This document shows positions 1 through 64,000 of a stretch of 64,000 nucleotides of DNA, piece after piece. The stretch covers positions 1-64,000 of the forward strand of contig JAOUJW010000010.1 in the NCBI GenBank assembly GCA_029882975.1. The letters are read 5' to 3'. Both the position numbers and the translations under genes were made by a program. Each line of letters opens with the position of its first letter. Position 1 is the first letter of the stretch. A model generated the notes under the pieces. That model ran no database searches. It had not been told where the DNA came from and saw nothing but the letters and a program-made list of their open reading frames with translations. The DNA comes from Gammaproteobacteria bacterium. GTDB taxonomy: Bacteria; Pseudomonadota; Gammaproteobacteria; SZUA-152.

Positions 1-1092
1 AAAAGTACCGTGATCTATCCCAATCGACCCACCATCGTATTATCCGATGTCTATAAAAATATTGCCGGTACTTTTTTTGTTCGAAAACCATTCCATATCG
101 CCAGTTTGACTCGCGCTTTAAACCAGGCTGCGGTATTTGTGCAGGCTAAAGAGAGCCGCCCCAAATTGGTGGCCAATTCACAGCTAACGAGTACTCATAC
201 TCCTCGTCCGCAAGGCGCGGCCATTCACCATTTAAGTCACAGTAACAATAGCCCGACCGTACCCACGAGTGCCGACAATCAGGACTCTTCCGGTAAAGTT
301 CTTTTTTATAAAGACAAAACCGGAGCGGCATCACAATTTGTGAAACCCGTGGCTAAAGAATCGGCCTTTGAGTCGCTTCCCAGTGCCAACGAATCCGGCA
401 TTATGTATATAACCAAAGCGGATTTTAAATTTGCTGCGGATGATCCGAGCGCATTGGCCCAGATACAATACCGGCCACAAGAACTGTTGCTGGGATATGT
501 GCAAAAGGCCTATAGGGAAGCCATATATCGTCGTTGTGATGTGAGATTGGAAGGGCCTTGGAGGCCTATTACGGTGTATTTCCAGGATAATGAAATTGGT
601 GTAGAAAAAAACCTGCGCCACTTGTATGCCTTGTCGTTGGTTCGGTTGTCACCGGAGCAAGTCAAAATTACTGTATTAAAGCGTCATAGGCAGGGAGACA
701 ACTCGGCTGAATTGCGCATGCCTATGGAACAGTTTTTGTGGAAGTTAGCCTTGCGAACCAGTCTGGGGCGCGTGCCCGAGGGGACCAGTTTGTACGCACC
801 GGTAAAGTTGCGTCGTTGGCCCGATTTGTCCCGCAATGCTCTGACGCCTTATGCGTATCGAATTGCCGCCTTATGGACCCGACAAAGTACGTCCATCTTA
901 CATACGGCGGATATACTGAACATACCCTTGCGCTACATTTTGGTTTTTTATTCTGCTGCGTTGGCGGCGGGCTTAATGGGTAAGTCGTCACCGGCACCAC
1001 AACAAGGCTTTTCAGAGCAAGAGCCCGTTTTGGCAGCGCATTCGCACAGAAATATATTCAAGCTCATTGTTAATCGCTTTCGCGATGTGTAG
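1..1092 (+). CDS. Response-regulator-like protein, 5' end cut by window edge
   Basis: The frame is open to base 1, so the gene starts outside the window; the GTG at 10 is just an internal codon. The first visible 45 residues look like the end of a receiver domain: a hydrophobic strand, then FVRKPF with the Lys-Pro pair that ends the active site of REC domains, then the last helix. A polar linker of about 90 residues follows. The C-terminal 230 residues are not recognised; near their end lies a helix-turn-helix-like stretch (TADILNIPLRYILVF). The stop at 1092 is followed almost at once by a small GTPase and two roadblock-type proteins, so it is probably the signal input of that module. The function is inferred from neighbours. 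Confidence 0.6.
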   Translation, partial: KSTVIYPNRPTIVLSDVYKNIAGTFFVRKPFHIASLTRALNQAAVFVQAKESRPKLVANSQLTSTHTPRPQGAAIHHLSHSNNSPTVPTSADNQDSSGKVLFYKDKTGAASQFVKPVAKESAFESLPSANESGIMYITKADFKFAADDPSALAQIQYRPQELLLGYVQKAYREAIYRRCDVRLEGPWRPITVYFQDNEIGVEKNLRHLYALSLVRLSPEQVKITVLKRHRQGDNSAELRMPMEQFLWKLALRTSLGRVPEGTSLYAPVKLRRWPDLSRNALTPYAYRIAALWTRQSTSILHTADILNIPLRYILVFYSAALAAGLMGKSSPAPQQGFSEQEPVLAAHSHRNIFKLIVNRFRDV

Positions 1093-1109
1093 GAGTGGTA
1101 ATTATTCTT

Positions 1110-1646
1110 ATGTCCAGCTACAAGATCATATTTACCGGGCCGGTAGGTGCCGGGAAAACAACGGCCATCAGCAGTATTAGTGATATTCCGCCGGTATCCA
1201 CTGAGGAAAAAGCCACTGATGAAGTTCAACTGGCTAAAAACAAAACTACAGTGGCTATGGACTACGGTAAGGTAAATTTAAATGGTAGCGAGTGTGTCCA
1301 TTTATACGGTACTCCCGGCCAGGAGCGTTTTGACTTTATGTGGGAAATCTTAACCAAAGGCGGATTGGGGTTGGTGCTGCTATTAGACAATACACGGCCT
1401 AAACCGTTTACGGACTTAAGCTACTTCCTGTCTCGTTTTGATTCGTTTATTCAGGATACCCACGTGGCTATTGGTGTAACCCGAATGGATATTAACGCAA
1501 AACCCACCATAGACCAGTACCACGATCAACTGCAGGCTTTGGGATTGAATTACCCCGTATTTAGCGTAGATGCTCGAAGAAAGGAGGATATTGCCTCTTT
1601 AATTAAAGCATTGGTGTTTTCATTGGACCCCTGTGCTGTAGGGTAA
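1110..1646 (+). CDS. Small Ras-like GTPase (MglA/Gtr-type, COG2229-like)
   Basis: This protein of about 178 residues carries a P-loop GPVGAGKTT near residue 10, a switch II motif GTPGQERF, and TRMD in the place of the usual NKxD base-recognition motif. This is the compact bacterial GTPase type often encoded beside roadblock/LC7 proteins, which act as GAPs or scaffolds (as MglB does for MglA). I chose the ATG at 1110 because it gives the typical N-terminus MSSYKIIFTG; a GTG at 1095 is in frame but overlaps the GGAG. It is expected to be a cytoplasmic GTP switch. Its target, such as polarity or surface motility, cannot be read from the sequence. Confidence 0.82.
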   Translation: MSSYKIIFTGPVGAGKTTAISSISDIPPVSTEEKATDEVQLAKNKTTVAMDYGKVNLNGSECVHLYGTPGQERFDFMWEILTKGGLGLVLLLDNTRPKPFTDLSYFLSRFDSFIQDTHVAIGVTRMDINAKPTIDQYHDQLQALGLNYPVFSVDARRKEDIASLIKALVFSLDPCAVG

Positions 1647-1649
1647 AAC

Positions 1650-2288
1650 ATGCCTGCGTATCGAATCAAACAAAACCTGTATTTGTATCCTACGCCTGCG
1701 GGCACCTTTTACACTATATCGGCAGATACCGACGACCCCGAACGGCAGTTATTGCAAACCCTGTTTCAGTTGAAATCCAGTCCCAAGGTGGACTTGGAGT
1801 TATTGGCGAATATTTGCGGCCTAGGTAACCGCAAAGATATGGTGGAGTTATTGCACCACATGCAGACCTTGGGGTGGTTACAAGGCTGTTCAGCTGCACG
1901 GCGTGTTTATAGCGGCCCCTTGGAGCAGGTGTTGCCTCAAATGCTGGGGATGTTGTCCGGAGATAAAAAAGCGTTGTTGGCGGACCAGGAAGGGTTTTAC
2001 ATTTCCCAATGCGGTTTTGACCAGGAACAGGCTGAATATTTAGCGGCATTGAGCGCGGACTTGTCCGGTCTACAGAAAAAGTACAGTGACTTTCTTAGCA
2101 GCGGACTGGCTTTGAACTACGATGCCTGGGCTATCCCCGATGCTTTTGGTAACAGTCAGCTGGGTTTTTGGTCTTTATATATAGGAGGGCAGCGGTTTGT
2201 ATTGCTTGTGCAGGGTGTGCCGAGGTTTAATGCGCCGGTACTGACCGAATTTGTTTGGGCTTTGACTCACCGTTATGGTGAGGCATAG
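1650..2288 (+). CDS. Winged-helix-like plus roadblock-like protein of the GTPase module
   Basis: This 212-residue soluble protein begins three bases after the GTPase stop. The N-terminal half contains a helical segment like a winged helix (DLELLANICGLGNRKDMVELL). The C-terminal half resembles a roadblock/LC7 fold: LLADQEGFYISQCGF followed by a long helix and then two strands. No catalytic residues are evident. The position between the GTPase and a clear roadblock protein suggests a partner or effector of the GTPase. The roadblock assignment is by pattern only and should be checked by profile or structure search. Confidence 0.6.
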   Translation: MPAYRIKQNLYLYPTPAGTFYTISADTDDPERQLLQTLFQLKSSPKVDLELLANICGLGNRKDMVELLHHMQTLGWLQGCSAARRVYSGPLEQVLPQMLGMLSGDKKALLADQEGFYISQCGFDQEQAEYLAALSADLSGLQKKYSDFLSSGLALNYDAWAIPDAFGNSQLGFWSLYIGGQRFVLLVQGVPRFNAPVLTEFVWALTHRYGEA

Positions 2289-2322
2289 GTCCCTGGAATT
2301 GATGTTGTCAGGAGTAAAAACA

Positions 2323-2688
2323 ATGAGAGCAGACATCATGGGTTCTATTTTGGCTGAACTGAATGATTCCTCCGCCGATATCGAAGCTTCCGCGGTTATA
2401 TCCGGAGACGGATTGACCTTAGCGGCCGTGAGTGAAAAATCTCTGGATCAGGATAAAGTGGGGGCCATGAGTGCAGCTATGTTGTCCTTGGGCGAACGTA
2501 CGGCACAGGAACTGGCCCGGGGCGAGTTGGAACAATTGATGATAAAAGGTAAGTCCGGTTATGTATTAATGACTCATGCCGGGCCGGATACCGTGGTTAC
2601 GGTGTTAGCGCGGCCCAAAGCAAAATTGGGTTTGATTTTTCTGGATGTAAAACGGTTTACGGAGAATATTTCCAGAGCCTTACAGTGA
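2323..2688 (+). CDS. Roadblock/LC7 domain protein (MglB-like)
   Basis: This is a single-domain protein of about 121 residues with the roadblock layout: a helix (MGSILAELND), a strand pair around ASAVISGDGLTLAA, a long helix with SAAMLSLGERTAQELARG, then strands ending in VVTVLARPKAKLGLIFLD and a final helix. The start at 2323 is favoured by GGAG eight bases upstream; a longer frame from 2275 overlaps the previous gene. Such proteins dimerise and regulate small GTPases of the MglA type. It closes a compact four-gene unit with the REC-like protein, the GTPase and the previous roadblock-like protein. Confidence 0.82.
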   Translation: MRADIMGSILAELNDSSADIEASAVISGDGLTLAAVSEKSLDQDKVGAMSAAMLSLGERTAQELARGELEQLMIKGKSGYVLMTHAGPDTVVTVLARPKAKLGLIFLDVKRFTENISRALQ

Positions 2689-2744
2689 TTTCCAAAGATA
2701 ATTTTCAACGATAGCCATCTGCTGTTAGTACAGCTGGCAAAACC

Positions 2745-2766
2745 AAGGCCGGTCATCACCGGCTTT
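2745..2766 (+). terminator. Hairpin after the GTPase-roadblock unit
   Basis: Arms AAGGCCGGT and ACCGGCTTT pair over nine bases (one G-U) around a CATC loop. Only a short T run follows, so termination may be partial. Confidence 0.45.
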
Positions 2767-2964
2767 GGGCGTTTAGCGGACGTGGTTTTGTTGATTCTAC
2801 AACGGCGCGGTGCCTACATCGAATGAATTAAGTGAAGGTTCCTTATAGGAATCAATACCTTTAATCTGAACTGTTGAATTTACAATCATTTATTGATGTA
2901 GACTTTAGAGGGAAAGATATGGCGCCGTTATATTGATACCCATTATCACAACATTTAGATCATT

Positions 2965-4200
2965 ATGGATAAGAATGGAATCGTAGGGGTTGCTGCTGTA
3001 ATGCTGGTGCTTTGCAACGCATTATTGCTGTTTGTAACCGAAATTGATGCCACTATGTTTGCAGTAATGCTGCTTCAGGATATGGTTTTGATCTCGGTTT
3101 TTGTGGCTCTGATGAAGCACTTGCAGCGTCAAACAGACTCGATAGAGGCATATTTCAACCAGCAGAGCTCGCAAGAGGTGCTGGATTTCAAACAAGCCCT
3201 CGATCCAGGCAAATATACATTGTTGCAACCTTTGGTAAACACAATAAACAAATATAACGACACTATACTTAAGCGGGTCGATAGTGTGGCGCAATCCTGT
3301 GGTCGGCTGATTCCCATGTCGAAAGAATTGGGAGAAACCTACAGTAATATCACCCAAAAAACGTCCATGCTTACCCAATTGAGTGAAACGGTTACTCGCT
3401 CCATGCATGAGATGAATGAAGCCGGGATTCAAGTGCGGGACAATGTAAAAGCGATTGACGAGACCGTCCATTCAACCGAAGTTGTGGTGCAGCAGTGCCA
3501 GTCGGTGGTAGGGGACGCAGTTCTCAGTATCAACGAATTGGCGTCCGATATAAGCCGGTGTGTGGATGAATTGGCGCAGTTAAAAAGCGATACCGATAAA
3601 ATTAATCGTGTATTGGAAGTCATTAGCGGTATTGCAGAGCAAACAAATCTTTTAGCTTTGAACGCGGCAATAGAGGCTGCCAGAGCCGGAGAACAGGGTA
3701 GAGGCTTTGCGGTTGTCGCCGATGAAGTCCGCGCACTGGCAGAGCAGACCCGGGTTTCCACCTCCGAAGTTCAAGTGATGATTGAGCGGATTCAAAGCGG
3801 TACCCAGAGAGTATCTCAGACCATGGACAGCAGCAGTGCCAGAACGGATGCCACCGTGCAACACTCTGATAATGTTCAGCAACAACTCATGCAAATTGTT
3901 GTGGCAGTACAAAATATTAATACGGTGGCGGAAAACATTAATTGTTCAGTTCATTCCCAAAGCGAGGCCGCAAAACAGGCCCAGTATTCCGTCAACGGCT
4001 TAGCCGAACTAAATGGCGAAGCCTTGAAAGCGAGTTGTTTGCACGGTGTATCTCGCGAAGATTTGATTAAGCTGGGTGAAACATTGCGCGCTAAACTGAG
4101 CGGGCTCAGTGTTAATTCGGACCATTGGGGAGGGGCTACCCGAACTAAGGTTAGAAACGATTTTGTCGAAGGTGCGAATGAACCTATGGAGCTGTTTTAG
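2965..4200 (+). CDS. Methyl-accepting chemotaxis protein without a periplasmic sensor domain
   Basis: This 411-residue protein has two closely spaced membrane segments at about residues 5-24 and 29-48, so there is practically no periplasmic domain. A long coiled coil follows, with the highly conserved hairpin tip at about residues 215-260 ([23 protein letters not shown] then [17 protein letters not shown]), which binds CheA and CheW. No HAMP domain and no C-terminal CheR/CheB tether pentapeptide are evident. The family signals to a chemotaxis or type IV pilus array; no che genes lie in the window. It may sense from the cytoplasm or membrane. Whether it serves the upstream GTPase module is only suggested by proximity. 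No good ribosome-binding site precedes the ATG. Confidence 0.9.
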
Positions 4201-4227
4201 GAAATATCTGTATCATATTGTAATTAT

Positions 4228-4305
4228 TAAAGTTTCCTCTATTTATTCCATTTTGCCGTAAAGCTTGTAATAATTTTTCGAACCTATATATTAGAAAATA
4301 CTAAT
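4228..4305 (+). promoter_or_regulatory. Upstream region of thioredoxin gene with TAAAGTTT and an inverted repeat
   Basis: TAAAGTTT (4228-4235) is followed after exactly 19 bases by GCCGTAAA (4255-4262). Further down, ATTAG and CTAAT form an inverted repeat with a six-base spacer (4290-4305). The same TAAAGTTT, 19-base gap and GCCG recur upstream of the gene at 39930. The first octamer equals the -35 consensus of flagellar sigma factor 28, but the spacing is eight bases too long, so no promoter class is claimed. Confidence 0.3.
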
Positions 4306-4331
4306 TATCTGAATATTAAAGAGGCGAAGCT

Positions 4332-4715
4332 ATGGTCACGGCAGTTACGAAAGACAATTTTACAGACATTATTAACAACAATGACATGGTTATCGTCGAT
4401 TTCTGGGCGCCTTGGTGTGGTCCCTGCAAATCATTCGCTCCGGTGTTCGAAGCCGTGGCTGAGGCCAATCCGGACGTGACATTTGCCAAAGTGAACACTG
4501 AAGAGCAACAGGAACTGGCTGCTCATTTTCAAATACGTTCCATTCCTACCTTGATGGTTTTTCGTGAGCAAATCATTATTTTTTCAAATGCCGGTGCCTT
4601 ACCACAAAGTGCAATGGAAGAATTAATAACCCAAGTGAAAACCATCGATATGGATCAGGTTCGGGAAGAGATTGCCCAAAGCGAGGCCGTGGCTGCAACT
4701 GCTAAATCGGAATAA
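4332..4715 (+). CDS. trxA: Thioredoxin family protein
   Basis: This 127-residue protein is a thioredoxin fold with the redox motif WAPWCGPCK at about residues 28-36 and the cis-proline segment SIPTLMVF. It reduces disulfides in cytoplasmic proteins using thioredoxin reductase. It has no signal peptide. The C-terminus is about 20 residues longer than a standard thioredoxin and is acidic and Ala/Glu-rich. A GAGGCG sits just upstream of the ATG. It is monocistronic, ending in a strong terminator. It is probably not the only thioredoxin of the genome, so the trxA symbol is by family only. Confidence 0.85.
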   Translation: MVTAVTKDNFTDIINNNDMVIVDFWAPWCGPCKSFAPVFEAVAEANPDVTFAKVNTEEQQELAAHFQIRSIPTLMVFREQIIIFSNAGALPQSAMEELITQVKTIDMDQVREEIAQSEAVAATAKSE

Positions 4716-4720
4716 AACAC

Positions 4721-4754
4721 AACCCTCCGCCCGGCAGCGGGCGGAGGGTTTTCA
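4721..4754 (+). terminator. Strong rho-independent terminator after trxA
   Basis: A perfect 13-bp stem (arms 4721-4733 and 4738-4750) around a GCAG loop is followed by TTTTC. It lies between the convergent thioredoxin and tyrosinase genes and could serve both strands. Confidence 0.9.
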
Positions 4755-4782
4755 TTTGCCTGGAAAACCCGGTGCCGTATGT

Positions 4783-6525
4783 TTAGGGTTGCGCTAAAGC
4801 AATGTAAGCAACGGTTTCGTTGACATGGCGGCCGCTGAGTTTGGCTTCTTCCTCCTGCAAACGCAAATCACAACTACCGGGATTAATGTTACGTTGTCGC
4901 GTGACCACCGGGTCTGTGCCATTGCGGGTCATGCATTGGCTCAACACTGTTGGTGCCGTAGTAAACATGCTGTTGAAATTTACGGTTTTCCAGTTATGGT
5001 TGGTTGATGTTGTTCCGGCTTCCAAAAGTGTGCCATTACGCATGCGGTGGCTGCCGGATTCCAGTACCAAAAAGCTGATATCTTCAAAGTTGTGGATTCC
5101 ATCCAGGTAAGCCCATTCCTCGATTTGCAATTCAAAAAAGTCATGGTCCGTGGATTGCAAACGAATTTGTGCCGGTTGATCGCCGTTGAAGCTGCTAATC
5201 TTGGCGATCACCACCGGAGACTGGTAACTGTTTCTCAATGTCACTCGTTCCCATTGTTTGCGACCCGGCTGACCCATACGCAGTTTGGCAATTTCACCAA
5301 TGACCCGCCCGGATGCGTTATAGATTAAACCGGGGTTTCCCATCAAATAGCCTATGGCTTCGGCAACATGCGTCACTTCCCGGTCCCTGGACTTTTCCTC
5401 TTGCACCGAGACCTGCAAATGGTCCGCTGTTGCATTTTGGATTCGCACCGATGCCGTATTATTGCCGGCAAAGGTTTGCATATCCGCTAAGGCACAGGGG
5501 GCGTTTCCATAATCCACATTCAGGTTTATGGTGGACCATTGGTGGGTTACCGATGTTGCGGTGGTGTTGAATTCAAACTGGGTTTCTTCACCATCGTAGA
5601 GGTATCCCAGATCCCGCGTGTTCAGCACATCAGTTGGTGTCACCACATCCACCATGGCTTCCGTGGGTACCATAGTCAGTGCTGTGGCTACAGTGGCGGA
5701 GGTAGGCGTTGAAGCCGCAGCATCCCAGGGCCACATATTGTCATTGGGACCATGGCCTTGACCCACAAAAATGTCGGCGTCGTTGTAATGTGCCACTCCC
5801 GGATGGCGTTGTTGCCACATGGCCCAAATACGGTCGATTTGAGCGTGATGCATGAAAAAGATGGGATCATTGGGAGAAGTCATCCGGCCCATATCGCCGC
5901 CCACCCAGCCGTGTACACCATTGTGCATAGAGTTGTGTGTAGCGGTCAGTCCGGAGCCTCCTTCGAGTGCCGGGCGAAAACTGCTGTAAGTATTCATTTC
6001 CATCGTTTCAATGATGGCGTCTGCGGTGGGTAAGGATCCCGGTCCGGCGGTTCCGGTGCGTCTAAGGGTGGCGGAGAATGCCTGTAAATCCGGGTGGATG
6101 CTCCATCCCAACGGGTTTTGTGGAGTTGGACTCGAGGCAAAATAGCCACTGCTGATGATACCGCCTCTTGGACCCATGTGGTCGTCCACAAACAAGTCGT
6201 TGGTTTCCTCGTCGGTACCAAAGCCCCAGTTCCAATAGGGTAGGCTGACTTGTGGGTCCACGGCCGCCAGGGCTTCTTCGTAACGGCGTAGGTATTCCCG
6301 ATGCCAGGGGAGAAACGCCGGACCGTTGTGGGCACCATCCACCCCTGCGGCCGGTCCTGTACCGCCCAATCCGAGTCCCCAGACACACCAATGCATAGCT
6401 ACAAACTGGTCGTAAATACTCACACCGGATCCGGCCGGGAAAGTGTGTTTCAGGGCGACGACAGCATTTAAATAGCGCTTCCATTCGGCGTCGGATAATA
6501 ACGCAGCATTTTTCCGGATTCTCAT
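4783..6525 (-). CDS. Tyrosinase with three C-terminal repeat modules
   Basis: This 580-residue type-3 copper oxidase fits the tyrosinase pattern. CuA ligands are most likely His45, His66 and His75 (HNGPAFLPWH). CuB ligands are His201, His205 and His227 (HNGVH and DPIFFMHHAQIDRIW), with the 9- and 22-residue spacings seen in Streptomyces tyrosinase. The family oxidises phenols to o-quinones. Residues 320-580 hold three degenerate copies of a module of about 70 residues (roughly 328-396, 423-492 and 509-579), each running from a W-x-x-[IV] strand through an xQEE or IEE segment to a final strand; these resemble lectin-like beta modules but I cannot name them. No signal peptide is visible. GGGAGGAC precedes the ATG, and the gene lies 12 bases after a 66-codon gene. 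Confidence 0.9.
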   Translation of the reverse strand: MRIRKNAALLSDAEWKRYLNAVVALKHTFPAGSGVSIYDQFVAMHWCVWGLGLGGTGPAAGVDGAHNGPAFLPWHREYLRRYEEALAAVDPQVSLPYWNWGFGTDEETNDLFVDDHMGPRGGIISSGYFASSPTPQNPLGWSIHPDLQAFSATLRRTGTAGPGSLPTADAIIETMEMNTYSSFRPALEGGSGLTATHNSMHNGVHGWVGGDMGRMTSPNDPIFFMHHAQIDRIWAMWQQRHPGVAHYNDADIFVGQGHGPNDNMWPWDAAASTPTSATVATALTMVPTEAMVDVVTPTDVLNTRDLGYLYDGEETQFEFNTTATSVTHQWSTINLNVDYGNAPCALADMQTFAGNNTASVRIQNATADHLQVSVQEEKSRDREVTHVAEAIGYLMGNPGLIYNASGRVIGEIAKLRMGQPGRKQWERVTLRNSYQSPVVIAKISSFNGDQPAQIRLQSTDHDFFELQIEEWAYLDGIHNFEDISFLVLESGSHRMRNGTLLEAGTTSTNHNWKTVNFNSMFTTAPTVLSQCMTRNGTDPVVTRQRNINPGSCDLRLQEEEAKLSGRHVNETVAYIALAQP

Positions 6526-6537
6526 CAGAAGTCCTCC

Positions 6538-6738
6538 CTATTGGCCTAAGCGGTTGTCGACCAGAGCCTGGGCCAGGTCTTGTATGGATTGAAAGGTACA
6601 ATAGGGTAATTCATCGGAGTAACATTCTTTGGATTCCGGGTCGATGCTGACAGGCGTTTCTTTGCCGCTGATAAGAAGCTTGGGTGAGGAGGATTCCTCA
6701 AACATAATCTGCGTGTCTCGATAGTTTAGTGCGTCCAT
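6538..6738 (-). CDS. Small acidic protein encoded just upstream of the tyrosinase
   Basis: This 66-residue protein has no recognised family. It contains two cysteines (KECYSDELPYC), no signal peptide and no membrane segment; the second half suggests one helix (SIQDLAQALVDN). AGGAG lies five bases before the ATG, and its stop is 12 bases from the tyrosinase start, so the two are surely co-transcribed and perhaps translationally coupled. Streptomyces tyrosinases need a small caddie protein (MelC1) for copper loading and export, but this protein does not look like MelC1, which has a signal peptide and histidines. A helper role here is inference from position only. Confidence 0.7.
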   Translation of the reverse strand: MDALNYRDTQIMFEESSSPKLLISGKETPVSIDPESKECYSDELPYCTFQSIQDLAQALVDNRLGQ

Positions 6739-6750
6739 ATGAGCTCCTGT

Positions 6751-6810
6751 TGTTATACAACGTGTTATGCAGCGTGTTATACAGCGTATGATACAGCGCG
6801 TAGTACAGCA
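6751..6810 (-). repeat. Five tandem 12-bp repeats upstream of the tyrosinase operon
   Basis: Five uninterrupted units start at 6751, 6763, 6775, 6787 and 6799. The first three match TGTTATACAGCG with at most one change each, while the last two diverge at their 5' ends; TACAGC is the most constant part. Read with the operon (minus strand) the unit is CGCTGTATAACA. The array ends two bases before the AGGAG of the 66-codon gene, so it lies in the leader or core promoter. It could bind a regulator cooperatively, act in the mRNA, or vary in copy number. Confidence 0.85.
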
Positions 6811-6863
6811 GAGGTTTGAGTGAGTTACAGATTTACTACAGGAATCGATTCGGTTGCAGCAGA

Positions 6864-6892
6864 GTAAATCACCCTAGCATAGGGTTGTTTAC
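6864..6892. promoter_or_regulatory. 29-bp palindrome, probable operator
   Basis: Outer arms GTAAA (6864-6868) and TTTAC (6888-6892) and inner arms ACCCTA (6871-6876) and TAGGGT (6880-6885) are all perfectly inverted about base 6878, with a GCA centre and only the two bases between arms unpaired. The long symmetric arms in a divergent intergenic region suggest a dimeric regulator site. Which gene it controls is not known. Confidence 0.55.
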
Positions 6893-7108
6893 CTGTGGGG
6901 CGTAAGACACAATAAAATTACATTTCATCCACCATTCGGTAAATCGGTGCCGCGCAATCTGCAGACAGTGTCTTTTATATGATTGCCACAGGACTCATTT
7001 CTTGAGAGTTGTACATTGCTTAGGCAAAATGGTGTGCAATTGTTTATGGATTAGCCGCCAGAGTCGGACATTTTCGTGTCCGCTTGCTTTTGTCGGGATG
7101 GTTTGGTT

Positions 7109-7114
7109 TATAAT
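7109..7114 (+). promoter_or_regulatory. -10 box for the secreted nuclease gene
   Basis: TATAAT lies 54 bases before the ATG at 7168. The best -35 candidate (TTGCTT, 7084-7089) has a long 19-base spacer, so the promoter may need an activator. GTTTGG and CCAAAC flank the box as an inverted repeat (7101-7120). Confidence 0.45.
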
Positions 7115-7167
7115 CCAAACTCTGAAAATAATAACGGCGCGGCGTATCAAGCGTTAGGAGCTCGATA

Positions 7168-9891
7168 ATGATAACTAGAATGACGTTAAGGATGGCAGCA
7201 GTTATAGTGGAGTCACTAAAAAAAACCGTCTTACTGCTTACGTTTTTCAGTGCAACTGCCGTTATGGCCGAGCCGCTGATCAATGAATTTGTTTTTAATC
7301 ACACTGGAAGCGATACATCAGAATACGTAGAAATCAGCGGCGGTGTTAATACAGATTATTCCACCTACACTATTATCGCAATAGAAGGGGACAGCCCCAA
7401 CAGCGGCAGCATCGATGCGGTGTTCTCTGTGGGTAATACTGATGCCTCCGGTATTTGGTATACCGGTTTTCTCAATAACGCACTAGAGAACGGTAGCGTG
7501 ACACTTTTGTTGGTGGATCAGTTTAGCGGTCTTTTGGGTCAGGATCTGGATACGGATGACAATGGTACGTTGGATATAACTCCCTGGAGTCGTATAGCAG
7601 ACGCTGTCGCCGTTCATGACGGCGGCACCGCGGATCACACGTATACCTCTGTGGTATTAACGGCTGGGTTTGATGGCGGTACCAATACGGTGGGCGCTGC
7701 CTCGCGCATACCCAACGCCGGCGACACCGACAGTAGCGGCGACTGGGTTCGCAATGACTTTCACGGTGAAGGCCTACCCGGTTTCAACGGCACGCCGGAA
7801 CAAGGTGAGGCGTTAAACACCCCCGGTATAGTCAATGCCTTACCACTTATTGAACCACCTGCCATTAATTTAGCAATCTACCAAATTCAGGGCGCTGCTC
7901 ACGTCTCTCCTTATGTAGGAGAAAAAGTAAGTACCCAAGGTGTGGTGACAGCCAGTCGCTCCTCCAGCTTTTACTTACAAGACCTGCAAGGAGATTCGGA
8001 CCCGGCCACATCTGACGCCATTTTGGTGTTCGCCGGTTCCGGCCATGGGGTTGTAGTGGGAGATAAGGTGGAAGTTACCGGTACCGTGGTGGAGTTTTAT
8101 CCCGGTGGATTTTCTGCTGGAAATCTGGCCACCACAGAGATTATTCAGCCACAGATTAAGATCTTATCCAAGGCTAACGTTTTACCCTTGCCCGTGATTA
8201 TTGGATCTGGTGGACGTATACCTCCAGACAGCAGTATAGATAGCGACTCCAATGGTGATGCCAATAGTGGTGATTTTACCCCTGAAAGCGATGGTCTGGA
8301 TTTTTACGAAAGTTTGGAAGCTATGTTGGTACAGATCGACGACGCTATTGTGGTGGACAGCAATCGTTTTGGTGAAATCACGGTCGTTGGGGATAATGGA
8401 GCCAATGCCAGCGGATTAAACTCAAGAGGCGGTATCAGTATCAGCGCCGAGGACTATAATCCTGAACGTATAATTATCGATGATGCAATAATTTTCAATG
8501 AACCCCGAGTTTCCGTGGGCGATGCCTTTACAGCACCCGTGCTGGGCGTTGTGGATTACAGTTTTGGTAATTTTAAAGTTTTAAACATGGAGCCGTTACC
8601 TGCTGTGTTGAGAGGAAATTTATCCAGAGAAGTTACGCCATTGCAAAGCAGTGCAACCCGGCTTACCGTGGCAGGTTTTAATGTCGAAAATCTCAATGCG
8701 GGTAGCCCAATCAATAAGATCAACGGTTTGGCCGGACAAATTGTCAATAATCTTAAGAGCCCGGATATTATAGGCTTGCAGGAAATTCAGGACAGCAGCG
8801 GTAGCCGTAATGATGCTGTCACTGCCGCCCAGGATACTGCCAATACATTGATCGACGCCATAATTGCTGCCGGCGGTCCAGTGTATACCTACCGTGATAT
8901 TGCACCCGAGGACAATCAAGATGGCGGGCAACCGGGTGCTAATATTCGCGTCGGATTCTTATACCAGGCGGATCGAGTGGTTCTGACTGAGCGACCGGGC
9001 GGGGATGCGGTTACCGCTACTTCCCTTAGCAAAGGCGCGGATGGTGTACAACTCAGCTTCAGTCCCGGGCGAATTGATCCCACTAACCCGGCTTTTGCGG
9101 ATAGTCGCAAACCGCTGGCGGCGGAGTTTATGTTTAACAATAGAAAAGTGTTCCTAATAGTGAATCACTTTAACTCCAAAGGCGGGGATGATCCATTGTT
9201 CGGTCGGGTGCAACCGCCCATGCGCCCGTCAGAAAACATCCGCGGCCGACAGGCGCTTATCGTGGCCGGGTTTGTGGAAAATATTCTGGCCTTGGATGAT
9301 GACGCCAATATAGTCGTTCTAGGTGATTTAAATGATTTTGCTTTTTCCAGTGCCGTACAAACGCTGACGTCTGTTGATGATATGGAAAATCTGTTGCAGC
9401 GACTGCCACAAAACGAACAGTATTCTTTCATTTTCGAAGGCAATTCGCAGCTATTGGATCACATTTTGGTGAGTGAAGAACTCGCTGAACATAACATGGC
9501 AGAAGTGGACATCGTCCATGTAAATTCTGAATACCATTATCGCAATCGTTGGTCGGATCACGATCCGGTCGTTGCACGGTTTTGCATGGACCGGGATGAA
9601 CCGAAACTCACAACGGAGCTTCAGGTCGTGGCCAAGGATGCCAATCGAATTACACTCAAAGTAAACGTATCCGTGCAGGATGAAGACCCGGAAGTGATGC
9701 TAAACCTGCTTGGTGTCTATGGCACCCATTCGGGTAAAGACTCAGAAGTGGAAGTGTTGGATGACTTCACGTTTCGTCTGTCAAATCGTCACGCCGAAAA
9801 AGGCCATTACAGTGTTAAATACAAAGCCAAAGATACTTGTGGCAACAAGGAAACGACCAAAGTGAAATTGACTTCGAAGTCTGAACACTAG
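7168..9891 (+). CDS. exeM: Secreted ExeM/Xds-type nuclease with lamin-tail domain
   Basis: This 907-residue protein has a long Sec signal peptide ending at about residue 34 (VMA before EPLINEF). Domains in order: a lamin-tail domain (about 35-200), an OB-fold-like domain around VSTQGVVTASRSSSFYLQD (about 240-330), and an endonuclease/exonuclease/phosphatase domain from about 490 to 810 with GFNVENLN, GLQEIQD, NHFNSKGGD, GDLNDF and SDHDP, the expected metal and catalytic residues. About 90 C-terminal residues form an extra beta domain. Such nucleases degrade extracellular DNA for nutrition or biofilm turnover. The symbol is by resemblance to ExeM of Shewanella. TAGGAG precedes the start. Confidence 0.85.
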   Translation: MITRMTLRMAAVIVESLKKTVLLLTFFSATAVMAEPLINEFVFNHTGSDTSEYVEISGGVNTDYSTYTIIAIEGDSPNSGSIDAVFSVGNTDASGIWYTGFLNNALENGSVTLLLVDQFSGLLGQDLDTDDNGTLDITPWSRIADAVAVHDGGTADHTYTSVVLTAGFDGGTNTVGAASRIPNAGDTDSSGDWVRNDFHGEGLPGFNGTPEQGEALNTPGIVNALPLIEPPAINLAIYQIQGAAHVSPYVGEKVSTQGVVTASRSSSFYLQDLQGDSDPATSDAILVFAGSGHGVVVGDKVEVTGTVVEFYPGGFSAGNLATTEIIQPQIKILSKANVLPLPVIIGSGGRIPPDSSIDSDSNGDANSGDFTPESDGLDFYESLEAMLVQIDDAIVVDSNRFGEITVVGDNGANASGLNSRGGISISAEDYNPERIIIDDAIIFNEPRVSVGDAFTAPVLGVVDYSFGNFKVLNMEPLPAVLRGNLSREVTPLQSSATRLTVAGFNVENLNAGSPINKINGLAGQIVNNLKSPDIIGLQEIQDSSGSRNDAVTAAQDTANTLIDAIIAAGGPVYTYRDIAPEDNQDGGQPGANIRVGFLYQADRVVLTERPGGDAVTATSLSKGADGVQLSFSPGRIDPTNPAFADSRKPLAAEFMFNNRKVFLIVNHFNSKGGDDPLFGRVQPPMRPSENIRGRQALIVAGFVENILALDDDANIVVLGDLNDFAFSSAVQTLTSVDDMENLLQRLPQNEQYSFIFEGNSQLLDHILVSEELAEHNMAEVDIVHVNSEYHYRNRWSDHDPVVARFCMDRDEPKLTTELQVVAKDANRITLKVNVSVQDEDPEVMLNLLGVYGTHSGKDSEVEVLDDFTFRLSNRHAEKGHYSVKYKAKDTCGNKETTKVKLTSKSEH

Positions 9892-10142
9892 CAGGCAAGA
9901 CCGAAGTGTATGCATTGCTTTGATCACGTTCTGTTGCTTGAGAGCGGTATGTATCTTTAAGACGGTTACCGGATTGCGCTGCTCTAACCCAGTCTGCGCT
10001 TGCAAGATTGATGTGTGTGCAAGCGTGGGGTGGGGGCTTGCGTAATCCACTGTGCGACAGGTGGAGAATACCTCCAACTTTTCAAATGAAACGACCAAGC
10101 GTATTCCATCAACACCATCGTGCGCCTGGCATCCCTTTCGGT
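9892..10142. other. Intergenic between convergent exeM and arfB
   Basis: It contains a perfect 8-bp inverted repeat, CGCTTGCA (9997-10004) and TGCAAGCG (10018-10025), around a 13-base loop. No T run follows on either strand. Nothing else is recognised. Confidence 0.4.
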
Positions 10143-10565
10143 TTAATAATCCACCCGCCGGCGCATGGATTTCCTATCACCGCGACGTTTTTTCTGATCC
10201 AAACGAGCCTGATTATCCGCGACCGAGCGGCGCTTTTTTAACCTGGGCTTGGGTTTTTCCGCTGCACGTTGAATGAAATGCACCAAACGTTCTACTGCCT
10301 CGCGTTTGTTTCGTTCCTGACTTCGGTGTCGTCGTGCTGTGATGACCAGTTCATTATCACGATTCACCCGCGAACCGGCCAGTGTAATTAATCGTTGTTG
10401 CACGTCTTCCGGCAATCGATGACAGCGTAAGATATCAAAACGTAACTGAATCGCAGTCATATTTTTATTGATATTCTGTCCGCCCGGTCCCGAGGAAAAT
10501 AATGGGTGAAAACTAATATCGTCATTAGTGAGGGACAGTGAATCGTTTATTTTTATGTCATTCAT
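10143..10565 (-). CDS. arfB: Alternative ribosome-rescue peptidyl-tRNA hydrolase ArfB
   Basis: This 140-residue protein has the release-factor catalytic motif in SSGPGGQNINK at about residues 24-34, followed by the conserved fold of the ArfB (YaeJ) family and a Lys/Arg-rich C-terminal tail (KPKPRLKKRRS onward). In the family the GGQ hydrolyses peptidyl-tRNA on stalled ribosomes, while the basic tail enters the empty mRNA channel to detect ribosomes without a stop codon. Length and features are normal. It stands alone, divergent from creD. Confidence 0.93.
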   Translation of the reverse strand: MNDIKINDSLSLTNDDISFHPLFSSGPGGQNINKNMTAIQLRFDILRCHRLPEDVQQRLITLAGSRVNRDNELVITARRHRSQERNKREAVERLVHFIQRAAEKPKPRLKKRRSVADNQARLDQKKRRGDRKSMRRRVDY

Positions 10566-10817
10566 ACAAAATTCTAAGAAGTCATTGCCGGAACCTATAA
10601 TGCGGCGTGCTTGCCTAAAGCTTGAGGAAAAATTCCGATGATGTGAACGGGGGTCCGGTTATCCAATTCCATAAGTGGCACGTAGTGTATAGCGGTTTTG
10701 TCAAATTGCAAGGAATTAGTCCCGGAATCGCATTGCCATTATTCGTCATAATTGTTCCTGAACTTTGCCATTTTGTTTTGCTGTAATAAGAATAATCAAT
10801 TCGATAGGGTCATTGTT

Positions 10818-12188
10818 ATGGGTAATTCAATATTTTCTTGGTTGAATGAAAATCCTGCCGGAAAAGCATTTTTAGTTGTATTTCTGATAATCTTATTGCA
10901 GATACCGATAAATACAATTCGTTCTTTAGTGTACGAGCGTCAATCTACCGAACGCGGTGCGATTGAGGAGGTGCAATCCAAATGGGGGGGAGAGCAGTTT
11001 GTTTCCGGTCCTATGCTGGTTATTCCGTATAAAGTGAAACGGCTATGGCACAATGCTGAAACGGGTAAGAAAGAGCTAAAAACGTATATTGAAAAAGCCG
11101 TGTTTTTTCCTCAAGAATACCGGGTTACCGGTAATCTGCACAGTGAAACGCGGTACCGGGGTATTTTCGAAGTTCCTCTATATAAAAGTAAAATTCGATT
11201 TGAAGGATATTTCAACGAACCGGATTTTTCGGATTGGGAGATTCAGCAGAAAGACGTACTTTGGAAAAAAGCCCGTTTGATCATGCCGGTGTCGGATGCG
11301 CGGTCAATTCAAAAACAAGCTTCTCTGGATTGGAATGGAGGCAAACTGCAGTTTTTACCGGGGACAGATCAAGTTGTGGGAAACAAGGAGGGCTACCATG
11401 TTCCATTGAACCAGTTTGAGGGCAGCCAAGACCACTATACATTTGAGTTTGAACTATTACTGAATGGCAGCAAATCCCTGTATTTCGCTCCTTTGGGTAA
11501 TAACAGTTTAATAGAAATTATTGCACCGTGGAAGGATCCCAGTTTTCAGGGTAAATGGCTACCCACGACACGGGAAGTGACTGACGCCGGATTTCGGTCC
11601 CAATGGCAAATTCCTTACCTGGGGCGTAACTATCCGCAAAAAACTCGTGATTTCTCCTCTATTAAGGAACATCTGAGCGATTCCATGGTGGGGGTGGAAC
11701 TCATAAGGCCTGTTGATAACTACCGCATGACTCAGCGAAGTTTGAAGTATCAACTGGTGTTTTTTGCACTCACCTTCGCCGTAATTTGGATTATGGAATT
11801 GATGGTGGGTTTACGCTTGCATCTGATGCAATATCTGTTCATCGGTGCCGGCTTGTGTATGTTCTATTTGCTGGAGCTTTCTCTTTCTGAGCATTTGGGG
11901 TTTTATTGGGCTTATGCTATTGCCGCTGCGGCAGTAGTGACTATGGTCAGTAGTTACTCCTATGTGGTTGTTCGTACCCCCAAGCGGGTTGCCATCATTG
12001 GTGTAGGATTGACCGTCCTGTATCTGTATTTGCTTTCACTCTTGCAAGAACAAAATTATTCTTTGTTGATCGGTAGCTTGGGTTTGTTTCTGGTGTTGGG
12101 ATTTGCCATGTATGCCACCCGTCGTATCGATTGGCATCAAATGATGAGCAAACCAATATTAGAGCCACCCCTGAAGGAAGGTGTTTGA
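10818..12188 (+). CDS. creD: Inner-membrane protein CreD
   Basis: The protein of about 456 residues starts MGNSIFSWLNENPAGKAF at the ATG 10818. It has one N-terminal membrane segment, a large periplasmic domain (about 40-310, with the family-typical QSKWGGEQFVSGP), and a block of five or six membrane helices from about 325 to 440. CreD belongs to the Cre/Bla regulon in other gammaproteobacteria and affects envelope integrity and colicin or beta-lactam response; its biochemical role is unknown. No creBC genes are beside it here. Its TGA overlaps the ATG of the next gene, which implies co-translation. Confidence 0.88.
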   Translation: MGNSIFSWLNENPAGKAFLVVFLIILLQIPINTIRSLVYERQSTERGAIEEVQSKWGGEQFVSGPMLVIPYKVKRLWHNAETGKKELKTYIEKAVFFPQEYRVTGNLHSETRYRGIFEVPLYKSKIRFEGYFNEPDFSDWEIQQKDVLWKKARLIMPVSDARSIQKQASLDWNGGKLQFLPGTDQVVGNKEGYHVPLNQFEGSQDHYTFEFELLLNGSKSLYFAPLGNNSLIEIIAPWKDPSFQGKWLPTTREVTDAGFRSQWQIPYLGRNYPQKTRDFSSIKEHLSDSMVGVELIRPVDNYRMTQRSLKYQLVFFALTFAVIWIMELMVGLRLHLMQYLFIGAGLCMFYLLELSLSEHLGFYWAYAIAAAAVVTMVSSYSYVVVRTPKRVAIIGVGLTVLYLYLLSLLQEQNYSLLIGSLGLFLVLGFAMYATRRIDWHQMMSKPILEPPLKEGV

Positions 12189-12712
12189 TGTTTATCGCCC
12201 ATGCTTGTGCCGGATATCTATGGACACGGCATTTCATTCGCAGCAATGAGAACCGCGAGCTGTCGTCCAAGTTGGTCCCGTACGTAGGTTTCGGCATTTT
12301 TTGCAGTATCTTACCGGACTTGGATTTGCTGTATTTCTATACGCTGGACAATCGCCAAAACCCGCACCACAGTTATTGGACGCACATGCCGTTTTTCTGG
12401 CTCACAGTGTCTGCGTTGGTGTACGGAATCGGGACACGGTTACTGCGAAAGATCCCCGCGGCCGTCAGTATCATACTTGGAGTGAACACTTGTTTACATT
12501 TGGTGCTGGATTCTGTCGCCGGGGGCATTTACTGGTTTTACCCGCTGAGTGATGCTTATGTGGTTTGGGTACCCATTACGGCTCGTTTTGACTGGTGGGT
12601 CTGGAATTTTATATTCCACTGGGTATTTTTGATGGAACTGTTAATCGTGTCGCTGGCGGTATGGGTGTACCAAAGAGACCGTCAGTGGGTGTCGCCGGCG
12701 AATAGGGTATAA
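12188..12712 (+). CDS. Membrane-bound metal-dependent hydrolase-like protein (YdjM/DUF457 type)
   Basis: This polytopic membrane protein of about 174 residues contains metal-binding-type residues in the order FIAHACAG, ILPDLDLLYFY, NPHHSYWTHMPF and CLHLVLDS, the pattern of the YdjM/DUF457 family, some of whose members are SOS-regulated. The activity of the family is not established. The start is fixed by the TGATG overlap with creD. The spread of His and Asp residues fits a membrane-embedded metal site, by inference. Confidence 0.7.
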   Translation: MFIAHACAGYLWTRHFIRSNENRELSSKLVPYVGFGIFCSILPDLDLLYFYTLDNRQNPHHSYWTHMPFFWLTVSALVYGIGTRLLRKIPAAVSIILGVNTCLHLVLDSVAGGIYWFYPLSDAYVVWVPITARFDWWVWNFIFHWVFLMELLIVSLAVWVYQRDRQWVSPANRV

Positions 12713-12714
12713 GC

Positions 12715-15243
12715 CTAGCCGATCTCCAAGCCCGGTCTTTGGATATAATACCCTTGTACATAGTCTACACCGGTTTGTTTCAGGGCGTTGAGGGTTTCCG
12801 GGTTGTCAACGTATTCGGCAATGGTTTTCTTGCCTACCGTGTGGGCAATATTGACGATAGAACGAATGATTTCTCCATCCATTGGGTCTGAGAGCAGTCC
12901 CTGAACAAACAGGCCGTCAATTTTTATAAAATCCACGGGAAGATTTTTTAAATGAGAGAAGGAGCAATAACCACTACCGAAGTCGTCCAGAGAAAAACGG
13001 CAACCTAAACTGCTGACATCCGAAATTAGAGCATTGGCAGCGCTTATGTTGGATATGGCCGTGGTTTCGGTGATTTCGAAATTGAGCTGTTTGGCGCTGA
13101 CCTGGTGTTGCTGTAGCAAATCCTGGATAAAGGTTTTAAGATCAGTGTCCTCCAGCGATTGGGCGGACAAGTTTATGGATAGAACCGTGTTTGGATTCAA
13201 TTGATAGTTCTTTATGTTTTCCACGGCTCGCGTAATGACCCATCGGTCTATTTTATTCATCATATTGAAACGTTCGGCCGTGGGAACGAAAGCGGAAGGG
13301 GGTATGACATCGCTTTTGTAGTCCGGCAGCCGAATCAGAACTTCATAATACCGGGCTGCGTTGTTTTGTTGACAATAGTGTTGCCACAGTTCTCCCTCTT
13401 TTACCGGAAGGATATCAGGTAGTTCCTGTAAGGATAAAATAGGCTGGTAGTACAGCAGAAATTCATTGTTTTTTATCGCTTTGTGTAAACGTTCAGACCA
13501 ACCCAACTCCATGTCCATGGCGGCTTTTCCATCTTGATGTCTGTCGTACAAATGAGTTTGATTGCGCCCGTTACCTTTGGCGATATAGCAGGCGATATCT
13601 GCACATGCCATAGCGTCACCTGGAGATAGAGCATATTTGTCCAGGATGTTGACGCCGGCGGTTAAACCGATTTTGTAGTATTTTCCTGCGCACTCAAACT
13701 CATAGTCATCCAGTGCTCGCCGGAAGCCATCCGCTATTTCCAATATGCTGGCGGGTTCGATGTTGCGCAGAATAATGGCGAATTCATCTCCGCCAAGGCG
13801 GGCCAGAAAGTCGGAGGCACGCAAACGTGTGGTGAGTTTTTTGCTGACCTCGACCAACAGACGATCACCGGTGGCATGTCCGGCAGTATCGTTAAGATAT
13901 TTAAATCGGTCCAAGTCCAGATACAGTAAGGCGCTGATTTCTTCGCTGCGTTGCAGGCGTTTAATTTCACTATTTAGTTGGTGTTCAAAGTAAGCCCGGT
14001 TGGGTAGTTTGGTTAAACTGTCATGGTTGGCTTGCCATTTAAGTTCGTTTTCCAGTTCGCGCCGCTCGGTAATGTCCCGAAATGCCACTACACTACCGGC
14101 TTTTTTGCCCTGCAACAGCATGGGTAATATGGTGCACTCAACCGGAACTTGAGTATTGGATTTGTGGCGAAAAAAGGTTTCCAAGGAATGTAGAGGAACG
14201 CCTTCGTTATAGGCTCGCGTCAACTTGCAGTTTTCCACATTGGAACCGCTCTGTGAGGTATGGAATACACAGGGGTTTTCACCGATCAGTTCCTCTGCTG
14301 CTACGTAACCCAATATCTGTAAGGCGGCAGGGTTAATAAAGCTAATACTTCCTGTGTCATCCAGGCCATATACTCCGTCACCGACAGATTGCAATATGCC
14401 TTCTAAGCGATTGCGCTCTTGTTCGATTTTGCGTCTGCCGTTTATCGTTCGACTCATGGCATCGACACGAGCCAGAAACAACTCCGTGGCTTCGTTTTTA
14501 AACATGCATTCCACTGCGCCGGCTTCCAAAGAGTCGGTAATGGCACGTTCCAGGTAGGTGCCCGTGATAATCGCCGTGGAAATATTGCAAGTACGAGGCT
14601 CGTCGCGTAGACGTCGGCACAGGACATCGCCCGTATCTTCAGGCATGAAATAGTCGATAATGGCTATGTCATACGGTTTTTCCATTGCCAAATCCATAGC
14701 CTCATTTACGGAAGACGCTGTGTCGGTTTCGTAGCCTGCTTCTGTCAATAACCGTCGAAATGCGACCCGGACGGTAGGGGAGTCATCGACAAACAGAATT
14801 TTTATGGCTCCGGGATTTTCCACGGGTTTGGTTTCACCAGTATCATCAGTTTTGGATGTCGTAACAGACTGCAACAAAGCCGATAAGGATGTTTCGGTTT
14901 CCTGGTAGTCTTCCCACAACAACAAAGCAGAGCGTTCGCGTTTGGTGACCCAGTTGAGTTTGGAGGTGTCAGCCTGATCTGCCAGTACCAAAACAGCAAT
15001 TTGCCGATTTTGGGGTTCTTCCAACAGGCTCAGTAGCTCATCGGCATGGGGATCGGTTCGTCCTGGCCAGCCGAAGACCACTGCGTCAAATTTGGTGATA
15101 TGCTTATTAGTGACCGCAACTTCATTTAAGGCCGCTGGAAAGCTGGATGCGGTGGTGAGTTCGTACGTCTGTTCGTTGAGTACAATAGCCGCAGCGTGAC
15201 GCCGTGTGATTGACAGTTCTATGAGTAGAATGCGTGGTTTCAC
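12715..15243 (-). CDS. REC-REC-PAS-GGDEF-EAL cyclic-di-GMP protein
   Basis: This cytoplasmic protein of about 842 residues begins with a receiver-like domain lacking an obvious phospho-Asp site, then a canonical receiver (FVDDSPTVR, IIDYFMPED, ITGTY and a late Lys), a PAS domain, a GGDEF domain with intact LGGDEF and the inhibitory RxxD site (RASD) five residues before it, and an EAL domain. The EAL signature reads EVL, but the catalytic Glu and the later NLSAQS, FEITET, DDFGSG and IKIDG segments are present. Both cyclase and phosphodiesterase activity are possible. I prefer the GTG at 15243 because AGGA sits just upstream; a longer frame runs to 15285. No cognate kinase is adjacent. Confidence 0.9.
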   Translation of the reverse strand: MKPRILLIELSITRRHAAAIVLNEQTYELTTASSFPAALNEVAVTNKHITKFDAVVFGWPGRTDPHADELLSLLEEPQNRQIAVLVLADQADTSKLNWVTKRERSALLLWEDYQETETSLSALLQSVTTSKTDDTGETKPVENPGAIKILFVDDSPTVRVAFRRLLTEAGYETDTASSVNEAMDLAMEKPYDIAIIDYFMPEDTGDVLCRRLRDEPRTCNISTAIITGTYLERAITDSLEAGAVECMFKNEATELFLARVDAMSRTINGRRKIEQERNRLEGILQSVGDGVYGLDDTGSISFINPAALQILGYVAAEELIGENPCVFHTSQSGSNVENCKLTRAYNEGVPLHSLETFFRHKSNTQVPVECTILPMLLQGKKAGSVVAFRDITERRELENELKWQANHDSLTKLPNRAYFEHQLNSEIKRLQRSEEISALLYLDLDRFKYLNDTAGHATGDRLLVEVSKKLTTRLRASDFLARLGGDEFAIILRNIEPASILEIADGFRRALDDYEFECAGKYYKIGLTAGVNILDKYALSPGDAMACADIACYIAKGNGRNQTHLYDRHQDGKAAMDMELGWSERLHKAIKNNEFLLYYQPILSLQELPDILPVKEGELWQHYCQQNNAARYYEVLIRLPDYKSDVIPPSAFVPTAERFNMMNKIDRWVITRAVENIKNYQLNPNTVLSINLSAQSLEDTDLKTFIQDLLQQHQVSAKQLNFEITETTAISNISAANALISDVSSLGCRFSLDDFGSGYCSFSHLKNLPVDFIKIDGLFVQGLLSDPMDGEIIRSIVNIAHTVGKKTIAEYVDNPETLNALKQTGVDYVQGYYIQRPGLEIG

Positions 15244-15388
15244 TATGTGTCCTACACGATGAGTTCTGTGGAGCTTGGCCACCACAAACCACTCGCAGCG
15301 ACGCCTGTTTACAATCTAGTCACATTATCGGCCACTTCCCCTAGAAGTTTTAGGGATTTCATTGGAGGGGGTATCGTCAAAAGGAGCG

Positions 15389-15409
15389 GGCGGGTATTTC
15401 TTACCCGCC
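15389..15409 (-). terminator. Terminator of the channel/kinase/cyanase operon
   Basis: GGCGGGTA (15389-15396) and TACCCGCC (15402-15409) pair perfectly around a five-base loop, about 80 bases after the cyanase stop; on the minus strand CGCTCCTTTTG follows. Confidence 0.6.
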
Positions 15410-15491
15410 GCTAAAGGCTTTATTGATAGCTGAGGGCTGTTTATTCGTTGAAGGTTCAGAAGGCTCACAAGTCATCGAATATGTTCAGTTT

Positions 15492-15935
15492 TTAGTAGGT
15501 TTTGTAAGGTAAGAATTTGCCACTCATCACGATGTGAACTCGGTCTCCTTTAGGGTCCGGCTCTCGGCTAATATCCATAGAAAAGTCGATAGCACTCATG
15601 ATGCCATCGCCGAATTCCTCGTGTATTAATTCCTTAAATGTTACGCCATAGACATTAATGAGTTCATAGAATCGATAAATCAATGGGTCGGTGGGCACAG
15701 CCGTGGGTAAGGATCCTTTATACGGAACAGTTTGTAGTATTTCCACGGCTTCATCGGGTAGCTCAAGCAAAGTTCCAACAGCGCTTGCTTGTTCTGTTGT
15801 TAAAGTCATCTGTCCCAGCATTGCTGCGGTTGTCCACTCTTTACTATGGCCGACCACTTCAGCAATGTGAGTCCACTTAAGTTTTTTCTTGCGTTTACGT
15901 TCGAGAATTAATTGGCTTACTTCATCACGATTCAT
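15492..15935 (-). CDS. cynS: Cyanate hydratase (cyanase)
   Basis: This 147-residue protein matches the cyanase family over its full length: an N-terminal helix-turn-helix-like bundle and a C-terminal catalytic segment where RFYELINVYG supplies the active-site Arg and Glu and DGIMSAIDF the Ser, equivalent to R96, E99 and S122 of E. coli CynS. The enzyme converts cyanate plus bicarbonate to carbamate, and so to ammonia and CO2. It is the last gene of an operon, 13 bases after the PP2C/kinase stop, and lacks the cynR and cynT neighbours seen in E. coli. It may detoxify cyanate or supply nitrogen. Confidence 0.95.
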   Translation of the reverse strand: MNRDEVSQLILERKRKKKLKWTHIAEVVGHSKEWTTAAMLGQMTLTTEQASAVGTLLELPDEAVEILQTVPYKGSLPTAVPTDPLIYRFYELINVYGVTFKELIHEEFGDGIMSAIDFSMDISREPDPKGDRVHIVMSGKFLPYKTY

Positions 15936-15948
15936 CGTTGTCTCCTTT

Positions 15949-17679
15949 TTAGAGGTGGTTGTGAAACAATAAAATTAGAATGCCAATTGTCAAAGCCAGC
16001 GATACGCCTTGCCAAAAAGCCACTGGATTGCGTTCCATTAATGGCGCTTGGGCCTGCTTAATAAAATCCCGGTTAGGATGACGCAGGTCAAAAACAAATT
16101 CCGACAGTTCATCATATCGCTTGTATGGATCCAGGTGCGTCGCCTTACGCAGGGTGGCATCTATCCAAGCGGGAATTTCCCGGTCTTCGGATAGTACGGA
16201 TTGGTAGCGAAGTTTTCGTTGTGTGGCTTTAGTGCGAGATTTGGCGACTTCCGTACCATACGGCAGTCTGCCACTGAGCATTTGATAACATATGACGGCC
16301 AATGAAAACTGATCCGAACGCGTGCTGCCGCCTTCACCTAAGAAATACTCCGGTGCAGTGTATTGAGCGACCCCGAGAATCTCATGACGTTGTAACGGTG
16401 TGTTGATTTCCATCACACCGGCCACACGAGTTGAACCGAAATCTATGATTTTTACGGTCCCGTTACGATCAATCATGATGTTATTGGGTCTAAGGTCCTG
16501 GTGTAACATTTCCAGTCGATGGAAAGCCTGTATACCTTTGGCAGCTTGTTCCACAATATCTCTCACGGTTTCCACATCCGGTTTGGGATTGTCTATCATC
16601 CATTGAGCCAGGGTCTGGCCTTCTATGTATTCGGTGGCGATGTACAGGTAATTACGTTTTCGAGAAGGGTCGCATGACTTGAGTACATGGACACTGTTGA
16701 TGCGTCGGGCTACCCATTCTTCCATTAAAAACCGCTCCAAATAGTTGGTGTCAGACCGTTGTTCTACTGAGGGGGTTTTTATTATCAATGGTTCCTTACT
16801 TTGATTGTCTTCTGCTAAAAAAACGTGGCTGCGACTGCTGATGTATATCTCACGTAAGATAGTGTAACCGTCGAATTCCAACCTGGGTGCCAGTTCAGGT
16901 GGGAAGGGGCGTTGAGTGAGTTGCTGGTAAACTTCGTCTGCATTATGACAGGGTAATTGGTCCACGCGCACGATTTGCAGAGACAGATTGTCTTCACTCC
17001 CTTGCTCCAGTGCATGCTCTACAATCAACCGGGCGGCCAGGTCCAGGTGTTGGCTGTGGTCGCGGACAAGCTGAACAATATGGCTGTTATCCCAGTATTC
17101 GTGCACACCATCTGTGCTTAACAAAAAGACATCCCCTTCTTGCAGTGGTAGGGATCGATAGTCGATTTCCAATTGCGGATTCACCCCCAGGGCCCGGTTG
17201 AGATAACTGGTGTGGTGATCTATCCACAACCTATGATCTTCGGTGAGTTGTTCCAGTGAGTTGTTATGTAATTGATAAATCCGGGTGTCACCGGCATGGA
17301 ATATATAGGCGGTAGTGGACTTTAGAATCAACGCACTGAAAGTACACACGTAGCCCTTGTCTTTTTCATAACGAAACCGGCTCTGTCGTGTTTGCGCATA
17401 CAACCAGGAGTTAGTCGCATAGAGTACTTTCTGCGCAGAGGTTTTTACAGACCAGGCATCGGATGTACAGTAATAGTCATGCAAGAAACCCTTTACGGCC
17501 GATTCACTGGCAAACTGGCTGACTTCACTGCTGCTGATACCGTCCGCCAAAGCGATGGCAATGCCTTTACTGGGTAAGGCCGAACCTTCGGGTATGACAA
17601 CACCATGGAAGTCTTGATTGATTTGTTTTCGGCCCTTATTGGAGTATTGACCGATGGATACACTGAGTTGTTTAGTCAT
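15949..17679 (-). CDS. Bifunctional PP2C phosphatase / Ser-Thr protein kinase
   Basis: This protein of about 576 residues starts with a PP2C phosphatase domain carrying the metal-site pieces NQDFHG, LADGISSSE, LSTDGVHEY and EDNLSL. A kinase domain follows from about residue 255: invariant Lys in LIIKTP, helix-C Glu in EEWVARR, catalytic loop HQDLRPNN (Arg of HRD replaced by Gln) and metal motif IIDFGST. The glycine-rich loop is degenerate (EIYISSRSHVF). One C-terminal membrane helix ends the protein. The kinase is probably active and opposed by its own phosphatase. Between the channel and cyanase it may control transport. I use the ATG at 17679; a longer frame starts at 17730. Confidence 0.9.
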   Translation of the reverse strand: MTKQLSVSIGQYSNKGRKQINQDFHGVVIPEGSALPSKGIAIALADGISSSEVSQFASESAVKGFLHDYYCTSDAWSVKTSAQKVLYATNSWLYAQTRQSRFRYEKDKGYVCTFSALILKSTTAYIFHAGDTRIYQLHNNSLEQLTEDHRLWIDHHTSYLNRALGVNPQLEIDYRSLPLQEGDVFLLSTDGVHEYWDNSHIVQLVRDHSQHLDLAARLIVEHALEQGSEDNLSLQIVRVDQLPCHNADEVYQQLTQRPFPPELAPRLEFDGYTILREIYISSRSHVFLAEDNQSKEPLIIKTPSVEQRSDTNYLERFLMEEWVARRINSVHVLKSCDPSRKRNYLYIATEYIEGQTLAQWMIDNPKPDVETVRDIVEQAAKGIQAFHRLEMLHQDLRPNNIMIDRNGTVKIIDFGSTRVAGVMEINTPLQRHEILGVAQYTAPEYFLGEGGSTRSDQFSLAVICYQMLSGRLPYGTEVAKSRTKATQRKLRYQSVLSEDREIPAWIDATLRKATHLDPYKRYDELSEFVFDLRHPNRDFIKQAQAPLMERNPVAFWQGVSLALTIGILILLFHNHL

Positions 17680-17740
17680 GCGCAAGCCACAACCCTTACC
17701 CCCGGTGTATTCACCGGAGGCATGAGCCATTATCCTTGGT

Positions 17741-18553
17741 TTATTTAAGTGCGCGGGCGGGGGCTGTGCGCACGTGCGTGCTGTATAAGGTCAGTCCTGT
17801 GAATGCCAGGCCGCCGATCAAATTGCCTAATGCAGTTGGAATTTCATTCCACCAGAAGTATTGCATGACTGAGAAATCACCACCCATGATCATGGCCGAG
17901 GGAAACAAGAACATATTGACCACAGAATGCTCGAATCCCATGAAGAAGAACAGCATGATGGGCATCCACATGGCCAAAACCTTACCACTCACAGTTGTGG
18001 AAATCATGGCTCCCACCACTCCCATGGATACCATCCAATTACACAACATGCCGCGAAGGAACACGGTAAACCAACCGGCCACTCCATGTTCGGCATAACC
18101 CAGAGTGCGGGCCTCACCCACACCGGCAATTTTCTGGCCCACGGCACCGGGTTCCACCGAAAAACCGTAGGTAAACACAATGGCCATCATTACCGCTGTA
18201 GTGAGCGCGCCGGCAAAATTGCCGACAAATACCAATCCCCAGTTTTTCAATATGGCATTGATGGTTACACCCGGACGTTTATCCAGCCATGCTAATGGTG
18301 TTAAAACAAATACGCCGGTGAGCAAATCAAATCCCATCAGATACAGCATGCAAAATCCTACCGGGAACAAAACCGCCCCTAAGATTGGCGACCCCGTGGT
18401 AACGGCAACGGTAATGGCAAACACGGCCGCCAACCCTAGAATAGCACCGGCCATATAGGCCCGGATTAACGTATCCCTTGTAGACATGTATATTTTTGAT
18501 TCACCGGCATCCACCATTTTGGTGACAAATTCCGAAGGTGCTAGGTACGCCAT
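17741..18553 (-). CDS. Formate/nitrite transporter family channel
   Basis: This protein of about 270 residues has six membrane helices and FNT-family landmarks, including the gating-histidine segment GFEHSVVNMFLFP, equivalent to His209 of FocA. Family members form pentameric channels for small monovalent anions such as formate, nitrite or hydrosulfide. GGGGAG lies seven bases before the ATG at 18553, which decides the start. As first gene of the operon with the kinase/phosphatase and cyanase, the likely substrate is nitrite or possibly cyanate itself, which resembles these ions in size and charge; this is inference. Confidence 0.9.
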   Translation of the reverse strand: MAYLAPSEFVTKMVDAGESKIYMSTRDTLIRAYMAGAILGLAAVFAITVAVTTGSPILGAVLFPVGFCMLYLMGFDLLTGVFVLTPLAWLDKRPGVTINAILKNWGLVFVGNFAGALTTAVMMAIVFTYGFSVEPGAVGQKIAGVGEARTLGYAEHGVAGWFTVFLRGMLCNWMVSMGVVGAMISTTVSGKVLAMWMPIMLFFFMGFEHSVVNMFLFPSAMIMGGDFSVMQYFWWNEIPTALGNLIGGLAFTGLTLYSTHVRTAPARALK

Positions 18554-18592
18554 TTCAATCTCCCCTAAATACAGTTTCATTTTTTAAAAGTG

Positions 18593-18611
18593 CTTGCAGA
18601 AAAATTGCAAG
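18593..18611 (-). promoter_or_regulatory. Inverted repeat upstream of the FNT channel operon
   Basis: CTTGCA and TGCAAG are perfectly inverted around a seven-base AT-rich spacer, 40 bases before the start codon. It could be an operator. It is not an NtrC consensus site. Confidence 0.3.
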
Positions 18612-18755
18612 TTACAAACCAATAATCAACATAGTGCTAAGCCATTGAAAAAATAAGTTAAATTAGTAATTTTGGGAACAATGGGGTAAACCGGCAGGGC
18701 ACTAAGAGAATGCAAAGGGGCTGTATAACGGTAGATTATGGTGCAGCTTGAGTTG

Positions 18756-18791
18756 ACCGGCTCCTCCTTGACGAGTGTCGGAAGAGCCGGT
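18756..18791 (-). terminator. Hairpin after the cysteine-rich protein gene
   Basis: Arms of 12 bases, ACCGGCTC-type with one G-U, pair around a 12-base loop directly after the stop at 18799. There is no T run, so it may act as an mRNA end stabiliser or with Rho. Confidence 0.5.
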
Positions 18792-18798
18792 TCAGGGT

Positions 18799-19707
18799 CT
18801 ATTGGGTGGGGGCGTTGCGTAACAATGAAGTACCGCCGGCATTAGCCAAACAACGGCGCAGTTCCTCATCCATCACCCAGCCGCATTCACCGTTGGCTTG
18901 GGTGGAACACTGGGCGTTCTGGTAACAGGCATATTCCGGTCTCCATTCGCAAGTGGAAATAACGTCAGTATCCGAACAGATTTGTCCGGAACAACCGGTG
19001 GGAGCACAGAAACGGGGTTGGGTATTTTCCAGTTTGAGATAAAACTGGTTCGCGTTGATTGCTGCGGCCGTGCCGGCAGGGCCGACGACTTGAGTATACG
19101 TACCGGCCATGGGTAAGCCATCATCGCTGCTGATTGCTGCATAGGCTTGTTTGAGTTGCTCTTCGCCGGCATTAACCGCGCTCAAATCAAATCCCGCCAG
19201 ATTCTTGCTGACGTTTTTATTGAGTACGGTGGCATCGTAACTGGGGCAAGGAGAGGTGATGCAACGAATACCGTTGTCGCGCACGCTAACAAACTCCCCC
19301 ACCGGTTTCTGCGCAGTGGCTGCTATCCAGGCCGAATTGATTTCCAATAGGCCATAGGCTTTAGCTTTGCTCACGACTGCTGCCACTAAAGCACGGGACT
19401 CCTGCATGGCTTGACGCAATTCCAGGATCTGATCCGGACTTAAGTTGGGAATATTGATTGTATCGGTACTGACATAACATTCCGTTCTCACACTGCCATC
19501 CGGGCATTGGAACGCTCTAAGATTGACAGCGCTGACGTACCAACCGCCACAAATGGGAGAGACGCATCGTCTTAGATCGGGACGAACGGTAAAATAGGCA
19601 GAACGCACCGGGGCTACGGGGTTGACGCCGGGCACAGTCACGTCAATGGCAAATGCGTTGATACTGGTGACACAAAGAACAATAAATGACAGTATGACAG
19701 ATTTCAT
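18799..19707 (-). CDS. Secreted DUF6748-like protein with eight-cysteine cluster
   Basis: This protein of about 302 residues has a Sec signal peptide (KSVILSFIVLCVTSINAFA). The mature part opens with a module around RSAYFTVRPDLRRCVSPICGG, typical of DUF6748, which partly recurs as GIRCITSPCPSYDAT further on. The C-terminal 70 residues are a compact Cys cluster: CAPTGCSGQICSD, then C, C, C and GECGW, as in the eight-cysteine-cluster domain. The cysteines imply disulfides and an extracytoplasmic place. No function is known. GGAGG and AAGGA precede the ATG at 19707. It is transcribed alone. Confidence 0.75.
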   Translation of the reverse strand: MKSVILSFIVLCVTSINAFAIDVTVPGVNPVAPVRSAYFTVRPDLRRCVSPICGGWYVSAVNLRAFQCPDGSVRTECYVSTDTINIPNLSPDQILELRQAMQESRALVAAVVSKAKAYGLLEINSAWIAATAQKPVGEFVSVRDNGIRCITSPCPSYDATVLNKNVSKNLAGFDLSAVNAGEEQLKQAYAAISSDDGLPMAGTYTQVVGPAGTAAAINANQFYLKLENTQPRFCAPTGCSGQICSDTDVISTCEWRPEYACYQNAQCSTQANGECGWVMDEELRRCLANAGGTSLLRNAPTQ

Positions 19708-19939
19708 GGATTCCTTCCCTCCTGGGTATCTAATCGTTAACAAATAATAAAGTTAACACGCAATGTCGGATGCTGGAGTGTCATGATATTACACTTGTAT
19801 GGATTATAATCAGTTCGACAAGTGCACACACAACAGCGCTGAGAGTAGAACGAAATAAACCACGATAAGGTTCCAAGGAATTTGTAACAATTTATTTATA
19901 TCGTAGCAACAGTTTTGTGGTTTACATAAGGAGATCAAA

Positions 19940-20911
19940 TTGAAGGCTTTAAGGTATACCCACTACGGAGACCCGACTCAAGTACTGAGCATTGTTGAAA
20001 CAAACGAGCCACACCCTAAGGATATTGAGCTTCTGATACGTGTTGTCGCCACGACGGTCAATCGGACCGATTATGCGACAGTAAAAGGCATTCCATTTTT
20101 CGCCCGATTGATCACCGGTGTGTTTGGACCCAAAAGACCCATACCGGGAACAGAGTTTTCAGGAGAAGTACTCAGTGTGGGTGAACGGGTGACTCAGTTC
20201 AAACCCGGGGACAGGGTATTTGGATTTAGTGATTCCGGTACCAACGCTCATGCTCAATATTTAACAAGTCCGGAAGAATTTGTCCGGTTGATCCCTGACG
20301 GAATAAGCTTCAGTCATGCGGTTGCTGGTTTGGAGGGGGTTCACTACGCCTATAATTTCATCAACAAAGTTACTATCGAAGCAGGACAACGGGTTCTTGT
20401 AATTGGTGCAGTTGGTGGTATTGGATCGGCTGCGCTACAGTTATTGGTACATTTTGGGGTTTTGGTGACGGCGGTTTGTTCGGCCGAAAAAAAAGAGGCG
20501 GCTCTTTCCTTGGGGGCTATAGATGTTATCGATTATACGGCAGAGGATTTCACCCAATGCGGACGCCGGTTTGATTTCGTATTCGACACAGCCGGTAAAA
20601 GTTCCTTTTTTCAGTGCTATGGACTGCTAAAGCCGGGAGGGGTCTATCTTTCTTCTGAACTGGGTGATTGGTCTCAGAACTTGTTTTTACCCACCGTGAC
20701 ATTCGTAATAAAACCATTGCTTCAATCAAAAAAGACCGTTTTTCCAGTTCCTGTTAAACTTCAAGAAAGCCTGGATTTGATTCATCAACTGATGGCTTGT
20801 TCAAAATTCAAAGCCGTCATTGGCGCAGAATACCCTTTTGAACAAATCGTGGAGGCATATCAGTACGTTGGACAAGGGCACAAGAGCGGTAGCGTTGTAA
20901 TTCGAGTTTAA
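19940..20911 (+). CDS. Zinc-independent medium-chain alcohol dehydrogenase/quinone reductase
   Basis: This 323-residue protein has the MDR fold: an N-terminal GroES-like part with GTEFSGEVLSVGERV and PGDRVFGF, and a Rossmann domain with IGAVGGIGSAALQL. The zinc-site cysteines are absent, placing it with quinone-oxidoreductase-like enzymes that reduce enones or quinones with NADPH. The start codon is TTG at 19940, well supported by AAGGAG about seven bases upstream and by the usual MKALRY N-terminus. It lies 25 bases before an FMN-dependent hydroxyacid dehydrogenase and is probably in the same operon. The substrate is unknown. Confidence 0.88.
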   Translation: MKALRYTHYGDPTQVLSIVETNEPHPKDIELLIRVVATTVNRTDYATVKGIPFFARLITGVFGPKRPIPGTEFSGEVLSVGERVTQFKPGDRVFGFSDSGTNAHAQYLTSPEEFVRLIPDGISFSHAVAGLEGVHYAYNFINKVTIEAGQRVLVIGAVGGIGSAALQLLVHFGVLVTAVCSAEKKEAALSLGAIDVIDYTAEDFTQCGRRFDFVFDTAGKSSFFQCYGLLKPGGVYLSSELGDWSQNLFLPTVTFVIKPLLQSKKTVFPVPVKLQESLDLIHQLMACSKFKAVIGAEYPFEQIVEAYQYVGQGHKSGSVVIRV

Positions 20912-20936
20912 GCATCAAATAGTTAGGGGAAAGAAA

Positions 20937-22151
20937 ATGCCGGAAGACAAAATATTGCAAAGAAAACTGTATTCCGGCTCCTCGTTTCAGAGGGCACTGA
21001 GCATTGCCGAGTTACGCAATATCGCCTTGCGCTGCGTACCTCGTTTTGCCATTGAGTATGTCGAAGGCGGCGCCGAAGATGAACAAGCATTGCAACACAA
21101 TGTCGAGGCTTTAGCGGCTTATCGGTTTATACCCAATACCCTGGTGGATACCAGTCAACGCCATCAACGAATTTCTTTACTGGGTAAGTCTTGTAATGCA
21201 CCTTTAGTTATTGCGCCTACAGGCTTAAATGGAATGTTGCGTTATCGCGGGGACGTGGATCTGGCTCGAGCCGCAGCCAGAGTAGGTATTCCCTTTACTT
21301 TAAGCACTGTATCCAATGTGAGTTTGGAGAATGTAGCAAAAGAGGCCGCCGGGCGATTGTGGATGCAACTGTACGTGATGAAGGACAGAGCCGTTGCACG
21401 AAATATTGTTGAACGTGCAGATAAAGCGGGATATGAGGCCTTGGTGTTTACCAGCGATGCCAATGTGTTTGGATATCGTGAGTGGGATCGACGTAACTAC
21501 CGTTATCCGGGAAAACTCAAATGGCAGAACATGCTGGATGTGGCACGGCATCCGCGCTGGGTTTTAAACGTATTGCGACATGGTATTCCTTGGTTTGACA
21601 ATATCGTGGAATACATGCCACCGGAAGCCCGAAGCGCATCCGGAGGAGTGGCTTTTTTTCCTAAATTGTTTGCGCCGGATATTTCCTGGGAGGATGTGAA
21701 ATGGATACGGGATTTATGGCCGCGCAAATTACTGATCAAGGGTGTGTTAAGTGCGGAAGATGCCCGACGGGCTGCAGAGGCTGGGTGTGACGGTATCATA
21801 TTAACTAACCACGGTGGGCGTCAGTTGGACTCCTGCGTGGCGCCGATAGATGTATTACCTCAAATAGCTAACGCCGTGGCTGATCGCATGACGGTGATCG
21901 TTGACAGCGGCTTTCGTCGTGGCGCAGACGTAGTGAAAGCTCTCGCTATGGGTGCCAATGCAGTAATGATAGGTCGAGCCACTCTCTATGGTTTAGCGGC
22001 AGGGGGTGAAGCCGGTGTGGATCATGCTTTACAGATTATTATGAATGAAATTGACCGGACCTTGGGGCAACTGGGTTGCAGCAGTTTTGAAGATCTTCAT
22101 CAGGGTATGTTGCAACACGATCAAAATGTCGGTTTGAGATATGAATATTAG
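20937..22151 (+). CDS. FMN-dependent alpha-hydroxyacid dehydrogenase (LldD/glycolate oxidase type)
   Basis: This 404-residue protein shows the family layout: an N-terminal segment with EYVEGGAEDEQAL, the FMN-binding APTGLNGML and STVSN segments, the catalytic-His signature TNHGGRQLD, and the phosphate-binding DSGFRRGADVVKALAMGA and MIGRATLYG. It oxidises a 2-hydroxyacid such as L-lactate, mandelate or glycolate, passing electrons to quinone or oxygen. The extra internal region (about residues 170-245) may be a membrane-contact loop like that of LldD or mandelate dehydrogenase. The operon with the MDR enzyme suggests catabolism of a hydroxyacid or aldehyde. Confidence 0.9.
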   Translation: MPEDKILQRKLYSGSSFQRALSIAELRNIALRCVPRFAIEYVEGGAEDEQALQHNVEALAAYRFIPNTLVDTSQRHQRISLLGKSCNAPLVIAPTGLNGMLRYRGDVDLARAAARVGIPFTLSTVSNVSLENVAKEAAGRLWMQLYVMKDRAVARNIVERADKAGYEALVFTSDANVFGYREWDRRNYRYPGKLKWQNMLDVARHPRWVLNVLRHGIPWFDNIVEYMPPEARSASGGVAFFPKLFAPDISWEDVKWIRDLWPRKLLIKGVLSAEDARRAAEAGCDGIILTNHGGRQLDSCVAPIDVLPQIANAVADRMTVIVDSGFRRGADVVKALAMGANAVMIGRATLYGLAAGGEAGVDHALQIIMNEIDRTLGQLGCSSFEDLHQGMLQHDQNVGLRYEY

Positions 22152-22453
22152 AATATGTAATATGAGATCTCTTTCCAGTTTTTGTGTGATAGCGTTAATG
22201 TTTTTTTGCATTGATTCCCTGTGAAAATCATTATGTCTGCGATTTGGTTAAGAATTGAAAATCGGGGACGCTAATGCTTGTACGCTGAAAAACCTCTGAA
22301 GTTTAGGAATAGAACGGCGCTGTGATTTCAGGTGGTCAGGGTTCAAGATCGCTTCCTACGCGCACCTTTCTTAGATCCTCCCCATGAGCCACAGGGCTGC
22401 AGGGCTTCGAGGAAGTTTTTCATTTTTAAGACCAGACGCGGGAAATAAAGACA
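22152..22453. other. 302-bp intergenic region
   Basis: I see no gene, terminator with T run or known RNA here; there is a short inverted pair CTTCCT and AGGAAG near its 3' half. It presumably contains the promoter of the next operon. Confidence 0.4.
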
Positions 22454-23875
22454 ATGCAAAGTTTATACATTATACCGAGTATGCCTGCTTTATCGATAGC
22501 TATTTGGGTTGCCCTAAGCATGGTATTTCTGTTTTTTGCCAGAGAGCCGGTGCATAAAATGTTTCAAGCTTTGTCGGATGGGACGGCCGGTGGATTTCGC
22601 CGTTTCGCTGAGTGGACTAAACGGGCTGCTGAGAAAATGCGGGAAAAAGATCGTAAGGTCTTGTTGGAATCCGGTGTGGCCAATATCCAGAACAAAATAT
22701 TGCAGGAATTCGCTAAAATTGAATCCACCAATACAAAAACCTTAGCCGATTATCCCAAGCTGCAATTGAAGCTTGACGAAGAAATTACCAAAATCGAAAA
22801 AGACTATAAAGATTGTGGTCAGTCTTCACCGCAGGCACCCGGATGGGGTGATGTGATTGAAACCATTTCACGAGCACAATCTTCGGCCGGTGATCGCATT
22901 ATTGAGAAAATGCTTGGCGAGATTCACAAGTCCGCAGTTGCCAGTGAGAAGAAAGCACTGGCGGAGTATCGTGATATTGCCGGTAAACGCCACAAAATCT
23001 TGAGCACTATGGCGCCGGTTTGGAAACGCATGGAAAAAATCGGCAAGGACATCAGTACAAAAATTGAGCAGGTTATTGAGACCAATAGCCGCATTGATAA
23101 GTACATGAACGAGTACAGTAAATTAAACAAGGGAGATCCTGATTCTGTTGATATGCTGTCTTCTCGGGTAACGAAACTGTTTATCGTATCTCTCATTGTT
23201 ATCGGTGCCGGTATCGCGGGTGCATTTATCAATTTTAATCTCATTGCCTTACCCATGTCAGAACTGGTTCCTCAGGGAACTCGTGTGGCGGGTATGGCGG
23301 TTTCCGAAATTTCCGCATTGGTTGTCGTTGTTTTGGAGTTGGTTCTGGGTATTTTCCTTATGGAAGCCATTGGTGTTACCAATACCTTTCCACAAATCGG
23401 CGCGATGACCAGCGGCAAAAAGAAGATTATTTTTTGGGGTACCTTGGTGGGTTTGTTTTTTCTGTCATCCGTTGAAGCATCTTTAGCTGTGTTGCGTGAG
23501 CATTTGGCTGAATCCAATATGTTACTGGAGCAAGCATTAGCCGGTGTTAAAGCTAAGCCCAGTATGGGTGCGGAATCCGGTGGCTTGAGCATTACCGTTG
23601 TCGGCCAGGCTACTTTAGGTTTTGTTCTTCCATGGATATTAGCCATGATCGCTATTCCTTTGGAAATGTTTATCGAGGCCAGTCAGCATGCTTTTGCTCG
23701 TATGTATACCATGCTTGTTGTTATGTTGGGACATCTTGCAAACGCGTTAGCACACTTATTTGAAGGTTTGTTCAAGGTAAGCGTGCATGTTTTTGATGTG
23801 TATACCATTGTCCCTGCAAAGGTTGCAGAAATGGTGAAAGGTAAAAACGGATCAGCAGTGAGTCGCACAGCATGA
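22454..23875 (+). CDS. Coiled-coil membrane protein, operon partner of a vWA-like lipoprotein
   Basis: This 473-residue protein is not recognised. It has one N-terminal membrane segment (about 10-28), a long charged helical region (about 40-230) likely to be coiled coil, then hydrophobic segments at about 238-260, 278-305, 325-345 and 385-410, and a hydrophobic C-terminus. The soluble region is Lys/Glu-rich. The last four bases (ATGA) overlap the start of a lipoprotein gene, so both are made together. The layout suggests an inner-membrane scaffold or channel-like component. It does not match ABC, MotA/ExbB or known secretion proteins by eye. Confidence 0.7.
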   Translation: MQSLYIIPSMPALSIAIWVALSMVFLFFAREPVHKMFQALSDGTAGGFRRFAEWTKRAAEKMREKDRKVLLESGVANIQNKILQEFAKIESTNTKTLADYPKLQLKLDEEITKIEKDYKDCGQSSPQAPGWGDVIETISRAQSSAGDRIIEKMLGEIHKSAVASEKKALAEYRDIAGKRHKILSTMAPVWKRMEKIGKDISTKIEQVIETNSRIDKYMNEYSKLNKGDPDSVDMLSSRVTKLFIVSLIVIGAGIAGAFINFNLIALPMSELVPQGTRVAGMAVSEISALVVVVLELVLGIFLMEAIGVTNTFPQIGAMTSGKKKIIFWGTLVGLFFLSSVEASLAVLREHLAESNMLLEQALAGVKAKPSMGAESGGLSITVVGQATLGFVLPWILAMIAIPLEMFIEASQHAFARMYTMLVVMLGHLANALAHLFEGLFKVSVHVFDVYTIVPAKVAEMVKGKNGSAVSRTA

Positions 23876-24540
23876 AAAAGATTACTGTTTCTTTGATGAT
23901 GGCCGGTTCGTTATTGATTACCGGTTGTTCCGACAACAAGGCTTACGAGACTTCCATCTGTGCTTTGGCTGATATATCCGGGACTTATGCCAAAGAGAAG
24001 AAAAGCATGGTCAAGATCATTAAGGCCGGGTTACTTCCTAAAATGGTGCCTGGAGATGGGATTTTCCTGGTGGCAATTGATAGTAATAGCTATACACAGA
24101 AAAATCTGGTTACCAAAATGACGTTGGACTATCGTCCGACAGAGGTGCAAAAACAAAAACTGGCTTTTTCAGAAAAATTGGAAAAATTTGCCAAAGACAC
24201 CATGCGATCAAAGCATACGGATATCAGTGGTGCCATGATGTTGTGCTCCGACTATTTGAAGGATACCAAATCCGGAACTCAACTCATTTTCATTTTCAGT
24301 GATATGAAAGAAGAATTGCCCAGTGGCGTGCGCCGAAAGTTCAAAGACAATGAGTTTTCCGGTATTCATATTGCGGCAATGAACGTGATTAAGCTAAATA
24401 AAGATAGTGCCGATCCGGAACGTTATCGCAGTCGCATGGAAAAATGGAAGAAAAAATTAGACGATGCGGGTGCAAAAAGTTGGAGCAATATTATCGATGC
24501 AAACAAATTGTCAGATTATATAGATTCGATAAAATCTTAA
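23872..24540 (+). CDS. Lipoprotein with von Willebrand A-like fold
   Basis: This 222-residue protein has a lipoprotein signal (LLITGC, lipid on Cys19). The body has an alternating alpha/beta pattern with a MIDAS-like set: ADISGTY (DxSxT rather than DxSxS), HTDISGAM as the possible Thr loop, and LIFIFSDMKEE as the third Asp loop. Such domains bind metal and a protein ligand. Hence it is probably an envelope-anchored binding protein working with the membrane protein whose gene it overlaps by ATGA. No homologue of known function is recalled. The fold call is by pattern and should be tested by structure prediction. Confidence 0.7.
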   Translation: MKKITVSLMMAGSLLITGCSDNKAYETSICALADISGTYAKEKKSMVKIIKAGLLPKMVPGDGIFLVAIDSNSYTQKNLVTKMTLDYRPTEVQKQKLAFSEKLEKFAKDTMRSKHTDISGAMMLCSDYLKDTKSGTQLIFIFSDMKEELPSGVRRKFKDNEFSGIHIAAMNVIKLNKDSADPERYRSRMEKWKKKLDDAGAKSWSNIIDANKLSDYIDSIKS

Positions 24541-24560
24541 TTCAACGCGTTCTTTAATGC

Positions 24561-24588
24561 AAAACGCCCGATTCCCCGGGCGTTTTGG
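24561..24588 (+). terminator. Rho-independent terminator after the vWA-like lipoprotein
   Basis: A 10-bp stem (24561-24570 with 24577-24586) with loop ATTCCC has an A-rich 5' side and T-rich 3' side. It closes the two-gene operon. Confidence 0.85.
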
Positions 24589-24708
24589 CTTGTTAAGCAA
24601 TTCCACTCACAAATTGTTTCATTTTATACACACTAATTTACCTTTCCCCGGTTTTAGTCTATATACAATCCAATAACTCCAACATTGGATTGTCTTGTGA
24701 ATGCATTG

Positions 24709-27132
24709 ATGCAATCAGCCAATCGGTTTTCTGTTCTGTATCTGATTATCCCGGCGAGTCTGGCTGTTTTGGGAAATGTCCTGAACTTGCCGTTGTTTTA
24801 TGGCGTGGATTTTATCTTCGGTTCCATTGCAGTGATGTTGAGTATTGCCCTGTTCGGAACCGGTCATGCCACCGTGGCGGCATTGGCAGGTGGAATGTAC
24901 ACCTTGTTTCTGTGGGGACACCCATATGCCATGATCATTTTTACCGCAGAGGCCCTGTGTGTTGGCTGGTTTTATCAGCGGGGCCATAGAAATCTGGTGT
25001 TGGTAGATGTGGCCTATTGGTTATTGTTGGGAGTTCCTTTGGTGTTGGTGTGTTATGGCCAGGTTTTGGCGATGAGTTGGGAATCGACGCTGCTGATTGC
25101 CCTGAAACAGTCCTTAAATGGCGTTTTTAATGCGATCATTGCAGGTCTGATTTTTCTATCTCTACAACTTTCAGACAAAGGGCGTCAGTGGAAGTTACCA
25201 CCGGCCACATTATCTGTACTATTGTTTCAAGTTTTACTAATGACCGTATTGGCAGCAGGTTTTTCTCCCATATTATACGAGAGTTATCAACAGCGGATAG
25301 TGCAGGAGCGATTTTTGGCGGACAAACTCTATTGGCAGGCAAACACCATAGCGGCTAATTTAGAGGATCAATCCCCTAATCTTACCGAAGCTGATCGTTT
25401 ACGGATAAGTATTCCCAAGCACGACTCAAGCCTGGCGGTGGGTTTGCTTGGACCCGACGATGCTGTGTTGGCGAGCCAAGGTGCTTTGTTTAGTCTTGGG
25501 CGGGAACAAGGTGATGTAGAAATATTGGAAAACGGTTTGAGTATTTGGTTGCCGGGCGGTGAAATGCCCGAGATGCAGCGGTGGAAGCAGGGGCGATACA
25601 CTATTCGTGTTGCGGTTAATACCGAACAACGCTTGGTTTTGGAACACTCAGCTGTACCCCTGGTACGAAAGTTAGAGCAAGGGCGATTAAGTCTATTTTC
25701 CTTACTCGCGGTGTTGACCTTTGCAGGCACAGCATTGGCTCGAGCTTTGAGCCGTTGGCTTAGTCAGCCGCTGAGCAAATTGGCCGCTGCCGGTCACTAC
25801 ATGTCGGATAAAATCTTTGCCGGAGAAAAACCCAACATTCCCGCAGGTAAAATTTACGAACATGTACACCTAAGCAACACATTGACGGATATGGCCTCAA
25901 AGTTGAGTCAAAGTTTTACCCAGCTGCAAACTATGAATAGCGATTTGGAGGAGGAGGTCAAACACCGTACCCGGGAGCTGCGTGAAAGCCAGGAGCGTTG
26001 GCGTTTTGCCCTCGAAGGTACGGGTGATGGTGTCTGGGATTGGGATATTGTCAACGATCAGGTGTTTTATTCCACTCAGTGGAAGCGCATGTTAGGTTAT
26101 GCCAAGAATGGCATAGGTAATGATATGCAGCAATGGCAATCGCGCTTGCACCCGGAGGACAAATCCACTGCTCTGGAAGCATTTGAGAAGCATTTATGCG
26201 GTGAAACAGATTATTACGAAAGTGAACACCGACTTCGTTGTAAAAATGGTGATTATTTATGGGTCCTGAGTCGTGGTAAGGTGATTTTACGAAACATTGA
26301 CGGTACACCGCAGCGTGTCATAGGCACGCTGAGCAATATTTCCGAGCGCAAAAACAACGAAGAGAGATTGTTGATCGCGATAAACGACGCAGAAAAAGCC
26401 AATATGGCGAAATCGGATTTTCTATCTAATATGAGTCATGAGTTACGTACCCCGCTAAATTCGATTATTGGATTTACCGGAATTATTCGCTCCGGCATGG
26501 CCGGTCCCACTAACGAAATCCAGAACAAGCAACTGAAAATGGTGGATGACAGTGCCCGCCATCTTTTGGAACTCATCAACAATATACTGGATCTATCTAA
26601 AATTGAGGCGGGTAAGAGTCAGGTAGAATGGTCTCGATTCAACGTCTGGGAGTTGTTAGATGACACCATGGAGCAGGTAAAAGTTTTGTATGTGGAAAAG
26701 GGTTTGGATTTACAAACTGAATCGCGGCAGGAAATTATTGAAATCCGCAGCGATAGGCAAAAACTATATCAAATTTTATTGAATCTGTTGAGCAATGCAT
26801 TGAAGTTTACTGAGCAGGGTGGAGTGAGTGTTTCCTGTAAAACTCGAAATAAGGACCTGGTCATCGAAGTGAAGGATACCGGTATTGGAATACCTGAGAA
26901 ACATCTCTCGTTGATATTTGACGCTTTCCAGCAAGGAGATAGCGGCGATAGTCGCATGCACGAGGGTACGGGGCTTGGGTTGGCGATTTCGCAAAAATTT
27001 ACTCAAATGCTTAATGGCCATATTTCAATAACCAGCCGGGTAGGTGAAGGCAGTTGTTTCACTGTATTATTGAAAGACTGCCTGCAAACACCCGTTTATG
27101 GTGATGGCTCGGTTATGGAGCCGGCTCTGTAG
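24709..27132 (+). CDS. Membrane PAS sensor histidine kinase
   Basis: This protein of about 807 residues has an N-terminal block of membrane helices (about 10-160), an extracytoplasmic region between helices at about 175-195 and 325-345, a HAMP-like linker with coiled coil, a PAS domain (LEGTGDGVWDWDIVND to GTLSNISERK), a dimerisation domain with the phospho-accepting His in [14 protein letters not shown], and an ATPase domain with NLLSNALKFT, DTGIGIP and GTGLGLAI. No receiver domain and no response regulator are adjacent, so the output partner is elsewhere. GTG (24697) and TTG (24685) starts are also possible; none has a good ribosome-binding site. It converges on the peroxidase gene 27 bases away. 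Confidence 0.88.
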   Translation: MQSANRFSVLYLIIPASLAVLGNVLNLPLFYGVDFIFGSIAVMLSIALFGTGHATVAALAGGMYTLFLWGHPYAMIIFTAEALCVGWFYQRGHRNLVLVDVAYWLLLGVPLVLVCYGQVLAMSWESTLLIALKQSLNGVFNAIIAGLIFLSLQLSDKGRQWKLPPATLSVLLFQVLLMTVLAAGFSPILYESYQQRIVQERFLADKLYWQANTIAANLEDQSPNLTEADRLRISIPKHDSSLAVGLLGPDDAVLASQGALFSLGREQGDVEILENGLSIWLPGGEMPEMQRWKQGRYTIRVAVNTEQRLVLEHSAVPLVRKLEQGRLSLFSLLAVLTFAGTALARALSRWLSQPLSKLAAAGHYMSDKIFAGEKPNIPAGKIYEHVHLSNTLTDMASKLSQSFTQLQTMNSDLEEEVKHRTRELRESQERWRFALEGTGDGVWDWDIVNDQVFYSTQWKRMLGYAKNGIGNDMQQWQSRLHPEDKSTALEAFEKHLCGETDYYESEHRLRCKNGDYLWVLSRGKVILRNIDGTPQRVIGTLSNISERKNNEERLLIAINDAEKANMAKSDFLSNMSHELRTPLNSIIGFTGIIRSGMAGPTNEIQNKQLKMVDDSARHLLELINNILDLSKIEAGKSQVEWSRFNVWELLDDTMEQVKVLYVEKGLDLQTESRQEIIEIRSDRQKLYQILLNLLSNALKFTEQGGVSVSCKTRNKDLVIEVKDTGIGIPEKHLSLIFDAFQQGDSGDSRMHEGTGLGLAISQKFTQMLNGHISITSRVGEGSCFTVLLKDCLQTPVYGDGSVMEPAL

Positions 27133-27159
27133 TATCGTTAACCTCATCGAACCTTGACC

Positions 27160-28674
27160 TCAGCGTCTTACGAACAGCGTGTCCGGGATGTGCTGCAAGC
27201 CGGTATTTCGGCGGATGACATCCGCCAAGCGGGTGTTTTGAACTATCCACAGCAGCTCCGGTTTTTCCGAAAATATGGGGTCGACCTGGTGCCAAAAACG
27301 GTCACCGTCCCGAAGTCGCTGAAACTGGTCTACAAGAACTTTATGGGTAAATTCACCAACATTGGCACCATCAATGTGATCTTCCACTAATGAGCCAATC
27401 CATGGGTCAACCGAATCGATGGTTCCATAGAGCTTTTCCAGCTGGTTGGATAACCAGGTATTAGAGCTTAAGGACTGAAAGTCCTCATGGGGCGTCAGTC
27501 CCATTATCTTGCGACAACTGTTAAAGTCCGGCAAACCAAAATCTCTACCTCTTTGTATATTTAAGGCGGCGAGGTCGATGAGTTTTTCGTCACCCATTCC
27601 CGTGAGCATATAATTTCTGGCATCGTCAACCAACTGACCGTCTACTTCACGCATCGTTTGCTGATAGAGGCCGGATAATATGGGTTCTATGCCATTTTCA
27701 ACCAGTATTTGCGAATTGTAATATAACTTTCCCAAGGCGATGGTGTGGCCGTTGTTTCCCAATGGAATCATGCTGGAGAACATGCTATGGGCCACTCGAA
27801 AACAAGCGGAGGTAAAAAAGTTACTTATCGTGGGGATCGTTTCGGCGCAATAACCCTGGTAGTCCGGCAGAGCATCCCTGCCAAGCAGGATAGGTAAAAA
27901 TTCCTCATAACTTATCCGCTGCATCATGCCAACGACCATTGCCCGGGACAGCTGATAAAGTTGTTCGTCTTGTCCGCGTATGCCCGGGTAGAGGATATGC
28001 AGTTCGTCACATAGGCGGTTATGTTCCAAAACAAATAGGGTGTGTAAACTGCTAAGTATGGCATTTTGATTGGCGCGATGGTCGCCGGTAATAAAACGAG
28101 ATGCTTGCTTGCGGCTTCTCTCTAAAGGCAACAACATGCCATGTTTGTGGCTGGATGTGAGTAGTTTTCCATTCCCTTCATGGCATCGTAGGTAGCGGGC
28201 ATGGGTGTCGTTCGATCCGTAAATGTTGGAACCATCAATAAAAGACGAAACCAGATTGAGTTGTTCTCTGGGATTTTCAGGACTGCTGCCCGTATTTTGG
28301 TCAAAACCGGAGCGTACAAATTCTATCAGGCCGCCATGTGGAAATTTTGGGTCTCCGCGCAATACCGGAATATTCCAATGTTCTGAATTCGAGATTCCGG
28401 TGCATTCGATTTCATGGTGTAGAAATTGTCCCCAGGCCCAAATATAGTCGGTCAGACCGTTGGCATTGAATTTAATATAGTTTTCTCTGCAAACTCGATT
28501 ACTGATCAAACGCGGGTTGGGGTTTGTTTCACCGCGCACGGCCGGTTGTGCTATGCGGTCTGCATAATCAGCATATCCCAGACGAAAAAATTGCGAATAG
28601 CTGCTACCCAACCACCGGTTCTCAAGGTTGTTCAGGGTTCCGTCGTAGGTTCGATAATCAGTTTTGTGCATCAT
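27160..28674 (-). CDS. Animal-type haem peroxidase (peroxidase-cyclooxygenase superfamily)
   Basis: This protein of about 504 residues carries the distal-His segment WAWGQFLHHEI, the region FITGDHRANQN, SLHTLFVLEHNRLCDEL, the proximal-His segment SACFRVAHSMFSS, and LNIQRGRDFGLPDFN, all hallmarks of the animal haem peroxidase family (myeloperoxidase, peroxinectin and bacterial relatives). It probably oxidises halides or phenols with hydrogen peroxide. No signal peptide is visible, so its cell location is unclear. The start at 28674 follows GAGGAG closely; the next ATG (28671) is as good, and a longer frame begins at 28716 without a ribosome-binding site. The gene stands alone. Confidence 0.9.
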   Translation of the reverse strand: MMHKTDYRTYDGTLNNLENRWLGSSYSQFFRLGYADYADRIAQPAVRGETNPNPRLISNRVCRENYIKFNANGLTDYIWAWGQFLHHEIECTGISNSEHWNIPVLRGDPKFPHGGLIEFVRSGFDQNTGSSPENPREQLNLVSSFIDGSNIYGSNDTHARYLRCHEGNGKLLTSSHKHGMLLPLERSRKQASRFITGDHRANQNAILSSLHTLFVLEHNRLCDELHILYPGIRGQDEQLYQLSRAMVVGMMQRISYEEFLPILLGRDALPDYQGYCAETIPTISNFFTSACFRVAHSMFSSMIPLGNNGHTIALGKLYYNSQILVENGIEPILSGLYQQTMREVDGQLVDDARNYMLTGMGDEKLIDLAALNIQRGRDFGLPDFNSCRKIMGLTPHEDFQSLSSNTWLSNQLEKLYGTIDSVDPWIGSLVEDHIDGANVGEFTHKVLVDQFQRLRDGDRFWHQVDPIFSEKPELLWIVQNTRLADVIRRNTGLQHIPDTLFVRR

Positions 28675-29156
28675 GTTCTCCTCATCTGGTGGAGGAGTCT
28701 GAAGCGCCGTAGACATGAAGCAAAAAGTCAGTTCCTGGCGTAATGCACATTATGAGCGGCGTACAATAAGCACGAATCATACTTGGGGCTCTTCCGGAGC
28801 CGGTTCAGACAGTCCGGGTGGATATTACCGTGAAGTCAGTTTGTGTCAGAACACACTTGCCGAATTTGCAAGTCCCACTAAAATCGGTACAGTAGTCAAG
28901 ATCTTTAATATAATTTACATTTGTGGATGCAAAAATTATTTATAGGCCTCCAGTGTCGGAAAACAAGGCTACCGAATAAGAAGAGGTGCATGGTTGAGTC
29001 GGATATTGGGTTTGGCGCCGACGATGGAGTGATGCCGGCTCAGATACCCCGCATCGCAGCCCTGCTTTAGGGTTTGATTAGGGTTTGATTAGGGTTTGAT
29101 TCAATGGAGCCGCTGCGGTACAGTGTGCACAAGAGTTAATCGCGTTGGAGAAATTT
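28675..29156. other. Divergent intergenic region of about 480 bp
   Basis: It contains an inverted pair ACTTGC/GCAAGT (28855-28873), TAATG/CATTA (28741-28752), a hairpin GGCTC/GAGCC near 28785, and three tandem copies of an 11-bp unit at 29069-29101. No supported gene: a 76-codon frame over 28715-28945 has unconvincing composition and no ribosome-binding site. Confidence 0.45.
29069..29101 (+). repeat. Three perfect 11-bp tandem repeats
   Basis: AGGGTTTGATT occurs three times without interruption, starting at 29069, 29080 and 29091. The array lies 56 bases before the start of the small secreted protein gene, in its promoter or leader. Confidence 0.9.
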
Positions 29157-29516
29157 ATGTGGAAAATGCCGATAGTTACCGTTATTTTGGCTTTATTAAG
29201 CGCATCGGTGACAGCGGGTGAAGTTAAAATTGTCAAAGTACAGGCTATGAAGCGGGCGTCAGGTTGGCATTTCAATGTGACCCTAAAGCATGATGATGAG
29301 GGCTGGAACCACTATGCGGATGCCTGGCGGATAGTAACGGCCGATGGCAAGGAGTTGGGGACGCGCACACTATATCATCCCCATGTGGATGAGCAGCCTT
29401 TCACCCGAGGCTTGCCGGAAGTGATAATACCCTCGGGAATGAAATCCGTGTTTGTCGAGGCTCATGACAAAGTGCATGGCTGGGCTAAGCAACGCTACGA
29501 AGTGCGTTTGAAATAA
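29157..29516 (+). CDS. Small secreted protein of unknown function
   Basis: This protein of about 119 residues has a Sec signal peptide (MPIVTVILALLSASVTAG) and a mature beta-rich domain with conserved-looking aromatic and His residues: GWHFNVTLKHDDEGWNHYADAW and LYHPHVDEQPFTRGL. I recall similar proteins with the WNHYAD and HPHVDEQPF motifs in other proteobacteria, but no assigned function. GGAG before the ATG at 29157 fixes the start. The His cluster could bind metal, by inference. Its stop is four bases from the convergent rsmJ stop. Confidence 0.75.
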   Translation: MWKMPIVTVILALLSASVTAGEVKIVKVQAMKRASGWHFNVTLKHDDEGWNHYADAWRIVTADGKELGTRTLYHPHVDEQPFTRGLPEVIIPSGMKSVFVEAHDKVHGWAKQRYEVRLK

Positions 29517-29520
29517 GTTG

Positions 29521-30336
29521 TTATGGTTTATGTCGATTATTATCGGCGTGAATCATATACACATCGTAGCGAGTAGATTTGGTTTCTATACAATGGCTGG
29601 GCCTGAATGGCGCCGCGGTGATGGGGGCCGCACCTTTGGGGCGTTTTACAACCACCCGTTTTCGTGCGCGGGTTAGAGCCACGTTAAGCAGTTCGGCGGA
29701 ATCCGTGTCTTTACCCACTAAAGTGCGCAGGATACGCATCTCTTTTTTTACCAGTGCACTTTTGGTTTTCTCGGGATACATGGGGTCCATGTAGACCACG
29801 TCGGCCGAATGCTCCCGGAGGTAGGCAATACTATCCCGGCAATGCAGTGTGATGCGTTGTTGCACCCAGCTCAAGTCAGCCTCCATTAGTGCTCGGCGCA
29901 AACCATCCTGCAGCAAAAGAGCTGTGATTGCAGAACGTTCCACATAGTCGACCCGGCAGCCCAATTTTGCCAGTATAAACCCATCGCGCCCCAGTCCGGC
30001 GGTGGCGTCAATGACATGAGGCTTGAGGTCCGCCTTAATACCAATGGCTTTGGCGATGGCTTGGTGTCGGCCGCCGCCGTGTTTGACACGATACGCGGTG
30101 CGACCCGAGTTAAAGTTGACCCACAGCGGTTTGGCGTCTTGGATGCTATGGCTGAGTTCCAAACGATAGTCGGTATCTGCATCTGCTACCAGCCATAAGG
30201 CGGGAATCCCGGAGTGCTCTGCTTGACAGCCTCCATAGGATAGTTGCCATTCCTTTGCCAGAACCTGTGCTTGAGGTTCAAGAGCTTCTTCTGTTATGAA
30301 AAGCTCAACTGCGGCTAAGTCAGGTGTGTCAGTCAC
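29521..30336 (-). CDS. rsmJ: 16S rRNA m2G1516 methyltransferase RsmJ
   Basis: This 271-residue protein has a class I methyltransferase fold: motif I DATAGLGRDGFILAKLG and the catalytic-type motif VVYMDPMYPEKTKSALVKK, typical of RsmJ (YhiQ), plus the late segment RVVVKRPKGAAP. It methylates G1516 of 16S rRNA using S-adenosylmethionine. The start codon is GTG. Length and motifs are standard for the family. The next gene upstream on the same strand encodes another methyltransferase-like protein 27 bases away. Confidence 0.93.
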   Translation of the reverse strand: MTDTPDLAAVELFITEEALEPQAQVLAKEWQLSYGGCQAEHSGIPALWLVADADTDYRLELSHSIQDAKPLWVNFNSGRTAYRVKHGGGRHQAIAKAIGIKADLKPHVIDATAGLGRDGFILAKLGCRVDYVERSAITALLLQDGLRRALMEADLSWVQQRITLHCRDSIAYLREHSADVVYMDPMYPEKTKSALVKKEMRILRTLVGKDTDSAELLNVALTRARKRVVVKRPKGAAPITAAPFRPSHCIETKSTRYDVYMIHADNNRHKP

Positions 30337-30363
30337 AATCGCGGGATAGTTAATAGTGTATTG

Positions 30364-31218
30364 CTATGCCAAAATGCCTTGTGTTTGCAGTTGGCGTTTG
30401 GCTTCCAAAGCCAACATGGCCATATTGTGGTCTGTTTCCCAGGGGTACTCCGTTTTGGCGGGCAGTTCAGTGGGGAGAGGGATATCCTGAAACTGTGGCA
30501 AAACATAAATTCGGGTATGGCGTTGTTCTTCCGGGTTGGGCGTCATATCCGGCCAAATTTCATGCAGCAGGTTTTCCGGTCGGGTGATACTCCACTGATC
30601 CAACAATACATACTGTTCTGACAGTAGGTCAAACATATCACTGGCACCGCATTGACGTTGTTTGGTTTCAGGATGGCAATGATCCGTATAAACATAAATA
30701 AGCAATTTGGGTCGCGCGGTAACAATATGTGGTGTAGGGTTGATATCTGCGGGTGGCCAAGCCACAAACACGGCATCACATTGGGATTGTTCCAAGGTGT
30801 TGGAACTGAATTCATAGCAATCGCTATCGTGGAAACGTTCTATTTGATTGGGTTTGGCCGTGTATTGTGACAGGCCCAAGGTGTTTACACCCTCGCGTGC
30901 AATTAAACTCCCCATGAATCCATTGCCACAATAAAAATCCGCCAGCCGCTTGGCACCGGTTTGTTGCCAATAATAAGCAATTTTTTGAATTTCTTCTCGT
31001 AAAGGATAATAATGCGCAATTGTTGGTCCATACAGTTGCGGATCTCGATCGTGGGCACTGAAAATGAGATAGTGCAGCGGCAGCCCTTTGATGCGTTGAT
31101 CAAATGAAAGGGTAGAATCCCAGGCCGGATGTTGTTTTTCCTGAAAGGCAATAATGCGGTTGAACATGCTTTCAGTAAAAGATTCCATTTGTCTTAGTGC
31201 TTCAAAACGTGAATTCAT
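30364..31218 (-). CDS. Methyltransferase-like protein of unknown substrate
   Basis: This 284-residue soluble protein contains a motif I-like segment LADFYCGNGFMGSLIAREG at about residues 90-108, followed by a strand-helix pattern (DAVFVAWPPADI in the place of motif IV), so a Rossmann-like methyltransferase fold is likely. The usual acidic residue after motif I is unclear, so it could be inactive. It lies immediately upstream of rsmJ and is probably co-transcribed with it. I do not recognise a named family. Confidence 0.6.
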   Translation of the reverse strand: MNSRFEALRQMESFTESMFNRIIAFQEKQHPAWDSTLSFDQRIKGLPLHYLIFSAHDRDPQLYGPTIAHYYPLREEIQKIAYYWQQTGAKRLADFYCGNGFMGSLIAREGVNTLGLSQYTAKPNQIERFHDSDCYEFSSNTLEQSQCDAVFVAWPPADINPTPHIVTARPKLLIYVYTDHCHPETKQRQCGASDMFDLLSEQYVLLDQWSITRPENLLHEIWPDMTPNPEEQRHTRIYVLPQFQDIPLPTELPAKTEYPWETDHNMAMLALEAKRQLQTQGILA

Positions 31219-31341
31219 AATGGGGGAAACTCATATGGTAGTTTTGTTTGAACGAATTGAGTGTATCACGAATTGTACAATCGAGGTCATACCTCAGCCA
31301 GGAATTAATCAGAACTTCCCTGGATTACCGGAGATTATCTG

Positions 31342-32526
31342 ATGAAATGGAGTAGGGTTGGATTGGTCGTGGTGGCGGCTGTGTGCGTAGCTTCGTTGGC
31401 TGCCTGCTTTGATAAAGGCACGGTGCATTTGCAAATTAATGGAGAATCGCTGCACCTAAAATTGGTAAAGGTGTTCGACGGATTTGAACAACCCGTGGCT
31501 TTACTGCCGGATCCGGGGCAGTTTGATGTTTGGTATGTAGTAGAAAAGCCGGGGCGTATTGTTCGTTTGGCTCGAAACGATGCCAATGTCTATGTAAAAA
31601 GCCTGTATCTGGATATTACGGACCGAGTAAATGCCAGTTACAATGAGAGCGGATTATTGGGCATGGCATTTGACCCCAAGTTTAATGACAACGGTTATAT
31701 CTATGTATCTTATACGGGGTCTGATAATAACTTCAAATTGGTTTCCATCGTATCCAGGCTTGCCTCCGACAGTGTCAGTGCGGACAAGGATAGGGAAGAG
31801 ATTATTCTGCAAGTTGATCAACCCTATTCCAATCACAATGGTGGTCAAATCGGGTTTTCACCTGACGGCTATTTGATGCTGGGACTGGGGGACGGCGGTT
31901 CCGGGGGGGACCCCAGGGGACATGGGCAGAATACTTCTACATTGCTGGGAGCTATGCTCAGACTGGATGTGCGGCAATTACCTTATACCATTCCCAAGGA
32001 TAATCCCTTTGCCAATTCCAAAGTTGCACGACCGGAAATTTATGCTTGGGGTTTGCGTAATCCCTGGCGTTGGAGTTTCGATAAAAGTAACGGTGATCTC
32101 TGGGTTGCTGATGTGGGACAAAATCATTGGGAGGAAGTCAATCGGCTCATCAAAGGGGGGAACTACGGTTGGAATGTATTGGAGGGGAACCAGTGTTATA
32201 AGGACGAAAACTGTGCAAGCCCCAGTTTTCAGGCCCCGATTTGGGAGTATAACCACAAATTTGGTTGTTCTATAACCGGTGGTTATGTCTATCGCGGCGA
32301 AGAAATTGCATCCTTGCAAGGATGGTATATTTTTGGCGATTTTTGCAGTGGCACGATTTGGGCTTTGAATTCTAAAGAAAAATCCCAATATGCGCCCTCA
32401 GCGAATGGAGGACCTCAAGTGATGTTGCAAACCGATTTGAATATTGCCTCTTTTGCTGAAGACACACAGGGCGAATTATACGTAATTGCCTATAACGGCG
32501 TGATTTATAAAATTGAGGTTAAATAA
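31342..32526 (+). CDS. PQQ-dependent sugar (aldose) dehydrogenase-like lipoprotein
   Basis: This 394-residue protein carries a lipoprotein signal (VASLAAC) and then a six-bladed propeller of the soluble glucose dehydrogenase type: VEKPGRIVRL, GLLGMAFDPKF, SNHNGGQIGFSPDG (with the catalytic-type His), LGLGDGGSGGDPRGHGQN, YAWGLRNPWRWSFD, ADVGQNHWEEVN and NYGWNVLEG. Enzymes of this family oxidise aldoses with PQQ, although some homologues are of unproven activity. It is anchored in the envelope and its electrons probably go to the respiratory chain. No PQQ synthesis genes are in the window. It is followed at five bases by mrcB. Confidence 0.88.
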   Translation: MKWSRVGLVVVAAVCVASLAACFDKGTVHLQINGESLHLKLVKVFDGFEQPVALLPDPGQFDVWYVVEKPGRIVRLARNDANVYVKSLYLDITDRVNASYNESGLLGMAFDPKFNDNGYIYVSYTGSDNNFKLVSIVSRLASDSVSADKDREEIILQVDQPYSNHNGGQIGFSPDGYLMLGLGDGGSGGDPRGHGQNTSTLLGAMLRLDVRQLPYTIPKDNPFANSKVARPEIYAWGLRNPWRWSFDKSNGDLWVADVGQNHWEEVNRLIKGGNYGWNVLEGNQCYKDENCASPSFQAPIWEYNHKFGCSITGGYVYRGEEIASLQGWYIFGDFCSGTIWALNSKEKSQYAPSANGGPQVMLQTDLNIASFAEDTQGELYVIAYNGVIYKIEVK

Positions 32527-32531
32527 TCCGG

Positions 32532-34799
32532 ATGTTGAATCTGCTACGGGAACACAAACGTAAGATATTGATATTATTTGGTTTATCGTTTGTTGTTGGT
32601 GTGATGTATGTCGCTTATCTGGATTTCCAGATCCGGACTCAATTTGAAGGTAAACGCTGGGCGATTCCCGCTAAAGTATATGCCCGGCCATTAGAATTGT
32701 ATCCCAAGGTAAGTTTAAATGCGGATCAGTTTGAAACTGAGTTGAAGGTTTTGGCTTATCGTCCGTCGATGAACCCTGATGCGCCGGGCAGTTATTTTCG
32801 TAATGGCAATCACTTTCGGGTAATTACGCGAGCATTCACCTTTTGGGATGGCAGTGAACCTTCTTTGCCTCTGCGTCTGAATTTTGGGCGTAACCAGTTG
32901 GAAAGTCTGTACAACGCCAATTCGGGTTTGGATTTACCTATTGCCCGATTGGATCCCGGTATTATCGGTCGAATTTACCCCAGCCACACAGAAGATCGCG
33001 TTTTGCTCAAACGCGAGGAATTGCCTGATGTCTTAGTGCAGACACTAATTGCGGTGGAAGACCGGGATTTTTATAGTCATTTAGGTATTTCTCCCAAAGG
33101 GATTGCGCGGGCGTTGTGGGCCAATATTCGTGCCGGTGCAACGGTCCAAGGCGGCAGTACATTAACCCAACAATTGGTGAAAAACTTTTTTTTGAGCAGT
33201 GAGCGTTCCCTGGTTCGCAAAATTAACGAGGCCATTATGTCCTTGTTACTGGAAATACATTACGACAAGGACGAAATTCTCGAGGCCTACGCCAACGAAA
33301 TATTTTTGGGGCAGGATGGACGTCGTTCTATTCACGGTTTTGGTCTGGCCAGCTATTTTTATTTTGAGAAGCCATTGCATTTATTACGGCCGGACCAGTT
33401 AGCGTTGATGGTGGCTATGGTCAAAGGGCCGTCTTATTACTCACCCCGCAGGCAGGAAAAGCGGGCACTGGCCCGCCGTGATCTGGTTTTGGATCTGATG
33501 ATGCAACGCGGAATTATTGGTGCTGACACAGCCGAAGAGGCCAAAGAATTTCCGTTGGACGTGGTATCCCTGGCTAAGAGTAATATTACCTCCTATCCCG
33601 CATTTATGGATTTGGTGCGCAGACAACTGCGGCGCGACTATAAAGAGACCGATCTTAACTCTGAAGGTCTGCAAATATTCACCACATTGGACCCCTTGAT
33701 TCAATTCGAAACTGAAAAAGCTCTGTCCCATCGAACGGAAATACTGGGTAAATGGAAGGATCTTCCCGGTTCCCGTTTGCAGGCGGCCAGTGTGATCGTT
33801 AGTGTGGATGGTGGTGAGGTATTGGCGGTCGTAGGGGGGCGCAACCCACAGTTTGCCGGTTTTAACCGAGCTTTGGATGCCGTGCGTCCTATAGGTTCAC
33901 TGGTAAAACCCGCGGTATTTTTGACCGCGCTGAGTCAATCGCAAAAATATAACCCCGGCACCTTGTTGGATGATGGGCCAATGAAGCTGGATATGGGGGG
34001 CGGTACTTATTGGGAACCGCAAAATTTTGACAAGAAAACTCACGGTTGGGTGCCTGTGTATCAAGCTTTATCCCATTCATACAATTTGTCTACGGCTCGC
34101 CTGGGTTTGGATTTGGGTATACCTAATATCATCAAAACCATGAACAAGATGGGAGTACAAAGAGACTTACCCAATTATCCATCCCTGCTGTTAGGGGCTG
34201 CGGCCTTATCGCCTATTGAAGTGGTGCAGATGTACCATACACTGGCCTCCGGCGGTTTTCGAACACCGGTGCGCGCAATACGTGAAGTGTTGACTGCAAA
34301 AGGCAATCCACTGCAACGTTATCCCTGGTCTGTGGAGAAAGTTTTGGAACCCCAGCCGGTTTATTTGCTCAATTCCATCATGCAATACACCACCCGTGCA
34401 GGAACCGGAAGGGCAGTCTATAAATATGTGAGGGAGTCTGTGAGTATTGCCTCAAAAACGGGCACCAGTAATGATTTGCGCGATAGTTGGTTTGTTGGCT
34501 TTACCGGAGACAAGCTGGGAGTGGTCTGGATGGGGATGGATGACAATCAGCCGGCCGGGTTAACCGGGTCTCAGGGTGCTCTGCGGGTATGGGCCGATAT
34601 TTTTAAGTCCATTAATACCGAGTCACCTATCCATACAGTCCCCGAAAACGTGGAATACATATCGGGTGGATGTGGGCATACTGTACGCTTACCGTTTATA
34701 AAAGATACGGTGAACGAGGAATTTACCGACTGTGACAGGGTCAAAGAAACACGTGACCAGGAAACACTGGCCGCATCACAGCAGCAGGAACAGCAATGA
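32532..34799 (+). CDS. mrcB: Penicillin-binding protein 1B
   Basis: This 755-residue bifunctional cell-wall synthase has a membrane anchor (about 11-30), a UB2H-like regulatory region (about 60-150), a GT51 glycosyltransferase domain with AVEDRDFYSHLGIS and QGGSTLTQQLVKNFF, and a transpeptidase domain with GSLVKPAVF (Ser-xx-Lys), SHSYNLS (SxN) and SKTGTSND (KTG). It polymerises and crosslinks peptidoglycan in the periplasm. The UB2H region is the docking site of Lpo activators in other species. Its stop overlaps the ATG of a TPR lipoprotein, the expected partner. Confidence 0.95.
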   Translation: MLNLLREHKRKILILFGLSFVVGVMYVAYLDFQIRTQFEGKRWAIPAKVYARPLELYPKVSLNADQFETELKVLAYRPSMNPDAPGSYFRNGNHFRVITRAFTFWDGSEPSLPLRLNFGRNQLESLYNANSGLDLPIARLDPGIIGRIYPSHTEDRVLLKREELPDVLVQTLIAVEDRDFYSHLGISPKGIARALWANIRAGATVQGGSTLTQQLVKNFFLSSERSLVRKINEAIMSLLLEIHYDKDEILEAYANEIFLGQDGRRSIHGFGLASYFYFEKPLHLLRPDQLALMVAMVKGPSYYSPRRQEKRALARRDLVLDLMMQRGIIGADTAEEAKEFPLDVVSLAKSNITSYPAFMDLVRRQLRRDYKETDLNSEGLQIFTTLDPLIQFETEKALSHRTEILGKWKDLPGSRLQAASVIVSVDGGEVLAVVGGRNPQFAGFNRALDAVRPIGSLVKPAVFLTALSQSQKYNPGTLLDDGPMKLDMGGGTYWEPQNFDKKTHGWVPVYQALSHSYNLSTARLGLDLGIPNIIKTMNKMGVQRDLPNYPSLLLGAAALSPIEVVQMYHTLASGGFRTPVRAIREVLTAKGNPLQRYPWSVEKVLEPQPVYLLNSIMQYTTRAGTGRAVYKYVRESVSIASKTGTSNDLRDSWFVGFTGDKLGVVWMGMDDNQPAGLTGSQGALRVWADIFKSINTESPIHTVPENVEYISGGCGHTVRLPFIKDTVNEEFTDCDRVKETRDQETLAASQQQEQQ

Positions 34800-35299
34800 A
34801 TCGGAAAAAATGTTTTAAATCCCTAGGAATTTCTCTGCTTGGGCTTACCTTGGTTGGTTTGCAAGCATGTACCATGACAGCCACCACAGAGCATGGCACC
34901 ACAGGTTTAAATGACGGCATTCGAGTGGATGATGAGGGAGTGAGCATAGACCCTTTTTACCGTGTAGACGAAGGACAGGAGCAAAACGTGGATTTGGCTC
35001 CGGAGATTTCTTCCAACCCCACCAGTGGTACGGTTCTGGCTTTACTGAGCCAGGCAAAAACCGAGGAACGGGCGGGAAATTCTGAGCGCGCTGCCGCCGT
35101 ACTGGAGCGGGCTTTGCGCATTGAGCCGCGCAATGCCCAGTTGTGGTATCGCTTGGCTTTATTGCGCTTACAACAGGGGAAATTGGATATGGCCCGAAGT
35201 TTAGCGTCTAAATCCACTGCATTGGCACCCAATGACCGTTTGTTAAAAACCCAAAATCAAACCATAATTAACCAGGTCAATATGTTGCAAGGGCGCTAA
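34796..35299 (+). CDS. TPR lipoprotein, LpoP-like candidate activator of PBP1B
   Basis: This 167-residue protein has a lipoprotein signal (LVGLQAC, lipid on Cys25), a linker of about 55 residues and a tetratricopeptide region (GNSERAAAVLERALRIEP, then NAQLWYRLALLRLQQGKL). Pseudomonas LpoP, a TPR lipoprotein encoded next to the PBP1b gene, activates PBP1b from the outer membrane, and the four-base overlap with mrcB here fits that arrangement well. Assignment as LpoP is inference from domain type and position; it is unrelated in sequence to E. coli LpoB. Confidence 0.78.
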   Translation: MNRKKCFKSLGISLLGLTLVGLQACTMTATTEHGTTGLNDGIRVDDEGVSIDPFYRVDEGQEQNVDLAPEISSNPTSGTVLALLSQAKTEERAGNSERAAAVLERALRIEPRNAQLWYRLALLRLQQGKLDMARSLASKSTALAPNDRLLKTQNQTIINQVNMLQGR

Positions 35300-35343
35300 G
35301 GTAGAATTACATGTAACTACGTGTTTTATATAGGAAAATATTC

Positions 35344-35850
35344 ATGGATGTGTATGACGTAGATAAACTGATGCAGCAGGCGCGAAAGTTGGCAACGCAA
35401 TATCGCCAGGCAACCGGTAAGCCCCTGGGTATCAGCAATGAAATCGCCGTCCATGATGTAGTCAGGCTGATGAATCTGCAGCCGGTTGTGGATGCCAGTG
35501 AGTCTACCGGTTTCGATGCTATCGGGTCCGGTACCCGCCTGGGTAAGAAAATCCAAATCAAAGGCCGTTCAATATCCGGTCAACCCAAGCCCAATCAGCG
35601 CGTGGGACAAATCAAACTGGAGCAGGACTGGGACTCTGTCATGCTGATTCTGATGAACGATAACTATGAACCCCTGCAAATTTATGAGGCTGATCGCGCT
35701 GAAATCGAAGACGCGGTGAAAAGCAGTAGTGCGAAACGCCGTAATCGCGGTGCTCTGTCTGTCGCTCGTTTTATGAAAATCGGTAGCCTGGTGTGGAGTT
35801 GTGATGCGATCAGCGGCGAAGACACAGAAAAATCCGTTAAGTCTGCCTGA
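35344..35850 (+). CDS. DUF6998-like protein
   Basis: This 168-residue soluble protein has an N-terminal helical part with ATGKPLGISNEIAVHDVVRLM and a central segment GFDAIGSGTRLGKKIQIKGR, which I associate with the DUF6998 family. The spacing of Asp and QIKGR resembles a PD-(D/E)xK nuclease core of the QxK type, but the match is weak and no function is known. AGGA precedes the ATG at 35344. It lies between the mrcB pair and yoaA and might be co-transcribed with the latter. Confidence 0.6.
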   Translation: MDVYDVDKLMQQARKLATQYRQATGKPLGISNEIAVHDVVRLMNLQPVVDASESTGFDAIGSGTRLGKKIQIKGRSISGQPKPNQRVGQIKLEQDWDSVMLILMNDNYEPLQIYEADRAEIEDAVKSSSAKRRNRGALSVARFMKIGSLVWSCDAISGEDTEKSVKSA

Positions 35851-35916
35851 GTTTCTAAACTTTCCAGTACATTTCCGTGTAAAATAGCGGTTTTGCCGGA
35901 AAATCAACCCGACGCT

Positions 35917-37884
35917 ATGGTATCCGTACATGATTTGCTGGGTTCGCAAGGGCCGTTTGCCAACTGCCAATCCGATTTTGCAGCTCGGCCTGCACAACAG
36001 GAAATGGCCCAACTCATCAATGAGATTCTGGAAACTCACGGTACTCTAGTCGCCGAAGCGGGTACCGGGACCGGCAAAACTTTTGCCTATCTGGTTCCCG
36101 CCTTGTTGAAAGCCCAGTCTGGTGAGTACAAAGTGATCATTTCTACCGGCACTCGCAATTTGCAGGATCAACTCTATTATCGTGACTTACCTTTAGTGAA
36201 AAAAGCATTAGGGGTTGGGGTGAAAACCGCGCTGTTGAAAGGTCGCGCCAACTACCTGTGTCATTATCGTTACGATCAGCAACAGCGCCAGGGCCGTCTG
36301 AGTTTACAACAATTGCAGGATTTTAAAGCCATATCCCAGTGGTTGCCTCGAACCGTCCGCGGAGACATAGCCGAGGTCAGTGGGGTACCTGAAGATGCGG
36401 CGGTGTGGCCCTTAGTGACCTCCAACGTTGATAATTGTCTAGGCTCCGACTGCCCCAATTTAAGTGACTGCTTTGTGGCTAAGGCACGTCGCAGCGCGCA
36501 GGATGCGGACTTGGTCGTGGTTAATCATCATTTATTTTTTGCAGATATGGCTTTGCGAGACGAGGGGTTCGGCGAAGTATTGCCGGGTGCCAATGCGTTT
36601 ATTTTTGACGAAGCCCATCATTTGCCGGAAACAGCGAGTCGGTTTTTTGGCAGTAATGTCAGTGGTCGCCAACTGCTGGAGTTAACCAAAGACACTCGGG
36701 CGGAAATGTTAGAGGAAGCAGCCGATGTCGCGGAGATTCATGACATTTGTGATGCGGTAGATAAGTCCGTGAAAGATTTGCGTCTCAGTCTGGGAGATGT
36801 GGGGCAGCGTATTGCCTGGACCCAGAAACAGAATGAGGAAGTCCAGGAGTGTTTTGAACAGCTATTGTTTCATTGCGAAGCGCTGGAAGACTGCTTAAAG
36901 GAAGCCTCGGTGCGCAGTGGCGGCATTGATAATTGCCGCCGCCGGGCACAGGAATTACTGTATGGCTTGAGTCAGTTTCAATCCGAGCAAGAAAATCCAA
37001 GCGACGAAGTGGTGTGGTGTGAAACCCATCAAAGCAGTTTTACGCTGCACAAAACACCGACCCGGGTGGCAGAACAGTTTAGTGCCTACATGCAAAGCCA
37101 GCCGGGTGCCTGGATTTTTACCTCGGCCACGCTATCTGTAGCCGGAAATTTCAGCCATTTTCAGCAAGCGCTGGGGTTGGAATCATCACAGGTACATAGT
37201 TGGGAAAGTCCTTTTGATTTTACCCGACAGGCTTTGCTGTATATTCCCGAGGAACTTCCCGAACCCAATACACCGCAGCACCTGGATGCAGTGGCCTGTC
37301 TGGCTCGCCAAGTGATTGGGTATAGTCAAGGTCGGGCTTTCATTCTAGTGACCAGCTACAGAGCCTTGAACCAGATTGCAGCGCAGCTGAAAGATATTGA
37401 TTACCCTTTACTGGTGCAAGGGGAACAATCGCGGGGAGAGTTGTTGCATTCCTTTCGACGCCAAGGAAACGCTGTGCTTATTGGTACCTCCAGTTTTTGG
37501 GAAGGTGTGGACGTCAAAGGTGAGGCTTTGTCATGTGTTATCATTGATAAATTACCCTTTGCTGCGCCGGACGACCCCGTATTACAGGCCCGAATTGACA
37601 CCTTGCAGCAACAAGGACGTAATCCTTTCATGGAAATTCAATTGCCCCGTGCGGTTATAGGTTTAAAACAAGGCGTAGGGCGCTTGATTCGGGATCAAAG
37701 CGATACCGGTGCTCTGGTTATATGTGATCCGCGGATGATCAGTAAAAGTTACGGTCGCGTGTTCTTAGACAGCCTGCCTGCCATGACCAAAACCCGCAAA
37801 CTGGAGCGGCTGGAGCGATTTTTTCAGTATTGCAAAACCCGGCAAACCGTTGCTGAACAATCTGAAAATCCACAGGAGTCTTAG
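35917..37884 (+). CDS. yoaA: DinG-family iron-sulfur helicase YoaA
   Basis: This protein of about 655 residues has a Walker A in AEAGTGTGKTFAYL, the DEAH box FDEAHHLPE, and four cysteines for a [4Fe-4S] cluster around NYLCHYR and CLGSDCPNLSDC. The C-terminal helicase domain includes TSSFWEGVDVKG and QGVGRLIRDQSD. Relatives unwind damaged replication intermediates 5' to 3', and YoaA associates with the polymerase III chi subunit. I prefer the ATG at 35917; a TTG at 35893 is in frame. It precedes tsaB by seven bases, as in many gammaproteobacteria. Confidence 0.92.
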   Translation: MVSVHDLLGSQGPFANCQSDFAARPAQQEMAQLINEILETHGTLVAEAGTGTGKTFAYLVPALLKAQSGEYKVIISTGTRNLQDQLYYRDLPLVKKALGVGVKTALLKGRANYLCHYRYDQQQRQGRLSLQQLQDFKAISQWLPRTVRGDIAEVSGVPEDAAVWPLVTSNVDNCLGSDCPNLSDCFVAKARRSAQDADLVVVNHHLFFADMALRDEGFGEVLPGANAFIFDEAHHLPETASRFFGSNVSGRQLLELTKDTRAEMLEEAADVAEIHDICDAVDKSVKDLRLSLGDVGQRIAWTQKQNEEVQECFEQLLFHCEALEDCLKEASVRSGGIDNCRRRAQELLYGLSQFQSEQENPSDEVVWCETHQSSFTLHKTPTRVAEQFSAYMQSQPGAWIFTSATLSVAGNFSHFQQALGLESSQVHSWESPFDFTRQALLYIPEELPEPNTPQHLDAVACLARQVIGYSQGRAFILVTSYRALNQIAAQLKDIDYPLLVQGEQSRGELLHSFRRQGNAVLIGTSSFWEGVDVKGEALSCVIIDKLPFAAPDDPVLQARIDTLQQQGRNPFMEIQLPRAVIGLKQGVGRLIRDQSDTGALVICDPRMISKSYGRVFLDSLPAMTKTRKLERLERFFQYCKTRQTVAEQSENPQES

Positions 37885-37891
37885 CGTTATC

Positions 37892-38554
37892 ATGAAAATA
37901 CTGGCCTTGGATACGTCAACGGAAGCCTGTTCGGCTGCTTTGTACCTTGACGGTGAAATTTTGGAGCAATACCGATTGGCTCCGCGGGAACATTCTCAGC
38001 TTGTTTTGGGGATGTGTGAGGCGCTATTGGCTGAGGCCCAAATCCGTTTGCCTCAGCTGGATGCAGTGGCATTTGGTCGCGGCCCCGGCTCTTTTGTGGG
38101 CGTGCGTATTGCTACAGGCATTATTCAAGGCATGGCATATGCTACAGATTTACCGGTGGTACCGGTTTCCTCTCTTGCAGCACTGGCTCATGGCAGCGGC
38201 CGGACTCACGTGATTGCGGCTATTGATGCTCGAATGGAGGAAGTTTATTACGCTTACTACCATTGTGGGGAGGACAGTGCCACGGCATTGAGCGAAGAGG
38301 GTGTTTGCCCTGCGGGGAAACTGCCGTTACCGCCTGAGCACCGGGATTGGTTCGGCATAGGTTCCGGCTGGCAAAGCTATTCGCATGAATTACAAGCACG
38401 AACCGGTACTGAGTTCTGGGTTGAAGCTTTTCCTCGAGCAGCCAGTGTGGCTGCCCTGGCGATAGGCCAAGTGCGTTTAGGCCATACGGTAGATGCGGCA
38501 GCTGCATTACCCGTGTATATACGTGACCAAGTCGCGAAACCGCAACGAAAGTGA
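37892..38554 (+). CDS. tsaB: tRNA t6A37 synthesis protein TsaB
   Basis: This protein of about 220 residues has the N-terminal ASKHA motif ILALDTSTEACSAAL and the family signature GRGPGSFVGVRIATG at about residue 65. TsaB is the non-catalytic partner that dimerises with TsaD to make threonylcarbamoyladenosine in tRNAs; TsaE is also encoded in this window, at 51.1 kb. The start at 37892 gives the canonical MKILALDTS. Its TGA overlaps a possible GTG of the pentapeptide gene, so the genes from yoaA onward form one transcription unit. Confidence 0.94.
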   Translation: MKILALDTSTEACSAALYLDGEILEQYRLAPREHSQLVLGMCEALLAEAQIRLPQLDAVAFGRGPGSFVGVRIATGIIQGMAYATDLPVVPVSSLAALAHGSGRTHVIAAIDARMEEVYYAYYHCGEDSATALSEEGVCPAGKLPLPPEHRDWFGIGSGWQSYSHELQARTGTEFWVEAFPRAASVAALAIGQVRLGHTVDAAAALPVYIRDQVAKPQRK

Positions 38555-38562
38555 GTATTATC

Positions 38563-39774
38563 ATGCCATTGAGCAAGAAACCAGCGTGGAAAACAATAGC
38601 GCTGTTGTTGATCGGGAGTATTATTCAGTTGGGTTGCGGCGGAAATGCCTTGAAACAAAGTCGTTTCGGCACGCCGCTTAGCAAGAATGACATCACCGAT
38701 TCGATTGCTTCAGCCGCATTACCCGAACACGTGGACCTGAGCGGTAAGAGCATGTCTGAATTGGACTTGTCATTTATACAATTGCGTAAGGCCAATTTGT
38801 CCCAATCCTACTTAGTGGGTACTACTCTGGAACGCAGCAATTTGGAATATGCCAATCTGGAAGCAGCGAATCTCACCAATGCCAGATTAGTCTCTGCCGG
38901 TTTGGCCGGAGTGAATTTGAAAAACGCCAATCTGAGTGGGGCGGACTTAACCGGGGCTGTATTGGATGGAGCGGATTTAAGCGGTGCCAATTTGCAGGGC
39001 GCTAAACTGGACAGAACTACCCTGAGAAACATAAATTTGGCCGGTGCTAACTTGCGTGAAGTCAGTATGACCCAGGTCTTTTTGGGTGAGAGTAATCTTT
39101 CCAACTTGGATTTACGCGGTATCAATTTTCATAAATCCGATTTGAGTAACGCCATTCTGGTAGGGACTAACCTGGAAGGTACCGACCTCAGAGGGGTGGT
39201 TTTCAATAGTGCCGATTTGTCTCGGGCTAAATTGAGTCAGGCGATTTTGGTGGGAGCTGATATGCGTCAGGCCCACATGTACAATGCCACTATGGTTCGG
39301 GCCAATATGGAGCGTGTGGATTTGCGAGGGGCTAATGTATTTGCTTCTAACTTTACCGAGGCCAATTTGCGTCATGCAAAAATGCGGGGAGCCACAGTGG
39401 ATGAGGCTAATTTTTTCGAAGCGGATTTGAGCAAGAGCAATATGCAAGGTGTCAGTGCCAAACACGCCCATTTTGAATGGTCCGTTCTGAACGAAGCCAA
39501 CTTGAGAGAAGTCGACTTTTCCAACAGTAATCTCAGTCATGCCAAATTGAGAGATGCAGATTTGTATAAGGCCAATTTCTGGTTTTGTGTGTTATTGAGT
39601 GCGGATTTGCGTGGAGCGGACATGCGTCGGGTGGAGTTTACCCGGGCTACCATAAGTGGTGCGAATCTTGAAGGAGCCAATCTTCAGGGCGCCAAAAACA
39701 TGAACCAGAGTATTGGTCTGGACAGGGCTATAAATTTGGAAAAGGCCCTGCTTTCCGTAGAGGATTGGAGATAG
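38563..39774 (+). CDS. Pentapeptide-repeat lipoprotein
   Basis: This protein of about 403 residues begins with a lipoprotein signal (LLLIGSIIQLGC). From about residue 65 almost to the end it consists of some sixty pentapeptide repeats of the A(N/D)LxxA type (for example NLEAANLTNARLVSAGL), predicting a long right-handed quadrilateral beta-helix. Most pentapeptide proteins are cytoplasmic, such as gyrase-protecting Qnr and MfpA; a lipid-anchored one points to an envelope role such as scaffold or spacer. The start at 38563 is preferred over a GTG at 38551. No target is known. Confidence 0.85.
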   Translation: MPLSKKPAWKTIALLLIGSIIQLGCGGNALKQSRFGTPLSKNDITDSIASAALPEHVDLSGKSMSELDLSFIQLRKANLSQSYLVGTTLERSNLEYANLEAANLTNARLVSAGLAGVNLKNANLSGADLTGAVLDGADLSGANLQGAKLDRTTLRNINLAGANLREVSMTQVFLGESNLSNLDLRGINFHKSDLSNAILVGTNLEGTDLRGVVFNSADLSRAKLSQAILVGADMRQAHMYNATMVRANMERVDLRGANVFASNFTEANLRHAKMRGATVDEANFFEADLSKSNMQGVSAKHAHFEWSVLNEANLREVDFSNSNLSHAKLRDADLYKANFWFCVLLSADLRGADMRRVEFTRATISGANLEGANLQGAKNMNQSIGLDRAINLEKALLSVEDWR

Positions 39775-39838
39775 CGGCAAAAACGGTTGAACGCAATAAC
39801 CTCGGAGATAATGTGACAGGGATAGCATTTTTTGCAGT

Positions 39839-39889
39839 TAAAGTTTGCAATGTTTTAACATTACGGCCGATACAAAGGTAGAATGTTAA
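39839..39889 (+). promoter_or_regulatory. Promoter-region motifs before the 110-residue protein gene
   Basis: TAAAGTTT (39839-39846) is followed after 19 bases by GCCGATAC (39866-39873), the same arrangement as upstream of trxA. TTAACATT (39855-39862) and AATGTTAA (39882-39889) form a perfect inverted repeat across it. Confidence 0.3.
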
Positions 39890-39929
39890 TAATAATGTAA
39901 CAATATCCCATTCCATTAGAATAACGTTG

Positions 39930-40259
39930 ATGAGTGCAGAATTTTCAGGTATTGGCGGGAGAAACTTTCCTTCCCGTCCCCACAAGTTAGCCGTCAGTCG
40001 GGTAAATCAGCCGGCTGCCGTGGGTTATGGTCAGGAAAAACCCCAGGCGCGCGCCCAAAGCTCCCAACAAAGAACAAGAACCCAAGCCTATGTGCAAACG
40101 GCTCAAATGGAATATACCCAGGATCGTGCTCAGTTCCAGCGCCTGGGAGGCGAGATGGCTTTACAGGCCAAAAATGCCATATCCGCTTACCAAAGCACCC
40201 AATATGCCGAGGAACGCATGCAGTTCACGACGGCCCTGGGAGTGGATGAGTACGTTTGA
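39930..40259 (+). CDS. Small conserved-looking protein of unknown function
   Basis: This protein of about 109 residues has a polar, Gln-rich, probably disordered N-terminal half and a helical C-terminal half (QRLGGEMALQAKNAISAYQ to TTALGVDEYV). It has no signal peptide, cysteine or catalytic motif. I recall similar C-terminal helices (AISAYQ and GVDEY) in other gammaproteobacterial small proteins, but no name. It is monocistronic with its own promoter region and a strong terminator. ATG at 39930 is preferred to a TTG just before it. Confidence 0.7.
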   Translation: MSAEFSGIGGRNFPSRPHKLAVSRVNQPAAVGYGQEKPQARAQSSQQRTRTQAYVQTAQMEYTQDRAQFQRLGGEMALQAKNAISAYQSTQYAEERMQFTTALGVDEYV

Positions 40260-40299
40260 GCCGTTTGAACTAACTCAATAAGACGATAAAAAACTCAAT

Positions 40300-40329
40300 A
40301 AAAAAGCGCGCCGAGGCGCGCTTTTTTTT
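40300..40329 (+). terminator. Terminator between convergent genes
   Basis: A 12-bp stem (40300-40311 with 40316-40327) with loop CGAG and long A and T runs on the two sides works in either direction. Confidence 0.9.
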
Positions 40330-40346
40330 GCTCTTTGTTTATTACC

Positions 40347-41066
40347 TTAGAAGCGAAATCCGAATTTTGCCGTACTGGTGGTATTTTCACCGGTTTTATC
40401 AATTTCCGCAGCCAGGTTAAACAGGCCCATATTGAAGTTCAAACCTACAAACACTTTGGTTAAATCAACGGTTTCCTTGGCAAACAGATCAGAATCTCCG
40501 GTGATGCGCACTTTACCCACACCGGCAAACGGCGTGGCCATGAGAAAGCCCTTGGAAATGGCGATTTCCAGTCCCATAGAGCTCAGATCCAGATGATCCA
40601 CACCGCTAAGTACAGAGTAGGTCCCACGCAGGCCCAGTGCCGGCATCAAGGTACCGCCTTCAAGCAGCTCAAATCGCAGTTCTGCCCCCATGTTTTGCAC
40701 ATTACCGCTGGGATCTTTGGTCAATGAAGCACCCACATCCAGGCCAAACGGCAGGCCTTTATGGGCATGGACTTTGGCCAGGTATAAGTTGGTACCAAAT
40801 TGATTACCGGTGGCACGTTTTAAACCCTGAGTACCCATTTCGGTTTGCGAAAATTCAATGGCCACATCAATACCTAACAACCCCATGGATTCCGCCGGAG
40901 CCACGGCTTTATAACTTAAGGCTGCACCCAACTCCTCAACCAGGTCCTGAAATAATGCTTGATCCATTAAACCTAAGTTTGCAGCCAAATCTATAGTGCT
41001 TTTACCGGCAAAGCAGGGCGATGACACAAAAGCGAATGACAGAGCAATCGGCAGTAATTTTTTCAT
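40347..41066 (-). CDS. Outer-membrane beta-barrel-like protein
   Basis: This 239-residue protein has a Sec signal peptide (MKKLLPIALSFAFVSSPCFAG). The mature chain is rich in alternating strands with Gly and aromatic residues (for example TPFAGVGKVRIT, KVFVGLNFNMGLFNLA) and ends in KFGFRF, the terminal aromatic recognised by the Bam machinery. It is therefore likely to be a barrel of roughly 8 to 12 strands. No named family is recognised. AAGGA precedes the ATG. An inverted pair GGCAC/GTGCC (41091-41106) lies just upstream and could be an operator. Confidence 0.7.
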   Translation of the reverse strand: MKKLLPIALSFAFVSSPCFAGKSTIDLAANLGLMDQALFQDLVEELGAALSYKAVAPAESMGLLGIDVAIEFSQTEMGTQGLKRATGNQFGTNLYLAKVHAHKGLPFGLDVGASLTKDPSGNVQNMGAELRFELLEGGTLMPALGLRGTYSVLSGVDHLDLSSMGLEIAISKGFLMATPFAGVGKVRITGDSDLFAKETVDLTKVFVGLNFNMGLFNLAAEIDKTGENTTSTAKFGFRF

Positions 41067-41256
41067 GCGATTTTCCTTACCTATTCAGTCGGCACTCGTT
41101 TGTGCCAATGTCGTGAGTATGAAATGTAACGTTTAGTATAGACCGTATTTGCAAGAGCGATGCCCAACAGTCTATTTCGCTTAAGATTTCTATCGGCCGG
41201 CAGCTTTATTTAGTGAGGATCAACCGGGGGGAATTGTAAAAACTGAGAACTGGGTC

Positions 41257-42270
41257 TTAGCGTTTGCTTAATGATTGTACAATTCGGCGATAGCTTTGAT
41301 AGCGCTGCTTATGAATTTTCCCGCAGTCCACCGCATTCATGATAGCGCAACCGGGTTCATTAAGATGGGTGCAGTTGTTAAATTTGCACTGTCCTAGAAA
41401 CGATTCGAAATCAATAAAGCCCAGGCTGATGCGGTCCTGTGCCACATGGCCCAGGCCAAATTCGCGAATTCCGGGAGAATCTATGATGGAGCCACCACTG
41501 GGTAATTGATACAAGCGGGTAACGGAGGTGGTGTGTTTACCCAATCCGGAGGCGACAGATAAATCACCAATGCGTATATCATTATCCGGTAATAGGGTTT
41601 GGATCAAGGACGATTTGCCCACTCCCGATTGACCGACGAATATACTGGTTTTATCCGCCAAGCTTTCCCATAAGGCCTGTAAGCCGTCTTTTTGTTTGGT
41701 GCTGACGAAACAGACGTCATAACCAATGTCAACGTACAGCGCCAGTTCCTGGCGCAGATGCTCTTGTTCCGATGGGTTCAGAAGATCGATTTTGTTAAAC
41801 AGAAGCAGTGGTTCAATGTCGGTTAAGCGAGCGGCAATGAGATAGCGATTAATCAGATCCAGGTCAAACTCGGGAACCGGTGCCGCCACTACCACAATCA
41901 AATCCACATTGGCGGCGATGGGCTTGAGTTGTTTATTGTATGCCGGTCGCGCCAGCAGTGTGTGGCGTTCCTGCAAAGCGGTGATAACGCCCACGTCCTG
42001 GCCGCTGGATTGCCAGAAGACACGGTCGCCGCACACCAGTTTAGGCAGGTTCTTCCGACTGAGGCAGTGGTGGTGTTTATGTTCCTGGTCCACTACATCA
42101 AAATTGGCGCCATAGTGAGCTACAATAAGGCCGGTTTGTTGCGGCCCCAATTCACTGCTATTGAGTATTTGTTCGGTTTTTTCCTGTACCCGGGCATCAC
42201 GTCGGGCTTTGTCCTGCTCTACTTGTTTTTGTCGCCAGCGTTCGCGTCTGCCGGGGGTTTTAGAACTCAT
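41257..42270 (-). CDS. rsgA: Ribosome small-subunit biogenesis GTPase RsgA
   Basis: This 337-residue protein has the circularly permuted GTPase order: NKIDLL first, then the P-loop GQSGVGKSSL, then DSPGIREFG. An N-terminal OB fold precedes it and a zinc knuckle (CKFNNCTH, then EPGC) follows. RsgA checks late 30S maturation and releases RbfA. The linkage to orn nearby is the usual gammaproteobacterial arrangement, although here pterin dehydratase and a cytochrome c lie between. Confidence 0.96.
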   Translation of the reverse strand: MSSKTPGRRERWRQKQVEQDKARRDARVQEKTEQILNSSELGPQQTGLIVAHYGANFDVVDQEHKHHHCLSRKNLPKLVCGDRVFWQSSGQDVGVITALQERHTLLARPAYNKQLKPIAANVDLIVVVAAPVPEFDLDLINRYLIAARLTDIEPLLLFNKIDLLNPSEQEHLRQELALYVDIGYDVCFVSTKQKDGLQALWESLADKTSIFVGQSGVGKSSLIQTLLPDNDIRIGDLSVASGLGKHTTSVTRLYQLPSGGSIIDSPGIREFGLGHVAQDRISLGFIDFESFLGQCKFNNCTHLNEPGCAIMNAVDCGKIHKQRYQSYRRIVQSLSKR

Positions 42271-42299
42271 ACTACCGAAAGCCTGTACATGCCGTCGCC

Positions 42300-42650
42300 T
42301 TATGCCTGTAATAGTGCATCCACTTTAGCTGCACAAATAAAGTCGTTGTCTGATAAACCGCCAATGGCATGGGTGCTGTAACGGACCAGACAGCGATTGT
42401 AACTGACTTCCAAGTCCGGGTGATGGTCCTGCTGGTGAGCCATCCATGCCACCGCATTGACGAATGCCATGGTCTGATAGTAATTCTTGAATTTAAAGGT
42501 CCGTTGGATTTCCTGTTTATCCGCGATAAATTCCCACTCAGGAATTTGTGGCATTAAGTTGTCGATCTCGGTGCTGTCCAGCGGTTTCACACCGCCTTCG
42601 CAGGGTTTACAGTTTTTTTGGGTCAGATCACAAACTTGGGTTTCACTCAT
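42300..42650 (-). CDS. phhB: Pterin-4a-carbinolamine dehydratase
   Basis: This protein of about 116 residues shows the family core: WEFIADKQEIQRTFKFKNYYQTMAF-type strands and helix, then the catalytic HHPDLEVSYNRC and a helix ending in AAKVDAL. It dehydrates the 4a-hydroxy pterin formed by aromatic amino acid hydroxylases. No phenylalanine hydroxylase is nearby; in such genomes it may serve pterin metabolism generally. The ATG at 42650 overlaps the cytochrome c stop region, and AAGGA lies six bases upstream. Confidence 0.92.
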   Translation of the reverse strand: MSETQVCDLTQKNCKPCEGGVKPLDSTEIDNLMPQIPEWEFIADKQEIQRTFKFKNYYQTMAFVNAVAWMAHQQDHHPDLEVSYNRCLVRYSTHAIGGLSDNDFICAAKVDALLQA

Positions 42651-42652
42651 GC

Positions 42653-42946
42653 TCAATCCTTGATGAATTTATAAAACTGTTTGTTCAGATAATCGGTCAC
42701 AGCGGCTAATTGCGCGGCGTTGAATCCGGACTGTACCTGTGCATCACAGAATTTCACTCTGTTTGCGAGGTCTGAATAAACGTGGACGATACGATTGGGA
42801 CGATTATGGATACGTGTATCATGACAACCCATACAATGTTCCTGATACAATTTTTCCCCATCCGGAGTGTCACCGGCTGCTGCTGTGCCACCGGCCCAAA
42901 CGATGAGAATTACAGCAAAACTTATTAAGGTATATCGGTGTTTCAT
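42653..42946 (-). CDS. Small periplasmic c-type cytochrome
   Basis: This 97-residue protein has a signal peptide (ISFAVILIVWAGGTAAAG) and one haem-binding motif CMGCH at about residues 38-42; a Met late in the chain, the usual sixth ligand, is not obvious. The rest (about 72 residues) is short for a class I cytochrome c. A single extra Cys (KFCDAQ) is unusual. It is expected to carry electrons in the periplasm, but the partner is unknown. It is transcribed with phhB and rsgA. Confidence 0.85.
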   Translation of the reverse strand: MKHRYTLISFAVILIVWAGGTAAAGDTPDGEKLYQEHCMGCHDTRIHNRPNRIVHVYSDLANRVKFCDAQVQSGFNAAQLAAVTDYLNKQFYKFIKD

Positions 42947-43075
42947 CTGTGGTTACTCCTGATAGCTCCTAACCAATAACGCCAACTTGAAACTCCTGAT
43001 AATCGCAGGTTTCCCATTGCGCAGTAAGGGGTTTGTTGTCAATAGTTTGGGATCTATAGTTTTAGGCATGGTGCC

Positions 43076-43084
43076 TGATATAAT
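43076..43084 (+). promoter_or_regulatory. Extended -10 promoter candidate for orn
   Basis: TGATATAAT matches an extended -10 (TGnTATAAT) perfectly; it lies about 115 bases before the orn start, with no clear -35 box. Confidence 0.45.
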
Positions 43085-43197
43085 ACTCGATTTTCCAAAA
43101 CACTGAATGTTTTTATTCACTTTGTTACTATAGTTAGTCAGTGACGTGCCGTAAATGGGTCTGTAACAAAAGTGTCTAATATCAAACAGAGGTAAGC

Positions 43198-43743
43198 ATG
43201 GCGAAACAGGACAGTAATCTCATTTGGATCGACCTGGAAATGACGGGTCTGGATACCCAAATGGACAGTATTATCGAAATTGCGACCATTGTTACAGACA
43301 GTGAACTCAACATCCTGGCGGAAGGACCGGTTTTGGCCATTCATCAGAGTGATGCCATACTCGGTGGCATGGATGAATGGAACACCCGCCAACACAGTAA
43401 ATCGGGTCTGATTGACCGGGTTAAAACCAGCGCTATTGACGAGGCGGAAGCCGAGGCACAAACCATCGCTTTTCTGAGTGAGCATATTGATAAAGGTAAA
43501 TCGCCTATGTGCGGTAACAGCATTTGTCAGGACCGACGTTTTCTGGCGCGCTGTATGCCCGAACTGGAGGCGTATTTTCATTATCGTAATTTGGATGTGA
43601 GCACCTTGAAAGAGTTGGTCAGTCGCTGGGCTCCCGATGTCGCCAAAACATTGACCAAAAAAGGTGCGCATCTGGCATTGGATGATATTCGCGATTCTAT
43701 CGAAGAATTGCAGCACTATCGCAAAAACTTTATTAAAGTGTAA
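43198..43743 (+). CDS. orn: Oligoribonuclease
   Basis: This 181-residue DEDDh exonuclease has [11 protein letters not shown] with the first Asp and Glu, [13 protein letters not shown] with the next Asp, and the final [10 protein letters not shown] with the His and Asp. Orn finishes RNA decay by degrading dinucleotides, including pGpG, the product of cyclic-di-GMP phosphodiesterases. This matters here because the window encodes two GGDEF-EAL proteins. Length and motifs are standard. Confidence 0.96.
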
Positions 43744-43761
43744 ACACGATTTTTGCAAGTT

Positions 43762-43777
43762 GCCGCATCGATGCGGC
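43762..43777 (+). terminator. Perfect 16-bp palindrome after orn
   Basis: GCCGCATC pairs with GATGCGGC as a perfect palindrome 18 bases after the orn stop. No T run follows directly, so termination is uncertain. Confidence 0.4.
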
Positions 43778-43849
43778 TGAGTAAAAATGTAAAAGATACG
43801 CCTGAACCTTGCAACAGAGCAAAACTTGTTTGATTCTTACTGTTCCCAC

Positions 43850-43878
43850 TTGACAGTTTCAAAGACTCAGCGCACACT
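43850..43878 (+). promoter_or_regulatory. Candidate promoter in the orn downstream gap
   Basis: A perfect TTGACA (43850-43855) is followed after 17 bases by CACACT (43873-43878), a weak -10 that keeps the critical second A and last T. Confidence 0.4.
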
Positions 43879-43884
43879 TAGCCC

Positions 43885-43986
43885 ATGAGATTTCTGAGCA
43901 CCCTTATGCTGACTAAGAAAGCGAATCGGATCCGCCGTATTCTGTGGAGCCCGCTCGCGTGGCGTGAGGAAATCATGAAGCATTAA
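43885..43986 (+). CDS. Candidate 33-residue basic microprotein, or part of a small RNA
   Basis: An ATG at 43885 opens a 33-codon frame ending at TAA 43986, 22 bases before a strong terminator. The product would be strongly basic in the middle (KKANRIRRI) with WSPLAWREE after it. There is no ribosome-binding site, so the frame may be chance and the transcript a non-coding RNA of about 160 nt. I cannot decide between these from the sequence. Confidence 0.3.
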   Translation: MRFLSTLMLTKKANRIRRILWSPLAWREEIMKH

Positions 43987-44045
43987 CTGCAGTGAACAAT
44001 GAATTTCAAAAAGGCCGCGGACCGAAAGATCCACGGCCTTTTTTT
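43888..44045 (+). ncRNA. Candidate small RNA between orn and the EamA gene
   Basis: A consensus -35 box upstream and an intrinsic terminator downstream bracket about 160 bases with no convincing gene. GATTTC (43889-43894) and GAAATC (43969-43974) could close a stem. No known RNA family (6S, SRP, tmRNA, CsrB type) is recognised. Confidence 0.3.
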
Positions 44046-44047
44046 TT
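44008..44047 (+). terminator. Strong rho-independent terminator in the orn-EamA gap
   Basis: AAAAAGGCCG (44008-44017) pairs with CGGCCTTTTT (44034-44043), extended by GGA/TCC after one mismatch, and a run of T follows. No recognised gene lies directly before it. Confidence 0.9.
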
Positions 44048-44116
44048 ACCCGGTTTCAACGCATGGTTTTAAACATGCAGACCGGAAAACCAGCCTTAAA
44101 ACATGAGGATACTGAT

Positions 44117-45025
44117 ATGTCTGTTCCTGCCGCCTATTTGGGGGTGATTATAATTTGGTCCACAACACCCTTAGCCATTCAATGGAGCAGTCAGGGTTGG
44201 GGATTTGTATTTGGTGCCGCAGGCCGTATGTTGATTGGGATGGTTTTCTGCCTGAGTCTGCTGGTGCTGATCAACAAAAAACTATCCTGGCAGCGTCAGG
44301 CCCGTTGGACCTATGTGGCGGCGGGTTCAGGCATCTATGGCGCCATGCTGTGTGTTTATTGGGGCGCACAATACATTCCCTCTGGGTTGGTGGCAACCGT
44401 ATTTGGATTAACACCGGTGGTCACCGGTGTTTTGGCGGCATTGATTTTGAAGGAGTCCTTTGGTGTCACGAAGTTACTGGGAGCCTTGTTGGGGATTACC
44501 GGCTTGTTCATTATTTTCCAGTCCGATATAAGTTTGAGTAACGATGTATGGAAAGGAGTGTGCGGTATCTTGATGGCGGTTTTTCTGCATGCGGGTAGTG
44601 CGGTATGGATGAAAAACATCGATGCCCAACTACCGGCCTTAAGCATCACGGCCGGCGGTCTGCTGTTTGCGGTGCCCTTGTATTTGCTCACTTGGTGGAT
44701 TGTTGACGGTTCCCTGCACATGGATTATTTGGCCAGTACAGCTGCGTTGAAAACCGGAGCTGCTTTGATGTACTTGGGCGTGTTCGGAACAGTCATTGGT
44801 TTTTCTTTGTATTTTTATGTGCTTAAAAATATAGAGGCTAACAAAGTGGCCTTAATCACTTTGGTGACCCCCGTGCTAGCCTTGCTTATTGGGCATTTAC
44901 TAAATGATGAACCGGTTTTGCTCAGTGTATGGCTGGGGGCCGCCTGTATTATTCTGGCGATCAGTGTGTACCAGTGGGGTGAGCAGGCACACCGGCTGGT
45001 GGACGTGTTCTCCAAGAGTTCGTAA
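44117..45025 (+). CDS. EamA/DMT-superfamily transporter
   Basis: This protein of about 302 residues has ten predicted membrane helices in two EamA repeats (PAAYLGVIIIWSTTPLAIQW at the start of the first, GILMAVFLHAGSAVWMKN at the start of the second). Members export amino acids or other small metabolites; the substrate cannot be told. GAGGA eight bases before the ATG at 44117 fixes the start. A longer frame from 44063 lacks such a site and would add a polar extension. Confidence 0.88.
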   Translation: MSVPAAYLGVIIIWSTTPLAIQWSSQGWGFVFGAAGRMLIGMVFCLSLLVLINKKLSWQRQARWTYVAAGSGIYGAMLCVYWGAQYIPSGLVATVFGLTPVVTGVLAALILKESFGVTKLLGALLGITGLFIIFQSDISLSNDVWKGVCGILMAVFLHAGSAVWMKNIDAQLPALSITAGGLLFAVPLYLLTWWIVDGSLHMDYLASTAALKTGAALMYLGVFGTVIGFSLYFYVLKNIEANKVALITLVTPVLALLIGHLLNDEPVLLSVWLGAACIILAISVYQWGEQAHRLVDVFSKSS

Positions 45026-45040
45026 CGGTGCTGTAGCGGC

Positions 45041-47698
45041 TTAGGCGGAAAAGTTGTGTTTCACCTGGGTTGTCGTGAGAGTGTCAACCGGTTGCGGTTT
45101 GTTGATGGCATGGCCCTGGGCGTAACTGATGCCCAGTTCCTTCAGGCACAGGGTCGTTTCCTTGTCTTCTACAAATTCCGCGATGGTTTGAATGCCCATC
45201 AAATCAGCAACTGCGTGAATGGAGGATACCATAGTACGGTCAACTTGGTTCTTGCAAATCTCTTTTATGAACATGCCGTCTATTTTCAGATAATCTACCT
45301 TGAGCTGTTTGAGGTAGGCAAAAGAACTCATGCCACTGCCGAAATCATCCAAGGAGAATTCAAAACCCAAGTCGCGCAACTGGAATATAAAATGTTCGGC
45401 ATCCACCAGATTGTCTATGGCAGCAGTTTCGGTAATTTCAAAACAAATTTGCCACGCTTGTAAATTCCAGTGATGTAATTGTTCGATAATGTACGCAACA
45501 AACTCGCGATCGCAAATGGATTGTGCAGACAGATTGATGGCGCATTTAAAATCCGAGTTGACTAAGCCATTCATAGCGATAAATTGAAATACATTTTTCA
45601 CCACCCAACGGTCGATCAGGGGCATCAGTTGAAAGCGTTCGGCAGCCGGTATGAACTCGCCGGGTCCGATAATTTTCCCGGAATCGTCACTCAGACGCAG
45701 AAGAAACTCATAAAACCCATGCTCACTTTCCTGCGTCAATGACATGATTTTCTGACAATAGAGCCGAAAGCGGTTTTTCTCCAACGCCTGATTGATCTTT
45801 TGCACCCATTGCATTTCGCCGCGGTGTTGCAACAGTAGAAAGTTATGTTGATCATAAACCTGGATGCGATTGCGCCCCAAGCGTTTTGCCAGATAGCAGG
45901 CGGAATCGGCTTCATTGAGGACTTCGTTGGAATTGTTGCTGGAGGCTCTGATGGCGGTAAGGCCGAAACTGGCACCAATGTCAAAACGGTTGTGACTCCA
46001 CTGAAATTTGTACTGTTTCAATGCTTCCAGAGTCGAAGTCACGATGTCCATTGCTTTGCTTTCCGGGCATCCATGCAGCAATATGGCAAATTCATCACCA
46101 CCCAGGCGGGCAAATGTATCATTATTCCGGAGTTTTTCATGGACAAGCATCGTGAACTGCTTCAATAGTTCGTCGCCGGCCAAATGACCGCAATTGTCAT
46201 TGATAATTTTAAAATTATCCAAGTCAATGTAAACCAAGCTGTGTTCCAAATCATCTACCCGGGCATTGTCCAGGGCACGGCGCAAACGCACATCAAATTC
46301 ACGTCGATTGATCAAGCCGGTGAGGGGGTCGTGAGTGGCCTGATGGTTTAACATGCGCGTGAGGTTGTGCATTTGAGTAACGTCATGCAAAACCAGCACA
46401 CAACCCATTATTTGGTTGTCAAAATGTCGAATGGGCGCTGCGGTAACATCAATAATATACTCCGAGCCGTCTCGGGCGACCAAAACACAACTTTTTTCAA
46501 CCACGGTATGCCCATTTCCGGCCAGGCATCGTTCTATGGGGTCTTTGATACGTAAGCGAGTCACCTGATTTTCAAGGCTTATACGATTGTGGTAATCCTT
46601 ACCACAGAGTTCTGCGTTGTTTAGCCCAATAAGTGATTCTGCCGCTGCATTGACATATTCGATCACACCATCCGGACTGACCGTCAGTACAGCGTCACCA
46701 ATCGCGGCCAAGGTTACCTGGGCACGTTCTTTCGCCTCAATCAGTTCCGATTCCGTCTGTTTTTGCCGAGTAACATCCTGCGCCGTTGCCGAGAGACCAA
46801 TGACTGAGCCATTGCTATCGAACTGAATTTCACCTTCCTGGTGGATGATGTGGATTTTGTTTTGCTCCGTGATAATGGGGTGGTCAATACTTAATGCGGT
46901 TTTGTATTCAACGGCTTTGGCTATGGCTTGTTTAAACTGCTGTTGTTCTGCCGTGGGTATGCCTTGGATAAAGCTATCCATCGAAACATGATCACTTGGG
47001 TCAATCCCAAACATTTCGTAAAACGGGTCCGATCCGCTGATCAGATCAGAACGCAAATCCCAGGTCCAACTGCTCATGCGAGCAATGCGTTGTGCGTGAT
47101 TGAGTTTTTTACGGTTATCACGCAGTGCATTTTCGGTATGACGCAAATGCGATAGATCCCGGATTCCACAAAGAATACTGGTGGGTTCTCCCGATTCATC
47201 TCTGACCACGCGAATAGTCACTTCGATGGGTTTTCCAATGGGGTTAGTGGGATCGTCCACTTCTTTGGTAAAAAAAGCATCACGCCGATCCAGGCGGGCC
47301 TGGCAACCGGGGCATGGGATTTTTTCCGGTTTTAAGTGGATCAGGGTTTTCACATCTTTACCCAGCACTTCTGCTTCAGGTTTACCAACTTGGCGGTAGA
47401 ATGCTTTATTGGCACGAAGGACAATATCGTTGAGGTCCACCAGATACATGGGGTCTTCCAGAAAGTCCATGGCATAAGTCCATTGTGCTGCGGTTCTTTC
47501 CAGTTCGGTTCTATTGGATCGTATTTGGCGTAAAAGAAATGCTGTATAAATCAACAGGCTAATCAGAAACAGGCTCACAAGGGCGAAAGCCGCTTGTTCC
47601 AATGTGTGACCGTGACCGGTATCCACAGTGGTTTGCACAGCGGCCTGTAAGGATAGGGATACTGCGAGCAAACTGAGGCTGAGGATTAATCGCTTCAT
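45041..47698 (-). CDS. Membrane-anchored PAS-PAS-PAS-GGDEF-EAL protein
   Basis: This 885-residue protein has a signal-like first helix and a second membrane helix (about 36-58), then three PAS domains. The first PAS contains CPGC, a Cys pair that could bind metal or sense redox. The GGDEF domain is intact (ARLGGDEFAIL) with the RxxD inhibitory site (RNND) before it. The EAL domain has EFL in the signature but keeps the Glu, NLSAQS, FEITET, DDFGSG and LKIDG. Both activities are possible. The tail reads KPQPVDTLTTTQVKHNF. The gene is alone and converges on the EamA gene. Confidence 0.92.
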   Translation of the reverse strand: MKRLILSLSLLAVSLSLQAAVQTTVDTGHGHTLEQAAFALVSLFLISLLIYTAFLLRQIRSNRTELERTAAQWTYAMDFLEDPMYLVDLNDIVLRANKAFYRQVGKPEAEVLGKDVKTLIHLKPEKIPCPGCQARLDRRDAFFTKEVDDPTNPIGKPIEVTIRVVRDESGEPTSILCGIRDLSHLRHTENALRDNRKKLNHAQRIARMSSWTWDLRSDLISGSDPFYEMFGIDPSDHVSMDSFIQGIPTAEQQQFKQAIAKAVEYKTALSIDHPIITEQNKIHIIHQEGEIQFDSNGSVIGLSATAQDVTRQKQTESELIEAKERAQVTLAAIGDAVLTVSPDGVIEYVNAAAESLIGLNNAELCGKDYHNRISLENQVTRLRIKDPIERCLAGNGHTVVEKSCVLVARDGSEYIIDVTAAPIRHFDNQIMGCVLVLHDVTQMHNLTRMLNHQATHDPLTGLINRREFDVRLRRALDNARVDDLEHSLVYIDLDNFKIINDNCGHLAGDELLKQFTMLVHEKLRNNDTFARLGGDEFAILLHGCPESKAMDIVTSTLEALKQYKFQWSHNRFDIGASFGLTAIRASSNNSNEVLNEADSACYLAKRLGRNRIQVYDQHNFLLLQHRGEMQWVQKINQALEKNRFRLYCQKIMSLTQESEHGFYEFLLRLSDDSGKIIGPGEFIPAAERFQLMPLIDRWVVKNVFQFIAMNGLVNSDFKCAINLSAQSICDREFVAYIIEQLHHWNLQAWQICFEITETAAIDNLVDAEHFIFQLRDLGFEFSLDDFGSGMSSFAYLKQLKVDYLKIDGMFIKEICKNQVDRTMVSSIHAVADLMGIQTIAEFVEDKETTLCLKELGISYAQGHAINKPQPVDTLTTTQVKHNFSA

Positions 47699-47846
47699 GC
47701 TGAACCACTAAAAATTTAAAGAACAAGAAAAAGGTTGCAAGACTGTGTCTTAGACGTTTTATCGTCGCAACTTATGTCTAACTTAACGTCTAATTTGAGC
47801 CGTTAAGGTTAACTTCAGGTTTGCCAAAGGCGTACACAAAGGAGGG

Positions 47847-48371
47847 TTATAGTATGCGGCGGGATTTCCAGTAAGCGTCACGCCAGTACGGGTTTTGCAG
47901 CTGTGAAATCATCACACCGCGTGAAGTTGATGCATGCATAAAGCGCCCATCCGCCAGGTAAATGCCCGCGTGACGGTCTTTTTTACTGGTCTTGAAAAAT
48001 ACCAAATCACCCGCGCGCAGTTCCTTGTCTGAGATTTGTTTACCACTTTGTGCCAGCAATTGGGTCGAACGGGGGACATCCAGGCCTAATGCGGTTTTCA
48101 ATGCGGCGTGAATAAAGCCGGAGCAGTCGATACCGCGTTTGTCATTACCACCGTATTTATAGGGTACGCCTTCCCAAGAGGCATAGACGGTATTGAGTTT
48201 GTGTAAGACTTGGTTTTGTGACTTGTCCGGGATTGGATTCGCACCGGCGCTAGGTGCCAAAACCCGCGGCGGCTGACTCCCGCAGGCGCTGAGCCAAAAT
48301 GCCGCACTGATCAGTACAGTAATAAAAGATATGTGTTTGATATTTTTGATGTATTTGGGTTTCATCATCAT
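47847..48371 (-). CDS. NlpC/P60 peptidoglycan hydrolase lipoprotein
   Basis: This protein of about 174 residues has a lipoprotein signal (AAFWLSAC) and a C40 peptidase domain with the catalytic Cys in RGIDCSGFI, His in DRHAGIYL and a third His in RFMHAST. It resembles E. coli MepS/Spr and NlpC, which cut the D-Ala-meso-DAP or L-Ala-D-Glu bonds of peptidoglycan for growth. Several Met codons around 48365-48371 could be the start; a longer frame to 48398 has a poor site. It follows queG on the same strand at 57 bases. Confidence 0.9.
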   Translation of the reverse strand: MMMKPKYIKNIKHISFITVLISAAFWLSACGSQPPRVLAPSAGANPIPDKSQNQVLHKLNTVYASWEGVPYKYGGNDKRGIDCSGFIHAALKTALGLDVPRSTQLLAQSGKQISDKELRAGDLVFFKTSKKDRHAGIYLADGRFMHASTSRGVMISQLQNPYWRDAYWKSRRIL

Positions 48372-48428
48372 TCTCACGGCTTTTTTTACAGTTTGCATCA
48401 GAAACTGTATCGTCTACAGCGGGAATTC

Positions 48429-49508
48429 TTAAAGTCTGGACTGTTGATCCAGTGCCCACTCTACGTGTTCTCGCACCAAAATCGAAGGGTGGTATTTTCG
48501 ATTCAGTAAGGCGTGCCGGATGGCGCTTGTCGGGGTGGCATTGCCTAAAGCTACCGCTAGATTTCTGAGCCAACATTCATAGCCGATACGACGTATGGGA
48601 CTGCCTTCAAACCGGGTTCGGAACTGAGACTCAGTCCAGCTAAACAAATCCACCAGGGTAGCCTGATCCAGGCTGTGACGACTATGAAAATCCATCTCCT
48701 GACTGATATGGGCAAAACGGTTCCAGGGGCATACCAGTTGACAGTCATCGCATCCGTAGATGCGGTTACCCAGGGAAGGACGAAATTCCGGTGGTATGGA
48801 TTGCTTCAATTCAATGGTGAGATATGAGATACAGCGCCGTGCATCCACCTGATAGGGAGCAACAATCGCCTGGGTGGGGCACGCGTCCAGGCATTGTTGA
48901 CAAGTACCGCAATGGTTACTGGCCGCGTCATCGGCAGGTAGGGGTAGGTCAGTGTAAATCTCCCCGAGGAAAAACCAGGAACCGGCATTTTGTTGGATCA
49001 AATTACTGTGTTTGCCAATCCACCCCAGTCCGGCTTTTTCGGCCAGAGCTTTTTCTAACACCGGTGCGCTATCAGTAAATACCCGGTAGCCGAAGGGGCC
49101 GATATGGTTTTGAATGCGTTTTGCCAGGGCTTGTAGACGTTTTCGCAGCAGCTTGTGATAGTCACGGCCCAAGGCGTAGCGGGAAATATACGCTTGCTGA
49201 TCGTTATGCAGTACTTCCTCCGCGGTATGCATGTTTTCCGGCAAATAATCCATTCGTGCACAAATAACGCTGATGGTACCGGGTTCGATTGCCTGCGGCC
49301 GGCTGCGTTTTACCCCATGGCGCTGCATATAGTCCATTTGTCCGTGAAAGCCTCGCTCCAACCAGTTGAGTAAATGGACCTCAGCGTTTTGCAGGTCGAT
49401 GTCACTGATTCCCAGTTGCTGAAAACCCAATTCAATGCCCCAGGACTTGATATTTTTTACAAGTTGTAAAAAATCCATGTTGGAGTATGGTTTCCCGGAG
49501 TCTGTCAT
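48429..49508 (-). CDS. queG: Epoxyqueuosine reductase
   Basis: This 359-residue protein has an N-terminal cobalamin-binding catalytic region and two [4Fe-4S] motifs, CGTCQQCLDACP and CDDCQLVCPWN, followed by a HEAT-like C-terminal tail. QueG reduces epoxyqueuosine to queuosine at the wobble base of certain tRNAs and needs cob(II)alamin. It is divergent from nnr at 101 bases, a common gammaproteobacterial pairing (queG-nnr-tsaE-amiC). Confidence 0.95.
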   Translation of the reverse strand: MTDSGKPYSNMDFLQLVKNIKSWGIELGFQQLGISDIDLQNAEVHLLNWLERGFHGQMDYMQRHGVKRSRPQAIEPGTISVICARMDYLPENMHTAEEVLHNDQQAYISRYALGRDYHKLLRKRLQALAKRIQNHIGPFGYRVFTDSAPVLEKALAEKAGLGWIGKHSNLIQQNAGSWFFLGEIYTDLPLPADDAASNHCGTCQQCLDACPTQAIVAPYQVDARRCISYLTIELKQSIPPEFRPSLGNRIYGCDDCQLVCPWNRFAHISQEMDFHSRHSLDQATLVDLFSWTESQFRTRFEGSPIRRIGYECWLRNLAVALGNATPTSAIRHALLNRKYHPSILVREHVEWALDQQSRL

Positions 49509-49609
49509 GGTAAACCCCGGTATATAATGTATAAATAGGTCATTGGTTTTAGTTTCTGGATCAGTGAAAAAACAATCGTAAATTAAACTATCAAATTATG
49601 AACTAAATT

Positions 49610-51130
49610 ATGAACCAAAAGCGCAACAACATTGAAGCTATTTTGTACACGGCGGCCCAGGTTAGAGAATTGGACCGAATCACCATTGAGGAGCAAGGCA
49701 TTCCCGGTATGACCTTAATGGAACATGCCGGTGCGGCGGTGTTTAATGCATTACACCGGCGTTGGCCGCGTGCGCGTAACATCGCTGTGCTGTGTGGAGT
49801 GGGTAATAATGCAGGAGATGGCTATGTGATTGCCCGATTAGCCGATGCCGCCGGTCTGCGCACTCGTGTGTATCAAGTGGGTGATCGCGCCAAGCTCAAG
49901 GGTGACGCACTGACGGCTTTTGAACGCTTGGAAGGCAGCCATGTGGAGATTCGGCCGTTCCAAAATGACAGCTTTGAAATGTACGATGTCATTGTGGATG
50001 CTCTATTGGGTACGGGTTTGCAAGGAGCGGTCAGCGGAGATTGGCTCAGCGCCGTAGAAAACATCAATCAAGCTCGGGGTACGGATCTGAGTACTCCGGG
50101 ACAGGCCACGGCTGTAGTTTCTGTGGACATACCAACGGGCTTACACGCCGATACCGGTCGAGTGTTGGGCGCCGCGGTTGAGGCTGACCTCACCGTGACC
50201 TTTATTGGTTTAAAGCAAGGTTTACTCACTGGTGCCGGCCCGGACTGTTGTGGTGAAATTCTGTTTGATGATTTGCGGGTACCACACGAGGTTTATGAGC
50301 AAGTTCCCGGTTCCTGTCGCTCCTTTCGGGTCGAAGACGGTGCGGTGCTGACTCCAAGAAAGAAAACCACATACAAGAACCAATGCGGTCATGTTTTAGT
50401 GGTGGGTGGTTTTCGAGGTCTTTCCGGTGCTGCACGGATGGCGGGCGAGGCCGCGTTGCGCTGTGGCGCGGGTTTGGTGAGTGTGGCCGCTCATCCCGAT
50501 ACTGCGGGTACTCTGAATATCGCCCGGCCTGAACTTATGAGTCATGCCGTGGCCAGCTCGACGGAATTGCTACCCTTACTGCGCAAAGTAGATGTGGTAG
50601 CCATTGGCCCCGGACTAGGGCTGGACCATTGGTCGGTACCGCTTTTCGATGCCGTGATTCAAACGAATAAACCCTTATTGTTGGATGCCGATGCCCTGAC
50701 TCTGTTGGCGGCAAAGGGCCACAAAAATGCCCAATGGGTATTGACCCCGCATCCCGGTGAGGCGTCTCGCTTACTCAATTGTCCCACGCACGAGGTGCAG
50801 GATGATCGGTTTTATGCCATTAAGGAAATCCAGCAACGCTATGGGGGAGTGTGTGTTTTGAAAGGGTGTGGCACATTGATAAGCGACGGTAAGGAGACCG
50901 TTTTGTGTCCCGCAGGAAATCCCGGCATGGCCGCTGGAGGCATGGGTGATGTACTCAGCGGTGTGATTGCAGCATTAATGGGGCAGGGCTTGGATCCCAT
51001 GACTGCGGCTCTTGAGGGGGTGGCTGTGCATGCAGCAGCAGCGGATCTAGCGTCACAGGCCGGGGAACGTGGATTGCTCGCTACAGATTTATTTGTGCAC
51101 TTACGCAATTTGGTCAACAGGGGAGAATAA
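49610..51130 (+). CDS. nnr: Bifunctional NAD(P)HX epimerase/dehydratase
   Basis: This 506-residue protein fuses a YjeF N-terminal epimerase domain (GVGNNAGDGYVIARLA, VDIPTGLHADTG) to a ribokinase-like ADP/ATP-dependent dehydratase (GPGLGLDHWSVPL, TPHPGEASRL, and GNPGMAAGGMGDVLSG). It repairs damaged hydrated NADH and NADPH. It is directly followed by tsaE at two bases. All expected motifs are present. Confidence 0.95.
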   Translation: MNQKRNNIEAILYTAAQVRELDRITIEEQGIPGMTLMEHAGAAVFNALHRRWPRARNIAVLCGVGNNAGDGYVIARLADAAGLRTRVYQVGDRAKLKGDALTAFERLEGSHVEIRPFQNDSFEMYDVIVDALLGTGLQGAVSGDWLSAVENINQARGTDLSTPGQATAVVSVDIPTGLHADTGRVLGAAVEADLTVTFIGLKQGLLTGAGPDCCGEILFDDLRVPHEVYEQVPGSCRSFRVEDGAVLTPRKKTTYKNQCGHVLVVGGFRGLSGAARMAGEAALRCGAGLVSVAAHPDTAGTLNIARPELMSHAVASSTELLPLLRKVDVVAIGPGLGLDHWSVPLFDAVIQTNKPLLLDADALTLLAAKGHKNAQWVLTPHPGEASRLLNCPTHEVQDDRFYAIKEIQQRYGGVCVLKGCGTLISDGKETVLCPAGNPGMAAGGMGDVLSGVIAALMGQGLDPMTAALEGVAVHAAAADLASQAGERGLLATDLFVHLRNLVNRGE

Positions 51131-51132
51131 GG

Positions 51133-51597
51133 GTGCGTCTTTGGCATTTGGCCGATGAGACGGCCATGATGGATTTGGCTCGATTGCTGGCCCCGGTTTT
51201 GAAGAACGGCATGACGGTGTATTTACACGGTGATTTGGGCGCCGGAAAAACAACACTGGTTCGTGGTATTTTACGGACTTTGGGTCACCAAGGCGCTGTG
51301 AAAAGTCCCACTTATACTTTGGTGGAGCCTTATGAATTGGAAGGAGTCACGTTGAATCATTTTGATTTGTATCGCCTCGCCGATCCCGAAGAGTTGGAAT
51401 ATATGGGCATACGAGATTACTTCGGCAGCCATGCTCTGAATTTAATTGAATGGCCGGAAAAAGGCCAAGGTGTCTTACCCTCTGCGGATTTGCACTGCTA
51501 TCTGGAGTATGAAAATGGCGGTAGACGTCTTACCTTGGAATCCACCTCGGCAGAATTGCAGCGAGTCATTGACCGTCTTGCACTCGTCGCTGAGTAA
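51133..51597 (+). CDS. tsaE: tRNA t6A37 synthesis ATPase TsaE
   Basis: This 154-residue protein has the P-loop GDLGAGKTTLVRGIL at about residues 35-49 and the family segments SPTYTLVEPY and LNHFDLYRLADPEELEYMG. TsaE provides ATPase activity to the TsaB-TsaD complex. The start is GTG at 51133, with purine-rich sequence just upstream. It lies in the order nnr-tsaE-amiC. Confidence 0.94.
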   Translation: MRLWHLADETAMMDLARLLAPVLKNGMTVYLHGDLGAGKTTLVRGILRTLGHQGAVKSPTYTLVEPYELEGVTLNHFDLYRLADPEELEYMGIRDYFGSHALNLIEWPEKGQGVLPSADLHCYLEYENGGRRLTLESTSAELQRVIDRLALVAE

Positions 51598-51811
51598 GTT
51601 TGTTATTTTTACCAAAAAAGCGTAAGTGGCAAGACAGCTTTGAGCTGGTATACTTGAGACACTCCTGGTCGATGCTATAGGGTTAAAGGTGTAAATATTG
51701 CATGACACCGTACTACTGGATATTGGCTCGTGAATCAGGTCCGAGCGAATCAATACGATTGATGTGGCCCGGAGAACACAAGCATGACACGAAAGAACAA
51801 GATGAGGCGGC

Positions 51812-53146
51812 ATGTTTGCTAGTAAAAAAACCATAGTTTGGGGTGTTCTGGGTCTGGTGGCAGCCCTGGTAACAGCCGTCGTAACCGCAGCCCCCCTGAC
51901 TGAGATCCAAGGGCTGCGTTTGTGGGCCGGGCCGGAGTCCAGTCGTCTGGTATTGGATATCAGCGCGCCGGTCGAACACAAAGTGTTTGTCCTAAATAAT
52001 CCTCTACGCGTGGTGATCGATCTGAAACAGGCTCGTATGGGTGACCGTGTTACCACGCCCAATGCCAAAAACAGTGTTGTAAAGAGTATTCGCAGTGCTG
52101 CCCACGGTGATGAGTTGCGCATTGTCTTGGACATGAAACAATCCGCCAAAGCCAAAAGCTTTTTACTCCGTCCGCATCAAAATTACGGTCATCGTCTGGT
52201 GTTGGACTTGGACAATGTTACCTCGGATAGAAAAGCACTGAAAACCGTCAAACCCAAGCCTCACCGCCAACTGCGCCCTTTGGTTGTGGCCATCGATGCC
52301 GGTCATGGCGGTGATGACCCCGGTGCAGTGGGTAAAAACGGCACCTCGGAAAAAGATGTGGTGTTGTCTATTTCTCGACGCCTGCACGATATGCTTAACC
52401 GGGAAAAAGGTATTAAAGCCGTTATGGTGCGCAGCGATGATTATTATGTGAGTCTGCGCAGCCGCATGCAAAAAGCCAGAGACAAGCGCGCCGATTTGTT
52501 TATTTCCATCCATGCCGATGCAGTGGAGAATGGAATGGCAGAGGGAGCTTCGGTATACGTGTTATCGCAAAAAGGTGCCAGTAGTGAAGCAGCTCGCTGG
52601 TTAGCCTCCTCGCAAAACGATTCCGATTTGTTGGGCGGTGTCAGTCTGGATGACAAAGACGAATTGCTGGCATCCGTGTTATTGGATTTGTCCCAAAATG
52701 CCACGATAGCCGCAAGCACCTCAGTAGGCGAAACCGTATTAGGACAACTGCAACGGGTGACTAAATTACATAAGGATGAAGTGGAAAATGCCGGGTTCGT
52801 GGTGCTAAAGTCGCCGGATATTCCCTCAATATTGGTTGAAACCGGCTTTATTTCCAATCCCAAAGAAGAATCCAAATTGCGTAGCCGGCATTACCAGCAC
52901 AAAGTGGCCTTGGCGTTGGTAAAGGGTATTAAAAGCTTTTTCCACAAAAATCCCGTTGCCGGAACCTATTTTAGTCGTAGCCAGGTAGCGGGAGGCCACC
53001 AAATGTATGAAATCCGCAAAGGTGACACTTTAAGCGCCATCGCTCGACGATACAAAGTGGATCAGCAGCGACTGCGTCAGGTGAATCAACTCAGTAACGA
53101 TACTCTTTTACCGGGGCAGATTCTACGTATTCCTCAGGTGTTGTGA
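51812..53146 (+). CDS. amiC: N-acetylmuramoyl-L-alanine amidase with AMIN and LysM domains
   Basis: This 444-residue protein starts with a membrane-signal helix (about 7-28), then an AMIN domain (LRLWAGPESSRLVLDIS onward), an Amidase_3 zinc hydrolase domain with VVAIDAGHGGDDPGAVG, IHADA and VETGF, and a C-terminal LysM domain (YEIRKGDTLSAIARRYKV). It cleaves septal peptidoglycan at daughter-cell separation and is probably activated by EnvC or NlpD-type partners. LysM in this class is typical of AmiB-type enzymes, so either symbol could apply. mutL, often next, is absent here. Confidence 0.93.
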   Translation: MFASKKTIVWGVLGLVAALVTAVVTAAPLTEIQGLRLWAGPESSRLVLDISAPVEHKVFVLNNPLRVVIDLKQARMGDRVTTPNAKNSVVKSIRSAAHGDELRIVLDMKQSAKAKSFLLRPHQNYGHRLVLDLDNVTSDRKALKTVKPKPHRQLRPLVVAIDAGHGGDDPGAVGKNGTSEKDVVLSISRRLHDMLNREKGIKAVMVRSDDYYVSLRSRMQKARDKRADLFISIHADAVENGMAEGASVYVLSQKGASSEAARWLASSQNDSDLLGGVSLDDKDELLASVLLDLSQNATIAASTSVGETVLGQLQRVTKLHKDEVENAGFVVLKSPDIPSILVETGFISNPKEESKLRSRHYQHKVALALVKGIKSFFHKNPVAGTYFSRSQVAGGHQMYEIRKGDTLSAIARRYKVDQQRLRQVNQLSNDTLLPGQILRIPQVL

Positions 53147-53190
53147 GGCTCGAAAATCTCCTCCAAAGATGTCCGAACGCAACACAAGCC

Positions 53191-53208
53191 TTGTGATGTC
53201 AATCACAA
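53191..53208 (+). promoter_or_regulatory. CRP/Vfr-type binding site
   Basis: Perfect half sites TGTGA and TCACA lie six bases apart, with further flanking symmetry (TTGTGA, TCACAA). A -10-like TATATA at 53225-53230 would put the site near -38, close to the -41.5 of class II activation. It precedes the lipoprotein gene at 53279. Confidence 0.6.
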
Positions 53209-53278
53209 AAGCCCACAAAAGATCTATATAGCCGCAACATCCTATTTACTCCCTCCATCATCGGCCGTTAGTTCTCCT

Positions 53279-53962
53279 ATGACGCCGATGAAAACTGTAT
53301 TCCTGATTTTGTGCTCTTTGACGCTTTGTTCTTGTACTGCCGTATTGATACATGAAGCGGATTCTGATAAACGCTTACAGAAAGTGGACCCCGGTTCCAC
53401 AATAGTTTTGGATGCTTATGAAAAGGATGGTTCGGCTTATATTTGCATCCGGCAAACCAAAGTATCGGAGGATTATTCCAAACACGCCCGTTTTGATTAC
53501 GTATTGAGAGTCCCGTTGCCATCCAATCCGGACATGCGTTTTACCTATCATTCCGATTCAGATTATCCTTCATATAGAGCAACAAAAAAGGATGTTGTGC
53601 AACAAAGTTGTGTACCAAGCGGAGAAAAACTGAGTATGCTACAGGTAACAAGCTCGGAGACCGTCGTCTTGCCGGAGGATAGTAATCACGCAATATATGT
53701 ACGATATGCAACAAAAACGAACGAAGCTCCGGTGTTGCTTGCATTGGGGTATGTGGGCAAAGAAGCTATTACAGTAAAACACCGCATCAGCGCACGCCAG
53801 ATAAATGTACATCAATACAATATAGATTTAACCTACAGTGGACTGTTTGACCACCCCCGATCGGCAAAACCTATTTTAAAATTGCTGGCGCCAATAACGG
53901 TGGCAGTGGATGTGGCGCTGACTGCAGTGGTACTGACGGTCCTGTCTTATTTTCATTGGTAA
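53279..53962 (+). CDS. Lipoprotein of unknown function
   Basis: This 227-residue protein has a lipoprotein signal (LILCSLTLCSC). The mature part is mainly strands and ends in a hydrophobic helix (ITVAVDVALTAVVLTVLSYF), so it may be anchored at both ends. No domain is recognised. ATG codons at 53279 and 53288 are both possible; neither has a clear ribosome-binding site. A CRP-type site upstream suggests carbon-status control. It is followed by another unknown membrane-attached protein. Confidence 0.65.
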   Translation: MTPMKTVFLILCSLTLCSCTAVLIHEADSDKRLQKVDPGSTIVLDAYEKDGSAYICIRQTKVSEDYSKHARFDYVLRVPLPSNPDMRFTYHSDSDYPSYRATKKDVVQQSCVPSGEKLSMLQVTSSETVVLPEDSNHAIYVRYATKTNEAPVLLALGYVGKEAITVKHRISARQINVHQYNIDLTYSGLFDHPRSAKPILKLLAPITVAVDVALTAVVLTVLSYFHW

Positions 53963-54045
53963 TGTTCTGTAACACGTCGACTGACGTGTTCAACGATTTC
54001 TTTGAACCTTGCCAAATATCCTAATACTAACTAAATTATGGGGAT

Positions 54046-54822
54046 ATGACTGTAATTTTTATCATCGCTACCGCTTTGGTCGTTAATGTTGGAATTGGCA
54101 TTAAGGTTTATCTGCGGCTTAGGCGAGGCAAACCGGTGACGGCTGTTGCCGTTGCTATCGGTACAGTAGTCGTGTTGTCGTCACTTTGTCCCATACCCAC
54201 TCATGGCGGTATTAGTTTTCTGGGTGAGCTTTTGATCGATGACCTCTATCGTTCTGTGTTGAAACCCGTAGTTGATCCCGGTGAAGATGGCAAAAGAAAA
54301 CATTTTTTAAAACAATTGGAGCAACGTTTTAAAGGCATACTTGCGTTTAAAACCGGAGCGGATTTGGGCGGAGGCTGGTTCTTTGTAACATTGTCCGGGG
54401 GAGAGAGCGCTTGGTATGAACGGCAAAGCGGCTTGGTTTGGAGCACGCCCCTGGTCTTTTCCCGCACCGAGCCGATGATGGCATTAGATTCCGCCAAGCA
54501 ACGTTGTCGCCGGCTCCATCCGCATGGTTACTGGGCTTTACCCACGGAAGCGGAGCGTTACCAGTTTTGGCGTGCCGCCGGGATCAAATATTTGCCCCAC
54601 AAAGCGGAGCCTGCCATGGCTTATATTGTGGACACACAGCTGCGCATGGAGGTTCCCAGTGTATCTTTGCTGTCGCAGGGGAATAGTTCAGCAAGCGGCG
54701 ACCTTAAACCATTGTTGATTCGATGTGTCGCTCTGGGCCCAGGGGCACCGTTGCGGGGCTATGTTCAAAACGACATCAGCTTGGAACAGTGGAACCGATT
54801 CCAAATCTCCAAGCTAAAGTAA
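54046..54822 (+). CDS. Membrane-anchored protein with DUF1566-like domain
   Basis: This 258-residue protein has two membrane segments near the N-terminus (about 3-22 and 30-50). Its C-terminal half contains VWSTPLVFSRTEPMMALDSAKQRC-type and YWALPTEAERYQFWRA segments, like the DUF1566 (Lcl C-terminal) family, a C-type-lectin-like fold. It probably faces the periplasm. The function is unknown. It lies 83 bases after the lipoprotein gene and may share its transcript. Confidence 0.6.
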   Translation: MTVIFIIATALVVNVGIGIKVYLRLRRGKPVTAVAVAIGTVVVLSSLCPIPTHGGISFLGELLIDDLYRSVLKPVVDPGEDGKRKHFLKQLEQRFKGILAFKTGADLGGGWFFVTLSGGESAWYERQSGLVWSTPLVFSRTEPMMALDSAKQRCRRLHPHGYWALPTEAERYQFWRAAGIKYLPHKAEPAMAYIVDTQLRMEVPSVSLLSQGNSSASGDLKPLLIRCVALGPGAPLRGYVQNDISLEQWNRFQISKLK

Positions 54823-54910
54823 AGTATCAGAATTAAACGATGCACATGGAGTGGAACTTTTATTGCGTTAGACTGCCATAGTTTGTAACACCACATCCAG
54901 AGGAAAGGCT

Positions 54911-55366
54911 ATGGATTCCATGGATAAGAACAAACAGGATTTTTACTTAAAACTGCGCGGCAAACTCAATGCCTGGTCCCAATCCCGCAAGGGCAGTGGC
55001 AATCCCTGGGTAGAGTATTTGTTATTTGCACCGGACCTGTTTCACTTGTTGTGTAAACTGTCGCTGGATCCGGATGTGCCCACCCAGGAAAAAGCCAAAT
55101 TGGGCTTGGCGATTACTTACTTCGTGTTTCCGCTGGATTTGGTTCCGGAAATTCTACTGGGTCCCGCCGGTTATGTGGACGACACCGCCTTGGCCGCATA
55201 TGTATTACACGGCTTGCTTAATAATGTATCAAAAGACGTGCTGATTAAACACTGGGCCGGAAAAGACAATTTGCTGGAAGTAATTCAAAAAACCTTGAAA
55301 GCAGCGAACGAAATGTTGAGCGCAGGTGTTTGGGGTAGTTTGAAGCGCATTGGTGGTAGACACTGA
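54911..55366 (+). CDS. DUF1232 (YkvA-like) protein
   Basis: This 151-residue protein contains the DUF1232 core KLGLAITYFVFPLDLVPEILLGPAGYVDDTA-type segment (about residues 60-95), where the P-x-D-x-x-P turn is diagnostic. The family is small, membrane-associated and of unknown function. GAGGAAAGG precedes the ATG closely. It is followed by a terminator. Confidence 0.82.
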   Translation: MDSMDKNKQDFYLKLRGKLNAWSQSRKGSGNPWVEYLLFAPDLFHLLCKLSLDPDVPTQEKAKLGLAITYFVFPLDLVPEILLGPAGYVDDTALAAYVLHGLLNNVSKDVLIKHWAGKDNLLEVIQKTLKAANEMLSAGVWGSLKRIGGRH

Positions 55367-55389
55367 ACTGTTGATAAAAATACATTAAA

Positions 55390-55414
55390 AAAACGGCCCC
55401 ATGGGAGCCGTTTT
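55390..55414 (+). terminator. Terminator between convergent genes
   Basis: AAAACGGC (55390-55397) pairs with GCCGTTTT (55407-55414), with a CCC/GGG inner stem. The symmetric A and T tracts suggest action in both directions. Confidence 0.85.
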
Positions 55415-55430
55415 CAAATCAGTTGTTACC

Positions 55431-57269
55431 TTAATTTAACTGCACCATTACAAAACCGGAAGTCAGCATTCCGGTGTCCTCATCCAGTAACCCGGTTGCT
55501 ACAACACCTCGAACTGCGCTGCCGTTATTCAAACGAGCCTGCAAATCATTGAGGTAGTTGCTGAAGGAAAGATGCAACTGCCAAGTTCCGTTGTCACGAA
55601 TGTAGTACAGGCCCAGATCAAATACATTGGAGCGAAGCACGGGTGCTGTTGTTAATTGCTTGAGGTCGATGGCGACTCCACCGCGGGCATAATGGTGAAA
55701 CAGTCCCGTACCGTTTAGATCCAGACTGACTGTATTGGCAACGCTGTCAATGGATAATGCGGTTGTTGACGTGGCAGGCCAACCCACCGCCATAACACCT
55801 TGTACCTTGGATAAATCAATAATGGTAAGTGCGCTGAAATCCGGATCAGCGGCAGTACCAAAGGGAGTGACGAATCCGCGAAGTTTCACCACCGTTCCGG
55901 TGTTAATATTGGTCAGATCCAGAGTACCGCTGTCAATTTGGTAGGCAGTTGGATCGGCATCCATTTGGGCGCCGCTACCGGTGAAATCAAACAAGGTGAG
56001 GCGTCTGCCATCGATGCTTTGCAGCTCTACCACCAAGGCAGGTGAAGTGCTGACCACGGTAGCACGCAAAGTGGTCAACTGCATGTGAGCGTAGCCGTCG
56101 GTAGCATCCAGTTCCAGGTTTTGAGATGAAGCATTGGTGAGTGCTCCAAAAACGGAAATACGTTGTCCTATGGATATATCTGCTGCAGTTGCTGTTTCCA
56201 TGGACATTTGCCTGCGTACGACGGTATTGTCGCCCACCGTTACCTGAACCTGATCATTAAAGATAACGCTGCCACCGGCACGGACTAAGGTGGCACCTTT
56301 CACAGTAAATACATTGCCGCTACGACTAATGACATTACCGCTGACCACATCCATATCTCCGCCGGGTACACTGGAGCCGGCCATGACGGCGCGGGCTTCA
56401 AATCGCACGGGATTAAATTTCAAGTCCCCCAATACAATGACACCGATCAGCGGATTTTGTTGGTTCAAAAGATCCAAACCTGCGCCGCCTTGCAGGCGGG
56501 AACCATTAATGTCATATACGGTTTCGTTGTTCGTTGTTACTTTTAAGGTACCGAAATTTTCGTCACCGCCACTGATCAGGTGGATGAAGGGACGTATGAT
56601 CAGCCGAAACCCCGAGTCTGCAACATCCACCGATTTTAAAGCGCCCCGGGCTCGGTGAATCTTGGGCGATTCCAGATCTACTTCCGCCTGCAAGAAAGGC
56701 TGTACCGTGACCACCGGCGTGGCACCGCTTAGATCTACCGAATGAGAAGCACTCAGGTCAAAATCCAATGTTAAATGTGCCGGAACGCCGGGGCCAATAA
56801 ACAGAGAGTTGCGGTCTTCCAGCTTAACGTTCAATTCCAGTGTGGTGATTGTATTTCCGGATTCGTCCTGTAAAGTACCTGCAGCCACTGCATTGCCGCT
56901 ATTGTCTTCAATCTGTATGTCGGCGTTGCGGTAGTCCAGCGTGATTTTGGCATTCACATAGGTGCCGGTTGGGATAGTTGCGGCAGTCAGAAATTCCGTC
57001 ATTTCGGTGTATTGAGCAAAATCCACCCGGGTTGCCACCGGGAGTGTCTGAATGACCGCCCCGTTGGCTTTGGTGAGTTCCAGGGCGACCACATCCACGT
57101 TGTAGCTGACAAAATCTCCAGGTGCGTCCGTTAGCCCGATAACCACTTGGCCTGTATCCGAATCCTCGGTTGTCTGCGGACCACATCCAGTGGTCAAAGC
57201 AAGTATCAATACCAACGCCGGCGCGACGCTGATTCCGTTTAGCTTGGATTTTAATTTTTGAAATATCAT
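55431..57269 (-). CDS. DUF4382 lipoprotein
   Basis: This protein of about 612 residues has a lipoprotein signal (LALTTGC). The first domain (about 40-190) matches the DUF4382 pattern: VVIGLTDAPGDFVSYNVDVVALEL, later PTGTYVNAKITLDY. The rest (about 200-610) is a series of beta-rich repeats with phrases such as VEASG-type and VKLRG, resembling DUF5666-like modules. DUF4382 proteins are secreted or surface lipoproteins of unknown function. GAGGG precedes the ATG at 57269; a longer frame to 57347 lacks a site. Confidence 0.78.
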   Translation of the reverse strand: MIFQKLKSKLNGISVAPALVLILALTTGCGPQTTEDSDTGQVVIGLTDAPGDFVSYNVDVVALELTKANGAVIQTLPVATRVDFAQYTEMTEFLTAATIPTGTYVNAKITLDYRNADIQIEDNSGNAVAAGTLQDESGNTITTLELNVKLEDRNSLFIGPGVPAHLTLDFDLSASHSVDLSGATPVVTVQPFLQAEVDLESPKIHRARGALKSVDVADSGFRLIIRPFIHLISGGDENFGTLKVTTNNETVYDINGSRLQGGAGLDLLNQQNPLIGVIVLGDLKFNPVRFEARAVMAGSSVPGGDMDVVSGNVISRSGNVFTVKGATLVRAGGSVIFNDQVQVTVGDNTVVRRQMSMETATAADISIGQRISVFGALTNASSQNLELDATDGYAHMQLTTLRATVVSTSPALVVELQSIDGRRLTLFDFTGSGAQMDADPTAYQIDSGTLDLTNINTGTVVKLRGFVTPFGTAADPDFSALTIIDLSKVQGVMAVGWPATSTTALSIDSVANTVSLDLNGTGLFHHYARGGVAIDLKQLTTAPVLRSNVFDLGLYYIRDNGTWQLHLSFSNYLNDLQARLNNGSAVRGVVATGLLDEDTGMLTSGFVMVQLN

Positions 57270-57334
57270 GGTTATTCCCTCTTGGTTTCTCTTCCATACT
57301 GAAAAGACGGCAAGCGGGGAGATATTTGAAATAA

Positions 57335-57348
57335 TGTGAAAATTCACA
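57335..57348 (-). promoter_or_regulatory. TGTGA/TCACA inverted repeat upstream of the DUF4382 gene
   Basis: TGTGA and TCACA are inverted with a four-base spacer. The spacing is two bases short of a CRP site, so this may be a site for another regulator or a weak hairpin. Confidence 0.3.
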
Positions 57349-57377
57349 CTAATGGGTGAGGGGTGTCGAAGCGAGGG

Positions 57378-58835
57378 CTAACCCACCATGCAATGTGGGG
57401 TTCCGTTAGGTAAAACCAAGGTGAACGTAGAGCCGTGTCCGAGTTCGCTTGTAACCGTTATATCACCCCCCATGAGGTGGCTTAAACGTCGGGAAATCGT
57501 GAGCCCCAGGCCGGTGCCGCCGTATTTAACCGAGGTTTTCTTATCGGCTTGTGTAAATGCCTCAAACACCCGGGAAAGCTGCTCTTCGGTCATGCCGATA
57601 CCCGTATCTGTGATGGCGCAAGTTGTATATTTATCCTGGCTGGTCACATAAATATTGATTTCGCCGTTGTGGGTAAACTTGGTGGCGTTGCTGATTAAGT
57701 TCAGTATCACCTGGCGCAGTCTCACCGGATCCGCCAGTACCTTATTGTTGTTATCGCTAAAATGAAACTGTAGCGTGTTGCGGTTTCTTTCTATCAACGG
57801 TTGTACATCGTATCGAATTTCTTTAAGAAAAGGCTCAAGCTTGATGGGTTCGGTGACCACTTCCAATTTACCGGCCTCTATTTTTGATAGGTCCAGCATG
57901 TCATTGATCAGGCGATTAAGATGACTGGCGGAACTGCGGATTTTGTTCAAGTCGTCTTGTGTATTCTTATCCTGGGTGGTATCCAGAATGAGTTCACTGT
58001 AGCCAATAATGGCATTTAGGGGCGTACGTAACTCATGGCTGACATTGGCAAGAAAGTCGCTTTTTATTTTATTGGCGTTGCGAGCATCGTCTCTTTCGCG
58101 TACCTGCAGTTTCAGCTCTTCAAGCCGGTCCACCAATTGATCCGATAAGTACTTAAAGGAGCGTGCCAGGGCGCCGACTTCATCGTTTTGTTTTGAAATC
58201 GATTCCGGCAAATCCAGGTACTTATCGCCTTGGTTGCTATGGACCAGATTCGTCAACAAACTAATGGGTTTGGTCAGACTTTTAGTGATGATCAAACTAC
58301 CTACAATTAACACCAACAGGGTGGTAGCCAGCATTCTCACCAGCCAAACAATAGAATCATCTTCAGTGCTGACCCCACTCTGAATCGCATAGGCAATGTG
58401 GGCATTGGCGAGGTGTTTACCGGTGAAAGAAATAGGGTGAATGATTTCCTTTGCTGATCGGGAGTCTTCCAGCAGGAAAACCGGTTTAACTAAGATTTCA
58501 TCGCTGTTTGTTGCCGTGGGCATTACATCGCCCACTCGATTCATATCTGTGTGAGACAGTATGGTACCGTCGGTTCGAACCACCGCTGCATAAAGATAGC
58601 GTTGTTCCGACGAGGTAACCGTAACCAGATCTTCCAAAAGGGTATAATCATGGGTCAGCAGAGCCTCAATACTGCTTGCCGCCAGTGTGCGGACTTGGGA
58701 TTTAGCCTGATGAAACTGAAATGCCTCCAATCGGTGGTTGGCATTTTGGATCAGCAGGAAACCCATACCGACAATAGACACAGCGACAAGCAATATCAAA
58801 CTAAATACAAATTTAGTATGCAGGCTTAGTTGCAT
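57378..58835 (-). CDS. Sensor histidine kinase paired with a PhnD-like protein
   Basis: This 485-residue protein has a first membrane helix (about 9-30), a periplasmic region of about 130 residues, a second helix (about 165-185), a HAMP domain, a dimerisation domain with [11 protein letters not shown], and an ATPase domain with [16 protein letters not shown] and GTGLGLTI. No receiver domain or response regulator is adjacent. It starts 19 bases after a PhnD-like periplasmic binding protein, a common layout in which the binding protein presents a ligand to the kinase. The signal may be a phosphonate or phosphite-like anion. Confidence 0.9.
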
Positions 58836-58854
58836 GGTACGGTAGAGTCTGAGC

Positions 58855-59712
58855 CTATAGGTTTGCTTCTTTTTTCAAGTGCTTTAACCTGGTTTCCACT
58901 TGCTCGTTATAGGGCACAAACTTCCCAATTTTCATATTGCGCAGTGGTTTCATGGTATCTTCGTCGGCGTTTAAGAGCGCCTCACGAACTGTTTTTACCA
59001 TGGCGTTATCAGATTCATGGGTGGTAAATATAAGACCTTCCGGGAATGCGTCCGTTTTATCGAAAAAGGTGAGTTCTCCCGTATCTACTTTTTTGGATAA
59101 GATACCATAACTGACATCACACATCACGGCTGCATCAGCTTCACCGAGCATGACCATGTAGGCTGCCTTTTTAAGGTCTTTTGTAAAGTTGATGTTTACC
59201 TCTTTATCGATATCGATACCGTGTTTCATCAAATAGGCCTTAGGGGCAAGATAGGCACCGGCTCCAAATGGGCTGATTAACGCTATTTTTTTCCCTTTCA
59301 GTTCGCTGACACTCTTGATAGGACTATCGCTTCGAACCAGAAACCGACCCTGGCTATAGATGCTATTACTGGTGTTTTCCATTTGTACCACGGGAATAAT
59401 CTTGGCGCCCTCTTTCAATAGATCGTACAAATAGGAATTGGCGAACACAAAATCCACTTCGGCCAGTGTTTTTTTAGCTTGCTCCAAACCCCTGGGAGTA
59501 ACTATGTCCACCTTCATGTTTAGTTTTTTCGACAGATAGTCGGCCAGGGGTTTCCATTGTGAATGGATTTTTTTTGCCGGCGCCGGCATCAAGACAGCCA
59601 AAGTGACCGATTTGACCGCAAGCGTTGCGGGTTGGGTTTTAGCTACCACTGTTCCAGCAATTGTAGAACATAGAAAAAACAACAAGATAGATAGAGAGGG
59701 CAAATTTTTCAT
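58855..59712 (-). CDS. PhnD-like periplasmic binding protein
   Basis: This 285-residue protein has a Sec signal peptide ([15 protein letters not shown]). The mature chain is of the phosphate/phosphite/phosphonate binding class: [37 protein letters not shown] and [15 protein letters not shown]. There is no adjacent permease or ATPase gene, but a histidine kinase gene follows at 19 bases, so it is more likely a sensory receptor than part of a transporter. The ligand is unproved. Confidence 0.87.
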
Positions 59713-60153
59713 AGTGGGCTCGTTGGTTTATTGGGATATGCATTAATATCGGTAGCTTTGCTTGAAATTTGAGTCAAGGTGGCATTTTCATAGCTTTTTT
59801 GATCGACACGAAATAGTTTAGCGGTTAACTCGGGATATACGCTAAGCATCTGAAGCTAAATGTATTCCGAATGTCACACTTAACGGTTTTAATCTGGAAG
59901 TCATTCCAGTAGAATAGTGGCTTCCGGTTGCGTAAGCATTTCAATCGGGTCCAGGTGCGAACACGTGGTAATGCACTGAGAAACCAGCTGTTTATATTGT
60001 TCCTTCGGGAGGCTGCTTAAGTAGGAAACTTAGTATGCAGGGAAGTATGGTAGTCCTGTAAATGCGTTTCCAGTCCCGTCCTCGTAAATTTCCCTGGTAT
60101 TTTCCATCGTTGATGGAGTCAACGCCGTAATTCTTTGCACAGAGGATTGATTT
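59713..60153. other. 441-bp divergent intergenic region
   Basis: It serves as a control region for the PhnD-like gene and the dihaem protein gene. A possible hairpin CTGC-TTAAG with CTTAG-GCAG lies near 60012-60045 in the leader of the latter. No riboswitch class (cobalamin, cyclic-di-GMP and others) is recognised, and I see no supported gene. Confidence 0.4.
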
Positions 60154-62925
60154 ATGAAAACAATAAATCGGTGGAGATCGACTGGTTTGATTTCCGGGTT
60201 ATTTTTTTGCTTGTATGCACCAGTGTCATTGTGGGCGACAGAACAGTCGTACACATTGTTTGAATCCGGTCAGGTTCGACCCTTGGCATTATCACCCGGG
60301 GGGGATCGAGTTTATGCGGTAAATACACCGGATAACGCTTTAGAAGTATTTTCCGTTACCGACAGCGGTCTTAAACACGAGGCATCTATTCCTGTGGGAT
60401 TAGAGCCCATAGCCGTGAGTCTGCGTAACAAAAATGAAGCTTGGGTAGTAAACCATGTGTCCGATAGCGTTAGTATTGTGCGTTTGGAGCCCGGCAAAGA
60501 ACGTGTTGTCAAAACTTTATTAGTTGGCGACGAGCCGCGCGATGTGGTTTTTGCCGGTGCTAATAATAAACACGCGTTTATAACCACCGCACATCGTGGT
60601 CAAAATGTCCCCTATGATCCGCAATTAACCACTCCTGGAGTGGATCGCGCGGACGTTTGGGTTTTTGATGGAGAAAATCCCGGTGACAATTTAGAAGGTA
60701 CTCCGGTAAATATTATCACTTTGTTTACCGATACACCCCGTGCATTGACGGTTTCGGCCAACGGTCAAAACGTTTTTGCAGCCGGTTTTAAAACCGGTAA
60801 CCAGACCACCACTGTTTGGCATCTGAAAATTTTGCAAAACGGTGGTATTCCAGAGCCCAGCACTAACATAACCGGTGAATTTATTCCTTCTTCCGGCCTG
60901 ATTGTTCGTTACAACGGTGAGCATTGGGTTGATGAAATCGGTCGTATCTGGGACGAACATGTGAAATTTAATCTGCCTGATAGAGACGTATTCATCATTG
61001 ACGCTAATGCCAACCCTCCCGCATTGACTAATGCCAAACTGAAGGATTATTCCGGCGTGGGTACGGTATTGTTTAACATGATTGAGAACCCTGCTAACGG
61101 TAAAGTGTATGTAAGTAACCTGGAAGCCAGAAATGAAGTGCGTTTTGAAGGCCACGGTTATGTGGCAGGTAAAACCGTACGTGGCCAATTTATTCAAAAC
61201 CGTATTTCTGTACTGGATAAAAAGGGCGGGGTACAACATCGTCACTTGAATAAACACATTAACTATGAGAAGGAATGCTGTGATCCCATTCCCAATGATG
61301 AAAATGCCCGTAGTTTAGCCACGCCCATGGGCATGGCGATCAGCCAGGATGGGGCAACTTTGTATGTTGCCGCTTTCGGTTCCTCTAAAGTAGGAATTTA
61401 TAATACAGCCGAACTGGAAAAAGATACTTTCGTACCTTCCACCGATGATCAAGTTAACGTCAGTGGTGGTGGTCCCAGTGGTTTGGTTCTGGACGAGAGA
61501 CGTAAACGTCTGTATGTGTTGACTCGTTTTGATAATTCCGTCTCCGTCATTGACACCAACAGCAAAGCGGAAATGGCACATGTCGCAATGTACAACCCTG
61601 AGCCCGCCAGTGTCATCGCCGGCCGCCCTTTCTTATACGATGCTTCTTACACCTCCAGTCGGGGTGACTCATCCTGTGCAGGGTGTCATATCTTTGGTGA
61701 TATGGACCAATTGGCCTGGGATTTAGGCGATCCGGATCTGGTAAGCGTACCCATGTTTGGACGTTTCCGTAACACTGCGGCGCTGCTCAACTCGCCAGTT
61801 AAACATGAGTTTTCGCCTATGAAAGGCCCCATGACCACACAAAGCCTGCGTGGTATGGCCAACCACGGTCCTTTGCATTGGCGCGGTGACCGTACCGGTG
61901 CCGACCCTGTTATGGAGAACAATGTGCAGCCCGATGGCGGTCAGTTTAACGAAGACGTGGCGTTCAAAGCCTTTAATCCGGCATTTGTCGGATTGATCGG
62001 TCGCGACAAAACCCTGAGCGATGCAGAAATGGACGCTTTTACCCAGTTTGCTTTGCAATTGACCTATCCACCCAATCCAAACCGTAATCTGGACAACTCT
62101 TTAACTCCGGAACAGCAGGGTGGCGCGGACTTTTTCTTCGGTGCCAAGGCAGATACTTTCTTCGGCTGTTTTGAGTGTCATGTTGTGGACCGCGATGGTA
62201 ACCGTGAATTTGGCGTAGCCAAACCCGGCTTTTTCGGTACGGACGGGTTTTACAACGTGACGCGTTTGTCCACTCAGGCCCTGAAAGTACCGCACTTGCG
62301 AAATATGTATCAGAAGATCGGCATGTTCGGCTTCCCCAATATTCCACAGCACTTGCCGGACGTAGAAGGTGAAGAAAACAAACACATGGGTGATCAAATT
62401 CGTGGTTTTGGTTTTCATCATGACGGCAGTCGCGGAACTTTGTTCTTACAACAAAGCGCCCGTGGATTTATTTTCCGTGAGCCGGGTACGAACGGTCCTA
62501 GGGATCCGGGTAATCCTAACGGCTATCCACGTGACCGTAGCCTGGGCGATCCCATACGTCGTCAAACGGAGCAGTTCCTGCTGGCTTTCGATACCAACTT
62601 GTTTCCTATTGTTGGCCAACAAATCACTCTGAGCAAAGGTAATGGCCATATTGTGGGTGCACGTATCGATTTGTTAATACAACAAGCCGATGCCCAACAG
62701 TGCGATCTGGTGGCCAAGCAACAAAATGCGGGTTATTTGTATCTGGGTGGTGGCATGTTTAAGGCAGACAGCGCTGCAGCGGCTCAACTGAGTGATGCGG
62801 CTTTACGCGATAAAGCCAATGCCGACTCGGGTGAGATTACCTATACCTGCGTACCCCCGGGTTCAGGAACGCGTATTGCTATCGATCGCGATGAAGACGG
62901 GATTCTCAATGGGGACGAAGTCTGA
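60154..62925 (+). CDS. Dihaem beta-propeller (YVTN-type) secreted protein
   Basis: This 923-residue protein has a Sec signal peptide (ISGLFFCLYAPVSLWA). The first half is a beta-propeller with YVTN-like repeats: DRVYAVNTPDNALEVFS, EAWVVNHVSDSVSIV, RLYVLTRFDNSVSVIDT. The second half has two c-haem motifs, CAGCH at about residue 509 and CFECH at about 675, with long loops between, as in MauG or cytochrome c peroxidase relatives. EF-hand-like DRDEDGILNGDE ends it. It is probably a periplasmic or surface oxidoreductase; the substrate is unknown. It is followed by a terminator. Confidence 0.85.
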   Translation: MKTINRWRSTGLISGLFFCLYAPVSLWATEQSYTLFESGQVRPLALSPGGDRVYAVNTPDNALEVFSVTDSGLKHEASIPVGLEPIAVSLRNKNEAWVVNHVSDSVSIVRLEPGKERVVKTLLVGDEPRDVVFAGANNKHAFITTAHRGQNVPYDPQLTTPGVDRADVWVFDGENPGDNLEGTPVNIITLFTDTPRALTVSANGQNVFAAGFKTGNQTTTVWHLKILQNGGIPEPSTNITGEFIPSSGLIVRYNGEHWVDEIGRIWDEHVKFNLPDRDVFIIDANANPPALTNAKLKDYSGVGTVLFNMIENPANGKVYVSNLEARNEVRFEGHGYVAGKTVRGQFIQNRISVLDKKGGVQHRHLNKHINYEKECCDPIPNDENARSLATPMGMAISQDGATLYVAAFGSSKVGIYNTAELEKDTFVPSTDDQVNVSGGGPSGLVLDERRKRLYVLTRFDNSVSVIDTNSKAEMAHVAMYNPEPASVIAGRPFLYDASYTSSRGDSSCAGCHIFGDMDQLAWDLGDPDLVSVPMFGRFRNTAALLNSPVKHEFSPMKGPMTTQSLRGMANHGPLHWRGDRTGADPVMENNVQPDGGQFNEDVAFKAFNPAFVGLIGRDKTLSDAEMDAFTQFALQLTYPPNPNRNLDNSLTPEQQGGADFFFGAKADTFFGCFECHVVDRDGNREFGVAKPGFFGTDGFYNVTRLSTQALKVPHLRNMYQKIGMFGFPNIPQHLPDVEGEENKHMGDQIRGFGFHHDGSRGTLFLQQSARGFIFREPGTNGPRDPGNPNGYPRDRSLGDPIRRQTEQFLLAFDTNLFPIVGQQITLSKGNGHIVGARIDLLIQQADAQQCDLVAKQQNAGYLYLGGGMFKADSAAAAQLSDAALRDKANADSGEITYTCVPPGSGTRIAIDRDEDGILNGDEV

Positions 62926-62950
62926 TTTTTGAGACGCAATAAGTGAAGAA

Positions 62951-62980
62951 AAGGGCTGCAAGTACGCAGCCCTTTTTTTT
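62951..62980 (+). terminator. Terminator after the dihaem protein gene
   Basis: AAAGGGCTGC (62951-62960) pairs with GCAGCCCTTT (62967-62976) around AAGTAC, followed by more T. Confidence 0.92.
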
Positions 62981-63243
62981 GTCGCCGGTTTTCTGCTTTT
63001 TGGTGACAAATATTTGACGAGGTCACGTTGAATCTGTTCACACGCTCACCACTGATGAGATGCTGTGTGATCCGCATGATGGCCTATACTTTAAAGAGAC
63101 GGTTATTTGAAATAAAATTTCATAAAAACAATTAGTTAAAATTGTTTTTTTTCGTTTGATTGTTGGCATTGTTAATGCTGCCTATTGTCCGCAATCGTTG
63201 CACATCGGATAGACTAAACCTTGCACGAATTCGGGGGATTCCT
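62977..63243. other. Intergenic region before the final gene
   Basis: It contains a second, AT-rich hairpin with T run (63124-63152), listed separately. No gene is supported; a 28-codon extension of the next frame from 63160 lacks a start signal. Confidence 0.4.
63124..63152 (+). terminator. AT-rich hairpin with T run
   Basis: AAAAACAATT (63124-63133) pairs perfectly with AATTGTTTTT (63140-63149), then TTT. It may be a backup terminator or a leader element of the next gene, since nothing recognisable is transcribed between it and the preceding terminator. Confidence 0.5.
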
Positions 63244-63777
63244 ATGAAAGAGTTGTACTGGACCATTTTTCCCAAACAAGAAAAATCGCAGAGACAATGC
63301 AGCGTATCCATCGCCAATCGCGGGAAAACCGCTTGTTCTGTTGTACGGGTCGAGGATCAGACTATCGTACGTCAGTTACGTACCGGTTTCGCTTTATCAC
63401 AAAAAGACATCGAGTTATTACGATGGTTGGGTAAGCATTTAAAACATCAGCAAGCGATTGATGTATTGGCTGCCTACAAATTTATGGAACCTGTCACTAT
63501 CTACAATGATCACCTTGATCCTCAGTCCTGCGTAACCACCTTTCGGCAACCAAGATATTTTCCTTGCCGTGCCGCCGTTTTGATTAATCGTGCCATGGTG
63601 GATTGTATTGCTGTGGAGAAAAATATTGTCGGCGATATTCTTTGTGTAACCATGAAAGAATTTCGGTATGCCGATGTCAAAGGTCGCACCCAAACGGTTC
63701 GGGGTATAGGGGTGTTTCAGGTGCCGGGAGATAAGGTGATTTCCACTTTAGTCAATGAAAAAACCCACAGCGGTTAA
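63244..63777 (+). CDS. Hypothetical protein
   Basis: This protein of about 177 residues starts at ATG 63244 after GGGGGA. It is soluble, with mixed charges: RTGFALSQKDIELLRWLGKHL is a likely helix and the C-terminal part is strand-rich (GIGVFQVPGDKVISTLV). It has no signal peptide, metal motif or recognised domain. Arg and Lys are frequent. A PilZ-like beta fold is conceivable but not demonstrated. Confidence 0.6.
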   Translation: MKELYWTIFPKQEKSQRQCSVSIANRGKTACSVVRVEDQTIVRQLRTGFALSQKDIELLRWLGKHLKHQQAIDVLAAYKFMEPVTIYNDHLDPQSCVTTFRQPRYFPCRAAVLINRAMVDCIAVEKNIVGDILCVTMKEFRYADVKGRTQTVRGIGVFQVPGDKVISTLVNEKTHSG

Positions 63778-64000
63778 TGCGTCACGGAGTTGGAATGCTT
63801 CCACACTGCACCGGGTAGCCTCTGATTTACCGCTGCGTTGTTTACATGGATGTCGGTAAGCAACGTGAGTAGGGCGCCCTGGCGTCAATCATCCTTGCTT
63901 CTCAGCCCGGATTCCTTGCAGGACAGCACACATTTGTTACCACGATAATCCGCTGGGTGAAACGGCCATGATGCCAAAGTTGGGTTTGGAAAAATGTGGC
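63778..64000. other. Window end without a supported gene
   Basis: ATGATG at 63969 opens a frame that runs to the window end (11 codons) and could start the next gene, but no ribosome-binding site supports it. Nothing else is recognised. Confidence 0.25.

Follow-up and report, generated by a model that had tools for sequence, protein, structure and literature searches.

What does a gene pair do that links a polytopic membrane protein to a small lipoprotein, and do the two products act together? The question is raised by the gammaproteobacterial DNA analysed here, a stretch of 64,000 nucleotides (the window). Within it, gene A (22454..23875, + strand) encodes a 473-residue protein, predicted to lie in the inner membrane with five transmembrane (TM) helices and a helical hairpin on the cytoplasmic side, and gene B (23872..24540, + strand) encodes a 222-residue lipoprotein predicted to have a vWA fold. 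We propose that A and B may form one inner-membrane complex in which the MIDAS site of B docks on the periplasmic half of A and controls an acidic site, with the hairpin serving a separate partner; we put the probability of this reading at about 45%.

A co-conserved gene pair

The stop of A and the start of B share the four bases ATGA (23872..23875, + strand), and the overlap reported by the first-pass annotation is thereby confirmed, with both genes on the + strand. The same 4-base overlap is found in 37 of 77 relatives if the first possible starts are taken, and a pattern search detected no terminator close to the pair. In the window the pair is preceded by the gene of an FMN-dependent dehydrogenase and followed by that of a PAS histidine kinase; just past this downstream kinase is a gene for an animal-type haem peroxidase (27160-28716). 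Elsewhere in the window (15949-17730), PP2C phosphatase and Ser/Thr kinase domains occur in one protein, beside a formate/nitrite transporter.

The first-pass annotation had named co-conservation as a check on its reading, and the pair is co-conserved. Among 24 genomes of the window's family, A occurs in 17 and B in 16, with the pairs adjacent; the extra holder of A (G001) has a fragment with a stop. A search of named genomes turned up 518 relatives of A. The best 80 were kept, and in 77 of these B comes next after A; in the three misses the contig ends 1 to 175 bases past A. In a class sample of 369 genomes, 51 have A, 47 have B and 46 have both, out of 52 with either gene. The sole genome of this sample with B and no A is G169, and its B is a remnant (L199:9285-10052): towards the C-terminus two thirds of the protein can be recognised, and the segment with DxSxT is gone, with other, repeat-like sequence in its stead. 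In a phylum sample of 398 genomes there are 22 holders, and a single family (f207) accounts for 16; its member G437 groups in a tree with named loci from Zetaproteobacteria. The named relatives, many of which are metagenome bins, have record titles that include Gamma-, Alpha-, Zeta- and Deltaproteobacteria and Campylobacterales. The order A-B was also seen in 13 of 13 cases in 12 regions, which is no independent count because the regions were picked for having both genes. A fusion of B was suggested by the great length of open frames in G331 and G375. We rejected it for G331, where the frame is a GC-rich overlap and B follows A normally. In G392 and G398 (loci L217 and L219) A is broken over several frames, with no B found beside it in the former and an intact B in the latter; these are signs of decay, and other members of the family keep the pair.

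The window's genome also holds a canonical A/B pair (G000:C20), and the window pair is a divergent second copy that is common to two genomes of other families. It is 30-38% identical to the canonical pairs of its own family, versus 80% (A) and 72% (B) to the pair in G123 and 67% (A) and 63% (B) to that in G381. When positions 21001-27000 of the window are compared with G123, DNA similarity extends from 22451 to 24416, effectively within the two genes. Since the canonical A of the window's genome is 45% identical to that of G123, as against 80% for the window's A, and similarity is confined to the pair, the window-type pair looks as if it was transferred as a unit. Synonymous change between the window and G123 is saturated in both genes (pS 0.85 and 0.88) and protein change is low (pN 0.13 and 0.20), so both genes are maintained by purifying selection.

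Gene A: a membrane protein with a probable cytoplasmic hairpin

Averaged over the family, the hydrophobic stretches of A are centred at about residues 12-25, 243-259, 284-300, 331-342 and 388-401, and these we count as five TM helices. Weaker stretches at 419-424 and 448 were left out of the count; the C-terminal side of A changes if the 419-424 stretch is a TM helix. The orientation of TM1 (about residues 7-29; 22472..22540, + strand), with the N-terminus out, is predicted from its hydrophobic stretch and the charge bias of 99 A proteins. Mean net charge in these 99 is +5.5 after TM1, +3.5 between TM3 and TM4 and +4.1 at the C-terminus, versus -0.9, -0.3 and -2.5 on the opposite side. The bias fits a topology in which the N-terminus is out, the hairpin and the C-terminus are in, and the periplasmic loops lie at about 264-285 and 343-382.

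In the structural model of A (pLDDT 81.3, pTM 0.60), one helix runs from TM1 on to residue 122 and, after a turn region, a second helix runs back to TM2; the long helices cover residues 30-122 and 148-226. Beyond this hairpin come further TM helices and then a long C-terminal helix. Net positive charge beside the membrane places the hairpin in the cytoplasm by prediction, and from charge and model together, the coiled coil is probably an antiparallel helical hairpin (residues 30-226; 22541..23131, + strand) with arms of about 80-90 residues. The first-pass description of a multi-helix membrane protein with a coiled coil therefore stands, with five or more membrane helices predicted and a helical hairpin of some length, and we correct it in one respect: the coiled coil is most likely cytoplasmic. 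At the hairpin tip (residues 122-147; 22817..22894, + strand) most relatives have EVPPxPPGWxKAV...D, and P126 and W131 are invariant in 71 A proteins. Other positions that matter below, all on the + strand, are N260 and E270 at the end of TM2 and in the first periplasmic loop (23231..23263), the membrane glutamate E295 in TM3 (23336..23338) and the glutamate E341 at the periplasmic end of TM4 (23474..23476).

Searches place A in no family. NCBIfam and PHROG give no match and the matches in Pfam and PADLOC are weak; at E 0.01, 71 A proteins match eight Pfam families, all weakly, the commonest being DUF7341 (8 members, best E 4.5e-5). No PDB chain is similar to the A model at E 0.001 or better, and the best hit of an A profile against PDB sequences has E 0.82. 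Rows returned for A by VIA mostly cover the hairpin (residues 34-234) and are generic for long helices, so the membrane part of A was barely probed by the fold search.

Gene B: a lipoprotein with a predicted vWA fold

By its signal peptide and lipobox cysteine, B is predicted to be lipidated as a bacterial lipoprotein. The cysteine, C19 (23926..23928, + strand), is followed by Ser at +2 and stands 15 residues ahead of the first MIDAS aspartate. The MIDAS elements, again on the + strand, are DxSxT (D34-T38, DISGT; 23971..23985), T116 with D117 (24217..24222) and D144 (24301..24303) in SDMKEE (143-148). When the window's B is aligned with 67 others from the nearer named loci, 68 B proteins in all, C19, D34, S36, T38, T116 and D144 show no variation; the MIDAS residues vary in some distant relatives. 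The lipoprotein with MIDAS-like loops that had been noted at first pass is thus borne out, with lipobox C19, DISGT, TD and SDMKEE and a complete MIDAS motif, and the DxSxT...T...D site is a putative metal-binding site. In one clade of B (L196, L203, L208, L220 and L221), D or E replaces the MIDAS threonine (DISxD/EY), and the metal site there may differ.

The vWA fold, whose presence had likewise been named as a check, is found in the predicted model by AlphaFold, Foldseek and VIA. The AlphaFold model is well defined (pLDDT 88.8, pTM 0.84). Its first row in Foldseek is alpha2-delta-1 (E 1.5e-5), and NorD, CMG2 and integrin I domains are also found. VIA aligns the model to the vWA domain of CMG2 with Z 15.7 and rmsd 2.7 over 161 residues, and most of the 50 rows listed have Z of about 15 over 160-170 residues at 2.6-3.1 A. 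Pfam also points to a vWA (Rossmann-like) fold for the modelled protein: VWA_2 matches 46 of 68 B proteins at E 0.01 and the window's B weakly (E 0.007, below the cut-off with 17.4 of 27 bits). When a B profile was run against PDB sequences, the inter-alpha-inhibitor heavy chain, which bears a vWA domain, came up at E 0.055.

The membrane to which B is anchored bears on the mechanism. In E. coli, a serine at +2 predicts sorting of a lipoprotein to the outer membrane. The strict lipobox pattern is present in 62 of 77 relatives of B, and 41 of those 62, like the window's B, have Ser at +2, which by the E. coli rule argues for the outer membrane. B might then bind peptidoglycan, the surface or another protein, with A co-transcribed and not directly bound; among bacterial proteins with a MIDAS, Bd0875 has been described as an adhesin. 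We consider this arrangement rather unlikely. From the last cysteine to the MIDAS aspartate there are 15-20 residues in all 77 relatives, so B should act near its anchor, with little reach across the periplasm, and loss of B goes with loss of residues in the membrane and periplasmic half of A.

Loss of B and the residues of A

The proposed complex, with B docked on A, is suggested by A proteins that have no B. We compared 99 rows of A with B (the window, 77 named loci, 19 from L196-L218, plus L220-L221) with 17 rows without B from four genome families (f72, f106, f151 and f167), the groups having been assigned by hand. The 77 named rows lean to the canonical form, since they are drawn from the best 80 of 518, and in three rows counted as having B (L127, L128 and L169) B is cut by the contig end. 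B was sought throughout the genome for 8 of the 17 B-less rows and only beside A for the other 9; none was found in seven of the eight, and the B of the eighth (G807) belongs to its other, canonical A. In row L232 the final third lies in a different frame, and that part of the row is gapped or incorrect. Five hyper-divergent A rows with no B beside them (L233-L237), L216 and three rows whose B lacks DxSxT (L190, L195 and L197) were kept apart, and broken or partial A genes were left out (L217 and L219; partial matches in G001, G002, G011 and G543).

E295 is present in 99/99 rows with B, 1/17 without B and 0/3 with MIDAS-degenerate B, where residue 295 is T, Q or A. For E341 the counts are 99/99, 0/17 (one gapped) and 1/3. 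N260 falls from 99/99 to 2/17, and V272 (1/17), G256 (0/17) and Q385 (3/17, two gapped) are also lost in B-less rows. E270 (96/99 with B) was a candidate for a single MIDAS ligand, which we rejected: it is alanine in L201 and L202 despite B, and it is kept in 7/17 rows without B and in 3/3 with MIDAS-degenerate B. In the five D/E-type rows of the B clade described above, E295 and E341 are unchanged.

The loss appears heavier in the periplasmic half of A. B-less A proteins keep 0.45 of the conserved columns in the periplasmic half (25 columns) versus 0.70 in the cytoplasmic half (30 columns), with a Mann-Whitney p of 0.004 at a conservation cut of 0.93; p is 0.02 at a looser cut, 0.12 and not significant at the strictest (0.97), and 0.0001 with six representative rows. 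The boundaries of the halves come from hydrophobicity peaks but were set after the pattern of loss had been seen, and with them E295 falls just on the cytoplasmic side. Some columns on that side are lost without B as well (S238 2/17, I401 3/17, F243 4/17, E404 6/17). The coupling of B with the membrane and periplasmic residues of A is suggestive.

Its phylogenetic depth is limited. In a tree built from 68 rows out of 125, the state of B and its MIDAS needs three changes, and E295 and E341 need two each. The association thus comes down to some three independent events, with a single deep split behind most of it, and a test on independent pairs (n=3), in which E295 and E341 go with B in about two (p 0.5), cannot reach significance with so few.

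Two other accounts of the coupling have to be weighed. In the first, B is an assembly or stability factor: its vWA domain would chaperone A, and the membrane glutamates would be merely buried residues that need B. vWA proteins such as NorD serve the assembly of complexes, and NorD is a fold match of B; B-less A proteins have indeed lost the membrane glutamates. We hold this to be unlikely, as no AAA+ partner occurs among the neighbour families listed (25 of 107 and 25 of 75) and glutamates kept in 99 of 99 proteins suggest more than a role in folding.

The second account, to which we give a similarly low probability, is that A consists of two old subfamilies, of which the B-less one has drifted, so that A and B need not touch. 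The tree lends itself to this view: on one side of its main split (support 89, not starred) all 24 rows are B-less or MIDAS-degenerate, and on the other 42 of 44 rows bear B, the exceptions being L192 (B-less) and L216 (uncertain), so the number of events stays at about three. Against drift, the loss is uneven, R30, R179, L183, G299, R323 and W131 being kept in 17/17 B-less rows, and E304 in 16/17, next to the near-complete loss of E295 and E341. The separate loss of B in L192 was also accompanied by loss of E341, although E295 is kept, and L216, in whose genome no B was found, has Q at 295 and keeps E341. A different branch shows the reverse pattern: W131 is present in 92/99 A proteins with B, and the differing seven (L198 and L210-L215) have lost the hairpin tip, bear B and keep 0.79 of the conserved columns in the periplasmic half, 0.63 in other parts and 0.33 in the hairpin.

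A proposed mechanism

We return to one inner-membrane complex as the preferred reading, building on what the computations show: the two genes are paired, B has a predicted vWA fold and a complete MIDAS motif, charge bias gives a topology for A, and the presence of B correlates with membrane and periplasmic residues of A. A short lipid tether would keep B on the periplasmic surface of the inner membrane, where its association with A could retain it despite the +2 serine. Its vWA domain, with metal bound at the MIDAS, would make direct contact with the periplasmic half of A, and docking would control a conserved acidic site in the membrane formed by E295 and E341 with N260 and Q385. The state of this site would be passed to, or driven by, the cytoplasmic hairpin, whose conserved tip would bind a separate cytoplasmic partner.

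A bolder form of this mechanism, which we regard as doubtful, sees in the pair a novel type of envelope device with B as a detachable outer gate: the buried glutamate pair of A would carry ions or protons, and the movement would be relayed along a hairpin of 12-14 nm to an intracellular partner. That branches without the gate have lost the glutamates, and that a branch without the tip has kept the gate, would make the system modular, with two separable faces.

Gene neighbourhood

Genes near some A/B loci raise the further idea of an accessory role in flagellar motility or chemotaxis, with the pair acting, for instance, like a receptor or in association with the motor. Among the best 80 of 518 loci, 19 have a sigma factor gene of one protein cluster upstream, 17 of them directly so, and those tested are FliA (5/5 above the NCBIfam cut-off). 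The 136 upstream neighbours include CheB (11) and FliK-type proteins (4), and CheD and CheR, the latter below its cut-off, were confirmed in L124. Flagellin is found in 39 of 51 genomes with A versus 161 of 318 without (Fisher p 7e-4, kinship ignored). Set against these associations, 12 of the 51 holders of A have no flagellin, the fliA arrangement needs seven changes on a quick tree of A, and the 10 neighbours scanned in the window include no flagellar or chemotaxis protein. Promoters of the sigma-28 type ahead of A are a weak candidate that we set aside: in 53 upstream stretches with 4 mismatches allowed, 2 sigma-28-like sites were found versus 0.6 expected from mononucleotide shuffles, no clear excess. 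We consider a flagellar function improbable and take these neighbours as a weak lead that assigns no role to the pair.

Downstream, DUF1249 and SPOR proteins account for 19 and 17 of 119 neighbours. The order fliA - A - B - DUF1249 - SPOR recurs in 19 loci between L117 and L170 (e.g. L129 and L130); here the gene of a flagellar sigma factor and further genes flank the pair. At another locus (L204:9850-11982), a divergently oriented gene for polyphosphate kinase 1 (NCBIfam) adjoins A, next to a gene that by its look is a putative exopolyphosphatase; L038, L040 and L048 have genes of similar size and place.

The first-pass annotation had suggested an envelope machine, with phage defence among its possible tasks; an envelope complex is plausible. 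That the pair is a phage-defence system is highly improbable, for although it is a stand-alone two-gene unit that has seemingly moved between families, PADLOC matches A weakly and over the coiled coil (PDC-S04 E 0.0042, LmuB E 0.018) and B not at all, defence models upstream amount to 10 families in 136 proteins with none in more than three, those downstream to 42 families in 119 proteins (the 25 listed, including AbiEii and PD-T4-6, match one protein each), and no confirmed relative was found in viral contigs or plasmids, nor, for A, in phages.

Relation to known systems

The first-pass statement that no known system is recognised holds in the libraries searched (Pfam, NCBIfam, PHROG and PADLOC), and several systems resemble the proposed complex in part. 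In Zorya, ZorA and ZorB combine a membrane protein that has a long helical cytoplasmic part with an envelope partner, and A and B are alike in this; the MotA/ExbB domain of ZorA is absent from 71 A proteins (Pfam, E 0.01), as is the OmpA-like peptidoglycan-binding domain of ZorB from 68 B proteins, which match six Pfam families at E 0.01. Methyl-accepting chemotaxis receptors extend an antiparallel helical hairpin into the cytoplasm, and its tip is conserved. A shares this predicted architecture, and chemotaxis genes adjoin some A/B loci, but the receptor signalling domain (MCPsignal) has no match in 71 A proteins. By these tests of sequence, A/B belongs neither to Zorya nor to these receptors. 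MoxR AAA+/vWA systems (BB0172/BB0173, RavA-ViaA and NorQ-NorD) resemble B in having a vWA domain that is sometimes membrane-linked; a MoxR ATPase is not among the neighbour families listed (25 of 107 and 25 of 75).

The closest functional analogy may be alpha2-delta, a vWA/MIDAS protein that interacts with a loop of voltage-gated calcium channels (PMC7351808, PMC6231325). In both cases a membrane-anchored extracellular vWA/MIDAS protein would meet a loop of a polytopic membrane protein. The differences are that the whole of B, 222 residues with a bacterial lipobox, makes up one vWA domain, that the Cache domain of alpha2-delta and Cachd1 has no match in 68 B proteins, and that A, unlike the calcium channel, has no channel family match. 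A/B may act in the manner of alpha2-delta and its calcium channel, although the tests made place it outside that family. A search of the literature by titles and the starts of abstracts, covering few subscription journals, found no paper on the A/B pair, which is apparently undescribed.

Significance

Both genes are present in 46 of the 369 class-sample genomes, about one in eight, and A has no Pfam or NCBIfam family. The branches with and without B single out E295, E341, N260 and Q385 in A and D34, S36, T116 and D144 in B, so that the mechanism could be tested with a handful of mutants. If the proposed complex is real, it would provide a bacterial example of a vWA subunit that depends on metal and controls a membrane protein.
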